A stretch of 64,000 nucleotides of DNA from Mauremys mutica (lineage: Eukaryota > Chordata > Testudines > Geoemydidae), in contig NC_059082.1 in assembly GCF_020497125.1 (NCBI RefSeq), positions 49,560,524-49,624,523 on the forward strand, read 5' to 3'. The position numbers and the translations under genes are program-made. Shown in pieces: positions 1-64,000 of this stretch. Within the stretch, counting starts at the first letter, position 1; each line of letters begins with the position of its first letter. Under the pieces are notes generated by a model that saw only the letters and a program-made list of their open reading frames with translations, did not search any database and was not told the DNA's origin.

Positions 1-786
1 CATGTGGCTGCCAGATAGTTGGGAATGTTCAGGCCCAAGTGGGGCTAGGAGGAGACCTCCAAGTCTCTGGAGAGCTTTGCAGCCAATCAGCAGCTGGACT
101 GAGACTCTCTGTCATGTGACTTAACTGATTTGCAGTCACTCACTCCTCCCTGGGTTGGGGTTTCTGGAAGCAGTTTACTGCCTTCAGTGCAGAAGGTGGA
201 AAGGTCTCCCTGCTATCTCCCTGTTGTCAAATTTCCACATCAAAAGAGGATGCTGGAAAGCAGCCCCACTCTGTAAAGTGACATTAAAAATGGCATTGTG
301 GGCTTCCACAGTGACTGTCTCTCACGGATTCCAGGTTTGCTTACAATGAAACAAGCTCCCCATGGGACTGGAGCGTCACGCTGGGTTCTTTCTGCCCTGG
401 CCGCCTGGCCAATGGAGATGCACCGGGCCAAGTGAGAGCCTTGCAGCTGGAAGCTACTTCACATTTTTTTGCAGGTGCCCAAGAAGGGATAAATCCCAGC
501 TCTGGTGTTTGATGTCTTTAATGTAGGCAGAAAGGGACTGTTGTATCCATTTGGGTCCAGATGGGGATAGTATGCCATTCCACCCCTCCCGCCCCCCACA
601 CACACACACTTCAGATGCCTGCATCACTGTGCCACCCCTGCAGTCACCCATGGCCATTCAAAGAAAATCATAGCTCTCTCTGCCTGCTCGCGATGCTAAT
701 GCTACCCTTCCTCTCCTGTCCAGCACAGGTCACACTGCTACCCCAATGTGCTCTGAATAATGGGATTGCTGAATAGATGCAGAAGA
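1..786. other. No gene recognised
   Basis: I see no protein similarity, RNA gene or clear repeat here. Short open frames lack recognisable composition. A short CA run lies near 597-609. Confidence 0.5.
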
Positions 787-875
787 TTTTTAGGCTAGAA
801 TGGACCACTGTGATCATCTAACGTGACCTCCTGCATAGCACAGCCAGAGACCCTCGCCCTCATTCCTGTACCACG
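787..875 (-). repeat. Old CR1 LINE 3' fragment
   Basis: The stretch reads TAGGCTAGAATGGACCACTG followed by a GATCATCTA-type block and GACCTCCTGCATAGCACAG. This is the reverse complement of the conserved CR1 3' end and is strongly diverged. It is a dead relic with no coding capacity. Confidence 0.65.
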
Positions 876-900
876 CTCTTAACTTTGTGGTTCTCTAGGC

Positions 901-1165
901 CAGTGGTTCTCAAACTTTGGCAAACCGAGGACCCCCCACTTTTATTTTAAAATTTTCAGGGGCCCCCAAACCCCCTGCTCAGCCCCAGGCCCTGCCCCCA
1001 CTCCACCTTTACCCCCAAGGCCTCACCCCCACCCACCTCTTCCCACCCCCCGCTCCATCCCTGCCCTGCCTCTTCCCCGCCGCTTTCCACCCCTCCCCCA
1101 CTCCCTCCCAGCTGTTCCCCGGGGTGCAGGAGGCACTGGGAGGGAGGGGGAGGGCAGAAGAAGCC
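901..1165. mobile_element. hAT-type miniature element, left half
   Basis: It begins with CAGTGGTTCTCAAACTTTGG, the typical terminal inverted repeat of Charlie-like hAT elements, and continues into C-rich sequence. I cannot see a matching right end, so it is probably truncated. The C-rich interior produces long meaningless open frames on both strands. Confidence 0.6.
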
Positions 1166-1179
1166 CTGACCTAACACAC

Positions 1180-1315
1180 AAAGAAAAAGCTCACTGGGGC
1201 AGGAACTCTTCTTGTTCCGTGTCTGTACAGCATGTAGCACAATGGGCTCCTGGGCCAGGACTCGGGCTCCCAGGTACTACAATAACAAACAAGAATGATT
1301 ATAATAACAATAAAG
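1180..1315 (+). repeat. Amniote interspersed repeat, TAGCACAATGGG family
   Basis: Contains GGGGCAGGAACTCTTCTTGT, then TAGCACAATGGGCTCCTG, then an A/T-rich AATAATAA-like tail. The same sequence occurs reversed at 26726-26832 and 48004-48125. It resembles the 3' part of a widespread amniote SINE-like repeat; the exact family name is not certain. Confidence 0.55.
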
Positions 1316-4300
1316 AACATCAAAGCCAATATAATTTCTTAATGACATGGCCATTCCTACCCTGCATGGGCCAATCTTGCACTGCCTTGTGGAATCATTC
1401 ACACAGCGCCAAGTGGGCCAGATTCTGTTCTCATTACACTGGTGTAGAATCCAGAGGTCAGCCCCAGTGAGTGCCAAGTGGATCTCAGCTGACTACCAGC
1501 TCAGAACTCCAGCATTTGACACCCAATTAGGCTGGTGTTGGTGATGACAAAAGGCACAAGGCACCGGGGAATCAAGCCCTATGACTCCATTTCAAGCCAA
1601 ACAGCCCATTTCCCAGGTGCTTCCCCAGTGAGCCAGGGCATCAGGCCCAGCCATGGCAGAGGGCTACAGATACTCAAGCTTGGGTTTTCCAAAGAGCCTA
1701 AGGGAGTTAGGCAGCCAACCCCCCATGGGATTTGAAAATACCTGCCTGAGAGCACATGAACCCAGCACTGGGATAGCAATGCACAGAAACAAGCCTCTGG
1801 CAGTTTGGGGGCGGGGGGAATTTGGGCCCTTGAAACAAAAATAACCTGCTTCCTCCTTGAAGTCCGGGGCTCCAAAGTTTGCTCAGCCCCAGCCCCAATT
1901 AAAGAGCCCCATGGAAAAGGCCGTAGAGAAAGAGTGAAAGGAACGGTGTTTCCTGCCCAAGGAGATTAACTCTCCAAATTACATGTGAACAGAGAAGGAG
2001 GCGAGAGAGGGAAAAGGAAACCAGGCCTCCGCCCCAAGAAAAGCTACTTCATTTAATAAAGGAGGAGTGGGGAGGGGGGAGACTAGTGAAAGAAAATGAG
2101 ACTGGGGGGGTTGAATTAGCCTTGTCAAACAAGGGGCTTTGCTGTCCCCGAACTACTTCTTTATTGTTCCAATTTTTCATGCTTACTTAGTTCTGAATGC
2201 TGCACAAGACAACAGCTCATTATCAGGGGGCTGGGGTGGCGAGTCTAAGGTCCCAGCCTGTTCCCTGCAACTTCAAGGAGGTGGAAGGGGGAAGGCTTTC
2301 CCCTGGGGTGTTCTGTCTTTCCTAGCCCCCCTCCCACTGCAGACACTGGGGCTGGGAGGAGCCTCACATTGACAAGCCAGGGAAAAAGGGTTGCCACAAC
2401 CTTTGGCACCAGTAGCAGAACAAAAGCAGCTGACCCTGAGGCACTAGCTAATGGGCTAGGGGAAGTTGCAGGGGGAATGCAGGGGAGAGGAGGGTGCCAT
2501 GAATTGCAGGCTTGATGTAGGGTTTGCCCATCCCCAGGATGCTACTGAGGCCGACCCCGCATTGGCTCCAGGGAAAGGAGCACTGGGGTATCATAAAGCA
2601 CACACAAAGCAGAGAGCTGGGAGGGCTGCAATGCAGGGTCAGACACTAAAGGATGTTCCAGCTGATGAGGAAGCCAAGAGACACCAATGCCCATGTGAAT
2701 CCAGCCTCCATTAGGAAAATGTACATATGGACAGCCTTGACGAGATCCAATGGGATAAGACATGGGAGGGAATGTAAATGGGTAAATGCAGCTTTGGGGT
2801 CACCTGTCTATTAAAAAGCGGGATTAAAGCATCCACAGACTCTGACAGCTAACTAGAAATCATAGTCTCGGGCTTGTTGTTTATTTTCTCCCTGGCATTT
2901 CCAGATCCAATTGGCTCACTTTACTAGTCAAAACCACCCCAGAAAGAGGTCTCCTAGCGTTTGGAGCTAGGGACTGCTGTGGTTGTTCTAAGAGATTCTG
3001 CCATCATAAAGCCTTCTTTATGATTCTGCTCATAACTTCTGAAAAATGCTCCCTTGGGATCAGATGTTGACAATAGTGGGACACATGTTCTACAGCTATG
3101 ACAGGAGCACACACTGAGGGACGTGCACAGCCAGGAATTGAACCCATCTCTCCTGAGCACTAGTTTAGGGGCTCAACCACAAGATCAGCATTCCTCTAAA
3201 GGGGCCTGAAGAAGAGAGGAGAGCCTTAAAAAAAAGACAGAGGAAACAATGCTAACACATGAGAGCAATGAGGGCAAGAGAGGAGATGAGTGTCACAGGG
3301 TTTTTTGCTTTCCTGTGACTTTTTGAGAGGCAACAAGAACATACTCATAGTATCTCGGGCGTTTGGGATGGCATCCATGGGCAGAAATGAAAAGAATGTA
3401 ACTCAGGAGAATTCTTTAGCCAAGGACAGTGCCTTGGATACAAACAGCACAGTGAGCATGCTGCAGGAACACATAAGGACCAGTTGCCAATTTTGTATCT
3501 ATTTAGTCTTAATTTGTCCACCATGCCTGTCAACAGATCTCTCTGTATACGTTTGTTAAGTCAAGTATGCACAGTAATCAATGGTTCCTCTGTCAGAGCT
3601 TTTCATATGTGACTACACTCAAAGGTACCATTCTCACCAGTAAAATCTATCAAGTGCATCAGTGATTGAAAGCTAGGCCGATTCAAAGACTGCACATGGG
3701 TTATTTTCACTTGCACTGTCAGTTACAGTCCAAAACCATTTAGAAAATGGATTGAATTTTTCAATGAAAAAATGGCCACTTTTTCTAACACAAAAATTTT
3801 CACAAAATTAGTTTGAATTTCTTAAAACATTCTGGGTTTGAGACAAAATATTTCAGGTGTCATTTACAGATTGCAGTTATCTTTTTCCGGATCTTGGGGA
3901 GGTAATTTTTCTATTGCCAATTCTGATTGGTTGGTTCGACCACATGGACCCAGATCCTCAGAGCTAGCTGCCTCAATACCTTTGAAGATATGGGCTGCGG
4001 TCATTTCATTTCCAAGCTGATATTGTTTGTAAACAACACAAAAACAGATTGAAAAAGAAGTGTGAGGAAGTGAAAAATTGGTGAGACTCAGCAGAATCAA
4101 AACATCTTCCAGATTTTCATATTTCCCCCAACCAGTTCTAGGTATCTGGTTATTGATCGAAACTCCATTTGGGGAAATGCCAATGAGATGAAGTCTGGAA
4201 ATAGTAGAAGCGGGGATCACTGTAGCTCAGGCCTTTCAAGATTTTCATTTTATCATATGTAGGTCAATAGTCATAAGCCACAAACAAAAGAAGAGCTAGT

Positions 4301-4392
4301 GTAGTTCAGCTCAGCCCTGAAAGCAGCTGCACATCTTAGGAGCATGGGCAGTGAAAAGGCTGATCCAGTTATTAAGCAGAAACCATGTCATG
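1316..4392. other. No gene recognised
   Basis: About 3 kb of apparently unique DNA. Short frames on both strands show no domain, and no terminal repeats or LTR features are visible. Confidence 0.5.
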
Positions 4393-6410
4393 ATTCATAG
4401 ATTCCAAGGCCAGAACAGACCATTGTGATAATCTAGGCTGACCTCTAGTCTATAATGCAGGCCATAGAGCTCCCCAAAATATTTCCTAGAGCAGGTCTTT
4501 TAGAAAACCATCCAATCTTGATTTAAGAATTGTCAGTGATGGAGAATTCACCACAACACTTGGTAAGCTCTCTCAATGGTTAATTACTCTTACCATTAAA
4601 ACTGTGCACCTTATTTCCAGTCTGAATTTGTCTAGCTTCAATTTCCAGCCATTGGGTCATGTTTTACCTTTCTCTGCTAGACTGAAATGGCCATTATCAA
4701 ATATTTGTTCCCCATGTAGGTACTATACTTATAGACTGTAATCAAGTCACCCCTTACCTTCTCTTTGTTAAGTTAAATAGATTAAGCTCCTTAAGCATCT
4801 CATTAGAAGACGTTTTCTAAATCCTTTAATCATTCTTGTGGCTCTTCTTTGAACCCTCTCCAATTTATCAACATCCTTCTTGAATTATGGGCATCAGAAC
4901 TAGACACAGGATTCCAGCAGAGGTCGCACCAGTGCCAGAGACAGAGGTAAAATAACTTCTCTACTCCAACTCAAGATTCTCATTTATGCATCCCGGGATC
5001 ATATTAGTCCTTTTGGCCACGGCCTCACACCAGGAGCTCATATTCAGCTGATTATCCACCACAACCCCCAAATCTTTTTCAGAGTCACTGCTTCCCAGAC
5101 TACAGTCCCACACTATGTACATATGGCCAACATTCTCTCTTCCTACGTATACACAGTCACATTTAGCCATATTAAAACAAATGTTGTTTGTTCAGTGCCA
5201 AAAAAAAAAAACAACCCTGCAGGTTCCCCTAGAAACAGACCCATTTGAAGACTCCCCATTTACAATTACATTTTGAGACCTATCATTTAGCCATGTTTTA
5301 ATCCATTTAATGGTGTGCTCTGCTAATTTTATATCTTTCTAGTTTTTTAATCAAAATTTCACTCTGTACCAAGTCAAATGCCTTACAGAAGTCTAAGTAT
5401 ATTATAGCAACACTATTACCTTTATCAACTAACCTTGTAATCCTATCAAAAAAAGACATCAAATTAGTTTGGCAGGATCTATTTTCCATAAACCCATGTT
5501 GATTGGCATTAAATTATATTACTCTCCTACAATTCTTTATTAATCAAGTCCTATATCAGCCACTCCATTATCTTGCCTGGGATCAATGTCAGACTGACAG
5601 GCCTATAATTGTCCACATATATTGGCAGAAAGTTACCTTTCTGCCAGTCTTCTGATGCTTCCCTGGAGTTTCAAGATTTATTGAAAAATCAAAATTAATA
5701 GTCCATGGGCTCCTTGGCCAGCCTTTTTTCAAACTCTTAGATGAAAGTTGTCTGGAGCTGCTGATTTAAAAGCATCTAACTTTGGTAGCTGCTTTTTTAC
5801 ATCCTCCTGAGATACTAGTGGAACTGAAGAAGTGTTATATGATATGACTACAACACTGTTTTTTCCCAAATAACAAAAAGAAATATTTATTGAACACTTC
5901 TGCCTTTTCTGCATTATTATTGAAAATTCTAACATTTTCATCTAGTAATGGACCAATACCATTGTTAGAATTCTTTTTGTTCCTAATACACTTAAAAATT
6001 CCTTCTTAATGTCCTTAACTCTGCTGGCCATAGATTTTGCCTTGTGTCCCTTATCAATTTTCTGCAATACCTAGCTTCTGATTTATATTCATTATTATCA
6101 ACTTCCCCTTTCTTCCACTTGTTATATATATATTTTATTTTATAGATGCCTTCACTTCCCCACTAAATCATATTGTTTTTCTAACCAGTATGGCTTTCTT
6201 TTTTGTTTGCATCTTTTAGGGCGTCTAGTAAATTATCATTCACATTTTTCTGATTAAATTCTTCCTCCCAGCTGATTTGACTCATAATTGTTTTCAGCTT
6301 TGTAAAATTGTCCCTTTGAAAGCACCAAGTATATATATATATCACTGGTCTGGACTTTATTCTGTCTGCACATTATAAATGTGATGAAGTCATCATCCAC
6401 CCTTCCAGGA
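4393..6410 (-). mobile_element. Old CR1 LINE with RT fossils
   Basis: On the minus strand this is a strongly decayed CR1-type LINE. The 3' end is near 4393 (ATTCATAGATTCCAAGGCCAG on the plus strand). RT fragments can be read at 4961-5170 (an SEKDLGVVVD-like motif) and 5307-5489 (YLDFCKAFD, the RT motif A region), with a further piece near 5729-5800 (FKSAAPDNFH). Frames are broken many times. No open frame survives and no activity is expected. The upstream limit near 6410 is approximate. Confidence 0.75.
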
Positions 6411-6946
6411 GCACAGCCAGCATCCCTAGCACTACGATGGGTGTCACTCCATTCACCATGTCCAAACTGAGATCTGTTCTCATAACAGCTTTCTAGGGGG
6501 CATTGCTATTAATACTAATAACACCTTAACTAATTGTATAGAACCTTTCTTCACAAAGTGCTATGCAAACTTAACAGATGGATCTATGAATTATACCCAG
6601 CCATTCCTTACCCACCACTGAAACACAACTCCTGCTAACAGCACACAGCAACATCCACTACAACTTAGAGCAGGAATTGAAGGATATAATGCTGAAATTC
6701 AGCTCTAAGGGGAATGTCAGTAGGCAGGCTGGAATATGGCCAGGGCACTTCAGCTCTTCCAAGAGAGTCCTGAAACTTTTAATGACCACAAGTGCTCAAT
6801 TGTCCTGCTCATCACAGCAACAGTGCCTCTGGAACCGCCTAACACTCTGCAGGGACATTGACTCAATGCAAAACCAGAGGGGATAGTGCCTTTTTCCGAC
6901 CCAACAATGCCATTTGCTGCAGCATTTGAATTTTCCTTAGAGAATA
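6411..6946. other. Flank of the Gypsy element, nothing recognised
   Basis: Unique-looking sequence between the old CR1 and the 5' LTR. It ends in GAATA immediately before the LTR. Confidence 0.4.
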
Positions 6947-7137
6947 TGTTGTGTATTTGGTTGTCATGGTTTTGTTGCTATGGCAACTGAGTTAGATTAT
7001 TATGGGTTAGCTCAACCGGTTTCAACCGGCTGAGGAGCTCTCTGTATATATGTAAATAAAATGGAGGTTTTGGTTAGCTGCCTGCTCTCTGGCCTCAAGT
7101 GATTGCTTCCTACACCGGCTGCCCCAAGGATATAACA
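6947..7137 (+). repeat. 5' LTR of the mag-type Gypsy element
   Basis: Starts TGTTGTGT and ends ATATAACA. It carries a TATATA stretch near 7045-7051 and an AATAAA at 7055-7060, so promoter and polyadenylation signals lie close together. It is identical to 11368-11558. Confidence 0.95.
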
Positions 7138-7138
7138 C

Positions 7139-7158
7139 TGGCGACGAGGGTGGGATTC
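7139..7158 (+). promoter_or_regulatory. Primer binding site, tRNA-Ser-like
   Basis: TGGCGACGAGGGTGGGATTC begins one base after the LTR. From memory of vertebrate tRNA-Ser(GCT), it complements that tRNA's 3' end including CCA with a single mismatch. Serine tRNA priming is typical of mag-lineage elements. Confidence 0.75.
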
Positions 7159-7261
7159 CGGTGCTGCTCCAGTAACAGAAGGAAGTAGAAGTCAAGGTAA
7201 AGACCAAACAAAGGAAAAAAGCTGCTTCTTTGCACTGACTGTGAAAGTGAAACTAAAAATC

Positions 7262-10200
7262 ATGGCTACTCTGACCAGGCCCCTGGAGCCTTTTGATGAG
7301 AATACAGAGCAGTGGCATGTGTATACTGAGCGTTTTGAGCTTTTTGGTATTGCAAATGACATTACAGAAGCGAAGAAGGTGCCAATATTCTTAACTGTTG
7401 TAGGGGCTAAAACCTACTCTCTGCTACGCAGCTTACTACACCCTGTTAAGCCTGAGACTAAATCTTACAGTGACATTGTGGAAATCCTGGGGTCTCATTT
7501 CTCCCCAAAGCCACTGGTAATTGCTGAAAGATATAGGTTCCACAAAAGAGACCAAAAGGAAGATGAAACAGTTGTACAATTTGTAGCCATTTTAAAAAAG
7601 CTAGCAGAACACTGTGAATTTAAAGAAATGTTACATGATGCCCTGCGTGACAGGTTAGTGTGTGGCCTGTACAGTGAAGCTATACGGAAGCGCCTACTGA
7701 CAGAGGCTCAGCTTACCTTACAGAAGGCTGTTGATATTGCTGTCTCCATGGAACTGGCTACAAGGGAGGCACAATACATCGGTGCACCCCCTAGGGTGCA
7801 AAAAGTGTCACAAGAACCGACCCACAAAACTGTGCAGAGTCAAGAATGTTACCGTTGTGGTAAGCCGGGTCACCAGGCATCAGAATGCTGGTGTAAGGAC
7901 CTGGTGTGTCGACACTGTGGCAAAAAGGGACACATTGAGTGTGCCTGTAAACAAAAGAAAAAGAGGCCTGTGGTCTGGCTGACAAAAAGAGGAACCCTGC
8001 ATACCCTAGAGCAGACCCAGGATGATCAAGGTGACACCTCATCGCAAGAGGAAGTGCCACTGCATGTTTTGTCTTTGGCAATGGGCTCACATGAATACTG
8101 GGTAACCCCGTTATTGGATGGCAAACGTATACGCATGGAACTGGACACCGGTGCAGCCGTCTCACTGATCTCCGAGACTGTGTATAAAGAAAAGCTACAG
8201 CATCTTCCGCTTAAGGCAACAAAAACTGTTCTGAAGACGTATACGGGTGAAGCTGTGCCTATGCTGGGCACTATTGATGTTAAGGTGGAGCTCAATGGAC
8301 AGGTGGCTAAATTGCCACTGTTTGTGGTGAGAGGTAACTACCCAGCCTTAATGGGTAGGTCTTGGCTTGGGAAGATTCAACTGAACTGGGCAGAAGTGCA
8401 CCGGATGACTAAAGAAGAAACCAGTCTAACCCCTATACTAAGGAAACATGCTGCTGTTTTTGGAGATGATTTGGGAAGTATGAAGGGAATCACTGTGACA
8501 TTGAACATTAAACCTGGCAGTCCACCAAAATATCTGAAAGCCCGAACTGTGCCATATGCCATCAGGCCAAAAGTTGAAGCAGACCTGGAGCGCCTGGTCA
8601 CCAATGGAGTCCTAATACCAGTTACCCATAGCTCATGGGCCACTCCTATCGTTCCAATCGTGAAGAAAGATGGCTCTCTCCGGATTTGCGGTGATTTTAA
8701 AGTCACTGTCAACCCAGTGTTGTGTGCAGAGCAATACCCGCTTCCCCGCATCGATGACCTCTTCGCAGGCCTGGCTGGGGGACAAAAGTTCAGTAAGATT
8801 GATCTGAGTCAAGCATATTTACAGATGCACGTCGATGAAAAGTCCCAAGAGCTGTTGACTATTGTGACTCATAAGGGGCTTTATCGATACTGTCGTCTAC
8901 CCTTCGGAATAACATCTGCTCCCGCCCTGTTCCAGAGGGCTATGGACCAGATCTTGTGTGGCTTGTCAGGAGTTCAGTGCTATCTGGATGATATCCTGGT
9001 CACTGGAAGAAATGAAGAGGATCACTTAAAGAATTTAGAGGCTACCCTACAAAGACTGGAAGAGTATGGCCTACGAGTTCGCAAAGACAAGTGTGAATTC
9101 TTCAAGCCCTCTGTTGAATATTTGGGACACATCATTGATTCTGCAGGTCTTCATAAGGCCCCTGCAAAAGTTAAAGCTATTGTGGAGGCTCCCCCACCTC
9201 GAAATGTAAGCCAGCTGCGCTCGTTTCTAGGACTCCTGAACTATTATGGAAAGTTCATCTCACAGTTAGCCACACTGCTAAAACCACTTCATGAGCTCCT
9301 TGGGCAGAACAAGGCCTGGAAGTGGACTGAAGCCTGTGATGTTGCGTTTAACAAAGCTAAGGATGCATTGCTAAATTCTGAAGTTCTAACGCACTTTGAT
9401 CCATCCTTACCACTGCAATTGGCCTGCGATGCCTCCCCTTATGGAGTGGGAGCAGTCGTGTCACATATTATGCCTTCAGGAGAAGAGAGACCTATTGCTT
9501 TTGCTTCACGCACTCTAAGCAAAGCAGAAACTAACTACGCCCAAATCGAACGTGAGGCATTAGGAATTGTTTTTGGAATTCGGAAGTTTCATCAGTACCT
9601 GTTTGGGCGAAAATTTACTCTTCTCACAGACCATCGACCTCTGACATCAATTTTTGGACCTTACACAGGCATTCCCCCATTAGCCGCTAGTCGTATGCAA
9701 CGTTGGGCATTGTTACTTTCAGCACACACATATGAAATCAAATATCGGAAATCCACTCTACACGGCAATGCAGATGGCCTCTCAAGGTTGCCTTTGCCGG
9801 TCAAACACCACGATAGTGCCCACAAGGAAATCTTCTACTTTGAACAGGTAGAGAATACACCCATCACTGCTACTCAGATAAAGAAGGCAACTCGTGTTGA
9901 CCCAGTATTGTCCCACGTTATGGACCTGGTGATGCATGGAACATCTCGACAAACCTCTCCGGTCTCATCCGACCTTGTTCCCTACATGTCCAAGCGGACG
10001 GAGTTATCGGTCCAATCTGGTTGTTTGTTGTGGGGGAGACGTGTCATTATTCCACCACCACTGAGATCACAGATGTTAGAACAGCTACATTCCGGTCACT
10101 GTGGAATAGTGCGCATGAAGGAAATTGCACGAAGCTATTTTTGGTGGCCTGGACTGGACAGCGCTATTGAAGAGAAGGCAAAAGCTTGTATGTCATGTCA

Positions 10201-11236
10201 GGGTGTGAGGAATGCACCCCAGTGGGCACCCCTACACCCATGGGACTGGCCTGAAAACCCGTGGCAACGTATTCACATTGACTTTGCTGGCCCCCTTGAA
10301 GGAAGCATGTTCTTGGTGGCAATAGATGCCCATTCTAAATGGCCAGAAGTCTCTATAATGCAGTCCACTTCTGCAGAGAGTACTATCCAAAAACTACGAG
10401 GACTCTTTAGTCGTTTTGGTCTGCCAGAACAACTTGTGAGCAACAACGGACCGCAGTTCGTTTCTCAGGAGTTTCAAAATTTTATGAAAGCAAATGGGAT
10501 ACACCACATCACGTCAGCACCATATCATCCGTCCACCAACGGATTAGCTGAAAGATTTGTGCAGACAATGAAAAACGCTTTGAAATCAGCAAGGGGACAA
10601 CACTCCATTCAAAAGCGTCTGGATACCTTTTTACTTTCCTACAGAAACACACCTCATGCTACGACCCACGCATCTCCGGCCTTTCTAATGATGGGACGAC
10701 AGCTGCGCACTTGCTTTGATCTGCTGAAACCTTCTGAACCCCGACAAATTGTGCAACATCAGCAGCAATATCAAGTCATCAGACGGGCACCCAGAGCAAA
10801 AGACCGAACCTTTAGCCCGGGACAGCCAGTTTTGGCTCAGAATTATACTTCCAGAGCTAAATGGGTTCCGGCCACAGTCATCACTCAAACAGGACCTGTT
10901 TCCTACACAGTCCGGACTGCAGAGAATCTTACCTGGCGGCGACATGTAGATCAGCTGTTGCCAGGTCATGCCAGTCCTCAGGACCCATCTGCAGTTGAGG
11001 GGTCTGACTTCACCTCTTCTGGTGAGGGATCGAATCACGAGTCACCTGTTTCTGACTGTTCTCCTCCATTACTGCCGGCGGCTGAGATACCCCTTTGCCC
11101 AGCACGAGCTGATACCACCTCCTCACCTGTTCATGCTGCAGACCCTGAGCCCCTAGTGCTTTCGGGTGCAACAACACCAGTAGTTCGCCGTAATCCACCT
11201 AGTGACAGAAGGCCTCCTCATCGGCTGGATCTTTAG
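7262..11236 (+). CDS. Gag-Pol polyprotein of the mag-type Gypsy element
   Basis: A 1,324-residue uninterrupted frame encoding all retrotransposon proteins. The start is ATG 7262 (A at -3, G at +4); the open frame upstream to 7241 begins with GTG, not ATG. Gag fills about residues 1-230 and ends in two CCHC zinc knuckles (196-209 and 216-229). The protease motif DTGA is at 295. RT has CYLDDILV with YLDD at 574-577. RNase H follows, with DAS, EREA, TDH and NADGLS motifs. Integrase has an HHCC finger (near CMSCQ) and a core in which D1007 and E1097 are present, but the expected second Asp, in the DNG motif, is Asn1061 (codon AAC 10442-10444). The N1061-E1097 spacing is 35 residues, as in DD35E. 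Integrase is therefore predicted to be inactive while the rest looks functional. No frameshift separates gag from pol. Confidence 0.95.
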   Translation: MATLTRPLEPFDENTEQWHVYTERFELFGIANDITEAKKVPIFLTVVGAKTYSLLRSLLHPVKPETKSYSDIVEILGSHFSPKPLVIAERYRFHKRDQKEDETVVQFVAILKKLAEHCEFKEMLHDALRDRLVCGLYSEAIRKRLLTEAQLTLQKAVDIAVSMELATREAQYIGAPPRVQKVSQEPTHKTVQSQECYRCGKPGHQASECWCKDLVCRHCGKKGHIECACKQKKKRPVVWLTKRGTLHTLEQTQDDQGDTSSQEEVPLHVLSLAMGSHEYWVTPLLDGKRIRMELDTGAAVSLISETVYKEKLQHLPLKATKTVLKTYTGEAVPMLGTIDVKVELNGQVAKLPLFVVRGNYPALMGRSWLGKIQLNWAEVHRMTKEETSLTPILRKHAAVFGDDLGSMKGITVTLNIKPGSPPKYLKARTVPYAIRPKVEADLERLVTNGVLIPVTHSSWATPIVPIVKKDGSLRICGDFKVTVNPVLCAEQYPLPRIDDLFAGLAGGQKFSKIDLSQAYLQMHVDEKSQELLTIVTHKGLYRYCRLPFGITSAPALFQRAMDQILCGLSGVQCYLDDILVTGRNEEDHLKNLEATLQRLEEYGLRVRKDKCEFFKPSVEYLGHIIDSAGLHKAPAKVKAIVEAPPPRNVSQLRSFLGLLNYYGKFISQLATLLKPLHELLGQNKAWKWTEACDVAFNKAKDALLNSEVLTHFDPSLPLQLACDASPYGVGAVVSHIMPSGEERPIAFASRTLSKAETNYAQIEREALGIVFGIRKFHQYLFGRKFTLLTDHRPLTSIFGPYTGIPPLAASRMQRWALLLSAHTYEIKYRKSTLHGNADGLSRLPLPVKHHDSAHKEIFYFEQVENTPITATQIKKATRVDPVLSHVMDLVMHGTSRQTSPVSSDLVPYMSKRTELSVQSGCLLWGRRVIIPPPLRSQMLEQLHSGHCGIVRMKEIARSYFWWPGLDSAIEEKAKACMSCQGVRNAPQWAPLHPWDWPENPWQRIHIDFAGPLEGSMFLVAIDAHSKWPEVSIMQSTSAESTIQKLRGLFSRFGLPEQLVSNNGPQFVSQEFQNFMKANGIHHITSAPYHPSTNGLAERFVQTMKNALKSARGQHSIQKRLDTFLLSYRNTPHATTHASPAFLMMGRQLRTCFDLLKPSEPRQIVQHQQQYQVIRRAPRAKDRTFSPGQPVLAQNYTSRAKWVPATVITQTGPVSYTVRTAENLTWRRHVDQLLPGHASPQDPSAVEGSDFTSSGEGSNHESPVSDCSPPLLPAAEIPLCPARADTTSSPVHAADPEPLVLSGATTPVVRRNPPSDRRPPHRLDL

Positions 11237-11352
11237 CTAGGGCGAACCTACGGTTATGGGGCAAAATAATCCCCAGGGTTTAGCCGGGAATGGAGGCAGT
11301 CTACCCTCCTTCTCTAGTCTAGTGTGTGTTTTATTTAGGGGATGTTCTTATT
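11237..11352 (+). other. 3' untranslated part of the Gypsy element
   Basis: Short non-coding stretch between the gag-pol stop codon and the polypurine tract. Confidence 0.7.
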
Positions 11353-11364
11353 AGGGGGGGAGGA
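11353..11364 (+). promoter_or_regulatory. Polypurine tract
   Basis: AGGGGGGGAGGA lies three bases before the 3' LTR and is the expected primer site for plus-strand DNA synthesis. Confidence 0.85.
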
Positions 11365-11367
11365 ATA

Positions 11368-11558
11368 TGTTGTGTATTTGGTTGTCATGGTTTTGTTGCT
11401 ATGGCAACTGAGTTAGATTATTATGGGTTAGCTCAACCGGTTTCAACCGGCTGAGGAGCTCTCTGTATATATGTAAATAAAATGGAGGTTTTGGTTAGCT
11501 GCCTGCTCTCTGGCCTCAAGTGATTGCTTCCTACACCGGCTGCCCCAAGGATATAACA
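11368..11558 (+). repeat. 3' LTR of the mag-type Gypsy element
   Basis: Identical in all 191 positions to the 5' LTR. Its AATAAA is at 11476-11481. Confidence 0.95.
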
Positions 11559-12067
11559 GTCTCCCAGCCAAATGCTGACCCAGTAGAAGCCTGCTCAGCT
11601 TGTGGGACAAAACCACAGCACATGACAGCAGACAGAGATAAGGAAATAGATAGGTGACCACAAGGACAGCAATTCTACCCACAAAGCATTTCCTTTCACC
11701 TTCCTATAATAATTGTCCAATAGGTAAAGCATGCCCAGCACCTCAGTAGCACAGAGCCCCTTGACGCTATGCTGGGGTACTGGGAGAGGAAGGGCAGTGC
11801 TACAGCAGGGCAACACAATGCAATAATGTTGGAAGGTGAGTGAGGTCTGAGTTGTGGAGGACAGTAGCTCTGGGCCCTAATAGTATCTATTGGAAGAAGG
11901 AGCTTGCTTGATTATGCAAATTTTCACCCCAAAACAAGACAAAACGCCCTGCTCCAAACAAATTTCTACAACCTGAAAAGGGCGGAGAGCTGGAGACTCC
12001 ATGAAGTCCACTAACAACTTGGCTATGGTCAATATATTTCATGTGGAAGGCACCCAGACACTAGCAT
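11559..12067. other. No gene recognised
   Basis: Unique-looking DNA right of the Gypsy insertion. The first bases, GTCTC, do not repeat the left flank. Confidence 0.45.
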
Positions 12068-12219
12068 GGTGGGCAGCAGCCGATTGGCCCGGAACAGCAA
12101 TCCGTGGCCAGTGGGAGCCACGATCAGCCGGACCTGCGGACGGGGCAGGTAAACAAACCGGCCTGGCCCTTCAGGGGCTTTCCCTACACAAGCGGTGACC
12201 CCTGTTTGAGAAACCCTGA
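12068..12219. mobile_element. hAT-type miniature fragment
   Basis: GC-rich body ending in GGGGCTTTCCCTACACAAGC and TTTGAGAAACCCTG, a hAT-like right terminus. The left end is not clear. Confidence 0.5.
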
Positions 12220-14033
12220 GCTAGATAGCTAGACTGAGCAATGAGGATAGATAGACCTAAAAACCAAGATCCCAGATCCAGGGTTGGATTGGACTTTGGT
12301 GCTCAAAGCCATTTGTGTAATGGATCAAATCAGAACATGGAATTTCAACACCCCAAACTCTGGGAAAGATCACTTCTCCTGTGGCTTTTGAGTTCCCAAG
12401 CTCAGACAGGTCCCAGGATCTAGCTCTAGGAGTATGAAGTTCACGTTTTCCAGAAGTTCAGAGTCTGGAGGTTGGTTTTGCATCCATCTGTACAAGACCA
12501 GCGCTACCTTTTCTTTCCTCTCTTTCTCCCCTCTCTGCTCCCCTCCCTCTGCTGTGCCTTCAAACAGTAAGGAACAAATTCCAGGGATTTGGTCCGGGGG
12601 GCCCACAGAGCGGGGATGCGAGCTGCTCTCCATCTGACTGCGACGGAGCCACTCCCCTCAGTGGAAATTGAAAGCAGAAGCCATGGAGCGGTGACAAAAA
12701 TCTGCATTACGTTATGGCAACTGTATTTTTTTTTTGAAGATTTTATAATACATCGATTTGAAACCTTGCCAATCATCATCATCAAAGTGGTAGAAGCGCC
12801 TTCGAAAGAACAATGGTTCTGGAGGGGTGGGGGAGCTCGGAGGCTGCATATTGATGTCTAATCCTTTTTAATGCCAGTTCTAGAGACTGCATGGGATTTT
12901 TTTTTCTGAAGTGTAGATACAATTTAGTATGGTAACAGGAGCCAGTAATACTAAAGCCCTAGATAGATACACTGGATTCCATTAGGCCTGGGCTGCAATT
13001 TTAACCCACCCCTGCCTTTCTGAGCCCTGCACATTTTAACTCTTCGGAGGGCAGAACACAGGGCAGGGAAGAGGAGTCTGAAAACTGGAACTAGGGGGCC
13101 TAAAAGTGAAGCTCAGGAAATGACGGCCGGGTTGGGGGGAGAGGAGCAAGAGACAATCCAAACAGGAACAGGGCTCCAGATTCCAGGCTCTGCTGGGAGA
13201 GCAAATACAGAAAATGTCTTCATGGGATAGGGCAGCAGTTCAATGTCTACCAATAGACCCTGCTAGCATTCTGCTAATATTACAGACCTCACTGGGGCCT
13301 GGTCCAACCCTACTGAAGCCAATGCACAAATTCCCACTGAGTTTTGGTTCAGGCCCATAGCAGCTCTCTCTTTTTGTATCCAGCCAATCAACCTCCCCAC
13401 ACTTTCTCTGTTTTTCACTCCAAAGAACTTGTCATCTGAGCCAAATGAACTGCAGGAAGCTTTGTCCATTTCCTGAGCATATGCTCGTTGTAGTGCCTTC
13501 AACTCCACCACGGGACACATGGAGGGGAAAATGGCAGATCTAACTGGAGCCATCACTCCACCATGAAACACCACCTCATCAGGTAAAGTGGCCTGGAGAT
13601 GCTAAAATACTCCACAGGCTGTTGAGAAAGGGTAAGCATAGAAAGACTCTTCAAAGATGAGCATCACAGAGCCGTGGATTCTATCTGCACCCATCCTATC
13701 TCAGCTGCTAAAGCACTTACAGCAAAGCACTAGCAGATGCAAACAGTTTGTTGCTGGAGACATGCAACGTTCACTCAGCTTGGTTACTGGGGGCAGGTTT
13801 ATTATGCACCCATCTCGCTTGCATTTGAGGTTATTATTAGCAGCTACCATTGGTGTCATCAGCTGGAGTGAGGTCCAGGGAGCCCCACTGGACTACAGAA
13901 ACAGAGGATACCTTTGGTGATTTGGAGACAGCACTACACTGTACCACATCATGCTGCCCCCAGCAGTTCCCTGTCCCCACCTCATCCCAAAGAGTTCCCT
14001 TGCAAGAAAGGGCTGAGATGGAGCCATCTTTGT
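12220..14033. other. No gene recognised
   Basis: Contains T runs near 12727-12736 and 12898-12905. A weak palindromic repeat of the sauropsid type lies at about 13292-13357 (ends GGGGCCTGGTCCAA and GGTTCAGGCCC). No coding signal. Confidence 0.45.
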
Positions 14034-14448
14034 CAGTGGCTCTCAGCCTTTCCAGACACGGTGCCCCTTTCAGGAGTCCGATTTGTCTTGTGTACCACCA
14101 AGTTTCACCTCACTTAAAAACCACTTGCTTACACAATCAGACATAAAAATGCACAAGTTTCCTCACCACACACTATTACTGAAAAATTGCTGACTTTCTC
14201 ATTTTTACCATACAATTATAAACTAAATCAATTGGAATATAAATATTGTACTTACATTTCAGTGTATAGTCTATAAAGCAGTATAAACAAGTCATTGTCT
14301 GTATGAAATTTTAGTTTGTACTGACTTTGCCAGTGCTTTTTATGTAGCCTGTTGTAAAACTAGGCAACTTTCTAAATGAGTTGTTGTACCCGCTGGAAGA
14401 CCTCTTTGTATCTCCAGGGGTACACAAACCCTTGGTTGAGAACCACTG
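14034..14448. mobile_element. hAT miniature element (415 bp)
   Basis: Terminal inverted repeats CAGTGGCTCTCAGCC and GGTTGAGAACCACTG. Flanking 8-mers ATCTTTGT and ATCTACAT match at 5 of 8 positions, as expected for an old hAT target duplication. The interior is A/T-rich and non-coding. Confidence 0.75.
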
Positions 14449-14456
14449 ATCTACAT

Positions 14457-14569
14457 CAGTGTTTGTCAACCTTTTTGTTACTAGGGACTGGCTTGCTGCC
14501 TTCCTAAACTGTGTCAGGGAGATCTCAGGGACTGGTGCCAGTCCATGGACTGGTCATTGAGAACCGCTG
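14457..14569. mobile_element. hAT miniature element (113 bp)
   Basis: Ends CAGTGTTTGTCAACC and TCATTGAGAACCGCTG. The flanking 8-mers ATCTACAT (14449-14456) and ATTTACAC (14570-14577) match at 6 of 8. Only those 8 bases separate it from the previous hAT element. Confidence 0.7.
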
Positions 14570-14577
14570 ATTTACAC

Positions 14578-15744
14578 CCTCCAATTGACAGCAACAGAAG
14601 AGGTTCCTTTGGCAATTTTCAGGGAAGGGGCTCTAGTCCCGATCTTTCCTCATTCCCAAGCAAAAGGACCATATCCCATTCATGAGACTCCTCAAGAAGT
14701 TCTTCTGCAGAAATTCAAGCTGGTGACACTAACCCCTAGACTTCCCTCTGTAAATCCATAAGATTACTGTATGTCCTTCAGGACACAATCTCCAACTCCA
14801 CCGGAGATGCCTATGGTTTTAGACAGGTGCAGATCATCACCCGCATAAAGCTCTCCATTTTTGCCTCTCCCTGGCACCAGTTGTGTAGCTGCAGTGACAG
14901 ATCATGTAAGAGGGCAGGAGACCCACATTTACCCTGGTTTGATGATTGGCTGAGAGGAGCCCACTCCCTTAAGGGGATGCACTTGTCCTTTTAGATCCCC
15001 TGCTCTTTGTTCCCACCACTACGATTAAAGATCAATAAAGACACATCACTATTTGCACCAACTGAAGTGGCAACTTTCAGTTCAGTTTGGAGACTCTCCA
15101 CACCGTTCCATCAAGAGACTCCAGACCAGGTCTGCAGAGTCAGCCCTTTCCTGAGGTCAGGGGAATTCAGCCTCTAGGTGTGTTTAGCTCACGTTTCATC
15201 CCACGCTGCCATACCAATGTACCCCACTCCTACGCTCGCCCACCTAAGCTAAGTGGACAATTCCGCCCCTGTGTTCATTCAGCCCTGGGCTGCCTCACTC
15301 TGTTTCAGCAGTGATCTTCTTTAGGGCTGAGATGTGCTTTAGGCCACAGTGTTGCCCAGCTTCTTCCCTCTCAATAAAGCAGGCATTTCCCCTTTTGAGA
15401 GATGTGCAGCACTTTGATCCAAACTGCTTCCTTCCTACAACCAGCCGAGCACGGCGCTCTAAACTCGGAGTCAAACTCCTCTCTCAGCTGCACGGTGTAA
15501 ACCAGAGCAACTCAGCTGACTTCACTGTAGTCATATATTTATTTACAACACTGCAGCTGAGAGCAGAATTTGGCCCATTGACTCCCTGGTGTGCTACAAC
15601 CAGAGCCCAAGAAATTCAAACAGCAGCAGCAGCAACACACCAGTGCTACAGTTCTGAGCCAGTCACCATTCACTGGCATTCAGCAAACAGCTGATGTTAC
15701 AGTTTCTCATGCCCCATCTCACCCCAGGTTAGGTACATAAAGTC
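14578..15744. other. No gene recognised
   Basis: Unique-looking. ATCAATAAAGACACATCA near 15030 resembles a polyadenylation signal, but no LTR ends were found around it. Confidence 0.4.
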
Positions 15745-15855
15745 TGGGCCTTGAACCCCAGTTTGGGGCTCATTTACATCAGTGTAAGGAGTAACTCAAC
15801 TGAAATAAGTGACTTTACACTAGTGTAAAAGAAATGAGAGATCAGAACTAGGCCC
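15745..15855. repeat. Palindromic sauropsid repeat, copy 1
   Basis: Starts GGGCCTTGA and ends ACTAGGCCC. The inner arms CATCAGTGTAA and TTACACTAGTG can pair. One of several dispersed diverged copies in the window. Confidence 0.55.
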
Positions 15856-15879
15856 TTTATTTGAGCATGAGCATGTTTA

Positions 15880-15998
15880 GGGTGACCAGATGTCCTGATT
15901 TTATAGGGTCAGTCCTGATATTTGGGGCTTTGTCTTATACCAGCACCATAATCCCCTACCTCCTGTCCCAATTTTTCACACTTGCTGTCTGGTCACCC
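15880..15998 (+). mobile_element. TA-flanked miniature element, copy 1
   Basis: A 119-bp element with inverted ends GGGTGACCAGA and TCTGGTCACCC, flanked on both sides by TA. This fits a mariner-type target. A second copy in opposite orientation is at 49277-49393. Confidence 0.8.
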
Positions 15999-16000
15999 TA

Positions 16001-17777
16001 ATTGTGTTATGTTCAGACTGCGAGCCCTCCTCACTGCCTTGGCATGTGCCATCACCTCACAGAAGTGGGGTTCAGATGCTTGGCTCTCTTTTCTTTGTTG
16101 TAGAGCTACAGCCCCCCACATGGGCAATGGCTCATTCCCCCATACCATGGAGAAGCGCATTGAGAATGTCCCACCATGGGAACTGTAAATCCATTGATTA
16201 AATCTCCACACCTTGCTAAGAGTTGCTGCTGAAACCAGCGCAATGCTCCCCAGCTGAGAAGATTCCATCCCAGTTAACAATGGGCTGATAATTAAGTTCT
16301 ACCCTTTCCAAAGGAGACCTCTCCCCACCAGCCAATCCCACAAGTAAATAACGTAAATTGACTTTGCCTTGGTCGGTGGGTGAGCTCCTAGCCACCAAGG
16401 CTCTATCCTGAGAGGCCTCGATTCTCTAGACGGGAATAGATCCTACTGTGTTTCTGAGCCCCACTCCCTGGGCAGAAGGTGTCAAATGCCTCAGTGAGAT
16501 GTCAGCTCAACTGGGACCCCAGCTGTCCCTTTTGGAAGCCGGCCCTGACCTGTAAGTATGTGTGAAGTGATTTGGCTAATCCTTCAAGGTGGTCCAGGAA
16601 GGCAGCAGAGGACTGAAGTGGGGAGATAGCACAGGACTCCTGGAGTCACAAAGGAACATCACCCTCTCAGCTGTGCTCATCATGACCCAACTTTCTAGTG
16701 CAGAGCAGAGCTGGGATGGGAGGAGAAAGGGAGACAGAGTCAAATGCTCTAGGCTGCCTCCATTCCCAGCCCTGGCCTTGTTCTCCCTGCATTGATCACA
16801 GATGTCAGGGAAGAGCTATCATGGCCCCCAGGAATAGCAGAGCGAGGAAAGGGAACTCACCAGAGTCTGCAAACTGGTACGTTCTATTTATCTACCAGCT
16901 GGGTGACGTACAGTGAGGTGCAATCAGTCCTTGCCAGAGATGAACCTGGGATGGTTCAGATCTGGATGTGACCCTTCCCATGTTAGGCAGGGCCACATCC
17001 AGGTGTTTGGGGTGGGCTCATCACACAGCTGTACAACAGAACCTGCCAAACCCACTTTCTCAGGTGAAATATAAGAACCACAGTGCCCACGCTCATCCCT
17101 AGCATTCCCCAGTGGTGCTGGCACTGGGCTGCACCTCCATCCACCACAGATCTGGGTGAGGTGAGGGGAATCCAATCCCTGATTAAAGTCCTAAGCTTCC
17201 CCACCAATGGACCCCATCCCTGACCTACAGGGGTCACCATCCCCTGGTGTGAAAGGAGAATTCCGTTTCCAAGGACTTTCCAACACTATCCAACCAACAG
17301 ATGGCCAACTCCTGCCTGGGGGAATCTTCTAAAGGAACTGGGGGAAATTTATTCTCCATGATCTCTCGGCTATGGGCTTTCCATGAGTAAGTAGAATGGA
17401 CGGCTGGACACAGGCAGAGCTAGAGAGAGGGGGTATGACGAACAAGAGCCGGAGAGCCAGGATTAGGCCATGAGCTACAGGACTTAGTGATACAGGATGA
17501 TGGAAATGTAACATTAGCAAGAACAATGAAATGAATATCACACCCAGGACAGACAGACAACAACAGGGCATATTCACCCCTCCCTTTCCCACCCTCCTGC
17601 TTCAGCAAATGGCAAACAAACTGCTAAGCAGCCCCTAGCTCGCTGGCATTTACCTGCAAAAGGAGCTCTGCCTCCACACGCTGGTCATGAAGGTCGACAC
17701 CCATCTGTGCAAAGGGTCCCACAGCCACCCGCAGAAGCCTGCTGGACCCCGGCAGGGCAGGCAGAACCATCTGGGAG
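16001..17777. other. No gene recognised
   Basis: Unique-looking sequence without clear coding or repeat signal. Confidence 0.4.
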
Positions 17778-17952
17778 TCACCCCTTTCCCTGGCCACGCC
17801 CCCTGCGCTGGGAGCTGGGGGGGCAGGTTTAGCACAGCCTCACCCCTTTCCCTGGCCACACCCCCTGCATTGGGAGGCAGGGGGGAGGTTTAGCACAGCC
17901 TTGCCCCTTTCCCCGACCACGCCCCCGCGCTGGGAGCCGAGGGGGCAGGTAG
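17778..17952. repeat. Three-unit 62-bp minisatellite
   Basis: Units start at 17778, 17840 and 17901 with CACCCCTTTCCCTGGCCAC or a close variant, giving a period of 61-62 bp. Confidence 0.8.
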
Positions 17953-19013
17953 CCATGGCAACTCTGCATCACCCCTGCAGGATGAGCCCCTAGGAGACCC
18001 TTAAGTCAGCTTTAAGGCAACGCTGCACAGGAAACCCAACACTATCTCCTTCCCATCTACTGAAACCCTTCTTGCTAGATAGGTGAGGAATGGGGCAGAC
18101 ACTGAGCATTGCCCAACCGTTCATCGGTGTCCTGTCGAGCTGGGACAGGCATGCAGAGCACAACAAACACCCATACCTCAGTCATGACCCATCCCACAGC
18201 AGCCTGTTAACTATGTAATTGCCATGGCACAAGCCTCACAATGGCGTCCTCTAGCTGTGGCATGCTGGATGGAAAGCACTGGGCCCAGTCCTCAGTGGCT
18301 TCATAGGGGTGAGCTAGACAGCTGAGCCATAATTCCTAAGAGAACTGAAATGTGCAGTGTGTGGCTGATGTATCACGCATGGGCAGGCACCAGGCATGGG
18401 CCTCGAGTCCATTGTGACAAAACAGGTGAAAGACAGAGGGCGGAGGGGCTGTGTTTGTTCTGGGTTCATCTTTGTCAGCATCGAGGGGAAGTTACGTGTG
18501 GGTGGCAGGGAGCTCCTCCTCCTTTCTCATGCCTTGCCTCCCTCAGACAGCACATCACCCTAGGAGTACTGCCCCAGTCAACCTTCAGTCTCACCAGGAG
18601 CGCCCTGCGGCTGCGTGTTCAGCAGGCTGCTCACCCCTCAGGCACAGCCCCTTGAGGGCACTCGGGGTGTATGGCTGTATGTGAGGGGAGCATTCAGTCC
18701 CACCATGATACAGGGCACTCAGAACCCACAACCCTCACTGAGCCTGCACCCAGGAGGAACCGCAAGACACTGCCTGGTGTGCTGCAAGCGAGACAGCTGT
18801 CAGTCACACCTGCCAAACGTGTGCCCCAGCTTGCTGAGGCCGGCGCTGTTCTGTGGCCTTCCTCCCACCAGGGGAGCAGCCGCCTCTCTGGGGCTTCATC
18901 AGACCAGGGATCCTGCCTGCAACATCACCCACAGCTCAGACTCAGCCCCAGAGGCTAATAAAGACTGATAAGAAAATATTATCAGCACATTTGGTTATGG
19001 GCCCCTGGGGAAA
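17953..19013. other. No gene recognised
   Basis: Overlapping short frames at 18350-18970 exist in several phases. None has a recognisable domain and the region is not clearly coding. Confidence 0.4.
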
Positions 19014-19106
19014 GGGGCCTGACCCTGAAGCCCCATTCATTTCAATGGGCTTACTCACCTGAGTAATCCTTACGCACATGAGGAAGGCTTTACAAGATCA
19101 GGCCCT
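19014..19106. repeat. Palindromic sauropsid repeat, second type
   Basis: Ends GGGGCCTGACCCTG and GATCAGGCCCT. The middle has CCCATTCATTTCAATGGG, a small palindrome. Confidence 0.5.
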
Positions 19107-20512
19107 AGATTTGCACAGGTGTGGATCCCCCTGGCCAAGGTGTGCAGGCGAAGTACCACCCATGTCTGCTCCAGCCAGAAGCAACACCGCTGGGTGAGTC
19201 CAGTAGTGTCTTCCTAGAGCCGCACCCTAGCTGAGAGCAGTGGTACTACGGAAGCAGGAGAGGAAGGAGAATCATTATTTCTTACTTGTCCTTGTCCTTG
19301 CCTCGCCTGGTGGAAGAATGAGTCATAACGTTCGTCTCCTCCCTGAGCCACTGCTGGAGCAACTCCTTTGCTCTGCTCCCTTTGCGCTGTGCGGAGAATG
19401 GAGAGGGCCTGTAAAACCCTAGCTAGGGAGTTCCCCTGGCCTGGCAGAATCCCCAGAAGGTGCAGAGGCAGAGTAACTGACCTCCTGTATCTCATGCCCC
19501 ACAGCCCCAGCACAGCGCTCCAGCAATCCCTAGATGGCTAATGTTCTCTTTGGAGACCACAGCTGCAGGTTAGAGCAGCCTGTAGGCTGCAGTGTGTCCC
19601 CGGGCCAGGCAGCAAATCAGCCAGCCCTAATTAACTGCCTAAGACCCCAGCCCCCAACTCCACGGGATGCAGCGGAGCAATTGGGATCACTGTCATTAAA
19701 TGGACAGGTCTGGCTCCCAGCATGCAAAGCCAGTCTCCCACAGGATGGTAGGTCAGCCAGGAGATACTGATTCCAATGTTTAAACCCAAACACGTCTGGG
19801 AGGTAACCCCCTGTAGCAATCCTGGGCTGCCCTGCACATCTCTGGGAGGGTAGTGAAGAGCAAGGCTGGGGTCGGCCCCATGGCTGGAAGAAGAACAAGA
19901 TGTGAAGGGCTGTGACAATGCAGCAAGGGCGCCGTGCATGCTCTGCTGCTATGACAGATGGAGCCTGACTCATGGCCTCTATTCAGCTTCAAGAGGGACA
20001 GTGTTTGATCTCGGCAGGGAGCCTGCAGCTAACTGCTGCTCAAATGCCAACCAGCACCTCCCCCCAACCTCAAAGGCTAGAGCTGCCTTGGACCCTGCAT
20101 CCCCTCCTCAGGCAGGTCCCATGGACCTAACTTCCCCACAGGAGACTAGGGCAGGTTTAGAACTCAACCCCCACTCCCCATGTAAGCTAGGCCAGGGCTC
20201 GGTGAGATCAGCCCTGCCCATGACTCATAGGGACATGGCAGACTGCTGAGTTTGCAAAGAGATGGTGACTCCAGAGAGCTCCTGGGATTCCCTCCAGCTG
20301 CCATGGGCATTGGTTCCTTCCCACTCACTGCTGGAGGCACAGAAGGGGCCGTATCCCAAACAAGCCCCTGGAAAACTGGATATAGGTTCCCCCAAAGAAG
20401 ACTCACCTTTGCCCTAGCTGCCCTGCTTCGAGAAGGGCTTGGAAGGACAGAGTCTGATGCTAGGGTGTGTCCTACCCCAGGCAGGAATGTCCATTTCACA
20501 ATGATAAAGCAA
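19107..20512. other. No gene recognised
   Basis: Several short open frames on both strands between 19214 and 20662 have no domain signature and overlap one another. Confidence 0.4.
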
Positions 20513-20662
20513 TCCTTAGAGCTTGCACTTTCCCAGCACCTTCCGAGGATCTCAAAGCACTTCAGAAGCCTCCATACTTTAAAACTCATGACAGCCCATT
20601 TGTTGGGTCAGTATCATTATCACTACTTTGCAGACCAGGAAACTGAGGTATACAGAGATTAA
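20513..20662. repeat. Old MIR-like amniote repeat
   Basis: CAGCACCTTCCGAGGATCTC, AAAGCACTTCAGAAG and CAGACCAGGAAACTGAGG match the pattern of an old tRNA-derived amniote repeat. Diverged; family assignment is tentative. Confidence 0.45.
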
Positions 20663-22426
20663 GGGCCAAATTTTCAGTGGCCAAGGCCCTCGGCTATGTG
20701 TGACTCAGCACACCTACCTTTGTGTGGGCAGTTACAATGACTGTGCATGCAAATGAGGATTTAGACATCCAAATGCTGCTCTGCATGTGCAGGGATGGCA
20801 GCAAGTGTAAACGCTGATGCCTCAGGCAGAACCAGGAACAAACCCTATGTCTCCTGCCTCCCTGACCTGTACCTTAACCACTAGCCCACGTTCCTCCCAC
20901 ATGTATGACACATTCCCTATCACAACACACACACACCCTCTTCCTCCATGCATCAGGAAGAAGGGGATCTCCCCACATTGGACGTATGAAGGGGGCAGGG
21001 CCTCAGCTGGTGTACATAGATGATTTACGGGATTTGGCCTCTGATTTTGGGGGAGAAGAGTTAGGGTCAGGCGGGGAGTTGCCTTCCTATCTGTCCTTGC
21101 TGCTGAGGACGATCCAGCAGCTCCTCTCCCATCCTATTACTTGAGCGGAAGATTGTGAGGCCACAGAGGTGCCCATGGGGTCATGCCTAAGACTGCCCCA
21201 GGTTGAAAAAAAGCTAAATGGGCCCCAGATCCAAACTTCTAGGTCCCTGGAAAAACCAGGAGGCTCCTCCAAACTGCTTGACCGTCCTCTCCCTTCCCCC
21301 TCCACCGCAGTCTCCTGTAGTCTGGCTCTGCAGTCCCCAGGGCAGACACAGTGTGTGAGAGCCATATCAGGCCCTGTCTTCTCATTGGATCACTCCAAGG
21401 GTCCCAGACCCCAGAATCCAAAGACCCTGCCTCCCCCGAGACACCTCTGCCTCTTGCGCCTATCCCCAGTACAAATGCCTGCTCCCAGCCAGGATCTCTT
21501 TGATTTTCCCCTCTGTTGGGGTGTTTGTGGAAGACCAAACAAGCAACCAAAGAAAAAAAAGGGAGCAAGGTCCCTTTAATAAAAAGCAACAGATGGGTGT
21601 AGTTGGTGAGTGCTCCCCCCCAGGGTTGGGGGTGCAGGAGACCTTTTAACCATGTCTGCGCGTCTGTCTCTCACTCGGGTCCCTTCTGCTGCACACTGGT
21701 GCTGTCTCCCCAGGCTGGTGCCTTGGAACTCATCCTCTCACCAGCCGGGCAGGTCAGCGAGATGAAAGCATGCTTGCGAATCTCAGCCCCTAGTTCCTAG
21801 GAGACGGACGTAGCCCCACACCAGCACAGGACAATGGTGGGGCCTGGGCCCTCCGAGTTGTCTCGGGATGATGTCACATCTATCAGAGCAATCATACTAA
21901 GGGGTGGGGAACAAACACACACACACACACAATGGAGCCAGCTTTGATGTCCCGCCAAGGAGCGTGCCTGCTGCCTCCAGCCTCTGCATACCTCCCACCT
22001 CTTGGGCGGAGAATGTGTGTGAACGGGCCGGGTGGACACAGACACCTGCGGTGACCAGCAAGGCAGGTTCCATCCTGTGTATTTTGACTCAAGCTCAGGC
22101 TGTGCGGGTGGGGAAAAGCTCCTTTCCCTACACCACTATCTCTCTATGAGACCGATTCAAATTTATACCATGGCCCCTTCACACTACTTATACAATATAC
22201 AAGGGCCATACCGTGGGTGCAAAAGTAACATGCTCTTTGCACAGCCGGAGTAGTGTAAAGGGGCCCTAGTGTAAAAGAGAATCAGGACTATTAAAGTCAT
22301 TGGAGTCACTGCTGGTTGTTTTGGATTTTTCGATACAAAGAAGTGAAATCGTGATGGGACATGTTTCTAACTTCTTGCACGTTAGCTCAGGGCTGGGGCC
22401 TGACTCATGTGAAAATGACTGTAGGC
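20663..22426. other. No gene recognised; short CA microsatellite
   Basis: An AC run is at 21915-21930. The rest is unique-looking with no recognisable coding region. Confidence 0.45.
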
Positions 22427-22752
22427 AAGTGGTCTCCAAACTTTTCCTCTCCTGCCTCCCCTTACCACTATTAGAATGTGTTCCCCCTCCTGGGCCAGGA
22501 GTGGAGCCATGGCTGGGCCAGGGGCTGGAGCCAGGGCCAGGAGCCAGGAACCAGGTGTGGGGGCCAGGATCTTAGTGCAAAGGTCGGGAGCAGAGCCAGG
22601 GCTGCAGCTGTGGCTAGGGGCTGGGCCAGAGCAGGGCTGGGGACAGAGTGGGCCTGGGTGGTGGTCCCTCCCCACCCTCTAATGGGGGCTGGCCCGGGGA
22701 ATGATGTGCCCCGAAGATGTTCCTCCTTGGCCCCACAGTTTGGGGACAGCTA
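22427..22752. mobile_element. hAT miniature element with GC-rich core
   Basis: Inverted ends AAGTGGTCTCCAAACTTTTC and CAGTTTGGGGACAGCTA. Flanks CTGTAGGC and CTTTAGGC match at 7 of 8, consistent with a hAT 8-bp duplication. The core is made of GGGCCAGGAGCCAGG-like short repeats that create spurious open frames. Confidence 0.65.
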
Positions 22753-23827
22753 CTTTAGGCTGAACTCTGTCACTGTGCCCAAGTGTGAGTAAATAAGCGT
22801 CATGCAGCACAGAACCAAGGAGCTAGTCACTCTCTCCCAGTCAGTTCCCACTTGGTATGGGGTGCAGGAGCTAGAGGCACATTGCTGCAGACACACTAGT
22901 CATGCCCCTGCCACAGGCTTATTGGTCCCCCTAAGGCAGTGCCCTGCTGAGAGCAGGCAATGAAGAAATCTCACTTTCTCACATACACGCAGGCTCGCTG
23001 CAGCTTGCTGGTCTTCCCAGGTCTGCTGGTGAAGCCACAACCCTTTGAATGTGGCCTGCATTGTAGCTGACTCAGCCCCCACCTATTCTAAAAGGCCATG
23101 GTGTAGTTCAGGGTCTTTTCTCTTCCCTTCACAACAAGCCCTGGAAACCCTGACGCTCAGTAACCCAGACGTGCGCTGGCCTCCCTGGGCACCCCTGCTC
23201 TGGGTTTGGGATCATAGTAGGGTTGCTCGTGGCCTGTGCAGGGCAGCTCTGAGGGATTTTTTTCTTTAATTGAAACAAAAATCCAGCCAAACATCTGTTG
23301 ATAGATTCGCTTTTCTCCCCAGACCAACCCAAACTGAGAGGCATGAACTTTACAAACCTGTTAACAGGAAGGAAGGTAAAATCGTTAGGCAGCCTATGGC
23401 CCGTTCCGCATGGAACCTGCATTACTTTGCCTAGGCCAGTTCCCAGAATTGCATTTCTAGCAAATATACCCTGTAACCAATCTATGGAAAACGGGCTTTT
23501 ATTTTCCACAGGGCGGGTCCATTTCTTTGGTGTCTTGGATGTCAAACATCCCTGAAGCAACCTGGTGCAAACACACTGAGCTCCTGAGTGGGGGTGAGGG
23601 GTTGGTAAAGGAGGCCACAGTAAGTCCCTCCCCTCCCTGGTAACCTGGCCAGCAGAGACATAAGTTGCCTTTACCAATGCAATTTATTTTATCTCCCCAC
23701 CCCTCTTTTTTTTTATTTTGCGTGTGTCTGGGTAAATTTAGTTCCCATAAAAATGAGGGACTGTCAGCACTGTGTTTAGAGCCAACCACAGTGCAGGCAG
23801 CTGTTGTGCAGGCTATGCACACAAAGC
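22753..23827. other. No gene recognised
   Basis: A 182-codon minus-strand frame at 23129-23677 shows no domain or coding signature I can recognise. Confidence 0.4.
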
Positions 23828-24130
23828 TCTGCCAGTGCACCTCAGTCCTGCCCTGAAACCCCTCCCCCGCTGTTCCAGGCTAGACCCCCAGTCCCCACCC
23901 AGGTCTGCCAATGCACCTCAGTCCTGCCCTGCAGCCCTCCACTGCTCCAGGATAAGCCCCCAGCCGGCTCTGCCAGTGCACCTCAGTCCTGCCCTGCAGC
24001 CCTCCACTGCTCCAGGGTAAGCCCCCAGCCGGTTCTGCCAGTGCACCTCAGTCCTGCCCTGCAGCCCTCCACTGCTCCAGGGTAAGCCCCCAGCCGGCTC
24101 TGCCAGTGCACCTCAGTCCTGCCCTGCAGC
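23828..24130. repeat. 65-bp minisatellite
   Basis: About 4.5 units beginning CTGCCAGTGCACCTCAGTCC. Unit starts at 23906, 23971, 24036 and 24101 are exactly 65 bp apart; the first unit is longer and diverged. Confidence 0.85.
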
Positions 24131-24549
24131 CCACAATCTCTGCCCTCCCCCAGCTATTCCAGGGCTGGGCTTCCCTCCAGCTCTTCTAATGCTCCCCAGT
24201 CGTGCCCTGCACCCCACACTCCTCACACAAAAATTTGTTAGAGCTCCAGGGGAGCGTGGGGTTAGGACCCTGGGGCGGAGCAGGGCAGGGGGAATATCCT
24301 TTGTGCTCCCTCCCACCCCATGCAGCCAGCTCACTTGACATAAAAAGGGCAGGTTTGGGGTTCCCTGTGATGACAGCCTTGGCAGCCTCTTTTCCTCAGG
24401 AGCCAACCCCTTTCAGCTACCTTGCCATGCCCCAGGAGGCACCTCAGGCTCCCCCTGGGAGGAAGGGGAGAACTAAGATGAGGCCGTCCGTGAGCAGCCA
24501 CTGGCCTCTTCGACAGCTTCTACCCCTCACTGGGGACAGGGGGAGAGAC
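24131..24549. other. No gene recognised
   Basis: C-rich sequence right of the minisatellite. No feature was supported. Confidence 0.4.
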
Positions 24550-25067
24550 AGCACTGGTGCGGCCTCATTTGGAGTACTGTGTCCAGTTTTGGGCCCCACA
24601 CTACAAGAAGGATGTGGATAAATTGGAGAGAGTCCAGCGGAGGGCAACAAAAATGATTAGGGGGCTGGAGCACATGACTTATGAGGAGAGGCTGAGGGAA
24701 CTGGGATTGTTTAGTCTGCAGAAGAGAAGAATGAGGGGGGATTTGATAGCTGCTTTCAACTACCTGAAAGGGGGTTCCAAAGAGGATGGATCTAGACTGT
24801 TCTCAGTGGTAGAAGATGACAGAACAAGGAGTAATGGTCTCAAGTTGCAGAGGGGGAGGTTTAGGCTGGATATTAGGAAAAACTTTTTCACTAGTAGGGT
24901 GGTGAAGAACTGGAATGGGTTACCTAGGGAGGTAGTGGAATCTCCTTCCTTAGAGGTTTTTAAGGTCAGGCTTGACAAAGCCCTGGCTGGGATGATTTAG
25001 TTGGGTTTGGTCCTGCTTTGAGCAGGGGGTTGGACTAGATGACCTCCTGAGGTCCCTTCCAACCCTG
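24550..25067 (+). mobile_element. 5'-truncated young CR1 LINE
   Basis: Contains an open frame (24557-25000) for the last 147 residues of CR1 ORF2, with the conserved downstream block around THE motifs [16 protein letters not shown] and [14 protein letters not shown]. The protein is almost identical to the end of the CR1 ORF at 39323-40951. It begins abruptly near 24550, typical of 5' truncation, and stops near CCTTCCAACCCTGGA without the usual octamer tail. It has no RT active site and is dead. Confidence 0.9.
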
Positions 25068-25076
25068 GAGGTTGTG

Positions 25077-25170
25077 GGTAGAGCCAGCACTAGGCATAAG
25101 CAGACTAAGCAATTGCTTAGGGTCCCCTATTTGCTTTTTATTACGTGTTGGGGGGAGAAATATTCCAGTT
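25077..25170. mobile_element. Possible hAT miniature fragment
   Basis: AGCCAGCACTAGGCATAAGC followed by AGACTAAGCAATTGCTTAGG resembles an end of a non-autonomous hAT family. The other end was not found. Confidence 0.35.
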
Positions 25171-25211
25171 TAGGACCCCCAATGGGTTATCATTGCCATT
25201 GTGAGTCTACT

Positions 25212-25306
25212 ACAGGAGTGTGTGGGTGAGATTCTGGGGCCTGAGCTGTGCAGGAGGTCAGACTAGCTCATCGCGATGGTCCCTTTTGGTCTTAGAATCA
25301 ATGAGG
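25212..25306 (+). repeat. CR1 LINE 3' end fragment
   Basis: TGTGCAGGAGGTCAGACTAG followed by ATGGTCCCTTTTGGTCTTAG is the CR1 3' end in plus orientation, from an older subfamily. Confidence 0.7.
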
Positions 25307-26163
25307 TGGTGTGTCCTCGCAGGGTGTTGCAATCCCAAGGAGCCATGGTTTTCTGGCAAGCATGAGCATGACCAGGCATTTTGGACGGCGAGTAAATATG
25401 CTGCAGATAGCAGGCCGTCTAGCCAGGCTGGATGCTGCTCCTTACGCAACAGGAAGCAACACATGCCCAAGAGTGGAGTGTGCCTGCCCTGATCTGCCCC
25501 CTCATCTGCAGGGTAACTTTGTCCAGCAGCACTCCACTCCCCCTGCTCCCCAGCATGGCTCCTGCATCTTATAGGTTTTTCTCTCCAGTTTGAGTGAAAG
25601 AGAACAGTGTTTATTAATTAACTGCAGAGCCAGGAGGGGGCACACTGGAGCTTAGGGGGAGGCGGCACCATTAGCCCCTTTGATGGAGCAGATGGCTGGG
25701 AGGTGGTTAACGCGCCAGCACTGGAGTGATTTCTCCTGGAAGGAAGGAAGTGTCCTCAGGCAGAAAAAATGCAGAAATAACAGGGTTGGGGTTTTTTGTT
25801 GTTGTTTTTTAAAAATAGCTATTCTTTTTCCCCCCAGCCATCTGGGCCATTCCCAGTTGATGGGAAAGGCAGGGGGAGGGGGACGGAGCTGGGAGAAATG
25901 GATATAATCATTTTGGATTTATATCACATTTGCAACATATTAAATGAGGGAGGGCATCCATCCCCCATGCAATATTATATACAATTGAGCTAGCTAGGAT
26001 TTTATATTTGCATAGTCACATGTACAATCATACTGTACACGCGCACAGGCACATGCCTCATTTGTAGTAGTGATAGCCATGTGAGAAATTGCATTTTTCA
26101 CACCCCTTTGATCACCTCATCTGCACTGTCCACTAATCCCTCTCCTTAGGATCATCTTGAAAG
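25307..26163. other. No gene recognised
   Basis: Unique-looking, with T-rich tracts near 25790-25835. Confidence 0.4.
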
Positions 26164-26400
26164 GATGGTCCAGTGGTTAGGGCCCTGGCCTAGGAGCTGG
26201 TTTCAATTTCCTGATCTCCCAGAGGCTTCTTGATTGACCATGGGCAAGTCACTTAGCCTCTCAGTGCCTCAGTTTGCCATCTGTACAATGAGGCTAATAG
26301 CACCGCTCTGCCTTACAGGGGGTTTGTGAGGATAAATACAATAAAGATTGTGATGTGCTTTGAAATCTGCTGATGAAAAGAGCCATGTATATTTATTGTT
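26164..26400 (+). repeat. tRNA-derived SINE
   Basis: The left part has an A-box-like TGGTCCAGTGGTTAGGG and a B-box-like GGTTTCAATTTCC (26199-26211). Then comes the core GGGCAAGTCACTTAGCCTCT, CAGTGCCTCAGTTTGCCATC and GTGAGGATAAATACAATAAAG. This layout is that of a CORE/MIR-like SINE transcribed by RNA polymerase III. No clear flanking duplication was found. Confidence 0.7.
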
Positions 26401-26725
26401 CTAACATCTGCACAACGTCAAAGAGCCAGCATTTAAAACACTACCCCCTAGAGAAAGGTTTCAATGTGAAAACTCCTCCAGCATGACCCTGTGCTGAGCC
26501 CCAGGCTGGCCAGCATTCAGACACATGAGCCTGACCAGTGTGGGGTCTGATATCCCACTGTTTGCAGAGCTAGAAACTTTATACCAGCCACCCCAATGAG
26601 ACCCAGTTCTTGCTTCTCGGAAGTGGGGCCTCTTGGATTACTATAATAAACATCAAATAGTCATATCAACTGGGGAGCTTGAAATGGCATTATTAATCAT
26701 ATTATTTGGTAATGAATAATTATTA
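26401..26725. other. No gene recognised
   Basis: A/T-rich sequence without features. Confidence 0.4.
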
Positions 26726-26832
26726 TTTATACTGAGGGAGTGCCTAGGTGTCCCAGCATGGACCAGGCCCCAATTGTGCTCGGTGCAGTACACACACAGG
26801 ACAGTAGGACAGTCCAAGCCCTGAATATTACA
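26726..26832 (-). repeat. Amniote interspersed repeat, second copy
   Basis: GGGAGTGCCTAGGTGTCCCA followed by CCAGGCCCCAATTGTGCTCG is the reverse of the family seen at 1180-1315. Confidence 0.55.
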
Positions 26833-27769
26833 ATGAGAAAAGCAACTTTCACTCTTTCATAGATGCTTCTAAAACAGGATGTTCTAATTTTTCTCTCCCG
26901 CACGTCTTTGAGGTTGGACTTGTGGGTTTGAGGCGGTTGTGTCTCCACTTGAGCATGGCTTTAAACCATCATTAAATCCTCCCTTCTTCTGGACTTGGCT
27001 CACAGCATAGGCAGCCTTAGGGCTGCTCTAATTTACACTCAGCTTTCAGCCTGCCTCCTTCCCCCAGCTATGTTCCCGGCCCCCACACTATGCCACACAG
27101 GGCACATACCCCAAGAATCTCTCTGTCACCAGCCAGTCACACACAGGCACTATCAGAACTCTATCTGGCACATGAGTGGTTTGAGTTCTCCTTTAGTGCT
27201 AGCATGACAGAGGGGCTGGGGAGGGACTCTTATGCAGAACGTACACACGTGTGCATCTGTGTGCATCTTCCACTACATTGCCTTACTTCGACAGCTTTGC
27301 ATTTACACAGAGACTGACTTGGTATTATCTTAACCATGGCTACCTGACGTAAGGGACTGGATTTTCTTAACATACTCAGTATTTTCATGTTTTTAGGAAA
27401 ACTTTCAGCCAATCGTTCACTTTCCTTTTTTTGGATTTCCCATACTGCTTAGTCCTCATTTGAATTGTAACAGCGGAACTTATGACTGGCCAGAGGGTAT
27501 TCCTGTTCCCATCACGTCGTTCGTGGACATTCATCCCAAACAGGTTATGGGCCAGAGTCTCAGCTGGCATAAATCAGTGCCGCTCCATTGCCACCAGCAG
27601 TAAATTGGGCCTTCTGGCTGTGTGGATGTTCAAGATTGTAACAAATAATGGGGGTGAACTGCAATGTGGGTCCAGATCTCCTGCCCTTACCAAGATTGGA
27701 GCTAATGGCACTGCATGGGGGTTGCTACTGAATCAGAGGTGGGAGGGTAGAATCTGACCCTTAGTAAAA
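26833..27769. other. No gene; one palindromic repeat
   Basis: A palindromic sauropsid repeat lies at 27549-27612 (GGGCCAGAGTCTCAGCTGGC ... TAAATTGGGCC). The remainder is featureless to the eye. Confidence 0.45.
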
Positions 27770-28168
27770 TCATAGAATCATAGAACTGGAAGGGACCTTG
27801 AGAGGTCATCTAATCCAGTCCCCCGCACTCAAGGCAGAACTAAGTATTATCTAGGCCATCCCTGACAGGTGTTTGTCCAACCTGCTCTTAAAAATCCCCA
27901 ATGATGGAGATTCCACAACCTCCCAAGGCAATTTATTCCAGTGCTTAACCACTCTGACAGTTAGGAAGTTTTTCCTAATGTTCAACCTAAACTACCCTGG
28001 CTGCAATTTAAGCCCAGTGCTTCTTGTCCTATCCTCAGAGGTTAAGAAAAACAATTTTTCTCCGTCCTCCTTGTAACAACCTTTTATATACTTGAAAACT
28101 GTTATCATGTCCCCTCTCAGTCTTCTCTTCTCCAGACTAAACAAACCCAGTTTTTTCAATTTTCCCTC

Positions 28169-29821
28169 TTAGGTCATGTTTTTTAGACCTTTAATCATTT
28201 TTGTTGCTCTTCTCTGGACTTTCGCCAAATTGTCCACATCTTTCCTGAAATCTGACACCCAGAACTGGACACAATACTCCATTTGAGGCCTAATCAGCGT
28301 GGAGTAGAGCGGAAGAATTACTTCTTCCGTCTTGCTTACAATAGTCCTGCTAATACATCCCAGAATGATGTTCACTTTTTTTGCAAACACTGTTGCCTCA
28401 TATTTAGCTTGTGATCCACTATGACCCCCAGATCCCTTTCCACAGTACTCCTTCCTAGGCAGTCATTTCCCATTTTGTATGTGTGCAATTGATTGTTTCT
28501 TCCTAAGTGGAGTACTTTGCATTTGTCCTTATTGAATTTCATCCTATTTAGTTCAGACCATTTCTCCGGTTTGTCCAGATCATTTTGAATTTTAATCCTA
28601 TCCTCCAAAGCACTTGAAACCACTCCCAGCTTGGTATCATCCGCAAACTTTGTAAGTGTACTCCCTATGCCATTATCTAAATCATTGATGAAGATACTAA
28701 ACAGAACCGGACCCAGAACCGATCCCTGCGGGACCCCACTTGTCATGCCTTCCAGCATGACTGTGAACCACTGATAACTACTCTCTGGGAATGATTTTCC
28801 AACCAGTTATGCACCCATCTTATAGTAGCTTCATCAAGGTTGTATCTCCCTAGTTTGTTTATGGGAAGGTCGTGTGAGACAGTATCAAAAGCCTTACTAA
28901 AGTCAAGATATATCACATCTACCACTTCCCCCCATCCACAAGGCTTGTTACCCTGTCAAAGAAAGCTATTGGGTAGGTTTGACATGATTTGTTCTTGACA
29001 AATCCATGCTGACTGTTATTTATCACCTTATTATCTTCTAGGTGTTTGCAAATTGGTTGCTTAATTATTTGCTCCATTATCTTTCCAGGTACAGAAGTTA
29101 AGCTGACTGGTCTGTAATTCCCAGGTTGTCCTTATTTCCCTTTTTATAGATGGGCACTATATTTGCCCTTTTCCAGTCCTTTGGAATGTCTCCTGTCTTC
29201 CATGACTTTTCAAAGATAATTGCTAATGGCTCAGATATCTCCTCAGTCAGCTCCTTGAGTATTCTAGGATGCATTTCATAAGGCCCTGGTGATTTGAAGA
29301 CATCTAACTTGTCCAAGTAATTTTTTACTTCTTTCCCTATCTTAGACTCTGATCCTACTTCATTTTCACTGGCATTCACTATGTTAGATGTCCAGTCGCC
29401 ACCAACCTTCTCGGTGAAAACCGAAACAAAGAAGTGATTAAGCACCTCTGCTGTTTCCATATTTTCTTATTGTCTTTCCCCCCTCATTGAGTAATGGGCC
29501 CACTCTGCCCTTGGTCTTCCTCTTGCTTCTAATGTATTTGTAGAATGTTTTCTTGTTTCCTTTTATGTCCCTAGCTAGTTTGATCTCGTTTTGTGCCTTG
29601 GCTTTTCTACTTTTGTCCCTACAGACTTGTGTTATTTGTTTATATTCATCCTTTGTAATTTGACCAAGTTTCCACTTTTTGTAGGACTCTCTTTTGAGTT
29701 TTAGATCATTGAAGATCTCCTGGTTAAGCCAGGGTGGTCTCTTGCCATACTTCCTATCTTTCCTACAGAGTGGGATAGTTTGCTCTTTGCCATTAACAAT
29801 GTATCTTTGAGAAACTGTCAA
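28169..29821 (-). pseudogene. CR1 ORF2 reverse transcriptase, broken
   Basis: Successive open pieces at 29438-29821, 29098-29460, 28743-28925, 28372-28758 and 28169-28390 together cover the RT and its C-terminal part. Visible motifs are [14 protein letters not shown] (RT motif A), [20 protein letters not shown] (motif B region), KFADDTKLG (motif C, active-site Asp pair kept) and [12 protein letters not shown]. Several frame changes and gaps separate them, so no enzyme can be made. Confidence 0.9.
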
Positions 29822-30192
29822 CTATCTTCAATTGTTTTTCCCCTTAAACTTGCTTCCCACGGGATTTTACCTACCAACTCCCTGAGTTTGCTAAAGTCTG
29901 CTTTCTTGAACTCCATTGTCTTTATTGTGCTGTTCTACCACCTACCAGTCCTTACAATCATAAACTCTACCATTTCATTATCATTGCATGCAAGTTGCCT
30001 TCCACTTTCAAATTCTCAACCAGTTCCTCCCTATTTGTCAAAATCAAATCTAGAACAGCCTCCCCCCTTGTAGCTTTCTCCACTTTCTGAAATAAAAAAT
30101 TGTCTCCAATACATTCCAAGAACTTCTTGGATTATCTGTGTCCTGCTGTGTTATTTTCGCAACAGATGCCCGGGTAGTTGAAGTCCCCCATC

Positions 30193-30478
30193 CAGGGCTG
30201 CCCAGAGGATTCCAGGGGCCTGGGGTCTTCGGCGGCGGGGGCCCCCCACTTCAGTGGTAATTCGGAGGTGGGGGGTCCTTCCGCCCTGGAGCGGAAGGAC
30301 CCCCCGCAGGGAAGACTGGGAGCAGAAGAAGCTCCAGGGGCCCGGGCCCTGTGAGAGTTTTCCGGGGCCTCCGGAGCGAGTGAAGGACCCTGCTCCAGGG
30401 CCCCCAAAAAACTCTCATGGGGGCTCCTGCGGGGCCCGGGGCAAATTGCCCCACTTGCCCCCCCCCTGGGTGGCCCTG
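30193..30478. mobile_element. hAT miniature nested in the CR1
   Basis: A 286-bp element with ends CAGGGCTGCCC and GGGTGGCCCTG (inverted, 9 of 11). The flanks CCCCCATC (30185-30192) and CCCCCATT (30479-30486) agree at 7 of 8, a hAT-sized duplication. The core is very GC-rich and inverted within itself. It is younger than the CR1 it interrupts. Confidence 0.85.
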
Positions 30479-30499
30479 CCCCCATTACCACCAAGTCCT

Positions 30500-30990
30500 G
30501 TGCTTTGGATGATTTTGTTAGTTGGTTAAAAAAAAGCCTCATCCACCCCTTCTTCCTGGTTGCTTTTTACCCCTTGCTTTTTACCCCTTTTATCTTTACC
30601 CAGAGTCTTTCAACAAGTCTGTCTCTTATTTCTATCTCAACCTCAGTCCAAGTATATACATTTTTAATATATAAGGCAATACTCCCTCCCTTTTTCCCTG
30701 CCTGTCCTTCCTGAGAAAGTTGTACCCTTCTATATCAATATTCCAGTCATGTGTATTATCCCACCAAGTCTCTGTGATACTAGTTGTGTTTATTTACTAG
30801 CTTTTCAAGTTCTTCCTGCTTATTCCCTATACTTCTGTCATTAGTATATAGACATCTAAGATACTGATTTCACCCCCCCCACCCCGTTCTGTCTTGTCTC
30901 TCCCTTATTTCTGCTATAACAGCCCATGCTCCCCCCAGATTCCGACTCTTCTGCCAGGTCTCCATGTTTTTTACTTACCTGTGGGCTTTG
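30500..30990 (-). pseudogene. CR1 ORF2 endonuclease fossil
   Basis: Minus-strand translation gives pieces resembling the CR1 endonuclease: a YTNDRSIGNKQEELEKL-like stretch near 30870-30780 and a KKGGSIALYIKN-like stretch near 30690-30650. These are the N-terminal, metal-binding half of the apurinic-type endonuclease. Stops are frequent and the catalytic residues are not all recoverable. Confidence 0.7.
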
Positions 30991-31009
30991 GTCACCTGCC
31001 CCCGTTGAC

Positions 31010-31418
31010 CCTAGTTTAAAGCCCTTCTCACTAGGTTAGCCAGTCTGTAGCCAAATATGGTCTTCCCCTTCTTCAATAGGTGGACCCCATCTCTGTTTAG
31101 CAGTCCTTCTTCCTGGAACAGCATCCCATGGACAAGGAAGCCGAAGACCTCCTGGTGACGCCATCCTCACAGCCAGGCATTCACCTCCAGGATGCATCTG
31201 TCTCTGCCAAGGCCCCTACCCTTTACTGGAAGGACTGAAGAGACCACCACCTGCACTCCCAACTCCCTCACCCTTACTCCCAGAGCCCTGTAGTCACTTC
31301 TTAATTCCCTGAATAGTTCTTGAAAAATGTTCCCTGCTGTTTGCTCTGCACTAATGCTAACAGCAAACTTTGGTGCTTTGGAGAACAGAGGCACCCAATT
31401 GGCCACTGTGGTAGTCAT
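31010..31418 (-). pseudogene. CR1 ORF1 SGNH-type esterase fossil
   Basis: The minus strand encodes VVVSSVLPVKGRGLGRDR and, after one stop, an NRDGVHLLKKGK-like piece. This fits the C-terminal half of the SGNH/GDSL esterase domain known from ORF1 of CR1-like LINEs, with the Asp-x-x-His block (DGVH) still visible. One in-frame stop lies near 31164. ORF1 esterases are thought to help the retrotransposon particle interact with lipids or membranes; that role is inferred from the family. Confidence 0.7.
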
Positions 31419-31995
31419 ACGATTTATAAGAAATTTAATAATTGTGCATTAATAAAACATGCAATTGGCTACAAAAGTCACATCTGCCTGTATTAAGGAG
31501 TATAATGGCAGTTCTAGCTCTGAGCGCTGGAAATCCATGCAGTAACTGGCATGGAAATAAGATGTATCTCTCTAGATTTAATGGGACAGTTATTGTACAT
31601 TAAATAAATACCATTGGACTGGTCAGCAATTGGACTGAGATAGCTGCAGAACCTCTCACAACACCCACTGAAGTCACTAGGGCATGTGGGTGTTCAGCAC
31701 CTATGTAACAGACTGATCTAGAGACGTCCATTGACTCACCTGGCCTTTGGGTCAGGTTCGAGATGCACACAGAACAGGTAACATATGTATAGGATGATGA
31801 CACCCAGCAAAGGTATTGAGGGCATTATAGTGACTACAGCTCTCCGAGATCTATGCTCTATGGAGGTGGGAAACCCAGAGGTTAAAGCTTCTGATCTGGA
31901 TTCTACTCTTGAGTGTACAGTTTTACTATAATTAGAACTTCCAGAACCCAAACTTGTTAGAAAATGATAGAAATTAAGGTTTAATGACATACAGC
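31419..31995. other. No gene recognised
   Basis: A/T-rich, no feature supported. Confidence 0.4.
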
Positions 31996-32083
31996 TCCAA
32001 ATCCTGCTGTCAGTTACACCAGTGTACATCTGGAATGACTTCTCTGATTTTACACTGGTGTAAGTGACAGCAAAACGGGCCTC
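31996..32083. repeat. Palindromic sauropsid repeat
   Basis: TCAGTTACACCAGTGTACAT and TTTTACACTGGTGTAAGTGA are inverted arms around a short middle. It ends in GGGCCTC. Confidence 0.6.
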
Positions 32084-32216
32084 AAAATCACTAAAATCAA
32101 CGGAAAGGGAGATTTCAATCCATATGGTCATAGATGTTATTCTTCCAGTGGTTCCCCCTGCCTGTGACATGTCTGACTCCATGCGAGCGCTTGCATGCAT
32201 TTTCATAGAATCATAG

Positions 32217-33372
32217 TGTGATGTTGCACTCCATATGTTTTATGGAAATATGCTTATAGGTGTGAATATGATGTAACTGGAATATGCTTTATGCAAAAGG
32301 TCTCTTGTAAGGTATCATTACAAAGCTTAGAATCTACTGAATATATTCCTCCTATTTGTATATATGTATCATTCTTGTATCTGAAGCTAGAAATATGAAG
32401 TATTGTAATTATGCAAAGTGTGGACCATTAATGGTGGCTTGGAAGCTTGATGGCTCCCATTGACTAGGACAATTGGTTGTAAATAGTCTGTTTACTTGCA
32501 AAACTTCCTGGTTTTGTGCAGGCCAGCCCTGGAAGAATGGAGGCTGGGGGCATGTGAACATGTCACCTGATACTGGAATCCATCTTACACCTGGTGCTTT
32601 TCCATTTAGAAGGAGGGGTGGGGACCCAGAGAGACAAAAGATTCCCACTTTGTGCCAAAGATATAAAAGGGGGTGGAACAGAACAAAGGAGCTGCCAGTC
32701 ATGAGAACACCCCTGCTTACCACCCAAGATGTCTGCTGGAACTAACAAGGACTGTACCAGGGGAAAGTATTGGGCCCAGACTAGGAAGGAGTCTAGTCTG
32801 CGAAAGAAGCTTATTGGAACATCTCTGAGGGTGAGATTTTACCTGTAAACAGTTCCTTAATGTATTAGGCTTAAACTTGCATGTTTTTGCTTTATTTTGC
32901 TTGGTGACTTACTTTGTTCCATCTGTTATTACTTGAAACCACTTAAATGCTACTTTTTATACTTAATAAAATCACTTCTGTTTATTAATTAACCCAGAGT
33001 AAGTGATTAATACCTGGGGGAGCAAACAGCTCTGCATATCTCTCTATCAGTGTTCCAGAGGGTGGACAATTTATGAGTTTACTCTGTATAAGCTTTATAT
33101 AGCGTGAAACGGATTCATTTGGGGTTTGGATCCCATTGGGAGCTGGGTGTCTGGGTGCTGGAGATAGGTGACCTGCTGAGCAGTTTTTAGTCAAACTCTG
33201 CAACTTTGGGGGCGTGGACCAGACCTAGGTCTGTGTTGCAGCAGGCTAGCATGTCTGGCTCAACAAGAAAAGGTTCTGGAAATCCCAAGCTGGCAGGGAA
33301 AATGGGCTCAGAGATAATTCCAACATGTCAGGTGACAGTCCCAAGGGGGCCTCTGTGATCGAACCCGTCACA
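32217..33372 (+). mobile_element. Solo LTR of an endogenous retroelement
   Basis: A 1,156-bp stretch with ends TGTGATG and CGTCACA, flanked by the exact 5-bp duplication CATAG (32212-32216 and 33373-33377). A TATA box (TATAAAA, 32662-32668) and a polyadenylation signal (AATAAA, 32965-32970) sit in the expected LTR order on the plus strand. No internal coding region or second LTR is present, so the element was reduced by LTR-LTR recombination. The class (ERV1- or ERVL-like) cannot be fixed from the LTR alone. It inserted in the CATAGAAT tail of a CR1. Confidence 0.85.
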
Positions 33373-33681
33373 CATAGAATCATAGAAGATTAGGGTTGGA
33401 AGAGACCTCAGGAGGTCATCTAGTCCAAACCTCTGATCAAAGCAGGACCAACACCAACTAAATCATCCTAGCCAGGGCTTTGTCAAGCTGGGCCTTAAAA
33501 ACCTCTAAGGATGGCGATTCCACCACCTCCCTAGGTAACCCATTCCAGTGCTTCACCACCCTTCTAGTGAAATAGTGTTGCCTAATAGCCAACCTAGACC
33601 TCCCCCACTGCAACTTGAGACCATTGCTCCTTGTTCTGTCATCTGCCACCACTGAGAACAGTCTAGATCCATCCTCTTTGC
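33373..33681 (-). mobile_element. CR1 3' fragment split by the solo LTR
   Basis: Begins with the octamer tail CATAGAATCATAGAAG. Its last tail units are at 32202-32216, on the other side of the LTR. The end of CR1 ORF2 is open at 33458-33652 ([20 protein letters not shown]). It stops abruptly at CATCCTCTTTG. Confidence 0.85.
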
Positions 33682-33828
33682 TTGAGGATGCCTAAATCTC
33701 ATTTTCAAAGGGGATTTAGGCACTTAGGATTCTACTCACCCTTGACTCTCAGTGGGATTTGGGCTCTGAAGTGCTTAAATCTATTTCCAAAAGGAGATTG
33801 GGGTTCCTAAGTCACTTAGTCATAGCAA
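33682..33828. repeat. Interspersed repeat, copy A
   Basis: GCCTAAATCTCATTTTCAAA and CTATTTCCAAAAGGAGATTG recur with few changes at 34978-35120. It lies exactly between two overlapping CR1 pieces. Confidence 0.7.
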
Positions 33829-34183
33829 CTCATTCCAGTGCTTCACCACCCTCCTAGTGAAATAGTGTTTCCTAATAACCAACCTAGACCCCCCCGACAC
33901 TGCAACTTGAGACCATTGCTTCTTGTTCTGTCATCTGCCACCACTGAGAACAGCCAAGCTCTATCCTCATTGGAACCCCACTTCAGATAGTTGAAGGCTG
34001 CTATCAAATCCCCCCTCACTCTTCTCTTCTGCAGACTAAACAAGCCCAGTTCCTTCAGCCTCTCCTCGTAAGTCACGTGCCCCAGCCCTCTAATCATTTT
34101 CGTTGCCCTCTGCTGGACTCTCTCCAATTTGTCCACATCCTTTCTGTAGTGAGGGGCCCAAAACTGGACGCAATACTCCAGAT
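33829..34183 (-). mobile_element. Second CR1 fragment, partly duplicating the first
   Basis: CATTCCAGTGCTTCACCACC at its left repeats 33540-33559, so about 135 bp of CR1 occurs twice. The minus-strand frame 33843-34136 carries [20 protein letters not shown]. Confidence 0.85.
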
Positions 34184-34929
34184 TTTACAGCACTTTTCAC
34201 GTGACTTCCTCTACCCCTGCTGTACAGAGCTAGTTTCACTGTTGCTGCAACTTCCTGGAGGGCAATGGAGCCCAGCAGAAATGGGGGACCACTGTTTCCA
34301 GTGTGTGGTGTTTATTTGGAAGCCAATTATGGCTAAGAGTAGAGATCAATTTTTAATCTGGGATTAAAAAAATGGCTTCCTGAGCGTGATACTGAGAAAA
34401 TGCCCCTCACCGGACAAACTCCCCATACCCGGGGGGCAAGATTCATGCTGTGCCGATCATCAGCCTGAGGCCGACCCAAGGGTTCCACCCCCTGGGTGCC
34501 TGGCATCCTGTGAGCCACCAATTCCTCCAACAGCCTTGGCACCCAGGGCTGAACTGGCAGCAAGTACTGAGCTTTTAGTCCTGTAAACAGTTTTCAGCAC
34601 TGCAAAAATGGAGTATTTCAGGTATTTTCATGTGTATTTCATTCCACCTAATCTCATATACTCATTCTAGTGCCGATGTTTTAGGTTTTATCCGTTTTAA
34701 CATCTAACTGGAACCTGTGAGCCAAATTCTCTGCTGGTCTAAACTGGTGCAGCTCCACTGAAGACAACCCTGCTGATGACAGTGGAGATCTGGCACCTTA
34801 CATTTAAATAAATAACAGTTCACAAAGGACAGCTGTTGCCCTGTCCTGTTAACTATGGCTCAGTCCCTGCAGCCCTCCCTAGTCCCTACTCAGCCCTTTA
34901 ATCAATGGGGGTTCTGCTTAAGTAAGACT
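34184..34929. other. No gene; one palindromic repeat
   Basis: A diverged palindromic repeat lies at 34720-34793 (AGCCAAATTCTCTGCTGGTC ... GTGGAGATCTGGC). Confidence 0.4.
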
Positions 34930-35122
34930 AAAGCCCAGATTTTTAAAGCTATTTAGGCATTGCAATACCTAACTGCTTGAGGAGCCTAAATCTCATTTTC
35001 AAAGGGGATTTAGGCACTTAGGACTCTACTCATCCTTGACTCTCAGTGAGGTTTGGGCTCTGAAATGCATAAATCTATTTCCAAAAGGAGATTGAGGTTC
35101 CTAAATCACTCAGTCATTGCAA
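34930..35122. repeat. Interspersed repeat, copy B
   Basis: A longer copy of the sequence at 33682-33828, with an extra left part (AGCCCAGATTTTTAAAGCTA). I do not recognise the family. Confidence 0.65.
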
Positions 35123-35804
35123 CACAGCACCGCAACTCTAAACATCTGTAAACATCTGGGCCTAAGGCCTTTGGCTGTGGCTCTGCTGTTCTGCCAACTG
35201 ATTTCCTGCAGCAACCCCAGGGATGAGTGGCCATGCTCAGGGCACTAATTGCAAAGGTGATCCCAGTGCCTGCATTAGTAAAACACTGGACCAGAGAGAC
35301 AGCTCTTGCACCGTGCTCTAGAACTAGCTTGTGTTGGGCTCAGATGGATTTCTGGCAGGAAGCCAAAGTGCCCTAGCGGTGAACTCCCAAGGACCAAAAA
35401 GAACTCCTACCCCTGCCAACTCCCCATGCGCACAGTGCAGTAGGGGATCTATGTAACACAGTGGGCCCTCTATGAATTCCAGGGCTCTTGGGGCTCAGCT
35501 CTCATCAAATTTCAACCTCAGGGGCTTTCCCCCCCTCTTCACAAACAATTCCTCACCCAGAAAAATTAGAGCGATTCCAAATATTTTCAGTGCCTCTTCT
35601 ATAAAAACCTGCCCCAAATTCCCTTTGGGCTTTGTTGGCTCTGCCCCGAGGGTGCCAAGCCTGGCTGTGGAAGAAGAATGCTGAAAAGCATGCTGGATGC
35701 TTTCAAGTCTGTTAAAAAGCTGCTCAAAGGTGATAAATCTAAAGCAACATGCAGCTTTAAGCCCCTCGCTCTTCCAAGCCCATCTCCTGTGGAAGTCAGC
35801 TGCT
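35123..35804. other. No gene recognised
   Basis: A 119-codon minus-strand frame (35495-35854) has no recognisable domain and runs into the hairpin. Confidence 0.4.
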
Positions 35805-35979
35805 ATTGCTGATAGCTGGATCCAATTTATAAGGCACTTGATGAAGACAATCACCAGGGAAGAAGATAAATAATATTCAGATGGAACAATTACATTTAAT
35901 TGACTGAAATCTATTTGTCTTCTTCCCTGATGATTGTCTCCACCAAGCGCCTTCTAAATTGGATCCAGCTATCAGCAAT
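35805..35979. repeat. Inverted repeat with 67-bp arms
   Basis: Arms 35805-35871 and 35913-35979 are reverse complements at 61 of 67 positions, with a 41-base loop. The left arm begins ATTGCTGATAGCTGGATCC. In a minus-strand RNA, four of the six mismatches become G-U pairs. Confidence 0.9.
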
Positions 35980-37050
35980 ATTAACTTAACTTCTCCTTCT
36001 CATTGGCCCAGCTACTCAGACCAAAATATTGGGCTCAGAATAAACTTTCACTGTTCATCTTCATAACATTTTGGTTGTTCTAAACGTGTTGTCCTTCAAG
36101 CACTTTTCTTTGCAGACTCGGAAGTAAGCAGAGATGTGTTTTAGGTGATTTTTAAATTCTAAGGGCCAGAGATTTAGCTGGTCTGTCAGCAGCACTTCAC
36201 TGCAGTCATCGGTACACCAGGCAAGGATCCTGCCAGGAAATGAACAGCAGGCTGTGTGACAAAGTTTCTGTGCAGGCAGGAGTTTGGCATAACCACAAGG
36301 GTGAGTACTGAGCCAATTTGTGCTCCTGAATGAAATTCACCCATCAGAGAGCTGGCACAAGGCCTATGCACCACTGAACTTTAAGTAGGACTTACATGGC
36401 ACATGTATTGGTGCTTGGCCCATGGGTGAATCTCACCCACCCTGATTGTTACATTAATCAAAGAGAAAATGCCTTTAAAGTGAGTGTGAAACTCGCTCTT
36501 GCTAATTTCAGCTGCTACTGCCCTCTGGCCCCTTGGGACAGTTTGCTCACTTGCTCCTGCTCAATACAGGTGCTATGAGAAGCGCAGGGGATGTGACCTC
36601 TGACACAAGTCAAGCAGGGCTTCATAGATAATCCAACACCTTGTATTTCACTCAGAAGTGATTTGCTAGCAAACTGAGGGAAGGAGGGCTAGAAGAGGTC
36701 TATCCACGGAGCAGACACAGCCTGGGTTCTGGGAGTGCAAGCTTCCTCCTCTTGCCCTGTCGACATATGTCACCTGTGACTTGGAGGGACCACTGCTCAG
36801 GGGAGGAGGGAGTTCAGTCTCTAGTGCTGCCTTAGTGCTTGGTCCCTCTGTAGAGTCTGCCAGCAAGGAGGCCAGCCGTGCTAGGACAGAGACCCACCCA
36901 CCTATTGCAGCGTGACCACTGAACAGCCACGGGAGGAGGACGACTAGATTACTCCTGACCGGGTCCAAAGCTGACACTGACAGTCATAGGGTATGTCCAT
37001 CCACTTCCTTCTGAAATTCAAATAAGTAGGGAAAATGTCTTATGAATATG
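35980..37050. other. No gene recognised
   Basis: Unique-looking DNA with no supported feature. Confidence 0.4.
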
Positions 37051-37138
37051 GGGCGAGATCCTCAGCTAGTGGAAATCGGCAGAGCTCCATTGACAACAAT
37101 GGCACTATCCTGATTTACATCAGCTCACTGTCTGGCCC
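37051..37138. repeat. Palindromic sauropsid repeat
   Basis: GGGCGAGATCCTCAGCTAGT ... GATTTACATCAGC ... TGTCTGGCCC, with the central TCCATTGACAACAATGG palindrome. Confidence 0.65.
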
Positions 37139-37658
37139 ATTTACACGAATATTTTCCCCTTGGGGAGGAGTAATGACTTCAGGGCATCCCAGCCTACACT
37201 GCATCAGCTCTCCATACAGGCAGGTCCTTCAGTAGCCCTTCAGGCATCGGGGAGTCCTGAATCCCAGTCGCCAAAGGTGTAATGCCTCAGGCACCCAATA
37301 GAGGAGAGAGAAATCGCATCCCAAGCTGGTTTTCCCCCAGGGAGCGGGGAAGATGGGAAGCTCCAGGATTCCTGCCTTTGAGTCCTGACTGCAGCAACTG
37401 GGAAAAGAGAAGGGTTTGGGTTGCAGAATCCCAGGAGTAAAGGGAGAGTCTGTAGCTCTGCCTCTTGAAAAGCCAGGGGCAGGCAAAGGAGAACTCTCTG
37501 GAGACAGCAGACTGGCCTTCAGTAGGAGGTATCTACAAATGCACTGCACAGCAATGGCCAATGACAGGACCACGGAAAGCATGGAAAGGCTGTGGGGATG
37601 GAGGCAGAGAAACAAAAACCCTCTTGGGTACCATGTTCTAGGCACCCAGAGCTCACAA
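37139..37658. other. No gene recognised
   Basis: A 138-codon minus-strand frame (37229-37645) shows no domain. Confidence 0.4.
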
Positions 37659-38021
37659 TCATAGAAGCAGAGACTTTAAGGCCAGAAGGGACCATTGTGA
37701 TCCCCTAGTCTGTCCTCCTGCCCATCACAGGCCACAGAACCTCACCCACCCACTCCTGTAATAGGCCCCTAAGCTCTGACTGAGTTACTTATGTCCTCAA
37801 ATCATGGCTTAAAGACTTCAAGTTATAGGGAATCCCCCATTTACATTAGTTCAAACCAGCAAGTGACCCATTCCCAATGCTGCAGAGGAAGGTGAAAAAA
37901 ACACCAGGGTCTCTGACCTGGGGGAAAATTCCTTCCCGATCCCAAACATGGTGATCAATTAGACCCTGAGCATGTGGGCAAGAACCACCCAGACAGACAC
38001 ATGGGAAATGACAAATGTGCT
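37659..38021 (-). mobile_element. CR1 3' fragment, older subfamily
   Basis: TCATAGAAGCAGAGACTTTA, GGCCAGAAGGGACCATTGTG and CCTTCCCGATCCCAAACATG mark the 3' non-coding end of an older CR1 in minus orientation. Confidence 0.75.
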
Positions 38022-38378
38022 AACAACATAACAACGGCCACACTGGGTCAGACCAAAGGTCCATCTAGCCCAGTATCCTGTCTGCCGAGAGTGGCCAATG
38101 CCAGGTGCCCCAGGGAGAATGAACAGCACAGGTAATTATCAAATGATCCATCCCCTGTTGCTCATTCCCAGCTTCTGGCAAAACTGAGGCTAGGGACACC
38201 ATCCTGCCCATCCTACTAATAGCCATTAATGGACCTAGCAACCATGAACTTAGATCTAATTAATTTCTGAACCCAGTTATACTTTTGGCCTTCACCACCA
38301 ATCCCTAGGAACAAGTTCCTCAGGTTGACTGTGCGTTGTGTGAGGAAGTACTTCCTTTTGTTTGTTTTAAACATGCTA

Positions 38379-38834
38379 CACCTCTACCCCACTATAATCC
38401 AACTCGATAGAACACGGGTTCACGTATAGCGTGGTAGCAGCGGGGCTCTGGTGGCGCTTTAAAGGGTCCGGGGCACCGGCTGCTGTGGGGAGCCCCGGGC
38501 CCTTTAAATCACCACTGGAGCCCTGCCGCCGCTCTTCCAGGGCTGCAGCAGCAGGGCTAGGGTGGTGCTTTAAAGGGTCTGGGGCTCCGGCTGCTGAGGG
38601 GAACCCCAGGCCCTTTAAATCCCGCTGGAGCCCTGCCGCCGCTACCCCAGGGTTGCGGCAGCAGGGCTTGCCAGCGATTTAAAGGGCCTCGGGCTCCCCG
38701 CAGCAGCTGAAGCCCGGAACTCTTTAAATCACCGCCGGAGCCCTGCTGCCCCTACCCCAATATAACGGGGTTTCAGCTATAACACAGTAGGGATTTTTGG
38801 CTCCCCACGACCGTGTTATAGCAGGGTAGAGGTG
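38379..38834. mobile_element. Mariner-type miniature with internal tandem repeats
   Basis: Ends CACCTCTACCCCACTATAA and TTATAGCAGGGTAGAGGTG are inverted. TA lies on both sides (38377-38378 and 38835-38836). The core holds about three 110-bp units, each with TTTAAAGGG and CCCTTTAAAT and GGAGCCCTGCCGCCGCT or close variants. Confidence 0.85.
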
Positions 38835-39229
38835 TATTAATTTCATTGGGTGACCTCTGGTTCTTGTGGTGTTTGAGGGGGTAAATAACATTTCCTTATT
38901 CACTTTCTCCACACCATTCCTGATTTTATAGACCTCTATCATATTAGTTGTCTCTTTTCCAAGCTGAAAAGTCCCAGTCTTTTTAATCTCTCCTCATATG
39001 GAAGCTGTTCCATACCCCTAATCATTTTTGTTGCCCTTTCCTGAATCTTTTCCAATGCTAATATATATTTTTTGAGATGGGGCAACCAGAACTGCATGCA
39101 CATTTCAAGATGTGGGCGCACCATGGGTTTATATAGTGGCATTATGATATTTTCAGTTTTATTATTTATATCCCTTTCCTAATGGTTCCTACCATTCTGT
39201 TCGCTTTTTGATTGTTTTTGCACATTGAA

Positions 39230-40966
39230 CATAGAATCATAGAATCATAGAATCTCAGGGTTGGAAGGGACCTCAGGAGGTCATCTAGTCCAACCCCCTG
39301 CTCAAAGCAGGACCAAACCCAACTAAATCATCCCAGCCAGGGCTTTGTCAAGCCTGACCTTAAAAACCTCTAAGGAAGGAGATTCCACTACCTCCCTAGG
39401 TAACCCATTCCAGTGCTTCACCACCCTACTAGTGAAAAAGTTTTTCCTAATATCCAACCTAAACCTCCCCCTCTGCAACTTGAGACCATTACTCCTTGTT
39501 CTGTCATCTTCTACCACTGAGAACAGTCTAGATCCATCCTCTTTGGAACCCCCTTTCAGGTAGTTGAAAGCAGCTATCAAATCCCCCCTCATTCTTCTCT
39601 TCTGCAGACTAAACAATCCCAGTTCCCTCAGCCTCTCCTCATAAGTCATGTGCTCCAGCCCCCTAATCATTTTTGTTGCCCTCCGCTGGACTCTCTCCAA
39701 TTTATCCACATCCTTCTTGTAGTGTGGGGCCCAAAACTGGACACAGTACTCCAAATGAGGCCTCACCAGTGCTGAGTAGAGGGGGATGATCACATCCCTT
39801 GATCTGCTGGAAATGCCCCTACTTATACAACCCAAAATGCCATTAGCCTTCTTGGCAACAAGGGCACACTGTTGACTCATATTCAGCTTTTCGTCCACCG
39901 TAACCCCTAGGTCCTTTTCTGCAGAACTGCTACCCAGCCATTCGGTCCCTAGTCTGTAGCAGTGCATGGGATTCTTCCGTCCTAAGTGCAGGACTCTGCA
40001 CTTGTCCTTGTTGAACCTCATCATATTTCTTTTGGCCCAATCCTCTAATTTGTCTAGGTCCCTCTGTATCCTATCCCTACCCTCCAGCGTATCAACCAGT
40101 CCTCCCAGTTTAGTGTCATCTGCAAACTTGCTATGGGTGCAGTCCACACCATCCTCCAGATCGTTAATGAAGATATTGAACAAAACCGGCCCCAGCACCG
40201 ACCCTTGGGGCACTCCACTTGATACCGGCTGCCATCTAGACATGGAACCATTGATCACTACCCGTTGAGCCTGACCATCTAGCCAGTTTTCTATCCACCT
40301 TACCGTCCATTCATCCAGCCCAGACTTCTTTAACTTGCTGGCAAGAATACTGTGGGAGACTGTATCAAAAGCTTTGCTAAAATCCAGAAATAGTACATCC
40401 ACTGCTTTCCCCTTATCCACAGAGCCGGTTATCTCGTCATAGAAGGCAATTAGGTTAGTCAGGCATGACTTGCCCTTGGTGAATCCATGCTGACTGTTCC
40501 TGATCACTTTCCCCTCCTTTAAGTGGTTCAGGATTGATTCCTTGAGGACCTGTTCCATGATTTTTCCAGGGACTGAGGTGAGACTGACTGGCCTGTAGTT
40601 CCCTGGATCTTCCTTCTTCCCTTTTTTAAAGATGGGCACTACATTAGCTTTTTTCCAGTCATCCGGGACCTCCCCCGATCGCCATGATTTTTCAAAGATA
40701 ATGGCCAATGGCTCTGCAATCTCATCGGCCAACTCCTTTAGCACCCTCGGATGCAGCGCATCTGGCCCCATGGACTTGTGCTCGTCCAGCTTTCCTAAAT
40801 AGCCCCGAACTACTTCTTTCTCCACAGAGAGCTGGTCACCTCCTCCCCATACCGTGCTGCAGAGTGCAGCTGTCTGGGAGCTGACCTTGTCTGTGAAGAT
40901 AGAGGCAAAAAAAGCATTGAGTACACTAGCTTTCTCCACATCCTCTGTCACTAGGTTCCCTCCCTA
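39230..40966 (-). mobile_element. Young, 5'-truncated CR1 LINE
   Basis: A 1.74-kb CR1 in minus orientation inserted in the older CR1. Its 3' end shows the CATAGAAT repeat (39230-39254) and the 5' end stops near 40966, inside ORF2. Its 3' 170 bases differ from the CR1 at the window's right end at only about one position apart from the tail, so the family was active recently. Confidence 0.95.
39323..40951 (-). CDS. CR1 ORF2 protein, C-terminal part with intact RT
   Basis: A 542-residue open frame for the second half of CR1 ORF2, without stop or frameshift. It includes the region before RT, the RT domain (motif [12 protein letters not shown] with Asp190; motif [11 protein letters not shown] at 246-255; active site FADD at 276-279), and the C-terminal domain with [15 protein letters not shown]. 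The N-terminal endonuclease is missing because of 5' truncation, so the ATG at 40951 is an internal Met, not the native start. RT would reverse-transcribe LINE RNA at the target site, but this copy cannot do so alone. Confidence 0.93.
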
Positions 40967-41362
40967 ATATGAAAACAGATGTTTTCAGAGAACTATCCAC
41001 GATGTATGTATAGCTGGGATTATTTTTTCTAACATGCATTACTTTGCATTTATCCACATTTAATTTCATCTGCTGTTTTGTCATCTAGTCATTAAGTTTA
41101 GTGTGGTCTCTTTGTAACTTTTTGCAGTCAGCTTTGGACTTAACTATCCTGAGTAATTTTGTATCAGCTGCTGAGCATTAATTCCTACCTTTTGTTTCTT
41201 GATTTTTAACCAGTTACTGATCCACGAGACCTTCCCTCTGATCCCAGGACGGCTCAGTTTAAGTGCTAGGGCAATAGAGAACTCAGTCCCTGGCGCCCCC
41301 CATGGTGCGTTGTATCCCTAATAACATGACTGAGGTTCCGCCCCCACCTGCACTGGGACTTA

Positions 41363-41580
41363 GGCCTGGTCTACACTAGGACTTTAATTCGAATTTATCA
41401 GCGTTAATTCGAACTAACCGCTCAACCGTCCACACCAGGAAGCCATTTAATTCGAACTAGAGGGCTCTTTAGTTCGAATTTGGTACTCCACCCCGGCAGG
41501 TGGAGTAATGCTAAATTCGACACGGCTAGCTCGAATTAGGCTTGGTGTGGATGCTAATCGAACTTAGTAGCTCCGGGAGC
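41363..41580. promoter_or_regulatory. Left end and subterminal motif array
   Basis: After the inverted end come about seven TTCGAA-like motifs (near 41388, 41409, 41451, 41474, 41515, 41531 and 41557). These are candidate binding sites for the Myb-like protein or the transposase; that role is inferred. Confidence 0.7.
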
Positions 41581-41752
41581 TATCCCACACTGCACCACTC
41601 TGTTGACGCTCTGGACAGCAGTCCGAGCTTGGATTCTCTGCCCAGCCACACAGGAAATGACCCGCGAAAATTTGAATTCATTTTCCTGTCTGGGCACTTT
41701 GAATCTGACGTTCTGGTTGCACATCGGGGTGAGCTCCGCAGCACCTGCAACG

Positions 41753-43625
41753 ATGCAGAGCTCTCCAGCAGAGGAGTCCGGGCAATCCCAGAATAGAAAG
41801 AGGTCCCCAGCATGGACTGACAGGGAAGTCATGGATCTGATCGCTGTGTGGGGTGAGGAGTCTGTGCTCTCGGAGCTGCGCTCCAGCAAGCGGAACGCGA
41901 AGACCTTCGAGAAGGTCTCGAAAGCCATGAAAGAGAAAGGATACAGCCGGGATGCGATGCAGTGCCGCGTGAAAGTCAAGGACCTAAGACAAGGGTATCA
42001 AAAAGTCAGAGCGGCAAACGGACGCTCCGGAGCACAGCCCCAGACATGCCGCTTCTACGAGGCACTGCATGCCATTTTCTAGGTGGGTCTGCCACAACTG
42101 CCCCACCAGTGACGGTGGACTCCGAGGACGGAATAGTGTACCGGGACAGTTCCTCCTCGATGTTCGCCAATGGGGAAGATGAGGAAGGGTCTTTTGAGGA
42201 CGGCGCAGGCGACAGCGAACACACTCCCGCTTTCCCTGACAGCCAGGATCTCTTCATCACCCTCACAGAGATCCCCTACCAACCCTCCCCTGCCGTTAAC
42301 CCGGACTCGGAATCAGGGGAAGGATCAGGCGGTAAGTGCTACACACGTATAAACATTTATTTTTTATAACATTGTTATAGAAAAAATAGAAACTGTATTT
42401 ACAAAATTCTAAATATTAAACTACATGAAGAGAAGGTCCACACAAATGGGGATAGAAAAATAATCCTCTAGCGACATTTCCACGAAGGTGTCATTCAGTT
42501 CCTCGCAAAGCCTCCGCATGAGGTTCGTCAGAAGAGGTGCCTTGTTGGGCGCTCCGTGGAAGCAGACTCTTCCACGCCAGGACATCCGAATATAGAGTGG
42601 AACCATTGCCTCGACTAGCATTGCTGCATATGGTCCTGGTCTGTGCAGTGCGTCCCGTAACAACCTGTCTTTCTGGGCACGAGTGACCCGCCTCAGGGTG
42701 ATCTCGTTCTGCAAATACTGCATCTAAGTAGGGCAATTAGTGTAGTGTTACTATTGTTAATGGTTTACAATTAGGTTGCATAACAATGACCCTCGCCTAA
42801 CAGCCACGTGCGAGAGGCCACAGAGAACAAGCATCCATTGATCGTTCCCGTGCACTGGCGGGAGGGGCTGCAAAAGGCTCATCCTTTCTGCTTTGCACAT
42901 TGCCTTTAGCAGGAGAGCACAGCTAACCACTAACTGATAAGCAGTATGTACTGTAAGGCTTACCAGGACTTTGTGCAAGAGGGATGCAGCTGTCTTTCCT
43001 CGCTTGTGCGCTCTCCAGTGCAATGGCGCCGCCAATGAGAGCGTATTCCGAAATCTCGGACTAGTTCTGAGATCTCCTGAGACTTGGTTCCCTCTTTGGT
43101 CTTGTTAACTGAAACTGACTAGACTGTGTTTACTGTTGGCAAACATGTATGTGTTCAAGGAAATCACCTACTTTTTCGCATCACACAGCTTCGGCTCTTT
43201 CCCGGACTGCCCCGGCATCCCCCTCGCAGAGGCTGGCTCAGATTAGACGCCGAAAGAAAAAGACTAGGGACGACATGTTCCAGGAACTGATGGCCTGCTC
43301 CAGAGCGGAGGCGGCAGAGCAGAGACAGTGGAGGGAGACCCTGTGTCAGCAGCATCGCACACACATGGAACGGGAGGATAGGTGGCAGCAGGAAGACCAG
43401 CAGGCGACTCAAACGCTGCTTGGTCTAATGAGGGAGCAAACGGACACGCTCCGGCGCCTTGTAGATGTTCTGCAAGACCGCAGGCAGGAGGAGAGAGCCC
43501 CCCTGCAGTGCATCTGCAACCGCCCTCCAACGCCAAGAAGTCCTGTCCCCCCCTCACCCAAAGTTACAAGAAGGAGGGGCGGTAGGGGCCGTGAGAACTG
43601 TCCCTGCACCGCAGCAGACCGCTAA
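41753..43625 (+). CDS. Myb/SANT-like Harbinger accessory protein, two exons, one frameshift
   Basis: Exon 1 begins at ATG 41753 and encodes a trihelix Myb/SANT-like DNA-binding domain (SPAWTDREVMDLIAVWGEE ... CRVKVKDLRQGYQKVR). A frame change near the T run at 42075-42078 creates a TAG at 42080; beyond it the protein continues in another phase with an acidic, Ser-rich linker. A donor (G|GTAAGT, intron from 42332) and acceptor (CACACAG, intron to 43188) join the linker in frame to exon 2 (43189-43625). Exon 2 is a basic start (RRRKKKTRDD) followed by a long Gln/Arg-rich helix, probably a coiled coil. ATTAAA at 43727-43732 may be the polyadenylation signal. In Harbinger elements such a protein helps the transposase bind DNA and enter the nucleus. 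The frameshift probably disables this copy. The intron is predicted only from splice-site patterns. Confidence 0.8.
42421..42723 (-). CDS. Antisense ORF inside the Myb gene intron, unknown
   Basis: A 100-residue minus-strand frame starts with ATG right after CCCTACTTAG, a good splice-acceptor pattern. It ends 60 bases before a minus-strand AATAAA (42361-42356). An upstream minus-strand donor pattern (CCTG|GTAAGC near 42959) would fit a two-exon transcript. The sequence has even spacing of hydrophobic and charged residues (for example RRVTRAQKDRLLRDALHRPG and LTNLMRRLCEELNDTFVEM). I do not recognise a family. It may be a third Harbinger gene or chance. Confidence 0.4.
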   Translation of the reverse strand: MQYLQNEITLRRVTRAQKDRLLRDALHRPGPYAAMLVEAMVPLYIRMSWRGRVCFHGAPNKAPLLTNLMRRLCEELNDTFVEMSLEDYFSIPICVDLLFM

Positions 43626-43732
43626 TGTTCGAGACACCTCTCGCGCTGTAAATTTGTACAAGTTCTTTCCTTACAGCATCAACCAGTCCCAACTCCAAGT
43701 TTAAACCCCCCACTGTGTACTACATTATTAAA

Positions 43733-44391
43733 AGCGGTTTGGTGTTACTCACTGTTTCCGTCACGTTTCTCGTGTCAGAAGACTTTCTGTGGGTGTGTGT
43801 GTGGGGGGGGGAATTGTAATTGCAGTGCATAGCCCACAGTACCATGGTACAGACTTGGGTGCAGGGTCAACTGCAGGGCACACACAGACTGCAGTCACTA
43901 GGCACCAGGGTCAGTCTGTGTGGTGTATGCTGCCCCGGGTCTTTCGTTGATGTGTATGCTTGTCCAGGGTCCTGGTGCCTGCCATCCCCGAATGTAAAGG
44001 CAGGCTTCCCTTCACATGCACTTCGACCGTAGCCATGATCCTCCCCGGTGCCCTGAGCCCCAAAAAGAGCCCTCATCCAGGGGCAGATACTCACCCTTCC
44101 CCCACACCCCTCACCCCTTCCAACGCCCAAACCCACAGCCCACAGCCGTCATGTAAACCCCTATCCAAAGACGGCACCCCTCGCCCCTTCCTGCAAACCC
44201 ACCCATTCCTGCAACCCTCCCCCTACATGCACAACCACCGTAAACCGTCCCCCACCCCACAGACCTATGTAGGAGCAGGAGGCTGTCCGTCCTGTTTTGG
44301 ACAAGCGGTCTGTACATCAGTGCACACCTTACCCAGCACAGAATGCTTCCATGTTTCAACCAAGAAACAGAAATGCAAAGTCAACGAAAGA
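43733..44391. other. Spacer between convergent Harbinger genes
   Basis: Non-coding C-rich sequence between the two predicted polyadenylation sites, with a GT/G run near 43791-43810. A plus-strand frame at 43960-44703 has no domain and overlaps the transposase gene. Confidence 0.55.
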
Positions 44392-44541
44392 TTTATTATT
44401 AATTACTGTAACATTTCATTAGTTTTAAAACGTGCTTTGGAAGTGGGGGAAACTTGGAGAACCAGGTTTGTGAGCTCAGATCTAACTGGACACATACAGA
44501 CACAGGCCCATGATCAGGCTCTCTTAAAATCAAGTGGACAG

Positions 44542-45801
44542 TCACAGGTTACCCTGCTCTGCGAGGAAACTCGCTTTCAAAGCCTCCCTGATGCACATCG
44601 CTTCCCGCTCGGCACGGGTGTCTGGCTGATCGTAAACAGCAGCCAGGCGATTTGCCTCAACCTCCCAAGCGGCCAAAAAGGTCTCGCCCTTGCTCTCATA
44701 TAGATTGTGGAGCACACAGCAAGCAGCAATAACTACTGGGATATTCTTTTCGCTGATGTCCGAGCGAGTCAGTAAGCTCCACCATCTCCCCTTGAGACGT
44801 CCGAAAGCACACTCCACCACCATTCTGCACTTGCTCAGCCGGTAGTTGAAGAGTTCCTTCGCACTGTCCAAGGCGCCTGTATAGGGCTTCATGAGCCAGG
44901 GCATTAGCGGGTAGGCCGGGTCCCCGAGGATCACTGTAGGCATCTGCACATCCCCAACCGTTATTTTGTGGTCCGGGAAGAAAGTACCTGCCTGGAGGCG
45001 TCTAAACAGACCAGAGTTCCTGAACACACGCGCGTCATGAACCTTGCCCGCCCACCCGACGTTGATGTTGGTAAAACGTCCCCTATGGTCCACCACAGCT
45101 TGCAGCACCATTGAAAAGTAGCCCTTTCGGTTAATGTACTCGCTGGCCTGGTGGGCTGGTGCCAGGATAGGGATGTGAGTCCCATCTATAGCCCCACCGC
45201 AGTTTGGGAATCCCATCGCGGCGAAGCCATCTATGATGACCTGGACATTTCCGAGAGTCACTACCTTTGAGAGCAGTTGCTCAACGATTGCGTGGGCTAC
45301 TTGAATGACAGCAATCCCCACGGTAGATTTGCCCACGCCAAAGTGGTTCGCTACTGACCGGTAGCTGTCTGGCGTTGCTAGTTTCCAGAGAGCAATGGCC
45401 ACTCGCTTATGCACACTCAGGGCTGCTCGCATGCGTGTGTCCTGGCGCTTCAGGGCAGGGGACAGCAAGTCACACAGTTCAAGGAAAGTGCCCTTACGCA
45501 TCCTGAAGTTTCGCAGCCACTCTGTGTCATCCCAGACCTGCAGCACTATGCGGTCCCACCAGTCTGTGCTTGTTTCCCGGGCCCAGAATCGCCGTTCCAC
45601 ACCATGAACGTGACCCATTGCCACCATGATCTCCACTGCCCGGCGTACCCTGCTTTCTGAGAGGTCTGTGCCACTCTCCTCACCGCGCTGCCGGAGCCTC
45701 CTCGCCCAGTTTCTCAGCAGCTGACTGTTGCAGAGGTGGACGATAAGGTGCGAGGAGTTGACAACGGCCATAAGTGCAGCGATGATCGCAGCAGGCTCCA
45801 T
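44542..45801 (-). CDS. Harbinger DDE transposase (HARBI1-like)
   Basis: A 419-residue intact protein; the frame stays open upstream to an ATG at 45975, but ATG 45801 has the stronger context (A at -3, G at +4) and the extra 58 residues look like leader. The N-terminal half is helical, with a helix-turn-helix-like region near SYRSVANHFGVGKSTVGIAV. The C-terminal half is a DDE_Tnp_4-type nuclease: Asp206 in GAIDGTHIPI, Asp294 in LGDPAYPL and Glu330 in VVECAFGRLKGRW, with 35 residues between the last two. All three catalytic residues are present. The enzyme would cut at the inverted ends and insert at TTA or TAA targets. A minus-strand AATAAA lies at 44397-44392. HARBI1, the domesticated vertebrate relative, is about 350 residues; the length here is typical for a mobile transposase. 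Confidence 0.93.
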   Translation of the reverse strand: MEPAAIIAALMAVVNSSHLIVHLCNSQLLRNWARRLRQRGEESGTDLSESRVRRAVEIMVAMGHVHGVERRFWARETSTDWWDRIVLQVWDDTEWLRNFRMRKGTFLELCDLLSPALKRQDTRMRAALSVHKRVAIALWKLATPDSYRSVANHFGVGKSTVGIAVIQVAHAIVEQLLSKVVTLGNVQVIIDGFAAMGFPNCGGAIDGTHIPILAPAHQASEYINRKGYFSMVLQAVVDHRGRFTNINVGWAGKVHDARVFRNSGLFRRLQAGTFFPDHKITVGDVQMPTVILGDPAYPLMPWLMKPYTGALDSAKELFNYRLSKCRMVVECAFGRLKGRWWSLLTRSDISEKNIPVVIAACCVLHNLYESKGETFLAAWEVEANRLAAVYDQPDTRAEREAMCIREALKASFLAEQGNL

Positions 45802-46049
45802 GCTCGCAGTGATGTGGCGTCCGCGCTGTAACCGACCAGACAAGGGCGCGAACAGATTTCCCGCCGGCGCTTTCAGGGAGGGAGGGCGTGATTGACGGTT
45901 CAATGACGACAGTAACCGAAAACCACTCTCGACACATTTTTTCACCCAGCAGGCATTGCGAGCTCTACCCAGCATTCCAATGGGCAGCGGGGACTGCGGG
46001 AACTGTGGGATAGCTTCCCACAGTGCACCGCTTCCAAAGTCGACGCTGG

Positions 46050-46179
46050 CCCCGTGAATGTGGACTCAGAAGTTCGAATTTGTGTATTTAGTATGGATAC
46101 ACAAATTCGACTTCATAAGGTCGAATCCACAAATTCGACTTAAGTAGATTCGAAATAGTCCTGTAGTGTAGACAAGGCC
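46050..46179. promoter_or_regulatory. Right end and subterminal motif array
   Basis: Five TTCGAA-like motifs (near 46073, 46105, 46121, 46133 and 46149) precede the inverted end. The transposase promoter must lie between here and 45975. Confidence 0.7.
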
Positions 46180-46410
46180 TTAGCATAGCTCCTCCAAGGC
46201 ACTCTCCAAGGCCATCGACACATCTCCTTTGTTAGCTCATTGGGAACAATTAGCAAGTCACACTCTGTGTCTCTTAGTACAATGAGGGCCCCTGGCAATC
46301 CCAGAGCAAGCATATGTAATCTGGGAGATCTTTCGGTTACCCCAAACCACCATTCTGCAGTGTCACAAACTATCTATGAGCTCCAAGCTCAGGGCATCCT
46401 GGCCGCCTGC
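46180..46410. other. No gene recognised
   Basis: Flank right of the Harbinger element, starting with the TTA duplication. Confidence 0.4.
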
Positions 46411-46550
46411 GGCAGCTCCGAGCCAGGGTACCTGGCTGCCTATGGCAGCTCTGAGCTCTGGGGTACCCTGGCGGCTCTGTGGCAGCTCCGAGCCAGGGTA
46501 CCTGGCTGCCTATGGCAGCTCTGAGCTCTGGGGTACCCTGGCGGCTCTGT
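46411..46550. repeat. Two identical 70-bp tandem units
   Basis: 46411-46480 and 46481-46550 are the same sequence, each starting GGCAGCTCCGAGCCAGGGTA. A third, diverged unit follows to about 46610. Confidence 0.9.
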
Positions 46551-46610
46551 GGCAGCTCCGTGCTCTAGGGTGCTCATGGTAGCTCTGTGCTCTGGGGCAC
46601 CTGCAGAGGC

Positions 46611-48003
46611 TGGGACTTCCTGGGAGCCTCACTGCCTGCAGTGGCCAGGAGTTTGGCGTCTCTCCGCTGCCTTGGAGCTCCAGGCACCCCTGGCTCCACC
46701 CTGGCTTGGAGCTACCTGCAGGGCACCCCTGCCTCCCTCTGCAGCTGGAAGCTTGAGCTCCCGCAATTCCCAGCCGCCAGGGGCGGTGGGGGACCCTACA
46801 GCTCTCAGGCGCTGGGGGCTCAAGTCACAGATTCCATGACTTCTGTGACAAAATCGCAGCCCTAGCCATAGGTAAGGTATGAAGACTGTCACTGCCCACA
46901 GCACTGAGCCCAACTCATTGATAAAGTATTGGCAGATAGGCGGATGTCTGGGTTATGAAGGACACTGAGGCCCCTAAAGCCATGCTGGGGTCGTGGGGAG
47001 TTAGGGCATGTCTGGTTAAAGAGTACGGTGCCTCCAGCAATCCATAGCCACCAAGAATGGAGATGTTGGAAGATGAAAAACGGCCAACTCCCCAAACACT
47101 ATGGGTGGATAGTGTTATATGGGACATGTCTGGGGCCAGAACCTCTACTTCCACTCCTGATGCAGGCTTACTTTGCTCAGCATTTGATGGAACGGGTGGC
47201 CTCTTCAGCGCCGTGCTGACAGTAACGTGAACTAACAGAGTTGCAGAAGATATATTAAAAAACCTTCACCTACAAAAACATGATTTATTTTGTAATAAAT
47301 CTCCTTCTGTTTTGTTTTTGATGGGAGATGATGACTCTGGGATCTGAGGGGCTGGGAGACAGCTCAAGACAGTTCAAATTCCTCCCCCAGGTGCTATCAA
47401 TTAATGCCTTTATTAAACTTCAAGATCAAAGGCAGCCAAAGCTGGAGCATGATGGAACAACAGAGTTCAGCTCCATGAAGTCACCCACAAGTGGTGACAA
47501 CTTCAAAAGGGGCTGGATTGTGTTGCACCAGCAGGACACAGAAATGGCAGAGCTGCCTGTGCATGGAGGGAATGAGAGAGAGGGCTCTTCCTGGGTCCCC
47601 CAATCCATCATGGAATGAAAAGCAGGGGGACAACCATGGCCAAGCGGACTTCAGCACACATGCTCCATAGGGAAGCCACATGACCTAGTTGCCAGAAAGC
47701 CACCCCTTGAGCAACAGCTCAAGGGCCAAACCCTGGAGTCAATAGTACATTGCCTGTTGATGTCACTGACAGCCTCGAGTGCTCCCAGTGGAGTGTGGGG
47801 CCTGGAGTCTTGGGGCGGGGGAGAGATGGAAAGGGCTTTGGGAAGAAGGCAAAAATTGCTCATCTAGGGTTTCCAAGGAGAATCTTACCTAAAGCACAGG
47901 CTTCCCCCGACACCACTTCTCCGGTAGCATCTCAGCTCTGCTCTCGCAGGCTGCATGCTCCCTCAGTCAATCCTGGCCTTCCCTGCACTGCTCCAACATT
48001 ATT
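46611..48003. other. No gene recognised
   Basis: GC-rich to 46870, possibly the rest of a non-autonomous element ending near GACAAAATCGCAGCCCTA. Unique-looking after that. Confidence 0.4.
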
Positions 48004-48125
48004 CATTTATTTCTATCCAGAGCACCTAGGGATCCTGCAGAGGGACCAGGTGCCCATGGGGCTCGGCGCTGCACAAACACAGAACCAAAAGATGGTGCCT
48101 GCATTAAAGAGCTGACAATCTAAGT
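48004..48125 (-). repeat. Amniote interspersed repeat, third copy
   Basis: GAGCACCTAGGGATCCTGCA, GCTCGGCGCTGCACAAACAC and AAAGAGCTGACAATCTAAGT match the family of 1180-1315, in reverse orientation. Confidence 0.6.
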
Positions 48126-49276
48126 AACAGTCTTCAAACTTGATTGCAAAGGGATCGCTCTCTCCTGCAGGTGAGATATGTTCTCCAGGTTCACTTGGCG
48201 TCCGGAGCATACCAAACAGACAAGCCCTAAACAGATGAATTCTGGGTCCTTGCCTGTTCTGAAAAAAGCACCAAAGCTGATCTAGAAAGACATGTTTTCC
48301 TTTTAAAATTCCTTGGTGGAATTCAAACCTCTGCACCATCCCTGTATGTGCTCTTATCTGTAGTCAGCTCTCTTTGGCAGGCAAGATAACCCAGATTTGG
48401 TGAGACAAATGTGTGCTTCACCCAGGTGAAAACATGATCCCTGCAAGCTCTGACAAAGCACAGAGCAGGAACTGGTGCCACTAGCGATGGATCCCTGAAA
48501 CAGATCCTGGGTGTCCAGGGATGCATTCGAGTGAAATGCAGCATGTGATCTCAAGGTCAAGGACCCTGAGAAAAAGGTTTCACTTCAGAAGCCGCTGCTG
48601 TTGATCAGCTGGCACAAGGCATGAGAGTTGTTGTGTATTACACCACCTGCCATAGCAGAACTTCTGATGGGACGCTTGCAGCTCCCATCCACATGGCAGC
48701 CACCTCCATGAGCCATACTCCCTTGCCATGACTACCCTGCAGGAGTCCCTACGCTGCATCTATTCCATCTCTGTCAGCTCTGCCACAGCTACTGTTATGC
48801 CACCTGTGAGTCCCTTACACACAAAGAGGCTGGTTGTCGGTGGTGCACAAAGTTTCCAATGTTTTCAGTGGGAACGGTGGGTACTCAGTGCACTGAAAGT
48901 CAGACCCTCGCTGTGCATGCATTCACTGCCCTCCTTCTTTCACCCAACACCCACTCACCCCTGCACTCCCATACACACTGCACACATATCCTAGGAGCAC
49001 TCCCCCAGGCCAAACGCCTGCATGCAAAGACTGGCCATTGCTTTCACATGGTTTCTAATTTCGTGCCTACAATCAATGGCCAGTGCCAAACTGCAGGTAC
49101 AGCTGATAGAATTCTAACATCTGGCTTCCTGATTGCAACTGTAAATGTGTTAGAATTGATTGCACGTACGCGTATAGGCCATGTTCAGTCTTCATAAGCA
49201 TTTCCCCTAGTGCCCAGTAATGTACACGCAACACTGACACACACACATCTGTAACTACAGCTAGTCCACACAACTA
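48126..49276. other. No gene recognised
   Basis: Unique-looking DNA with short frames only. Confidence 0.4.
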
Positions 49277-49393
49277 GGGTGACCAGACAGCAAGTGTGAA
49301 AAATCGGGACAGGGTTGGGATAATAGGAGCCTATATAAGAAAAAGACCCCAAAATCGGGACTGTCCCTATAAAATCGGGACATCTGGTCACCC
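49277..49393 (-). mobile_element. TA-flanked miniature element, copy 2
   Basis: Same family as 15880-15998, in opposite orientation: ends GGGTGACCAGACAGC and GACATCTGGTCACCC, TA on both sides. Confidence 0.85.
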
Positions 49394-49534
49394 TACACAC
49401 AACACAACCCCAGGAATCTTTTCTTTAAAGATACGTGGGTCTATGTTTAGTTTAGTTAGACCCTTTCAGATAAATTTAGTAGATACTAGCATCTAGTTTG
49501 GGTGTCATTGGAGAGCAAAATGCACGGGCAGCGT

Positions 49535-49751
49535 CAGGCCGGCTCCAGCATTTTTGCCGCCCCAAGCAGCAAAGAGAAAAAAAAATAGAAAAAAAAGCCG
49601 CGATTGGCGGCACTTCAGCAGCTGCTCTACTGCGCCACTTCATTCTGAGAGACCCGCTGCTGAATTGCCGCCGAAGACCCGGACGTGCCCTCCCCTTCCG
49701 TGGGCCGCCCCAAGCACCAGCTTGCTGCGCTGGTGCCTGGAGTCGGCCCTG
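49535..49751. mobile_element. hAT miniature element (217 bp)
   Basis: Ends CAGGCCGGCTCCAG and CTGGAGTCGGCCCTG. The flanks GGCAGCGT and GGCAGTGT agree at 7 of 8. The core has an A run followed by GCCGCGATTGGCGGCA. Non-coding. Confidence 0.85.
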
Positions 49752-49759
49752 GGCAGTGT

Positions 49760-50388
49760 GAAAATCCAGTGCTGCCCTTGATCTGAGCCACAGTGGTACA
49801 TGCGAGATCCCATCGAGTGACCTGCAGAGCTTCCTACCCTGGACACACAGTGAGGCAAAGGACCAGCACTCTAGAGCCAGGAATAGGGCAGCAGGCACCG
49901 AGGGTACATCTGCACAGCAAGCAGGATCCCATGCCAGCGAGTCTTAGAGCCCAGCTCTACAGCCTCCAGCTTGTGCTACAGCATAAAAATAGAGGTGCAC
50001 CATCAGATGAGGGATGGGGGTGGGCTTCAGAGCTTGGGTTCCAGCCCCAGACCCAATGTCTACACAGCTGGTTTTAGTGCAGCAGTGTGAGCCCTGCAAG
50101 GCCTGTGATTTGAGACTTGCTGCCATGGGATCCTGCTTGCTGTGTAGATGTATTCTCAGCAAGCTTCTGCCACTGAACTCTCCCGCAACAATCCTTAGCC
50201 CTGCCTGCAGCATCCTCTGCTATCCTAGTCTGGAGCCCTCACTCAGCTCTGCTGTTGAGCCCCACTTTTAATCTGTAACTGTTCTAATCCTGGACTCCCC
50301 CAAAGACTGCATCCTGGCCTAAATCAGCCCTTGCTAGCCTGCTCCCTGTGCCAGTGGGAGGGGACTTTTGATGCTGATTTCCAGAGAC
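49760..50388. other. No gene recognised
   Basis: Includes an imperfect inverted pair, TGCACAGCAAGCAGGATCCC near 49910 and GGATCCTGCTTGCTGTGTAG near 50129, which may mark a further short element of about 240 bp. Confidence 0.45.
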
Positions 50389-50396
50389 TTTGCTGA

Positions 50397-51681
50397 CATG
50401 GGCGGCAGGTTATATATTTGTGTGGGGCCCCCAGCAATATTCAGGGCTGGGCGCCCTGCTCCAGCAATAGTTGGAGCTGGGTCTCTTCCCGCCCCCCCTC
50501 CCCCCCCCCCGGTCCTGCCTGGATCGGCCCCGGCCACCGCAGGTCTCCCCCCGCCGCCGCGACCCTGCCTGGAGCAGGTCCCAGCCCCCGCCTGCCACCC
50601 CCCCTCCGCGTGTTCCCCGCCCTCGTGTTCCCCCCCCTCTGCCGCGTTGTGTTGCGTCCCTGCCTGACAGAACGCAGCGCGCCTCTCCCCTGCCTGCTGC
50701 CCGGAGGGCTCCCAGCAGATTTGCTGTCTGCTGCCGCAGGGTCCTAGTGCCTGCCCTCCGCCAGTACTGGCAAGGCAGGCTGCCCTTACCCTGAGCCTCT
50801 CCAACCCCAAACCCTCAGCCCCAGCCAGAGCCCTCATTCCCCCTGCACCCTAATCCTCAGCCCCAGCCCTGAGCACCCCCACATCATGAACCCCTCATCC
50901 CCCTGCACCCTAATCCTCAGCCCCAGCCAGAGCCCTCATCCCCCCGCACCCTAATCCTCTGCCCCAGCCCTGAGCGCCCCCACATCATGAACCCCTCATC
51001 CCCCCGCACCCTAATCCTCTGCCCCAGCCCTGAGCGCCCCCACATCATGAACCCCTCATCCCCCTACACCCTAATCCTCAGCCCCAGCCAGAGCCCTCAT
51101 CCCCCGCACCCTAATCCTCTGCCCCAGCCCTGAGTGCCCCCACATCATGAACCCCTCATCCCCCCGCACCCTAATCCTCTGCCCCAGCCCTGAGCGCCCC
51201 CACATCATGAACCCCTCATCCACAGCCCTCACCCCACACTCCAAACCTCTTCCCTAGCCCTGAGCCCCCTCGCATCATGAACCCCTCATCCACAGCCCTC
51301 ACCCCACAGCCCAACCCTCTTCCCTAGCCCTGAGCCCCCTCCTGCATCATGTACCCCTCATCCTCAGCCCCACAGTCCTCACCCTGCACTCCCTCCTATC
51401 CCCAAACTCCCTCCCCCTTCCCACACACCCCTTCCCAACCCCAAACTCCATCCCAAAGCCTGCACCCTTCACCTCCTCCTGTACACCCACCCCCTGCCCC
51501 AGCCCAGAGCCTGCACCCAGCACCCTTCCTGCACCCTAATCCCCAGCCCAGGATCTGCACCCCAGACCTCCCCCGCCGAGCCCCCTCCCAGAGCCTTAGG
51601 CAGGTGGGGGTGGAGTTGGGGGGGCGGAGTTGGGGGCGGGTTCTGGGCCCCACCAAAATTTTTACAAACTTGCCACCCATG
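50397..51681. mobile_element. hAT-like non-autonomous element carrying a minisatellite
   Basis: 1,285 bp with inverted ends CATGGGCGGCAGGTT and AACTTGCCACCCATG (14 or so matching positions) and a perfect 8-bp duplication TTTGCTGA (50389-50396 and 51682-51689). The interior is C-rich; about 500 bp is a 60-bp tandem array. No transposase is encoded. Confidence 0.88.
50838..51345. repeat. 60-bp minisatellite inside the hAT-like element
   Basis: Units such as CACCCTAATCCTCTGCCCCA ... ATCATGAACCCCTCATC. The stretches 50941-51000 and 51001-51060 differ by no base, giving an exact period of 60; other units are shorter or mixed. Confidence 0.9.
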
Positions 51682-51689
51682 TTTGCTGA

Positions 51690-52996
51690 GGTCTCCCAAC
51701 ACATTTTGCTTGTGACATACACGAATTATTTGAAGTTGGATCTAGCAAAGTAAATGGCATGGCATGGAAGGATATTGTATTTCCTATTGTCATTGTGCAT
51801 AGTGCATCATATCGCCTGATTCTGCAGGATGGACGTCTTGCAAATGCCTACGACCATAGTGACATTTGCTTTTGCAGAGCCGTCTGTTGAGGTCTGGATG
51901 CACCAGGAAGCTCAGGAGGAAAAGGGATATTTGACTAGCTAAAAGAGCAGCACTCAAATCTAGTTCAGCAACAGCAAACCCCACCTCCAAGGCAGGGATG
52001 TTCAGATCTACTGCAAGTTTGGCCGGAGATTCCAGTCTGGGATTTTCCTGCAACTGTCTCAGATGAAAAGTGTGTGCTTGGCTAAGCATTTCCAGGCAAT
52101 GAGCAGCACAGTCACATGTGCAGCTCTCATCAGGTTTCTGAAGTGTCGTCCTTCTGCAAAGCTGCCTTAAGCTTCTGATACGCACAGTCCATTCACTGTC
52201 CCATGTGCTTTTGTGGCACTCATAGCTTAGAAGTGGTACAAAAAGAAACAAGATTTTATCATTAGGGTTACTTTAATTTATAGAGCAAATCAAACTCCTT
52301 CAGGACGAATCTGTTTGTACTTCAAAAGAAACTCTCTGAAGCCTGAGTCAGCAAAACTCTTTGGTATGTGCTTCACATTAAGCATGTGCTTAAGTTCCAC
52401 TGACTTGACTTGGGGCCAGAATTTGTAAGTATTAGAATGTATATATGTTCAAGAAGGGTGAGAGTTAAGGTTGCTTTGAGAAGTTTGGGCCAATTCTGAT
52501 GTAATTGAAATCTGGAATTTTAAAACATCTTCAGTGGTGCCAAAATTGGGCTGCTCAACTCAAAATTTCTATGTGGTGGGGAGATTAAAATCTCAGCTCT
52601 AATATATGCATTCGCCAGCTTTATTCCACATTGGCTGTGGCTTTCCCGGGAGCCAGTGTGTGTCAGCGTGAACATTTGGGTGAAATCTGCTTTACCAAGC
52701 AAGTACCTTTTTGCTCAGCGAGGCCACTCTGCATAGTCCATTCTCAGCGGGCATTGTGCACAGAACAGAAATGTGAGCATCTGGCAATCCCAGTGCCTGA
52801 TTCACAAAGCATTATTTGGATCAATACCATCTTTCAATTGCATGCACTGCTATTTATAAGTTACATGGGTAAATAATACCATGTAATTGCATAGAGTTCC
52901 TACAGGGGCTAGTTCCATAATTAACGTCATACTTGTCCATGTAATAGCAGTCCTGGAACTTCCACTGTACATTAATGGCTGACATATCCCTCCCTC
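51690..52996. other. No gene recognised
   Basis: A 153-codon minus-strand frame (51790-52251) has no domain I recognise. Confidence 0.4.
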
Positions 52997-53951
52997 TGTG
53001 TAGTGAGGCGGCCTGGGTCCCAGCTGCGCCTGAGAGGGCCGAGCCAGAACGGATGCCACAGTGGGCGGAGCCACCACCGCCTGTTCCCGCCCCCGGAAGT
53101 CAAGGGGCGGGACAGGAAGTATAAAGGCCCAGCCCCAGCGGTCAGTTGACGGCTGGCTGCCAGAGAGGACAGACACTAGTGCTCTAGCTCCCGCTGGGCC
53201 GAGCCTGCCCCAGGCTCGCTACCTTGAGGAGGATTGGCCGAGCCTGCCCCGGGCTTGCCACCCAGAGGAGCTGTCTGAGCTTCCCCTCACCCAGTATCCT
53301 GAGGAGCAGCCCGGCTTACCCAGCGCTCAGTACCCTGAGGAGCCCATGGTGTGGGACACTGCGGAAGACGCTGGGGATGTACAGGTACCAATGGAGGGGG
53401 AGAGTGGAAGTGGCCCGGGGGTAGCCGACCCTAGTCCGGCTGCAGCAGACCCCGAGCCAATGTCAGTGTGTTGCAGCCAGGATCCCCACTGACACAGCAG
53501 CTGACTGACTGCTGCTGTTAGGGCCCTGGGCTGGGACGCAGTGGAGTGGGTGGGCCTGCGTCCCCCCTGCCACCCCCTTCCCGGGTGGCAGTCTCCCCCT
53601 CACATCAACGCTCAGGCGTAAGAGCCTGGACTTACCGTAGTCAACTGCTTGCTGCCCCGCCCTGCTCAAGGCTTATGTACTGTACTGTACTCTTCGTCTG
53701 CTCAGCCCCTGCCTGAGGGTCTGAGCCCTGAACTACTGTTTGTCTTCTCAGCCCCTGCCTGGGGGTCTGAGCCCCTGAACTACTGTTTGTCTGCTCAGCC
53801 CCTGCCTGAGGGTCTGAGCCCCTGAACTACTGTTTGTTCGCTCAACGCCCTGCTGAAGGGTCTGGACCCTGATATACTGGCTGTTTGTAGTGAGGCGCCC
53901 TGGGTCCCAGCTGCGCCTGAGAGGGCCGAGCCCTGACACCGGACGTCCACA
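52997..53951 (+). repeat. 5' LTR of the Gmr1-like element
   Basis: Starts TGTGTAGTGAGG and ends GGACGTCCACA. A GC-rich promoter with TATAAA at 53120-53125 is visible. Three 46-bp repeats (CTGCTCAGCCCCTGCC...) lie at 53697-53840. The first ~45 bases of the LTR recur near its right end (53885-53931). Confidence 0.85.
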
Positions 53952-53953
53952 CG

Positions 53954-53970
53954 TGGTGCCTTCTCTGAGG
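53954..53970 (+). promoter_or_regulatory. Primer binding site, tRNA-Met-like
   Basis: TGGTGCCTTCTCTGAGG follows the LTR by two bases. From memory it complements the 3' end of a vertebrate elongator tRNA-Met with one mismatch over 17 bases. Confidence 0.6.
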
Positions 53971-53983
53971 AGTTCCGCCCAGG

Positions 53984-54979
53984 ATGTGGGCACGAACTCT
54001 CAACTCTGGTGAGAAGGGGGCTGGGGGAGAGAGAGTCCCCTCCCGAGAGTTGGACCTGTCCCAGCTCCTTGCCCTCGTGACCGAGAACCAAGAGCGGCAG
54101 CAGGCGGCCCAGTCGCGGCAGCAGCAGGAGCAGCAGGCCGCCCACCTGCAACAGCAACTGCAACTTGTCGAGCAGCTGGGAACCCAGCAGCACCAACTGC
54201 TCCAAGAACTGATCACCCAACATCAGGAGTTCCAACGCCAATGCATCCAGCAGCTCGCAGCGGCTCGGTCCATGTCGGAGCAGCCCCAGCCGGGGGGCCC
54301 AGGCGGGACCCCGCGGTCCACTCCCCCGATCCAGCTGACAAAGATGGGCCCCGGCGACAACCCCGAGGCCTACCTCGTCACGTTCGAGCGGGTGGCGGTC
54401 GTCGCAGGGTGGGCCCGCGACCAGTGGGCTGCCATCCTGGCCCCTTACCTGACAGGGACCGCTCAGGCGGTCTATTGAGGCCTGTCTGTGGAGGCAGCCC
54501 AGGATTACGACCGGGTGAAGGCCGCAGTCCTAGATGCCCTAGATGTGAGCCCGGAGATGTTCTGACAGCGATTTAGAAGCCTGTCCTACCCCGTCGGGGC
54601 CCGGACCCGTATGGTGGCCCAGGAACTCCGCGAGACCTGCAAGCGCTGGTTGCAGCCAGAACGCCGAACGGCGGAGGAGATAACGGAGCAAGTGGTGCTT
54701 GAACAGTTCACCCACATCCTTCCCCCGCGGGGCAGGGCCTGGGTCCTCCACCATCGGCTGGCGACCTTGGCTGCCGCCGTTTCACTGATGGAGGACTTCC
54801 TTGCAGCTGAAGTACCGGTGGGCCCAGCGGTTCGAGCAGCCCCACCGGGGCAGAGCGCCCTAGCTCCGAGAAGAAGATGGCACTCGCCCGGGCCGACGGA
54901 CGAGTTACGGGTCGGGTGGCGGAAGTCCAGACCCGTCCCATGGCAGCCCCTGGGTGACCCGCTCGGACCCCGATTCTGA
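53984..54979 (+). pseudogene. Gag of the Gmr1-like element with SCAN-like capsid segment
   Basis: Begins at ATG 53984. The first part is a Gln-rich coiled coil (residues ~40-85), then a capsid region. TGA stops interrupt at 54476 and 54563. The part from about 54500 to 54805 ([61 protein letters not shown]) looks like a SCAN domain. This fits the known idea that SCAN arose from the capsid of a Gmr1-like element. A frameshift near 54850 separates it from the zinc knuckle. As Gag it would have packaged the element's RNA. Confidence 0.85.
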
Positions 54980-55059
54980 CGGCACGGGGGGGGGGGCGGA
55001 ACCTTCCAGGCAACAACCCCGGGGCCCGGCCTCGGTCCGGACGAACGGACCTGGGGCCC

Positions 55060-55101
55060 TGTTTTTCCTGCGGGGAGTCTGGCCATCTACAGCGGGACTG
55101 C
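55060..55101 (+). pseudogene. Gag zinc knuckle
   Basis: The CCHC motif CFSCGESGHLQRDC is read in a different phase from the preceding capsid, so an upstream frameshift cut it off. It would bind the element's RNA. Confidence 0.8.
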
Positions 55102-55179
55102 CCCGGACTCGAGTGCACCTTCGGCCAGGTCTGTTCAGGGGAAGCCCATGCCCGGCGATCCCAGGCAGTCAAGATCACC

Positions 55180-55623
55180 GTGCCCACGATGGTTGAGGGG
55201 TACTCGACAACGGCCCTCCTCGACTTGGGATGTGGACAGATGTTGATCCGACAACGTTTGGGTCCGCCGGCTGATGCTCATCTGGGAAAAATCCGGCTAC
55301 AATGCATCCACGGGGACATCCGACCTTACCCCAGCGCCCGGACCCAACTGACAGTTGATGGGGTCACCCGCTCGATGGTGGTGGGGGTGGCGCCGCGGCT
55401 GGCATATCCGGTGATCCTGGGCCAGGACTGGCCCGAGTTTCCCGCAGTCCTATGCCGCTATGCCGGGGAGGGCCCGGAGCCCATGCCAGCCTTGGGAGGG
55501 GAGCCCCCAGAAGTCGAGGTAGACGAGCCGTACGCCCTCGACCGCGCCGACCGGCCGGGAGGGTTGGAGGACATCCCCGTGGGAGAGGTGGAGGATCCCT
55601 CGGCCCCCACGGATTTTTGCTGA
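55180..55623 (+). pseudogene. Aspartic protease region
   Basis: A 147-codon open stretch with the retropepsin-like segment ALLDLGCGQMLI. The catalytic Asp-Ser/Thr-Gly is changed to Asp-Leu-Gly (codons 55222-55230; TTG where TCG is expected, a CpG-type change), so activity is probably lost. VILGDWP-like spacing further on fits the protease end. It ends at a TGA (55621) that blocks read-through into integrase. Confidence 0.75.
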
Positions 55624-56860
55624 GACCAAAGGGCTGACCCTACACTCAAGCAGGCATATGAACAACTGGCCACCGTGGATGGGACCATCCTCAATCCCGG
55701 CCAGGCGGCACAGTGGCCGCATTTTGAGTTGAGACGAGAGAGCCTGTACCGGGTCAAGAAGGACCCTTACACCGGGGAGCCCCGGACCCAACTCCTCGTG
55801 CCCCGATGTCATCGGCGGGCAGTCTTGAGACTGGCTCACGACGTCCCAGCGGCCGGGCACCTGGGCCATGAAAAGACACTGGCCCGGATACTGGGGCGCT
55901 TCTTTTGGCCGGGTATATATCAGGAAGTAAAATGCTACTGCAGCTCCTGCCCCAAGTGGCAGCTGGCCACCCCAGCAAGAACTCCCAAGGCACCCCTAGT
56001 GCCCATGCCGGTAATCGAGACCCCCTTCGAGCGCGTGGCTATGGATCTAGTAGGGCCTCTCCCCAAGAGCGTTGCAGGGTTTCAATACATCCTGGTTATG
56101 CTGGACTATGCAACCCGGTTCCCCGAGGCGATTCCCCTGCGAAACATCACAGCCCGCACTATCGCAGGTGAGTTGGTGAAGATCTTCACCCGTGTCGGCC
56201 TGCCCCGGGAGATCCTCACAGACCAGGGGACCAATTTTACCTCGCGATTACTACACCAAGTGTGTGACCTCCTGGGGATCAAGCAGCTGCGGACGTCAGT
56301 ATACCATCCCCAGACCGACGGATTGGTCGAAAGGTTCAATCGGACCTTAAAGGACATGCTGCGCAGATTCCCCCAGCAGGACCTCCGCCGATGGGACTAC
56401 TCCCACCCTTGCTTTTAGCGGTACAAGAGGTCCCCCAATCGTCGACCAAATTTTCGCCATTTGAATTGCTGTACGGCCGCCGGCCCCGGGGTCTCTTGGA
56501 CCTGATGCGGGAGACCTGGGAGCAAACCCCATCCCCCGCCCAAGGTCTTTTGAAATACGTGATCCAGCTGCAGGAGCGTCTTAGGCAGGCGGGGGCCCTG
56601 GCCCGAGAGAATTTGAAAGCCACCCAAGAAACACAAGCCCAGAGCTACAATCGGGACACCCAGACCCGCGACTTTCAACCCAGGGACCGGGTCCTTCTTC
56701 TTCCCTCCACCGAGTCCAAGCTCCTGGCTCGGTGGCAGGGACCGTATGAGGTGGTTAGAAAAGTAGGCCCAGTCACCTACGAGATCAACCAGCCCGACCG
56801 GCGAAAGAAGCTACAGCGATACCATATTAACCTTCTCAAGCCCTGGCGGGAACGAGAAGC
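55624..56860 (+). pseudogene. Integrase, placed before RT
   Basis: An HHCC finger (AHDVPAAGHLGHE ... CYCSSCPKWQ) is followed by the catalytic core. Asp codon 56044-56046 (MDLVGPL), Asp codon 56221-56223 (LTDQGTNF) and Glu codon 56329-56331 (DGLVERFNRT) are all present, with 35 residues between the last two. A frameshift near 56400 moves the frame to the next stretch (56391-57137), which carries the C-terminal part with a GPYEVVRKVGPVTYEI region. The catalytic triad survives but the protein is broken. Confidence 0.9.
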
Positions 56861-57019
56861 CCTTTTGATCAACCTCTACCCACCAGAGCCTGAGCTCGGA
56901 CCCCAGATAACCCACACCGAGGACCCGGAGGGGCCCCAGCTTGGGGAGACACTGACGGAGGCACAGCTTAAGCAAACCCGGTGCCTCCTACAAGCATTCT
57001 CCTGCACTTTCACGGCCCA

Positions 57020-57670
57020 ACCAGGATACACCACCCTGGTACATCATAGGATTCAGACGGAACCTGGGGTGGTGGTCCAGGGCACAACTCGGCCCCTGCC
57101 CTATCATAGGAGACGTATTGTCGACGAGGAGGTATGAAATATGTTAGACTTGGGGGTGATTGAACCCTCGCAGAGCAAGTGGCGTAGCCCTGTGGTGCTG
57201 GTCCCAAAGCCCGATGGCTCCCAATGGTTCTGCATCGACTTCAGGTGCGTCAATGCCCTCTCCAAGTTCGATGCATACCCCATGCCCCGGATAGATGAGT
57301 TATTGGCCCGGCTAGGAGAGGCCCGTTATATCACTACCCTGGATTTAATTAAGGGGTACTGGCAGATTCCCCTCGATCCAGCTTCCAGGGAGAAGACAGC
57401 CTTCGCCACCCCTACGGGCCTCTATCACTTTACCCAGATGCCCTTCGGCCTCCATGGGGCCCCGGCTACCTTCCAGCGCCTGATGGACCGCCTCCTCCAG
57501 TCACATCAGAAGTACGCTGCGGCCTATCTGAACGACGTGGTCATCTACAGCCGCCACTGAGAGAACCACCTAGAACGGGTTGCTGCCGTCCTGAGGTCCC
57601 TGCGGGCGGCCGGGTTAACGGCCAACCCTAAGAAGTGCCGCATTGGCTGGCAAGAAACCACCTACCTGGG
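57020..57670 (+). pseudogene. Reverse transcriptase of the Gmr1-like element
   Basis: RT motifs appear after integrase: FCIDFRCVNALS, TTLDLIKGYWQIPL (first catalytic Asp), FATPTGLYHFTQMPFGLHGA and AAYLNDVVIYS. The active site is YLND rather than YLDD (57525-57536), removing one metal-binding Asp. TGA stops at 57135 and 57558 and a frameshift near 57640-57670 break it further. The missing Asp alone would abolish activity. Confidence 0.9.
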
Positions 57671-58381
57671 TACACCATCGGAAACGGACAGGTGAAACCC
57701 CTTGTGGACAAGGTTCAGGCCGTTGCAGCCTGTCCTCCGCCAGCCACGAAACGCCAAGTACGTCAGTTCTTGGGGCTGGCGGGGTATTATCAACAGTTCA
57801 TTCCCCAGTTCGCCGCGATCGCCGCTCCCTTGACGGGGCTCCTAACCAAGAACAGCCCGCAACAAGTGAAGTGGACCCCCGAGTGTGACGAGGCCTTTCA
57901 AGCACTTAAAGCAAGTCTCTGCCAGAAGCCAGTCCTGTATAGCCCCGATTTTGACCAGCCATTCATCCTGCAGACGGACGCCTCGGAGGTGGGGCTCGGG
58001 GCTGTCCTCTCCCAAGAGGTGGACGGGGAAGAGCACCCGGTCCTCTACATCAGCCGGAAGCTGTTTCCCCGAAAGGAAAATTATGCGGTAGTTGAAAAGG
58101 AAGCCCTCTCCGCGAAGTGGGCTTGCGATGCCCTGTGGTACTACCTCCTTGGGGCGCTGTTCACCTTGGTCACCGACTACGCCACCCTCCAGTGGTTGGC
58201 CCGCATGAAGGACCATAACATGCGGCTGCAGCAATGGTACCTAGCGCTGCAGCCCTATGCCTTCACCGTTCGCCATAGGGCCGGGAAGGACCATGCAAAC
58301 GCGGACTTCCTTTCCCGCCTGGGGGGGTATGGAAGAGTCTGGCCCCGCTGCACAGGAGCCAGCCTTGGGGTGTGTGTGTAG
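57671..58381 (+). pseudogene. RT thumb and RNase H of the Gmr1-like element
   Basis: Open from 57635 to the TAG at 58379. It includes the connection (RQFLGLAGYYQQFIPQFAAI) and RNase H with QTDASEVGLG, EKEALSAK, VTDYATLQWL and NADFLSRLGG. The four acidic residues are kept; TDY replaces the usual TDH. The frame ends in the start of the 3' LTR, and no gene follows RNase H, confirming that integrase is not at the end. Confidence 0.88.
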
Positions 58382-59422
58382 GGAGGTGGCCTGGGTCCCA
58401 GCTGCACCTGAGAGGGCTGAGCCTGAGCGGAGCCACCGCCGCCTGTTCCCGCCCCCCGGAAGTCAAGGGGCGGGACAGGAAGTATAAAGGCCCGGCCCCA
58501 GCGCTCAGTTGACGGCTGGCCGTCAGAGAGGACAGACTCTAGTGCTCTAGCTTCTGCTGGGCCGGGCCTGCCCCAGGCTCGCTACCTTGAGGAGGACTGG
58601 CCGAGCCTGCCCCGGGCTCCCTACCTGGAGGACTGGCTGAGCCTGCCCCGGGCTCGCCGCCCAGAGGCGCTGTCTGAGCTTCCCCTCGCCCAGTATCCTG
58701 AGGAGCAGCCAGGCTTACCCAGCGCTCAGTACCCTGAGGAGCCCATGGTGTGGGACACTGCGGAAGACGCTGGGGATGTACAGGTACCAATGGAGGAGGA
58801 GAGTGGAAGTGGCCCAGGGGTAGCCGACCCTAGTCCGGCTGCAGCAGACCCCGAGCCAATGTCAGTGTGTTGCGGCCAGGATCCCCACTGACACAGCAGC
58901 TGACTGACTGCTGCTGTTAGGGCCCTGGGCTGGGACGCAGTGGAGTGGGTGGGCCTGCGTCCCCCCTGCCACTCCCTTCCCGGGTGGCAGTCTCCCCCTC
59001 ACATCAACGCTCAGGTGTAAGAGCCTGGACTTACCGTAGTCAACTGCTTGCTGCCCCGCCCTGCTCAAGGGCCGGGGCTTATGTACTTTGTCTGCTCAGC
59101 CCCTGCCTGAGGATCTGAGCCCCTGAACTACTGTTTGTCTGCTCAGCCCCTGCTGAAGGGGCTGAACTTTAAACTGCTGATTGCCCCGCCCTGACCCAGG
59201 GCCTGGGCTTATAGACTGTTTGTTTGCTCCACCCCTGCTGAAGGGTCTGAGCTTTAAACTGCGGATTGCCCTACCCTGACCCAGGGCCTGGACATATAGA
59301 CTGTTTGTTCGCTCAACGCCCTGCTGAAGGGTCTGGACTCTCACCTACTGGCTGTTTGTAGTGAGGCGCCCTGGGTCCCAGCTGCGCCTGAGAGGGCCGA
59401 GCCCTGACACTGGACGTCCACA
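58375..59422 (+). repeat. 3' LTR of the Gmr1-like element
   Basis: Same layout as the 5' LTR (TATAAA 58483-58488) but 93 bp longer, because of extra repeat units at 59100-59320 and one extra unit near 58610-58650. Numerous single-base differences from the 5' LTR show age. Confidence 0.85.
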
Positions 59423-59861
59423 CGCTGCCACATAAAGCCTTTTGAAGGAAGACTTCCATTGACTTCATCTGGCATTGGATCAGGCCGATAGCATCTTCCC
59501 AGAGTTAAACTCCATGGCAGTTCCCCAAGGTTTTTTTTATAGGAGGGCAAATCTGGGTCTTCCCCAACTCACCAGAGCTTTGGGTCGGCGATTGCAAACC
59601 AGAGGTACCCAAGAGAGAGAAATGTCACAATGCAGGGACCAAACCTGAACCTCAGATCTAAACACTGTCAGACTTTGGGGAGTTCCAAATCTGAGATCAA
59701 CACAATCCCTCTCTCTTCAGTGGAACAAACCAGGACCTCAGATGGGAGGGGGAATGTGGGAAAAGTTTTGTTCTGACCTCAACAGCTCAGGCTCCGCTCT
59801 AGTTCATTTATTCCCTAAAAAGGTGAACACTGAATCTACAGTCTGAGCCAAAAAACTCACA
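59423..59861. other. No gene recognised
   Basis: Right flank of the Gmr1-like element, with a T run near 59531. Confidence 0.4.
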
Positions 59862-59947
59862 GGGCCACATCTTCAGCTGGTGTAAAGCAACAGAGCACCA
59901 TTCTCTTCAATGGAGTTACACCAATTTACACCAGCCATGCCCCGGAC
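59862..59947. repeat. Palindromic sauropsid repeat
   Basis: Best-preserved copy: CAGCTGGTGTAAAGCAACAG pairs with CCAATTTACACCAGC around TCTTCAATGGAG. Confidence 0.65.
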
Positions 59948-61814
59948 CATCAAGGTCCACATGTGGGTGGAAAGATGAAGGAGGAAATTCTGGTTAGTGA
60001 GGGCCTGCTGCAAATACAGTATAGTTGAGGCTCACATTCTGGACCTCAGTGTGACAAGTCAATGCACTGAGTGGCTTCTAAAGCTTGCTGCTGACTGAAG
60101 TGACATTGACAACAAACCAGTGCCTCCCTAAGTTCTGTGGTGCAGTCTCCATGTTCCTCTGAACCTAGGAAACAGGCATCCATAGCCCTTGTAAGGCACC
60201 CTAGGAGCCTCCACCCACAGGGCAAAATGGATTTGTAATGAATCACAGCTGGCAATGCTGCCCCAGTTGGTGGCACCCAGGCCCCTCCCCCAGCTGAAAG
60301 TTGGCCTCATTTTGGGTTCCCGGAGATGATAGAACCAGTTCCCATTCGGCTGTGTCACTAGGTTACAATCAGCAGGAGAATGATGGTGGTTGCATAGTAA
60401 GCTTTCCCATGGATTTCAGTGTCTTGTATCAAGTTCTCCTAGCACTTTGGTTCCCTGCCGAGACACACTGCTAAGAGCTGTTCCATCTTCCATGTGGTGG
60501 AGATTTTAATTAGGCACATGTCATGTAACATGGGTGCCCCTCACTCTTTGCTTCCACGCTTTCACAGCTAACAGGTGGCACTGCCTACTCCAGCGGGGCA
60601 CACAGCTTGGAGCTTGCAGATGTGCCCTAACCGTAGGCCCTTGTTTCTAGCTGAGTATGAAGAATAAGGTGCAGAGCGGGATGCTGGCTCTGTCAATAAC
60701 CAGAATACTCTGCCAGCTCAAAGCAGGGCTGATGTCTGAATCCTGGGCATAACTGCAAAAATTTAAGCCTTCCTGCGTATAGACTGCTCCAGCTGGGAGG
60801 GGATGGCTGTGTGTGCATGTCTCACCAATTTTATCTCACCTGTTATTTGATCTTGTTACAGAGTAGCCCTCTGCTAACCCAGCCCTGACTAAGACTGCTA
60901 GAGAGGGTGGGCATGGGAGAGAAGGGGTTCTGGCTGTGTGGGAGGGGTGAGAGAGTGAGAGAGAAGTGTGTGCACATGTGCAGATAATGGCACCAGAAAA
61001 CCCTTCTGGGCTCTTGCTCTTGACTTAACAAACATCCAAGGGGAAAAATTGCTATAAAAGCCAAATAGCAACCCCCTCTCCCTGCACTAGGCTCCGGTGT
61101 GTGTGTGTATGTATGTGTGTGTCACAGTGGAAAGTTTCTACACCTGCCAGTGTCTCATGCACCTTGGTGAATGAGCTCAAGTTGGCACAGAGTCAGACAG
61201 CAGCAAGTGCCAGGCTGGTGCCCATTGAGATGGCCTCTTTGCCAAAGTGCTGTCACCAGCGTCATTAGCATGGAGCATAAGAAAACCTATTGGGGCGAGT
61301 GCTGTTAATCCTCCTCCAATGACAGCACCCGCCCCCTTCTTCTGCCCAAGATCAACACATCACATGGGGCCTGCTTTAATGACACCACCAGTCAAGGTCT
61401 GAGTTCATGGGAGAACTGGGGGCTGATCTGAGCCTCGCTCCTTGCTCTTAGGCAGGCGCCTCCTGAACTGAAGCACTTGGATGGCTCTGAAGGGATCTGC
61501 CGATATATTTATATATTTACGTATGTCTGCGCAGAGCCCATTCCCATGGCTGCTGGCCATGGCGGCAAGGATGAAAATGAACATAAAAGAGTCATCGGCA
61601 GAGACAACCAGTTTAAAGCATTGATGAGAACCATCCTCCTTCTCCCAATTGCAGACTCTGCAGCACTCTGCAAATGTCCACAAGTTAATGCTCCCAGCAG
61701 CCCCTGGAAGGCAGGTATGGCCTAGACCTGGTTAGAACTTCCCAGCACAATGTTTTTCTGCACAACTACACAATCAGAGAGAGGGGTTTTTCTAATGTAA
61801 AATAAGAAGGTAGC
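59948..61814. other. No gene recognised; GT microsatellite
   Basis: GTGTGTGTGTATGTATGTGT lies at about 61096-61122. No other feature was supported. Confidence 0.45.
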
Positions 61815-62035
61815 AGGGACAAATGGTCAGAGCACAGACCTGGGATTCACGAATGCCCCAAGTTATAATCGCTGCTTTGACACTCACTTCCTCTGAGACT
61901 GTGGGAAAGACACTTAACAGCTCTGTTCTTCACTTCTTTGCCTGCCTCTCAGGGCTCTGAGGATCACTGGATAGTGGACGTGATGGGCTTTGGATAGGGA
62001 AAGCACTACCTGTGTTCCAAGTGCTACTCTGCAAA
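61815..62035 (+). repeat. Old tRNA-derived SINE-like repeat
   Basis: AATGGTCAGAGCACAGACCT, GGGAAAGACACTTAACAGCT and GGGCTCTGAGGATCACTGGA follow the order of a CORE-type SINE. Strongly diverged. Confidence 0.45.
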
Positions 62036-62139
62036 GTGGCCACTGCTTTCTGAAACGGAGCCGCAGTGTGTTTATTTGACCAGGATTATCTGCTAGTAAC
62101 GTGACATGGAGAAGTCACTCTGCTTGTGCAGTACCTGGA

Positions 62140-63201
62140 GCTCTTTGAGATGGGTGTCTCTTCAGGGGCTCCACTCCAGGTGCGCCCCATGCGGCTTTGA
62201 TCAGAGTTTTGGTAGCAGTGCCTGTTCACCCCGTGTCCTACACATCCTCATTCCCAGCAGCAAAGGTATATAGGGCTGCACAGACGAACCACCCTCAATT
62301 CCTTCTCATCAGCCAAGTCCTGCAGAGCAACCTCTGAAGCAGAGGACGGGTAGTGGAGCTCCCACATCTCAAAGAACTCCAGTTACTGCGTAGCGTGCGT
62401 AACCCCTCCTCCTTCTTTGAGTAGCGTCCCTAAGGGAGCTCCGCTGCAGGTGACTTCCCAGCAGTATCCTCATCAGAAGGAGGGAGAACTGGAGTGGAGT
62501 CCAGTACTGAAGACATGACTGCATTCCCAAGGGCAGCATCTGATCTAGAAGAATGAACCACCACACAGGGTTTGGAAGAGGTACGTCTTGACAGTGCAGA
62601 TCTCAGCATGGGGCCACATTTAAGTAATGCTATAGAGATAGATAGCAAGTTTGTGCAATGGACTGGCACCTTAGGAAAAGGTTGTGTATTGGCAGATTCA
62701 TAACAAGAAATAACACGTCCAGAAATCCCCCTGGAGAGTCTCTGGGTGAAGATTTTGGACCTGTCAGCAATTGAGATGAACAGCCTGGGAGACTTTTTAA
62801 AAGACTTGGTTCTGTTTGATGGGGTTTCAGGGAAAACAATGGAAGATGGATGACCTGGCTGATGTAAAATTCAGAGGACATTTTCAGTAGATACTTAGGT
62901 ATGGACAAACTGTTAGGTATGGAAAAACACCTTCAGCAGTAACTAGAATTCTTTGAGACATTTGTCCCTGTGGATTCTCCACGAGCTACCCCTCTGGTTT
63001 GGAGTTCCCTCTGCAGGACTTCGCACATGAGGCGATTTGCCTGCGCAGCCCTATATATCCTCAGTATGGGGCATGAAGAGGTGCAGGTGCATGCATGGGT
63101 CCAATGGGCACTGCTACCAAAAATCTGTGATCAAAGGAGCATGGGGCACATACACACCTGAAGTGGAGCACCCATAAGGAACTCTACTTAAAGAAGAACT
63201 C
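62140..63201. mobile_element. Element with long inverted repeats
   Basis: Arms of about 250 bp (62140-62388 and 62937-63201) are diverged reverse complements. Shared blocks include TTTGGTAGCAGTGCC, TATATAGGGCTGC, AAGTCCTGCAGAG and CTCAAAGAA...AGTTACTG. The ~550-bp spacer (62389-62936) has no long open frame, and a third copy of the outer arm end is seen near 62419-62465. It is probably a non-autonomous sauropsid element; I cannot name the family. Confidence 0.7.
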
Positions 63202-63810
63202 AGAGATTAATAATCCTACTCCTTCTTCAGGCTGGAAAACTGGGACCAGTTTTAACCTGCTGAAAGTTGTCTGCAAAGGAAAAAAAAATGGGCATATGCC
63301 TTTTTTAATTTTCATTGGCAGATTGTCTTTAAAATCTGTGTCTCTGGGACGGCTTCTTGACTGACTACAGTAGAGCTCTATCTATTTACATCAGCTGAGG
63401 ATCTGAGCTAACCCTTCACCTTGGAACACAACTGTGATGTTTGGTGGTAAAGGGCTTGCACTGTGATGTACTGCTCATCTTCCTGTATGAGGTACTGTTG
63501 GCTTTGCCCAACAAAGCTATTCAAAAGATCATTCAAAAGAGATGGCAGCAGCTAGCCCTCAGAATGGCAGCATGTATAACCATTAAGGCACCAATCCTGA
63601 AATGTGGGGTGATGCCTGTGTCTGCATGGAGTCCAATGGGGTATTACAAAATCTGGGCCTAAACTAGGGGAAAACAGAGAGGGGAAGAGAGGGGCACTGT
63701 CAACACAGAAATCATATTATCCTTATCCTGTTACTAATTACACCTTTGATTACTGCAAACAAATAGTTTTAACATCTATCTTACTGTTCACCCTTTAAGT
63801 TCTGTTTTCC
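63202..63810. other. No gene; weak palindromic repeat
   Basis: A diverged palindromic-type repeat lies at about 63583-63661 (CACCAATCCTGAAATG ... AAATCTGGGCCT). Confidence 0.4.
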
Positions 63811-64000
63811 TGTTCATAGAATCATAGAATCTCAGGGTTGGAAGGGACCTCAGGAGGTCATCTAGTCCAACCCCCTGCTCAAAGCAGGACCAAACCCAAC
63901 TAAATCATCCCAGCCAGGGCTTTGTCAAGCCTGACCTTAAAAACCTCTAAGGAAGGAGATTCCACTACCTCCCTAGGTAACCCATTCCAGTTCTTCACCA
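63811..64000 (-). mobile_element. Young CR1 LINE, cut by the window end
   Basis: Begins with the octamer tail TTCATAGAATCATAGAATCT. Over about 170 bases it differs at about one position from 39250-39422. It includes the end of ORF2 on the minus strand and continues beyond the window. Confidence 0.95.

What the first reader, a model, noticed from the sequence alone, without database searches (positions are those of the whole stretch)
10280..10552. Near-perfect young Gypsy element with the second integrase Asp changed to Asn
Seen: identical LTRs and a 1,324-codon open frame, but the DNG motif reads NNG (codon AAC 10442-10444, residue 1061), 35 residues before Glu1097. Known: all three acidic residues of a DDE integrase are needed for strand transfer. 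Inference: a very recent copy already disabled by one base change, or a copy that depends on integrase supplied by a sister element.
Basis: partly seen in the sequence, partly recalled or inferred. Interest (0 to 1): 0.8.

Follow-up and report, generated by a model that had tools for sequence, protein, structure and literature searches.

The report
Turtle Gypsy copy with decayed integrase
A young jumping-gene copy in a turtle genome has lost a key amino acid of its integration enzyme through a common kind of DNA decay that has hit many sister copies separately, so it is an ordinary damaged copy and not a new mechanism.

Summary
In detail: a Ty3/Gypsy element (window 6947-11558) with identical 191-bp LTRs and an open 1,324-codon frame reads Asn (AAC, 10442-10444) at the second integrase Asp. 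Its own genome (G000, turtle by nearest proteins) could be searched. A 30-mer around the site occurs 1,331 times with Asp; 100 of 102 listed CpG-decayed forms are 26 Asn, 71 silent and 3 with both changes. On a tree of 47 copies the 13 Asn copies need 11 changes, about as many as shuffled labels; the window's weakly supported sister carries Asp. Besides the codon, 5 of 11 window departures in 2,609 bases lie in CpG columns. Asp>Asn stands at 1.9% genome-wide, near missense (1.1%) and stop (1.4%) decay at other CpGs in 29 close copies. Best reading: recurrent methyl-CpG decay of single copies, probably after insertion. A lineage moved in trans is not supported. One oddity stays: the window copy has no 5-bp target-site duplication and five PPT-side letters at its 5' end, which leaves a small chance of an integrase-independent insertion.

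The parts
6947..7137 (+). 5' LTR, 191 bp, TGTTG...TAACA
11368..11558 (+). 3' LTR, 191 bp, identical to the 5' LTR
7262..11236 (+). single gag-pol frame, 1,324 codons: zinc knuckle, protease (hits below Pfam's cut-off), RT, RNase H, integrase zinc domain, integrase core
10280..10552 (+). integrase catalytic core from first Asp (1007) to Glu (1097)
10442..10444 (+). AAC (Asn1061), where 350 of 355 listed related proteins have Asp
10441..10442 (+). decayed CpG: the family's usual letters here are C-G, the window reads C-A
11353..11367 (+). purine-rich stretch (PPT by position, recalled convention) plus GAATA just before the 3' LTR
   Evidence: read directly
6942..6946 (+). GAATA before the 5' LTR, the same five letters as before the 3' LTR; not repeated after the 3' LTR
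11559..11563 (+). GTCTC after the 3' LTR: no 5-bp target-site duplication

Best explanation
The window holds one of well over a thousand copies of a turtle Ty3/Gypsy (K02A2.6-like) LTR retrotransposon family whose integrase usually has Asp at this codon. Shown: the usual letters are AGC-GAC, so the codon begins inside a CpG; the same base has changed repeatedly and separately in different copies; the window has further losses at CpG sites. Inferred: methyl-cytosine deamination on the minus strand changed this copy to AAC, most likely after an ordinary insertion, leaving an integrase that cannot do strand transfer. No propagation of the Asn form is needed.
For: Counts: exact 30-mer with Asp 1,331; of 102 matches to a probe with both CpG bases changed, at up to 1 mismatch, 100 are listed: 26 Asn, 71 silent, 3 both. 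Tree without the codon: 13 Asn copies of 47 need 11 changes (shuffled mean 11.6; 204 of 500 shuffles as low); starred branches force at least 7. Six young Asn copies, the window among them, each share variants with Asp copies: the window shares 9811C with L015 and L019 and 11172C with L015, though 11172C also with the Asn copy L009. CpG columns: 6 of 12 window departures in 160 of 2,609 columns, p=3.6e-5; without the focal site 5 of 11, p=2.8e-4. Other coding CpGs, 29 close copies against L023: stop 5 of 348 cells (1.4%), missense 32 of 2,813 (1.1%), silent 30 of 1,073 (2.8%); focal site genome-wide: Asp>Asn 26 of 1,357 (1.9%), silent partner 71 of 1,402 (5.1%). Of the 26 Asn copies both ends were found in 24, and 20 have a perfect 5-bp target-site duplication, 19 different 5-mers.
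Against: Methylation was not measured. Whether the change came before or after insertion is not shown for the window. The window lacks a target-site duplication and has GAATA at its 5' end, which ordinary insertion plus decay does not explain by itself. Its sister grouping with L015 (97/73, zero-length branch) is below the tool's star. L010 and L030, both Asn, are drawn together, with 90/0 support and zero length. The other 13 Asn loci and the 3 with both changes were not put on the tree. The two rate sets compared differ: one search uses close copies, all copies that keep the 30-mer.
Confidence: 0.9

Rival explanations
1. An integrase-dead sublineage is carried in trans by integrase from sister elements, and the window is one member.
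For: At least 26 Asn copies exist at different sites, and 20 of 24 with both ends found have target-site duplications. The Mauremys reevesii protein P0002 also has Asn. Complementation of a D116N virus with added integrase is a known laboratory assay in HIV-1 (PMC9601147, passages).
Against: The 13 Asn copies on the tree scatter, and the six young ones share variants with Asp copies. Asn is less common than the silent change at the same CpG. P0002 is at most 96.1% alike over its full length to any fetched copy, the best being an Asp copy (97.7% over 307 of 740 residues to another), so it is not shown to be the same lineage.
Confidence: 0.04
2. The window copy was inserted without integrase: a cDNA from an already Asn-bearing source, with five extra bases at its U3 end, was joined into a break.
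For: No 5-bp target-site duplication; GAATA before the 5' LTR equals the five bases before the 3' LTR.
Against: Five matching letters can be chance. 4 of 24 Asn copies and 2 of 25 Asp copies lack a perfect duplication; on the first 34 copies the contrast was 3 of 13 vs 1 of 21, p=0.27, L025 with one mismatch counted as having it. No close Asn source copy was seen among fetched copies, but the search made for it did not complete. L088 shows that tandem copies exist, with PPT letters before an LTR.
Confidence: 0.05
3. Sequencing or assembly error at one base.
For: Only the assembly was available; no reads.
Against: The same AAC stands in 25 other listed copies, and the window has five further departures in CpG columns.
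Confidence: 0.01

Closest known systems
Ty3/Gypsy K02A2.6-like elements of turtles and fishes
   Same: Same domains; over integrase residues 930-1160, 96% and 94% identity to the turtle proteins P0002 and P0003, and 74% to the best named fish proteins
   Different: Asn at the second catalytic Asp (P0002 shares it, P0003 does not)
HIV-1 integrase D116N
   Same: Asp to Asn at the second residue of the triad; called a catalytically inactive class I mutant in passages of PMC9601147. That D116 is the matching residue is recalled; one search shows the match for PFV.
   Different: A laboratory mutant; here a natural genomic copy, activity untested
Methyl-CpG decay of transposon copies (recalled as general knowledge)
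   Same: G>A or C>T at CpG, recurrent over copies
   Different: No difference seen; methylation itself not measured

Membership tests
Ty3/Gypsy LTR retrotransposon | Direct LTRs with TG...CA ends | tested here: met
   191-bp identical LTRs
Ty3/Gypsy LTR retrotransposon | Order protease-RT-RNase H-integrase | tested here: met
   Pfam hits in that order; the protease hits are below Pfam's cut-off
Ty3/Gypsy LTR retrotransposon | Copies of the family flanked by 5-bp target-site duplications | tested here: met
   43 of 49 copies with both ends found. The window copy itself does not have one (GAATA vs GTCTC)
Active DDE integrase | D, D, 35 residues, E | tested here: not met
   D, N, 35 residues, E
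Trans-mobilised integrase-dead lineage | Asn copies form a group with shared derived changes | tested here: not met
   11 changes for 13 Asn copies among 47; 13 further Asn loci not on the tree
CpG decay | Change at a CpG, recurrent, at a rate like other CpGs | tested here: met
CpG decay | Cytosine methylated in the germ line | not testable with these tools
   needs methylation data

The most novel reading that the evidence does not exclude
The window copy is a natural integrase-independent insertion: an RNA encoding a dead integrase was reverse transcribed, and its cDNA, with five unprocessed bases at the U3 end, was captured at a chromosome break without target-site duplication.
Probability: 0.05. 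Interest if true: 0.4.

Novelty: already known. Interest (0 to 1): 0.12.

Why it matters
It shows how one codon across more than a thousand sister copies, with a silent change of the same CpG as a built-in control, tells decay from inheritance. The finding itself is an ordinary inactivated copy. If the integrase-independent reading were true, it would be a natural example of end-joining capture of retrotransposon cDNA.

Tried and rejected
Trans-mobilised Asn lineage: not supported by the tree and the counts. Asn copies as integrase-independent insertions in general: rejected, 20 of 24 with both ends found have target-site duplications. P0002 as the same insertion as a fetched copy: not shown. 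Scans of viral contigs and of prokaryote genome contigs found no relative. Rfam at gathering thresholds and ARAGORN found nothing in the window. Papers: one search listed 2 papers for turtle Gypsy insertion dating, neither read; some searches gave listings; one search gave none for its five terms. Only passages were seen of PMC9601147 and PMC8220671. One further CpG control was asked and never answered, nor was a search for the window's nearest copies, on copies in hand, took the place of the first.

Rows dropped: L012 was left out of the tree as too short; L029, L034 and L035 are the same copies as L010, L009 and the window; L001-L008 were not used, being shorter fetches. 5' LTR or both LTRs not found: Asn copies L080/L081 and L090/L091; Asp copies L012, L058, L102. 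In one search the LTR difference of L094/L095 was not computed. One Asn place (C1:190583943) lies outside the 26, having another change in the 30-mer. Copies were partly chosen for Asn, so 13 of 47 or 48 is no frequency.

Full report
What is there. The window carries a Ty3/Gypsy element with both ends: LTRs of 191 bp at 6947-7137 and 11368-11558, identical, and a single frame 7262-11236 of 1,324 codons with zinc knuckle, protease (hits below Pfam's cut-off), RT, RNase H, integrase zinc domain and integrase core. The second Asp of the integrase triad reads Asn (AAC at 10442-10444, residue 1061), with D1007 and E1097 in place and 35 residues between N1061 and E1097. PFV integrase has Asp opposite this residue.

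Relatives. Three protein searches gave 355 distinct listed proteins (the best 120 of 1,257, of 3,547 and of 1,496, with overlaps). At this residue 18 of 19 turtle proteins have Asp; the exception is P0002 of Mauremys reevesii, with Asn. Of 336 others, 332 have Asp and 4 Asn. So Asp is the rule, and Asn turns up now and then.

The window's own genome. The window lies in G000, 2.48 Gb; the best protein matches are turtles. A 273-base integrase piece gave 1,015 candidates, of which 40 were scored; 3, the window included, were identical to it, Asn included. A 41-mer around the codon matched 1,448 times with up to 2 mismatches, 11 of them exact and hence Asn. A 30-mer with Asp occurs 1,331 times exactly. 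A probe with both bases of the CpG changed, at up to 1 mismatch, matched 102 times; of the 100 listed, 26 are Asn, 71 carry the silent change of the same CpG, and 3 carry both changes and so are Asn too. The Asn count is a lower bound, since copies with further changes in the 30-mer are missed.

One origin or many. For 47 copies over 2,606 columns, with the codon left out, 13 Asn copies need 11 changes of state; shuffled labels need 11.6 on average and 204 of 500 shuffles do as well; starred branches alone force at least 7. By shared variants the six young Asn copies belong with Asp copies: the window with L015 and L019, L009 with L014 and L025 among others, L032 with L043 and L058, L036 with L041 and L055, L010 and L030 with L022. 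Some of these links are thin: the window's pairing with L015 has 97/73 support on a zero-length branch, it shares 11172C also with the Asn copy L009, and L010 with L030 are drawn together at 90/0. Overall the change is recurrent.

Why it recurs. The usual letters are AGC-GAC, and the change removes the CpG. In 17 close Asp copies a CpG has decayed in 1.1% of cells per direction, against 0.29% departures per base elsewhere. Six of the window's 12 departures lie in the 160 CpG columns of 2,609 (p=3.6e-5); without the focal site, 5 of 11 (p=2.8e-4). In 29 close copies set against L023, leaving out the focal CpG, decay per opportunity was 1.4% for stops, 1.1% for missense and 2.8% for silent changes. 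Genome-wide the focal site gives 1.9% for Asp>Asn and 5.1% for its silent partner; this set also holds older copies, so the ratios compare better than the levels. The deficit of Asn against silent (26 vs 71, p=5.5e-6) is like the general deficit of missense and stop changes, as expected if silent changes can be inherited through source copies while damaging ones mostly arise after insertion; that last step is inference.

Insertion marks. The 26 singly changed Asn copies were checked for ends: both LTR ends were found in 24, and 20 have a perfect 5-bp duplication; those without are the window, L009 (3' end lost), L039 (3' LTR cut) and L088 (tandem arrangement). Of Asp copies both ends were found in 25, and 23 have it; L025 has one mismatch and L026 has none. 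So most Asn copies look put in by normal integrase action (inference). The window has GAATA before and GTCTC after, and GAATA equals the five bases before its 3' LTR. Chance, a lost duplication, recombination between copies, a trimmed tandem, or an integrase-independent insertion could each give this; I could not decide.

Age. Identical LTRs are common here: 10 of 19 copies, the window included, and 15 of 47 over, the later sets holding older copies. With the window's end branch of 0.0031 per site, 1.2 LTR differences are expected and none has a chance of about 31%. The copy is young but need not be brand new. Frames of at least 1,300 codons are found in 8 of 20 other fetched copies.

Verdict. 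An ordinary inactivated copy. That Asn here abolishes integration is inferred from HIV-1 D116N, called catalytically inactive in passages of PMC9601147, and was not tested for this protein. The trans-complementation idea is not supported.

Noticed in passing
window 53090-58926: A second Gypsy-type element with repeated ends (92-97% alike) and a frame in pieces, in which the integrase piece (55675-56418) lies upstream of the RT piece (57141-57560, by reading only) and the RNase H piece (57635-58381). This is the order described for Gmr1 elements (PMC8220671, passages).
   Followed up: partly
window 41603-42082 (+) and 44542-45975 (-): A Myb/SANT-like protein frame and a DDE_Tnp_4 transposase frame facing each other, as in Harbinger-type DNA transposons (name recalled).
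   Followed up: partly
window 39323-40951 (-): A 542-aa reverse transcriptase frame that looks like a CR1-type LINE (recalled), with further partial copies in the window.
   Followed up: partly
L088 (G000 C9:75656700-75657400): An Asn copy whose first LTR found is preceded by the purine tract, which suggests a tandem LTR-body-LTR arrangement.
   Followed up: no
window 6942-6946 and 11559-11563: No target-site duplication; GAATA at the 5' junction equals the letters before the 3' LTR.
   Followed up: partly
P0135, P0141, P0242 (Lepidochelys sea turtles): Arg instead of Gly two residues after the catalytic Asp, possibly decay of the next CpG along.
   Followed up: no
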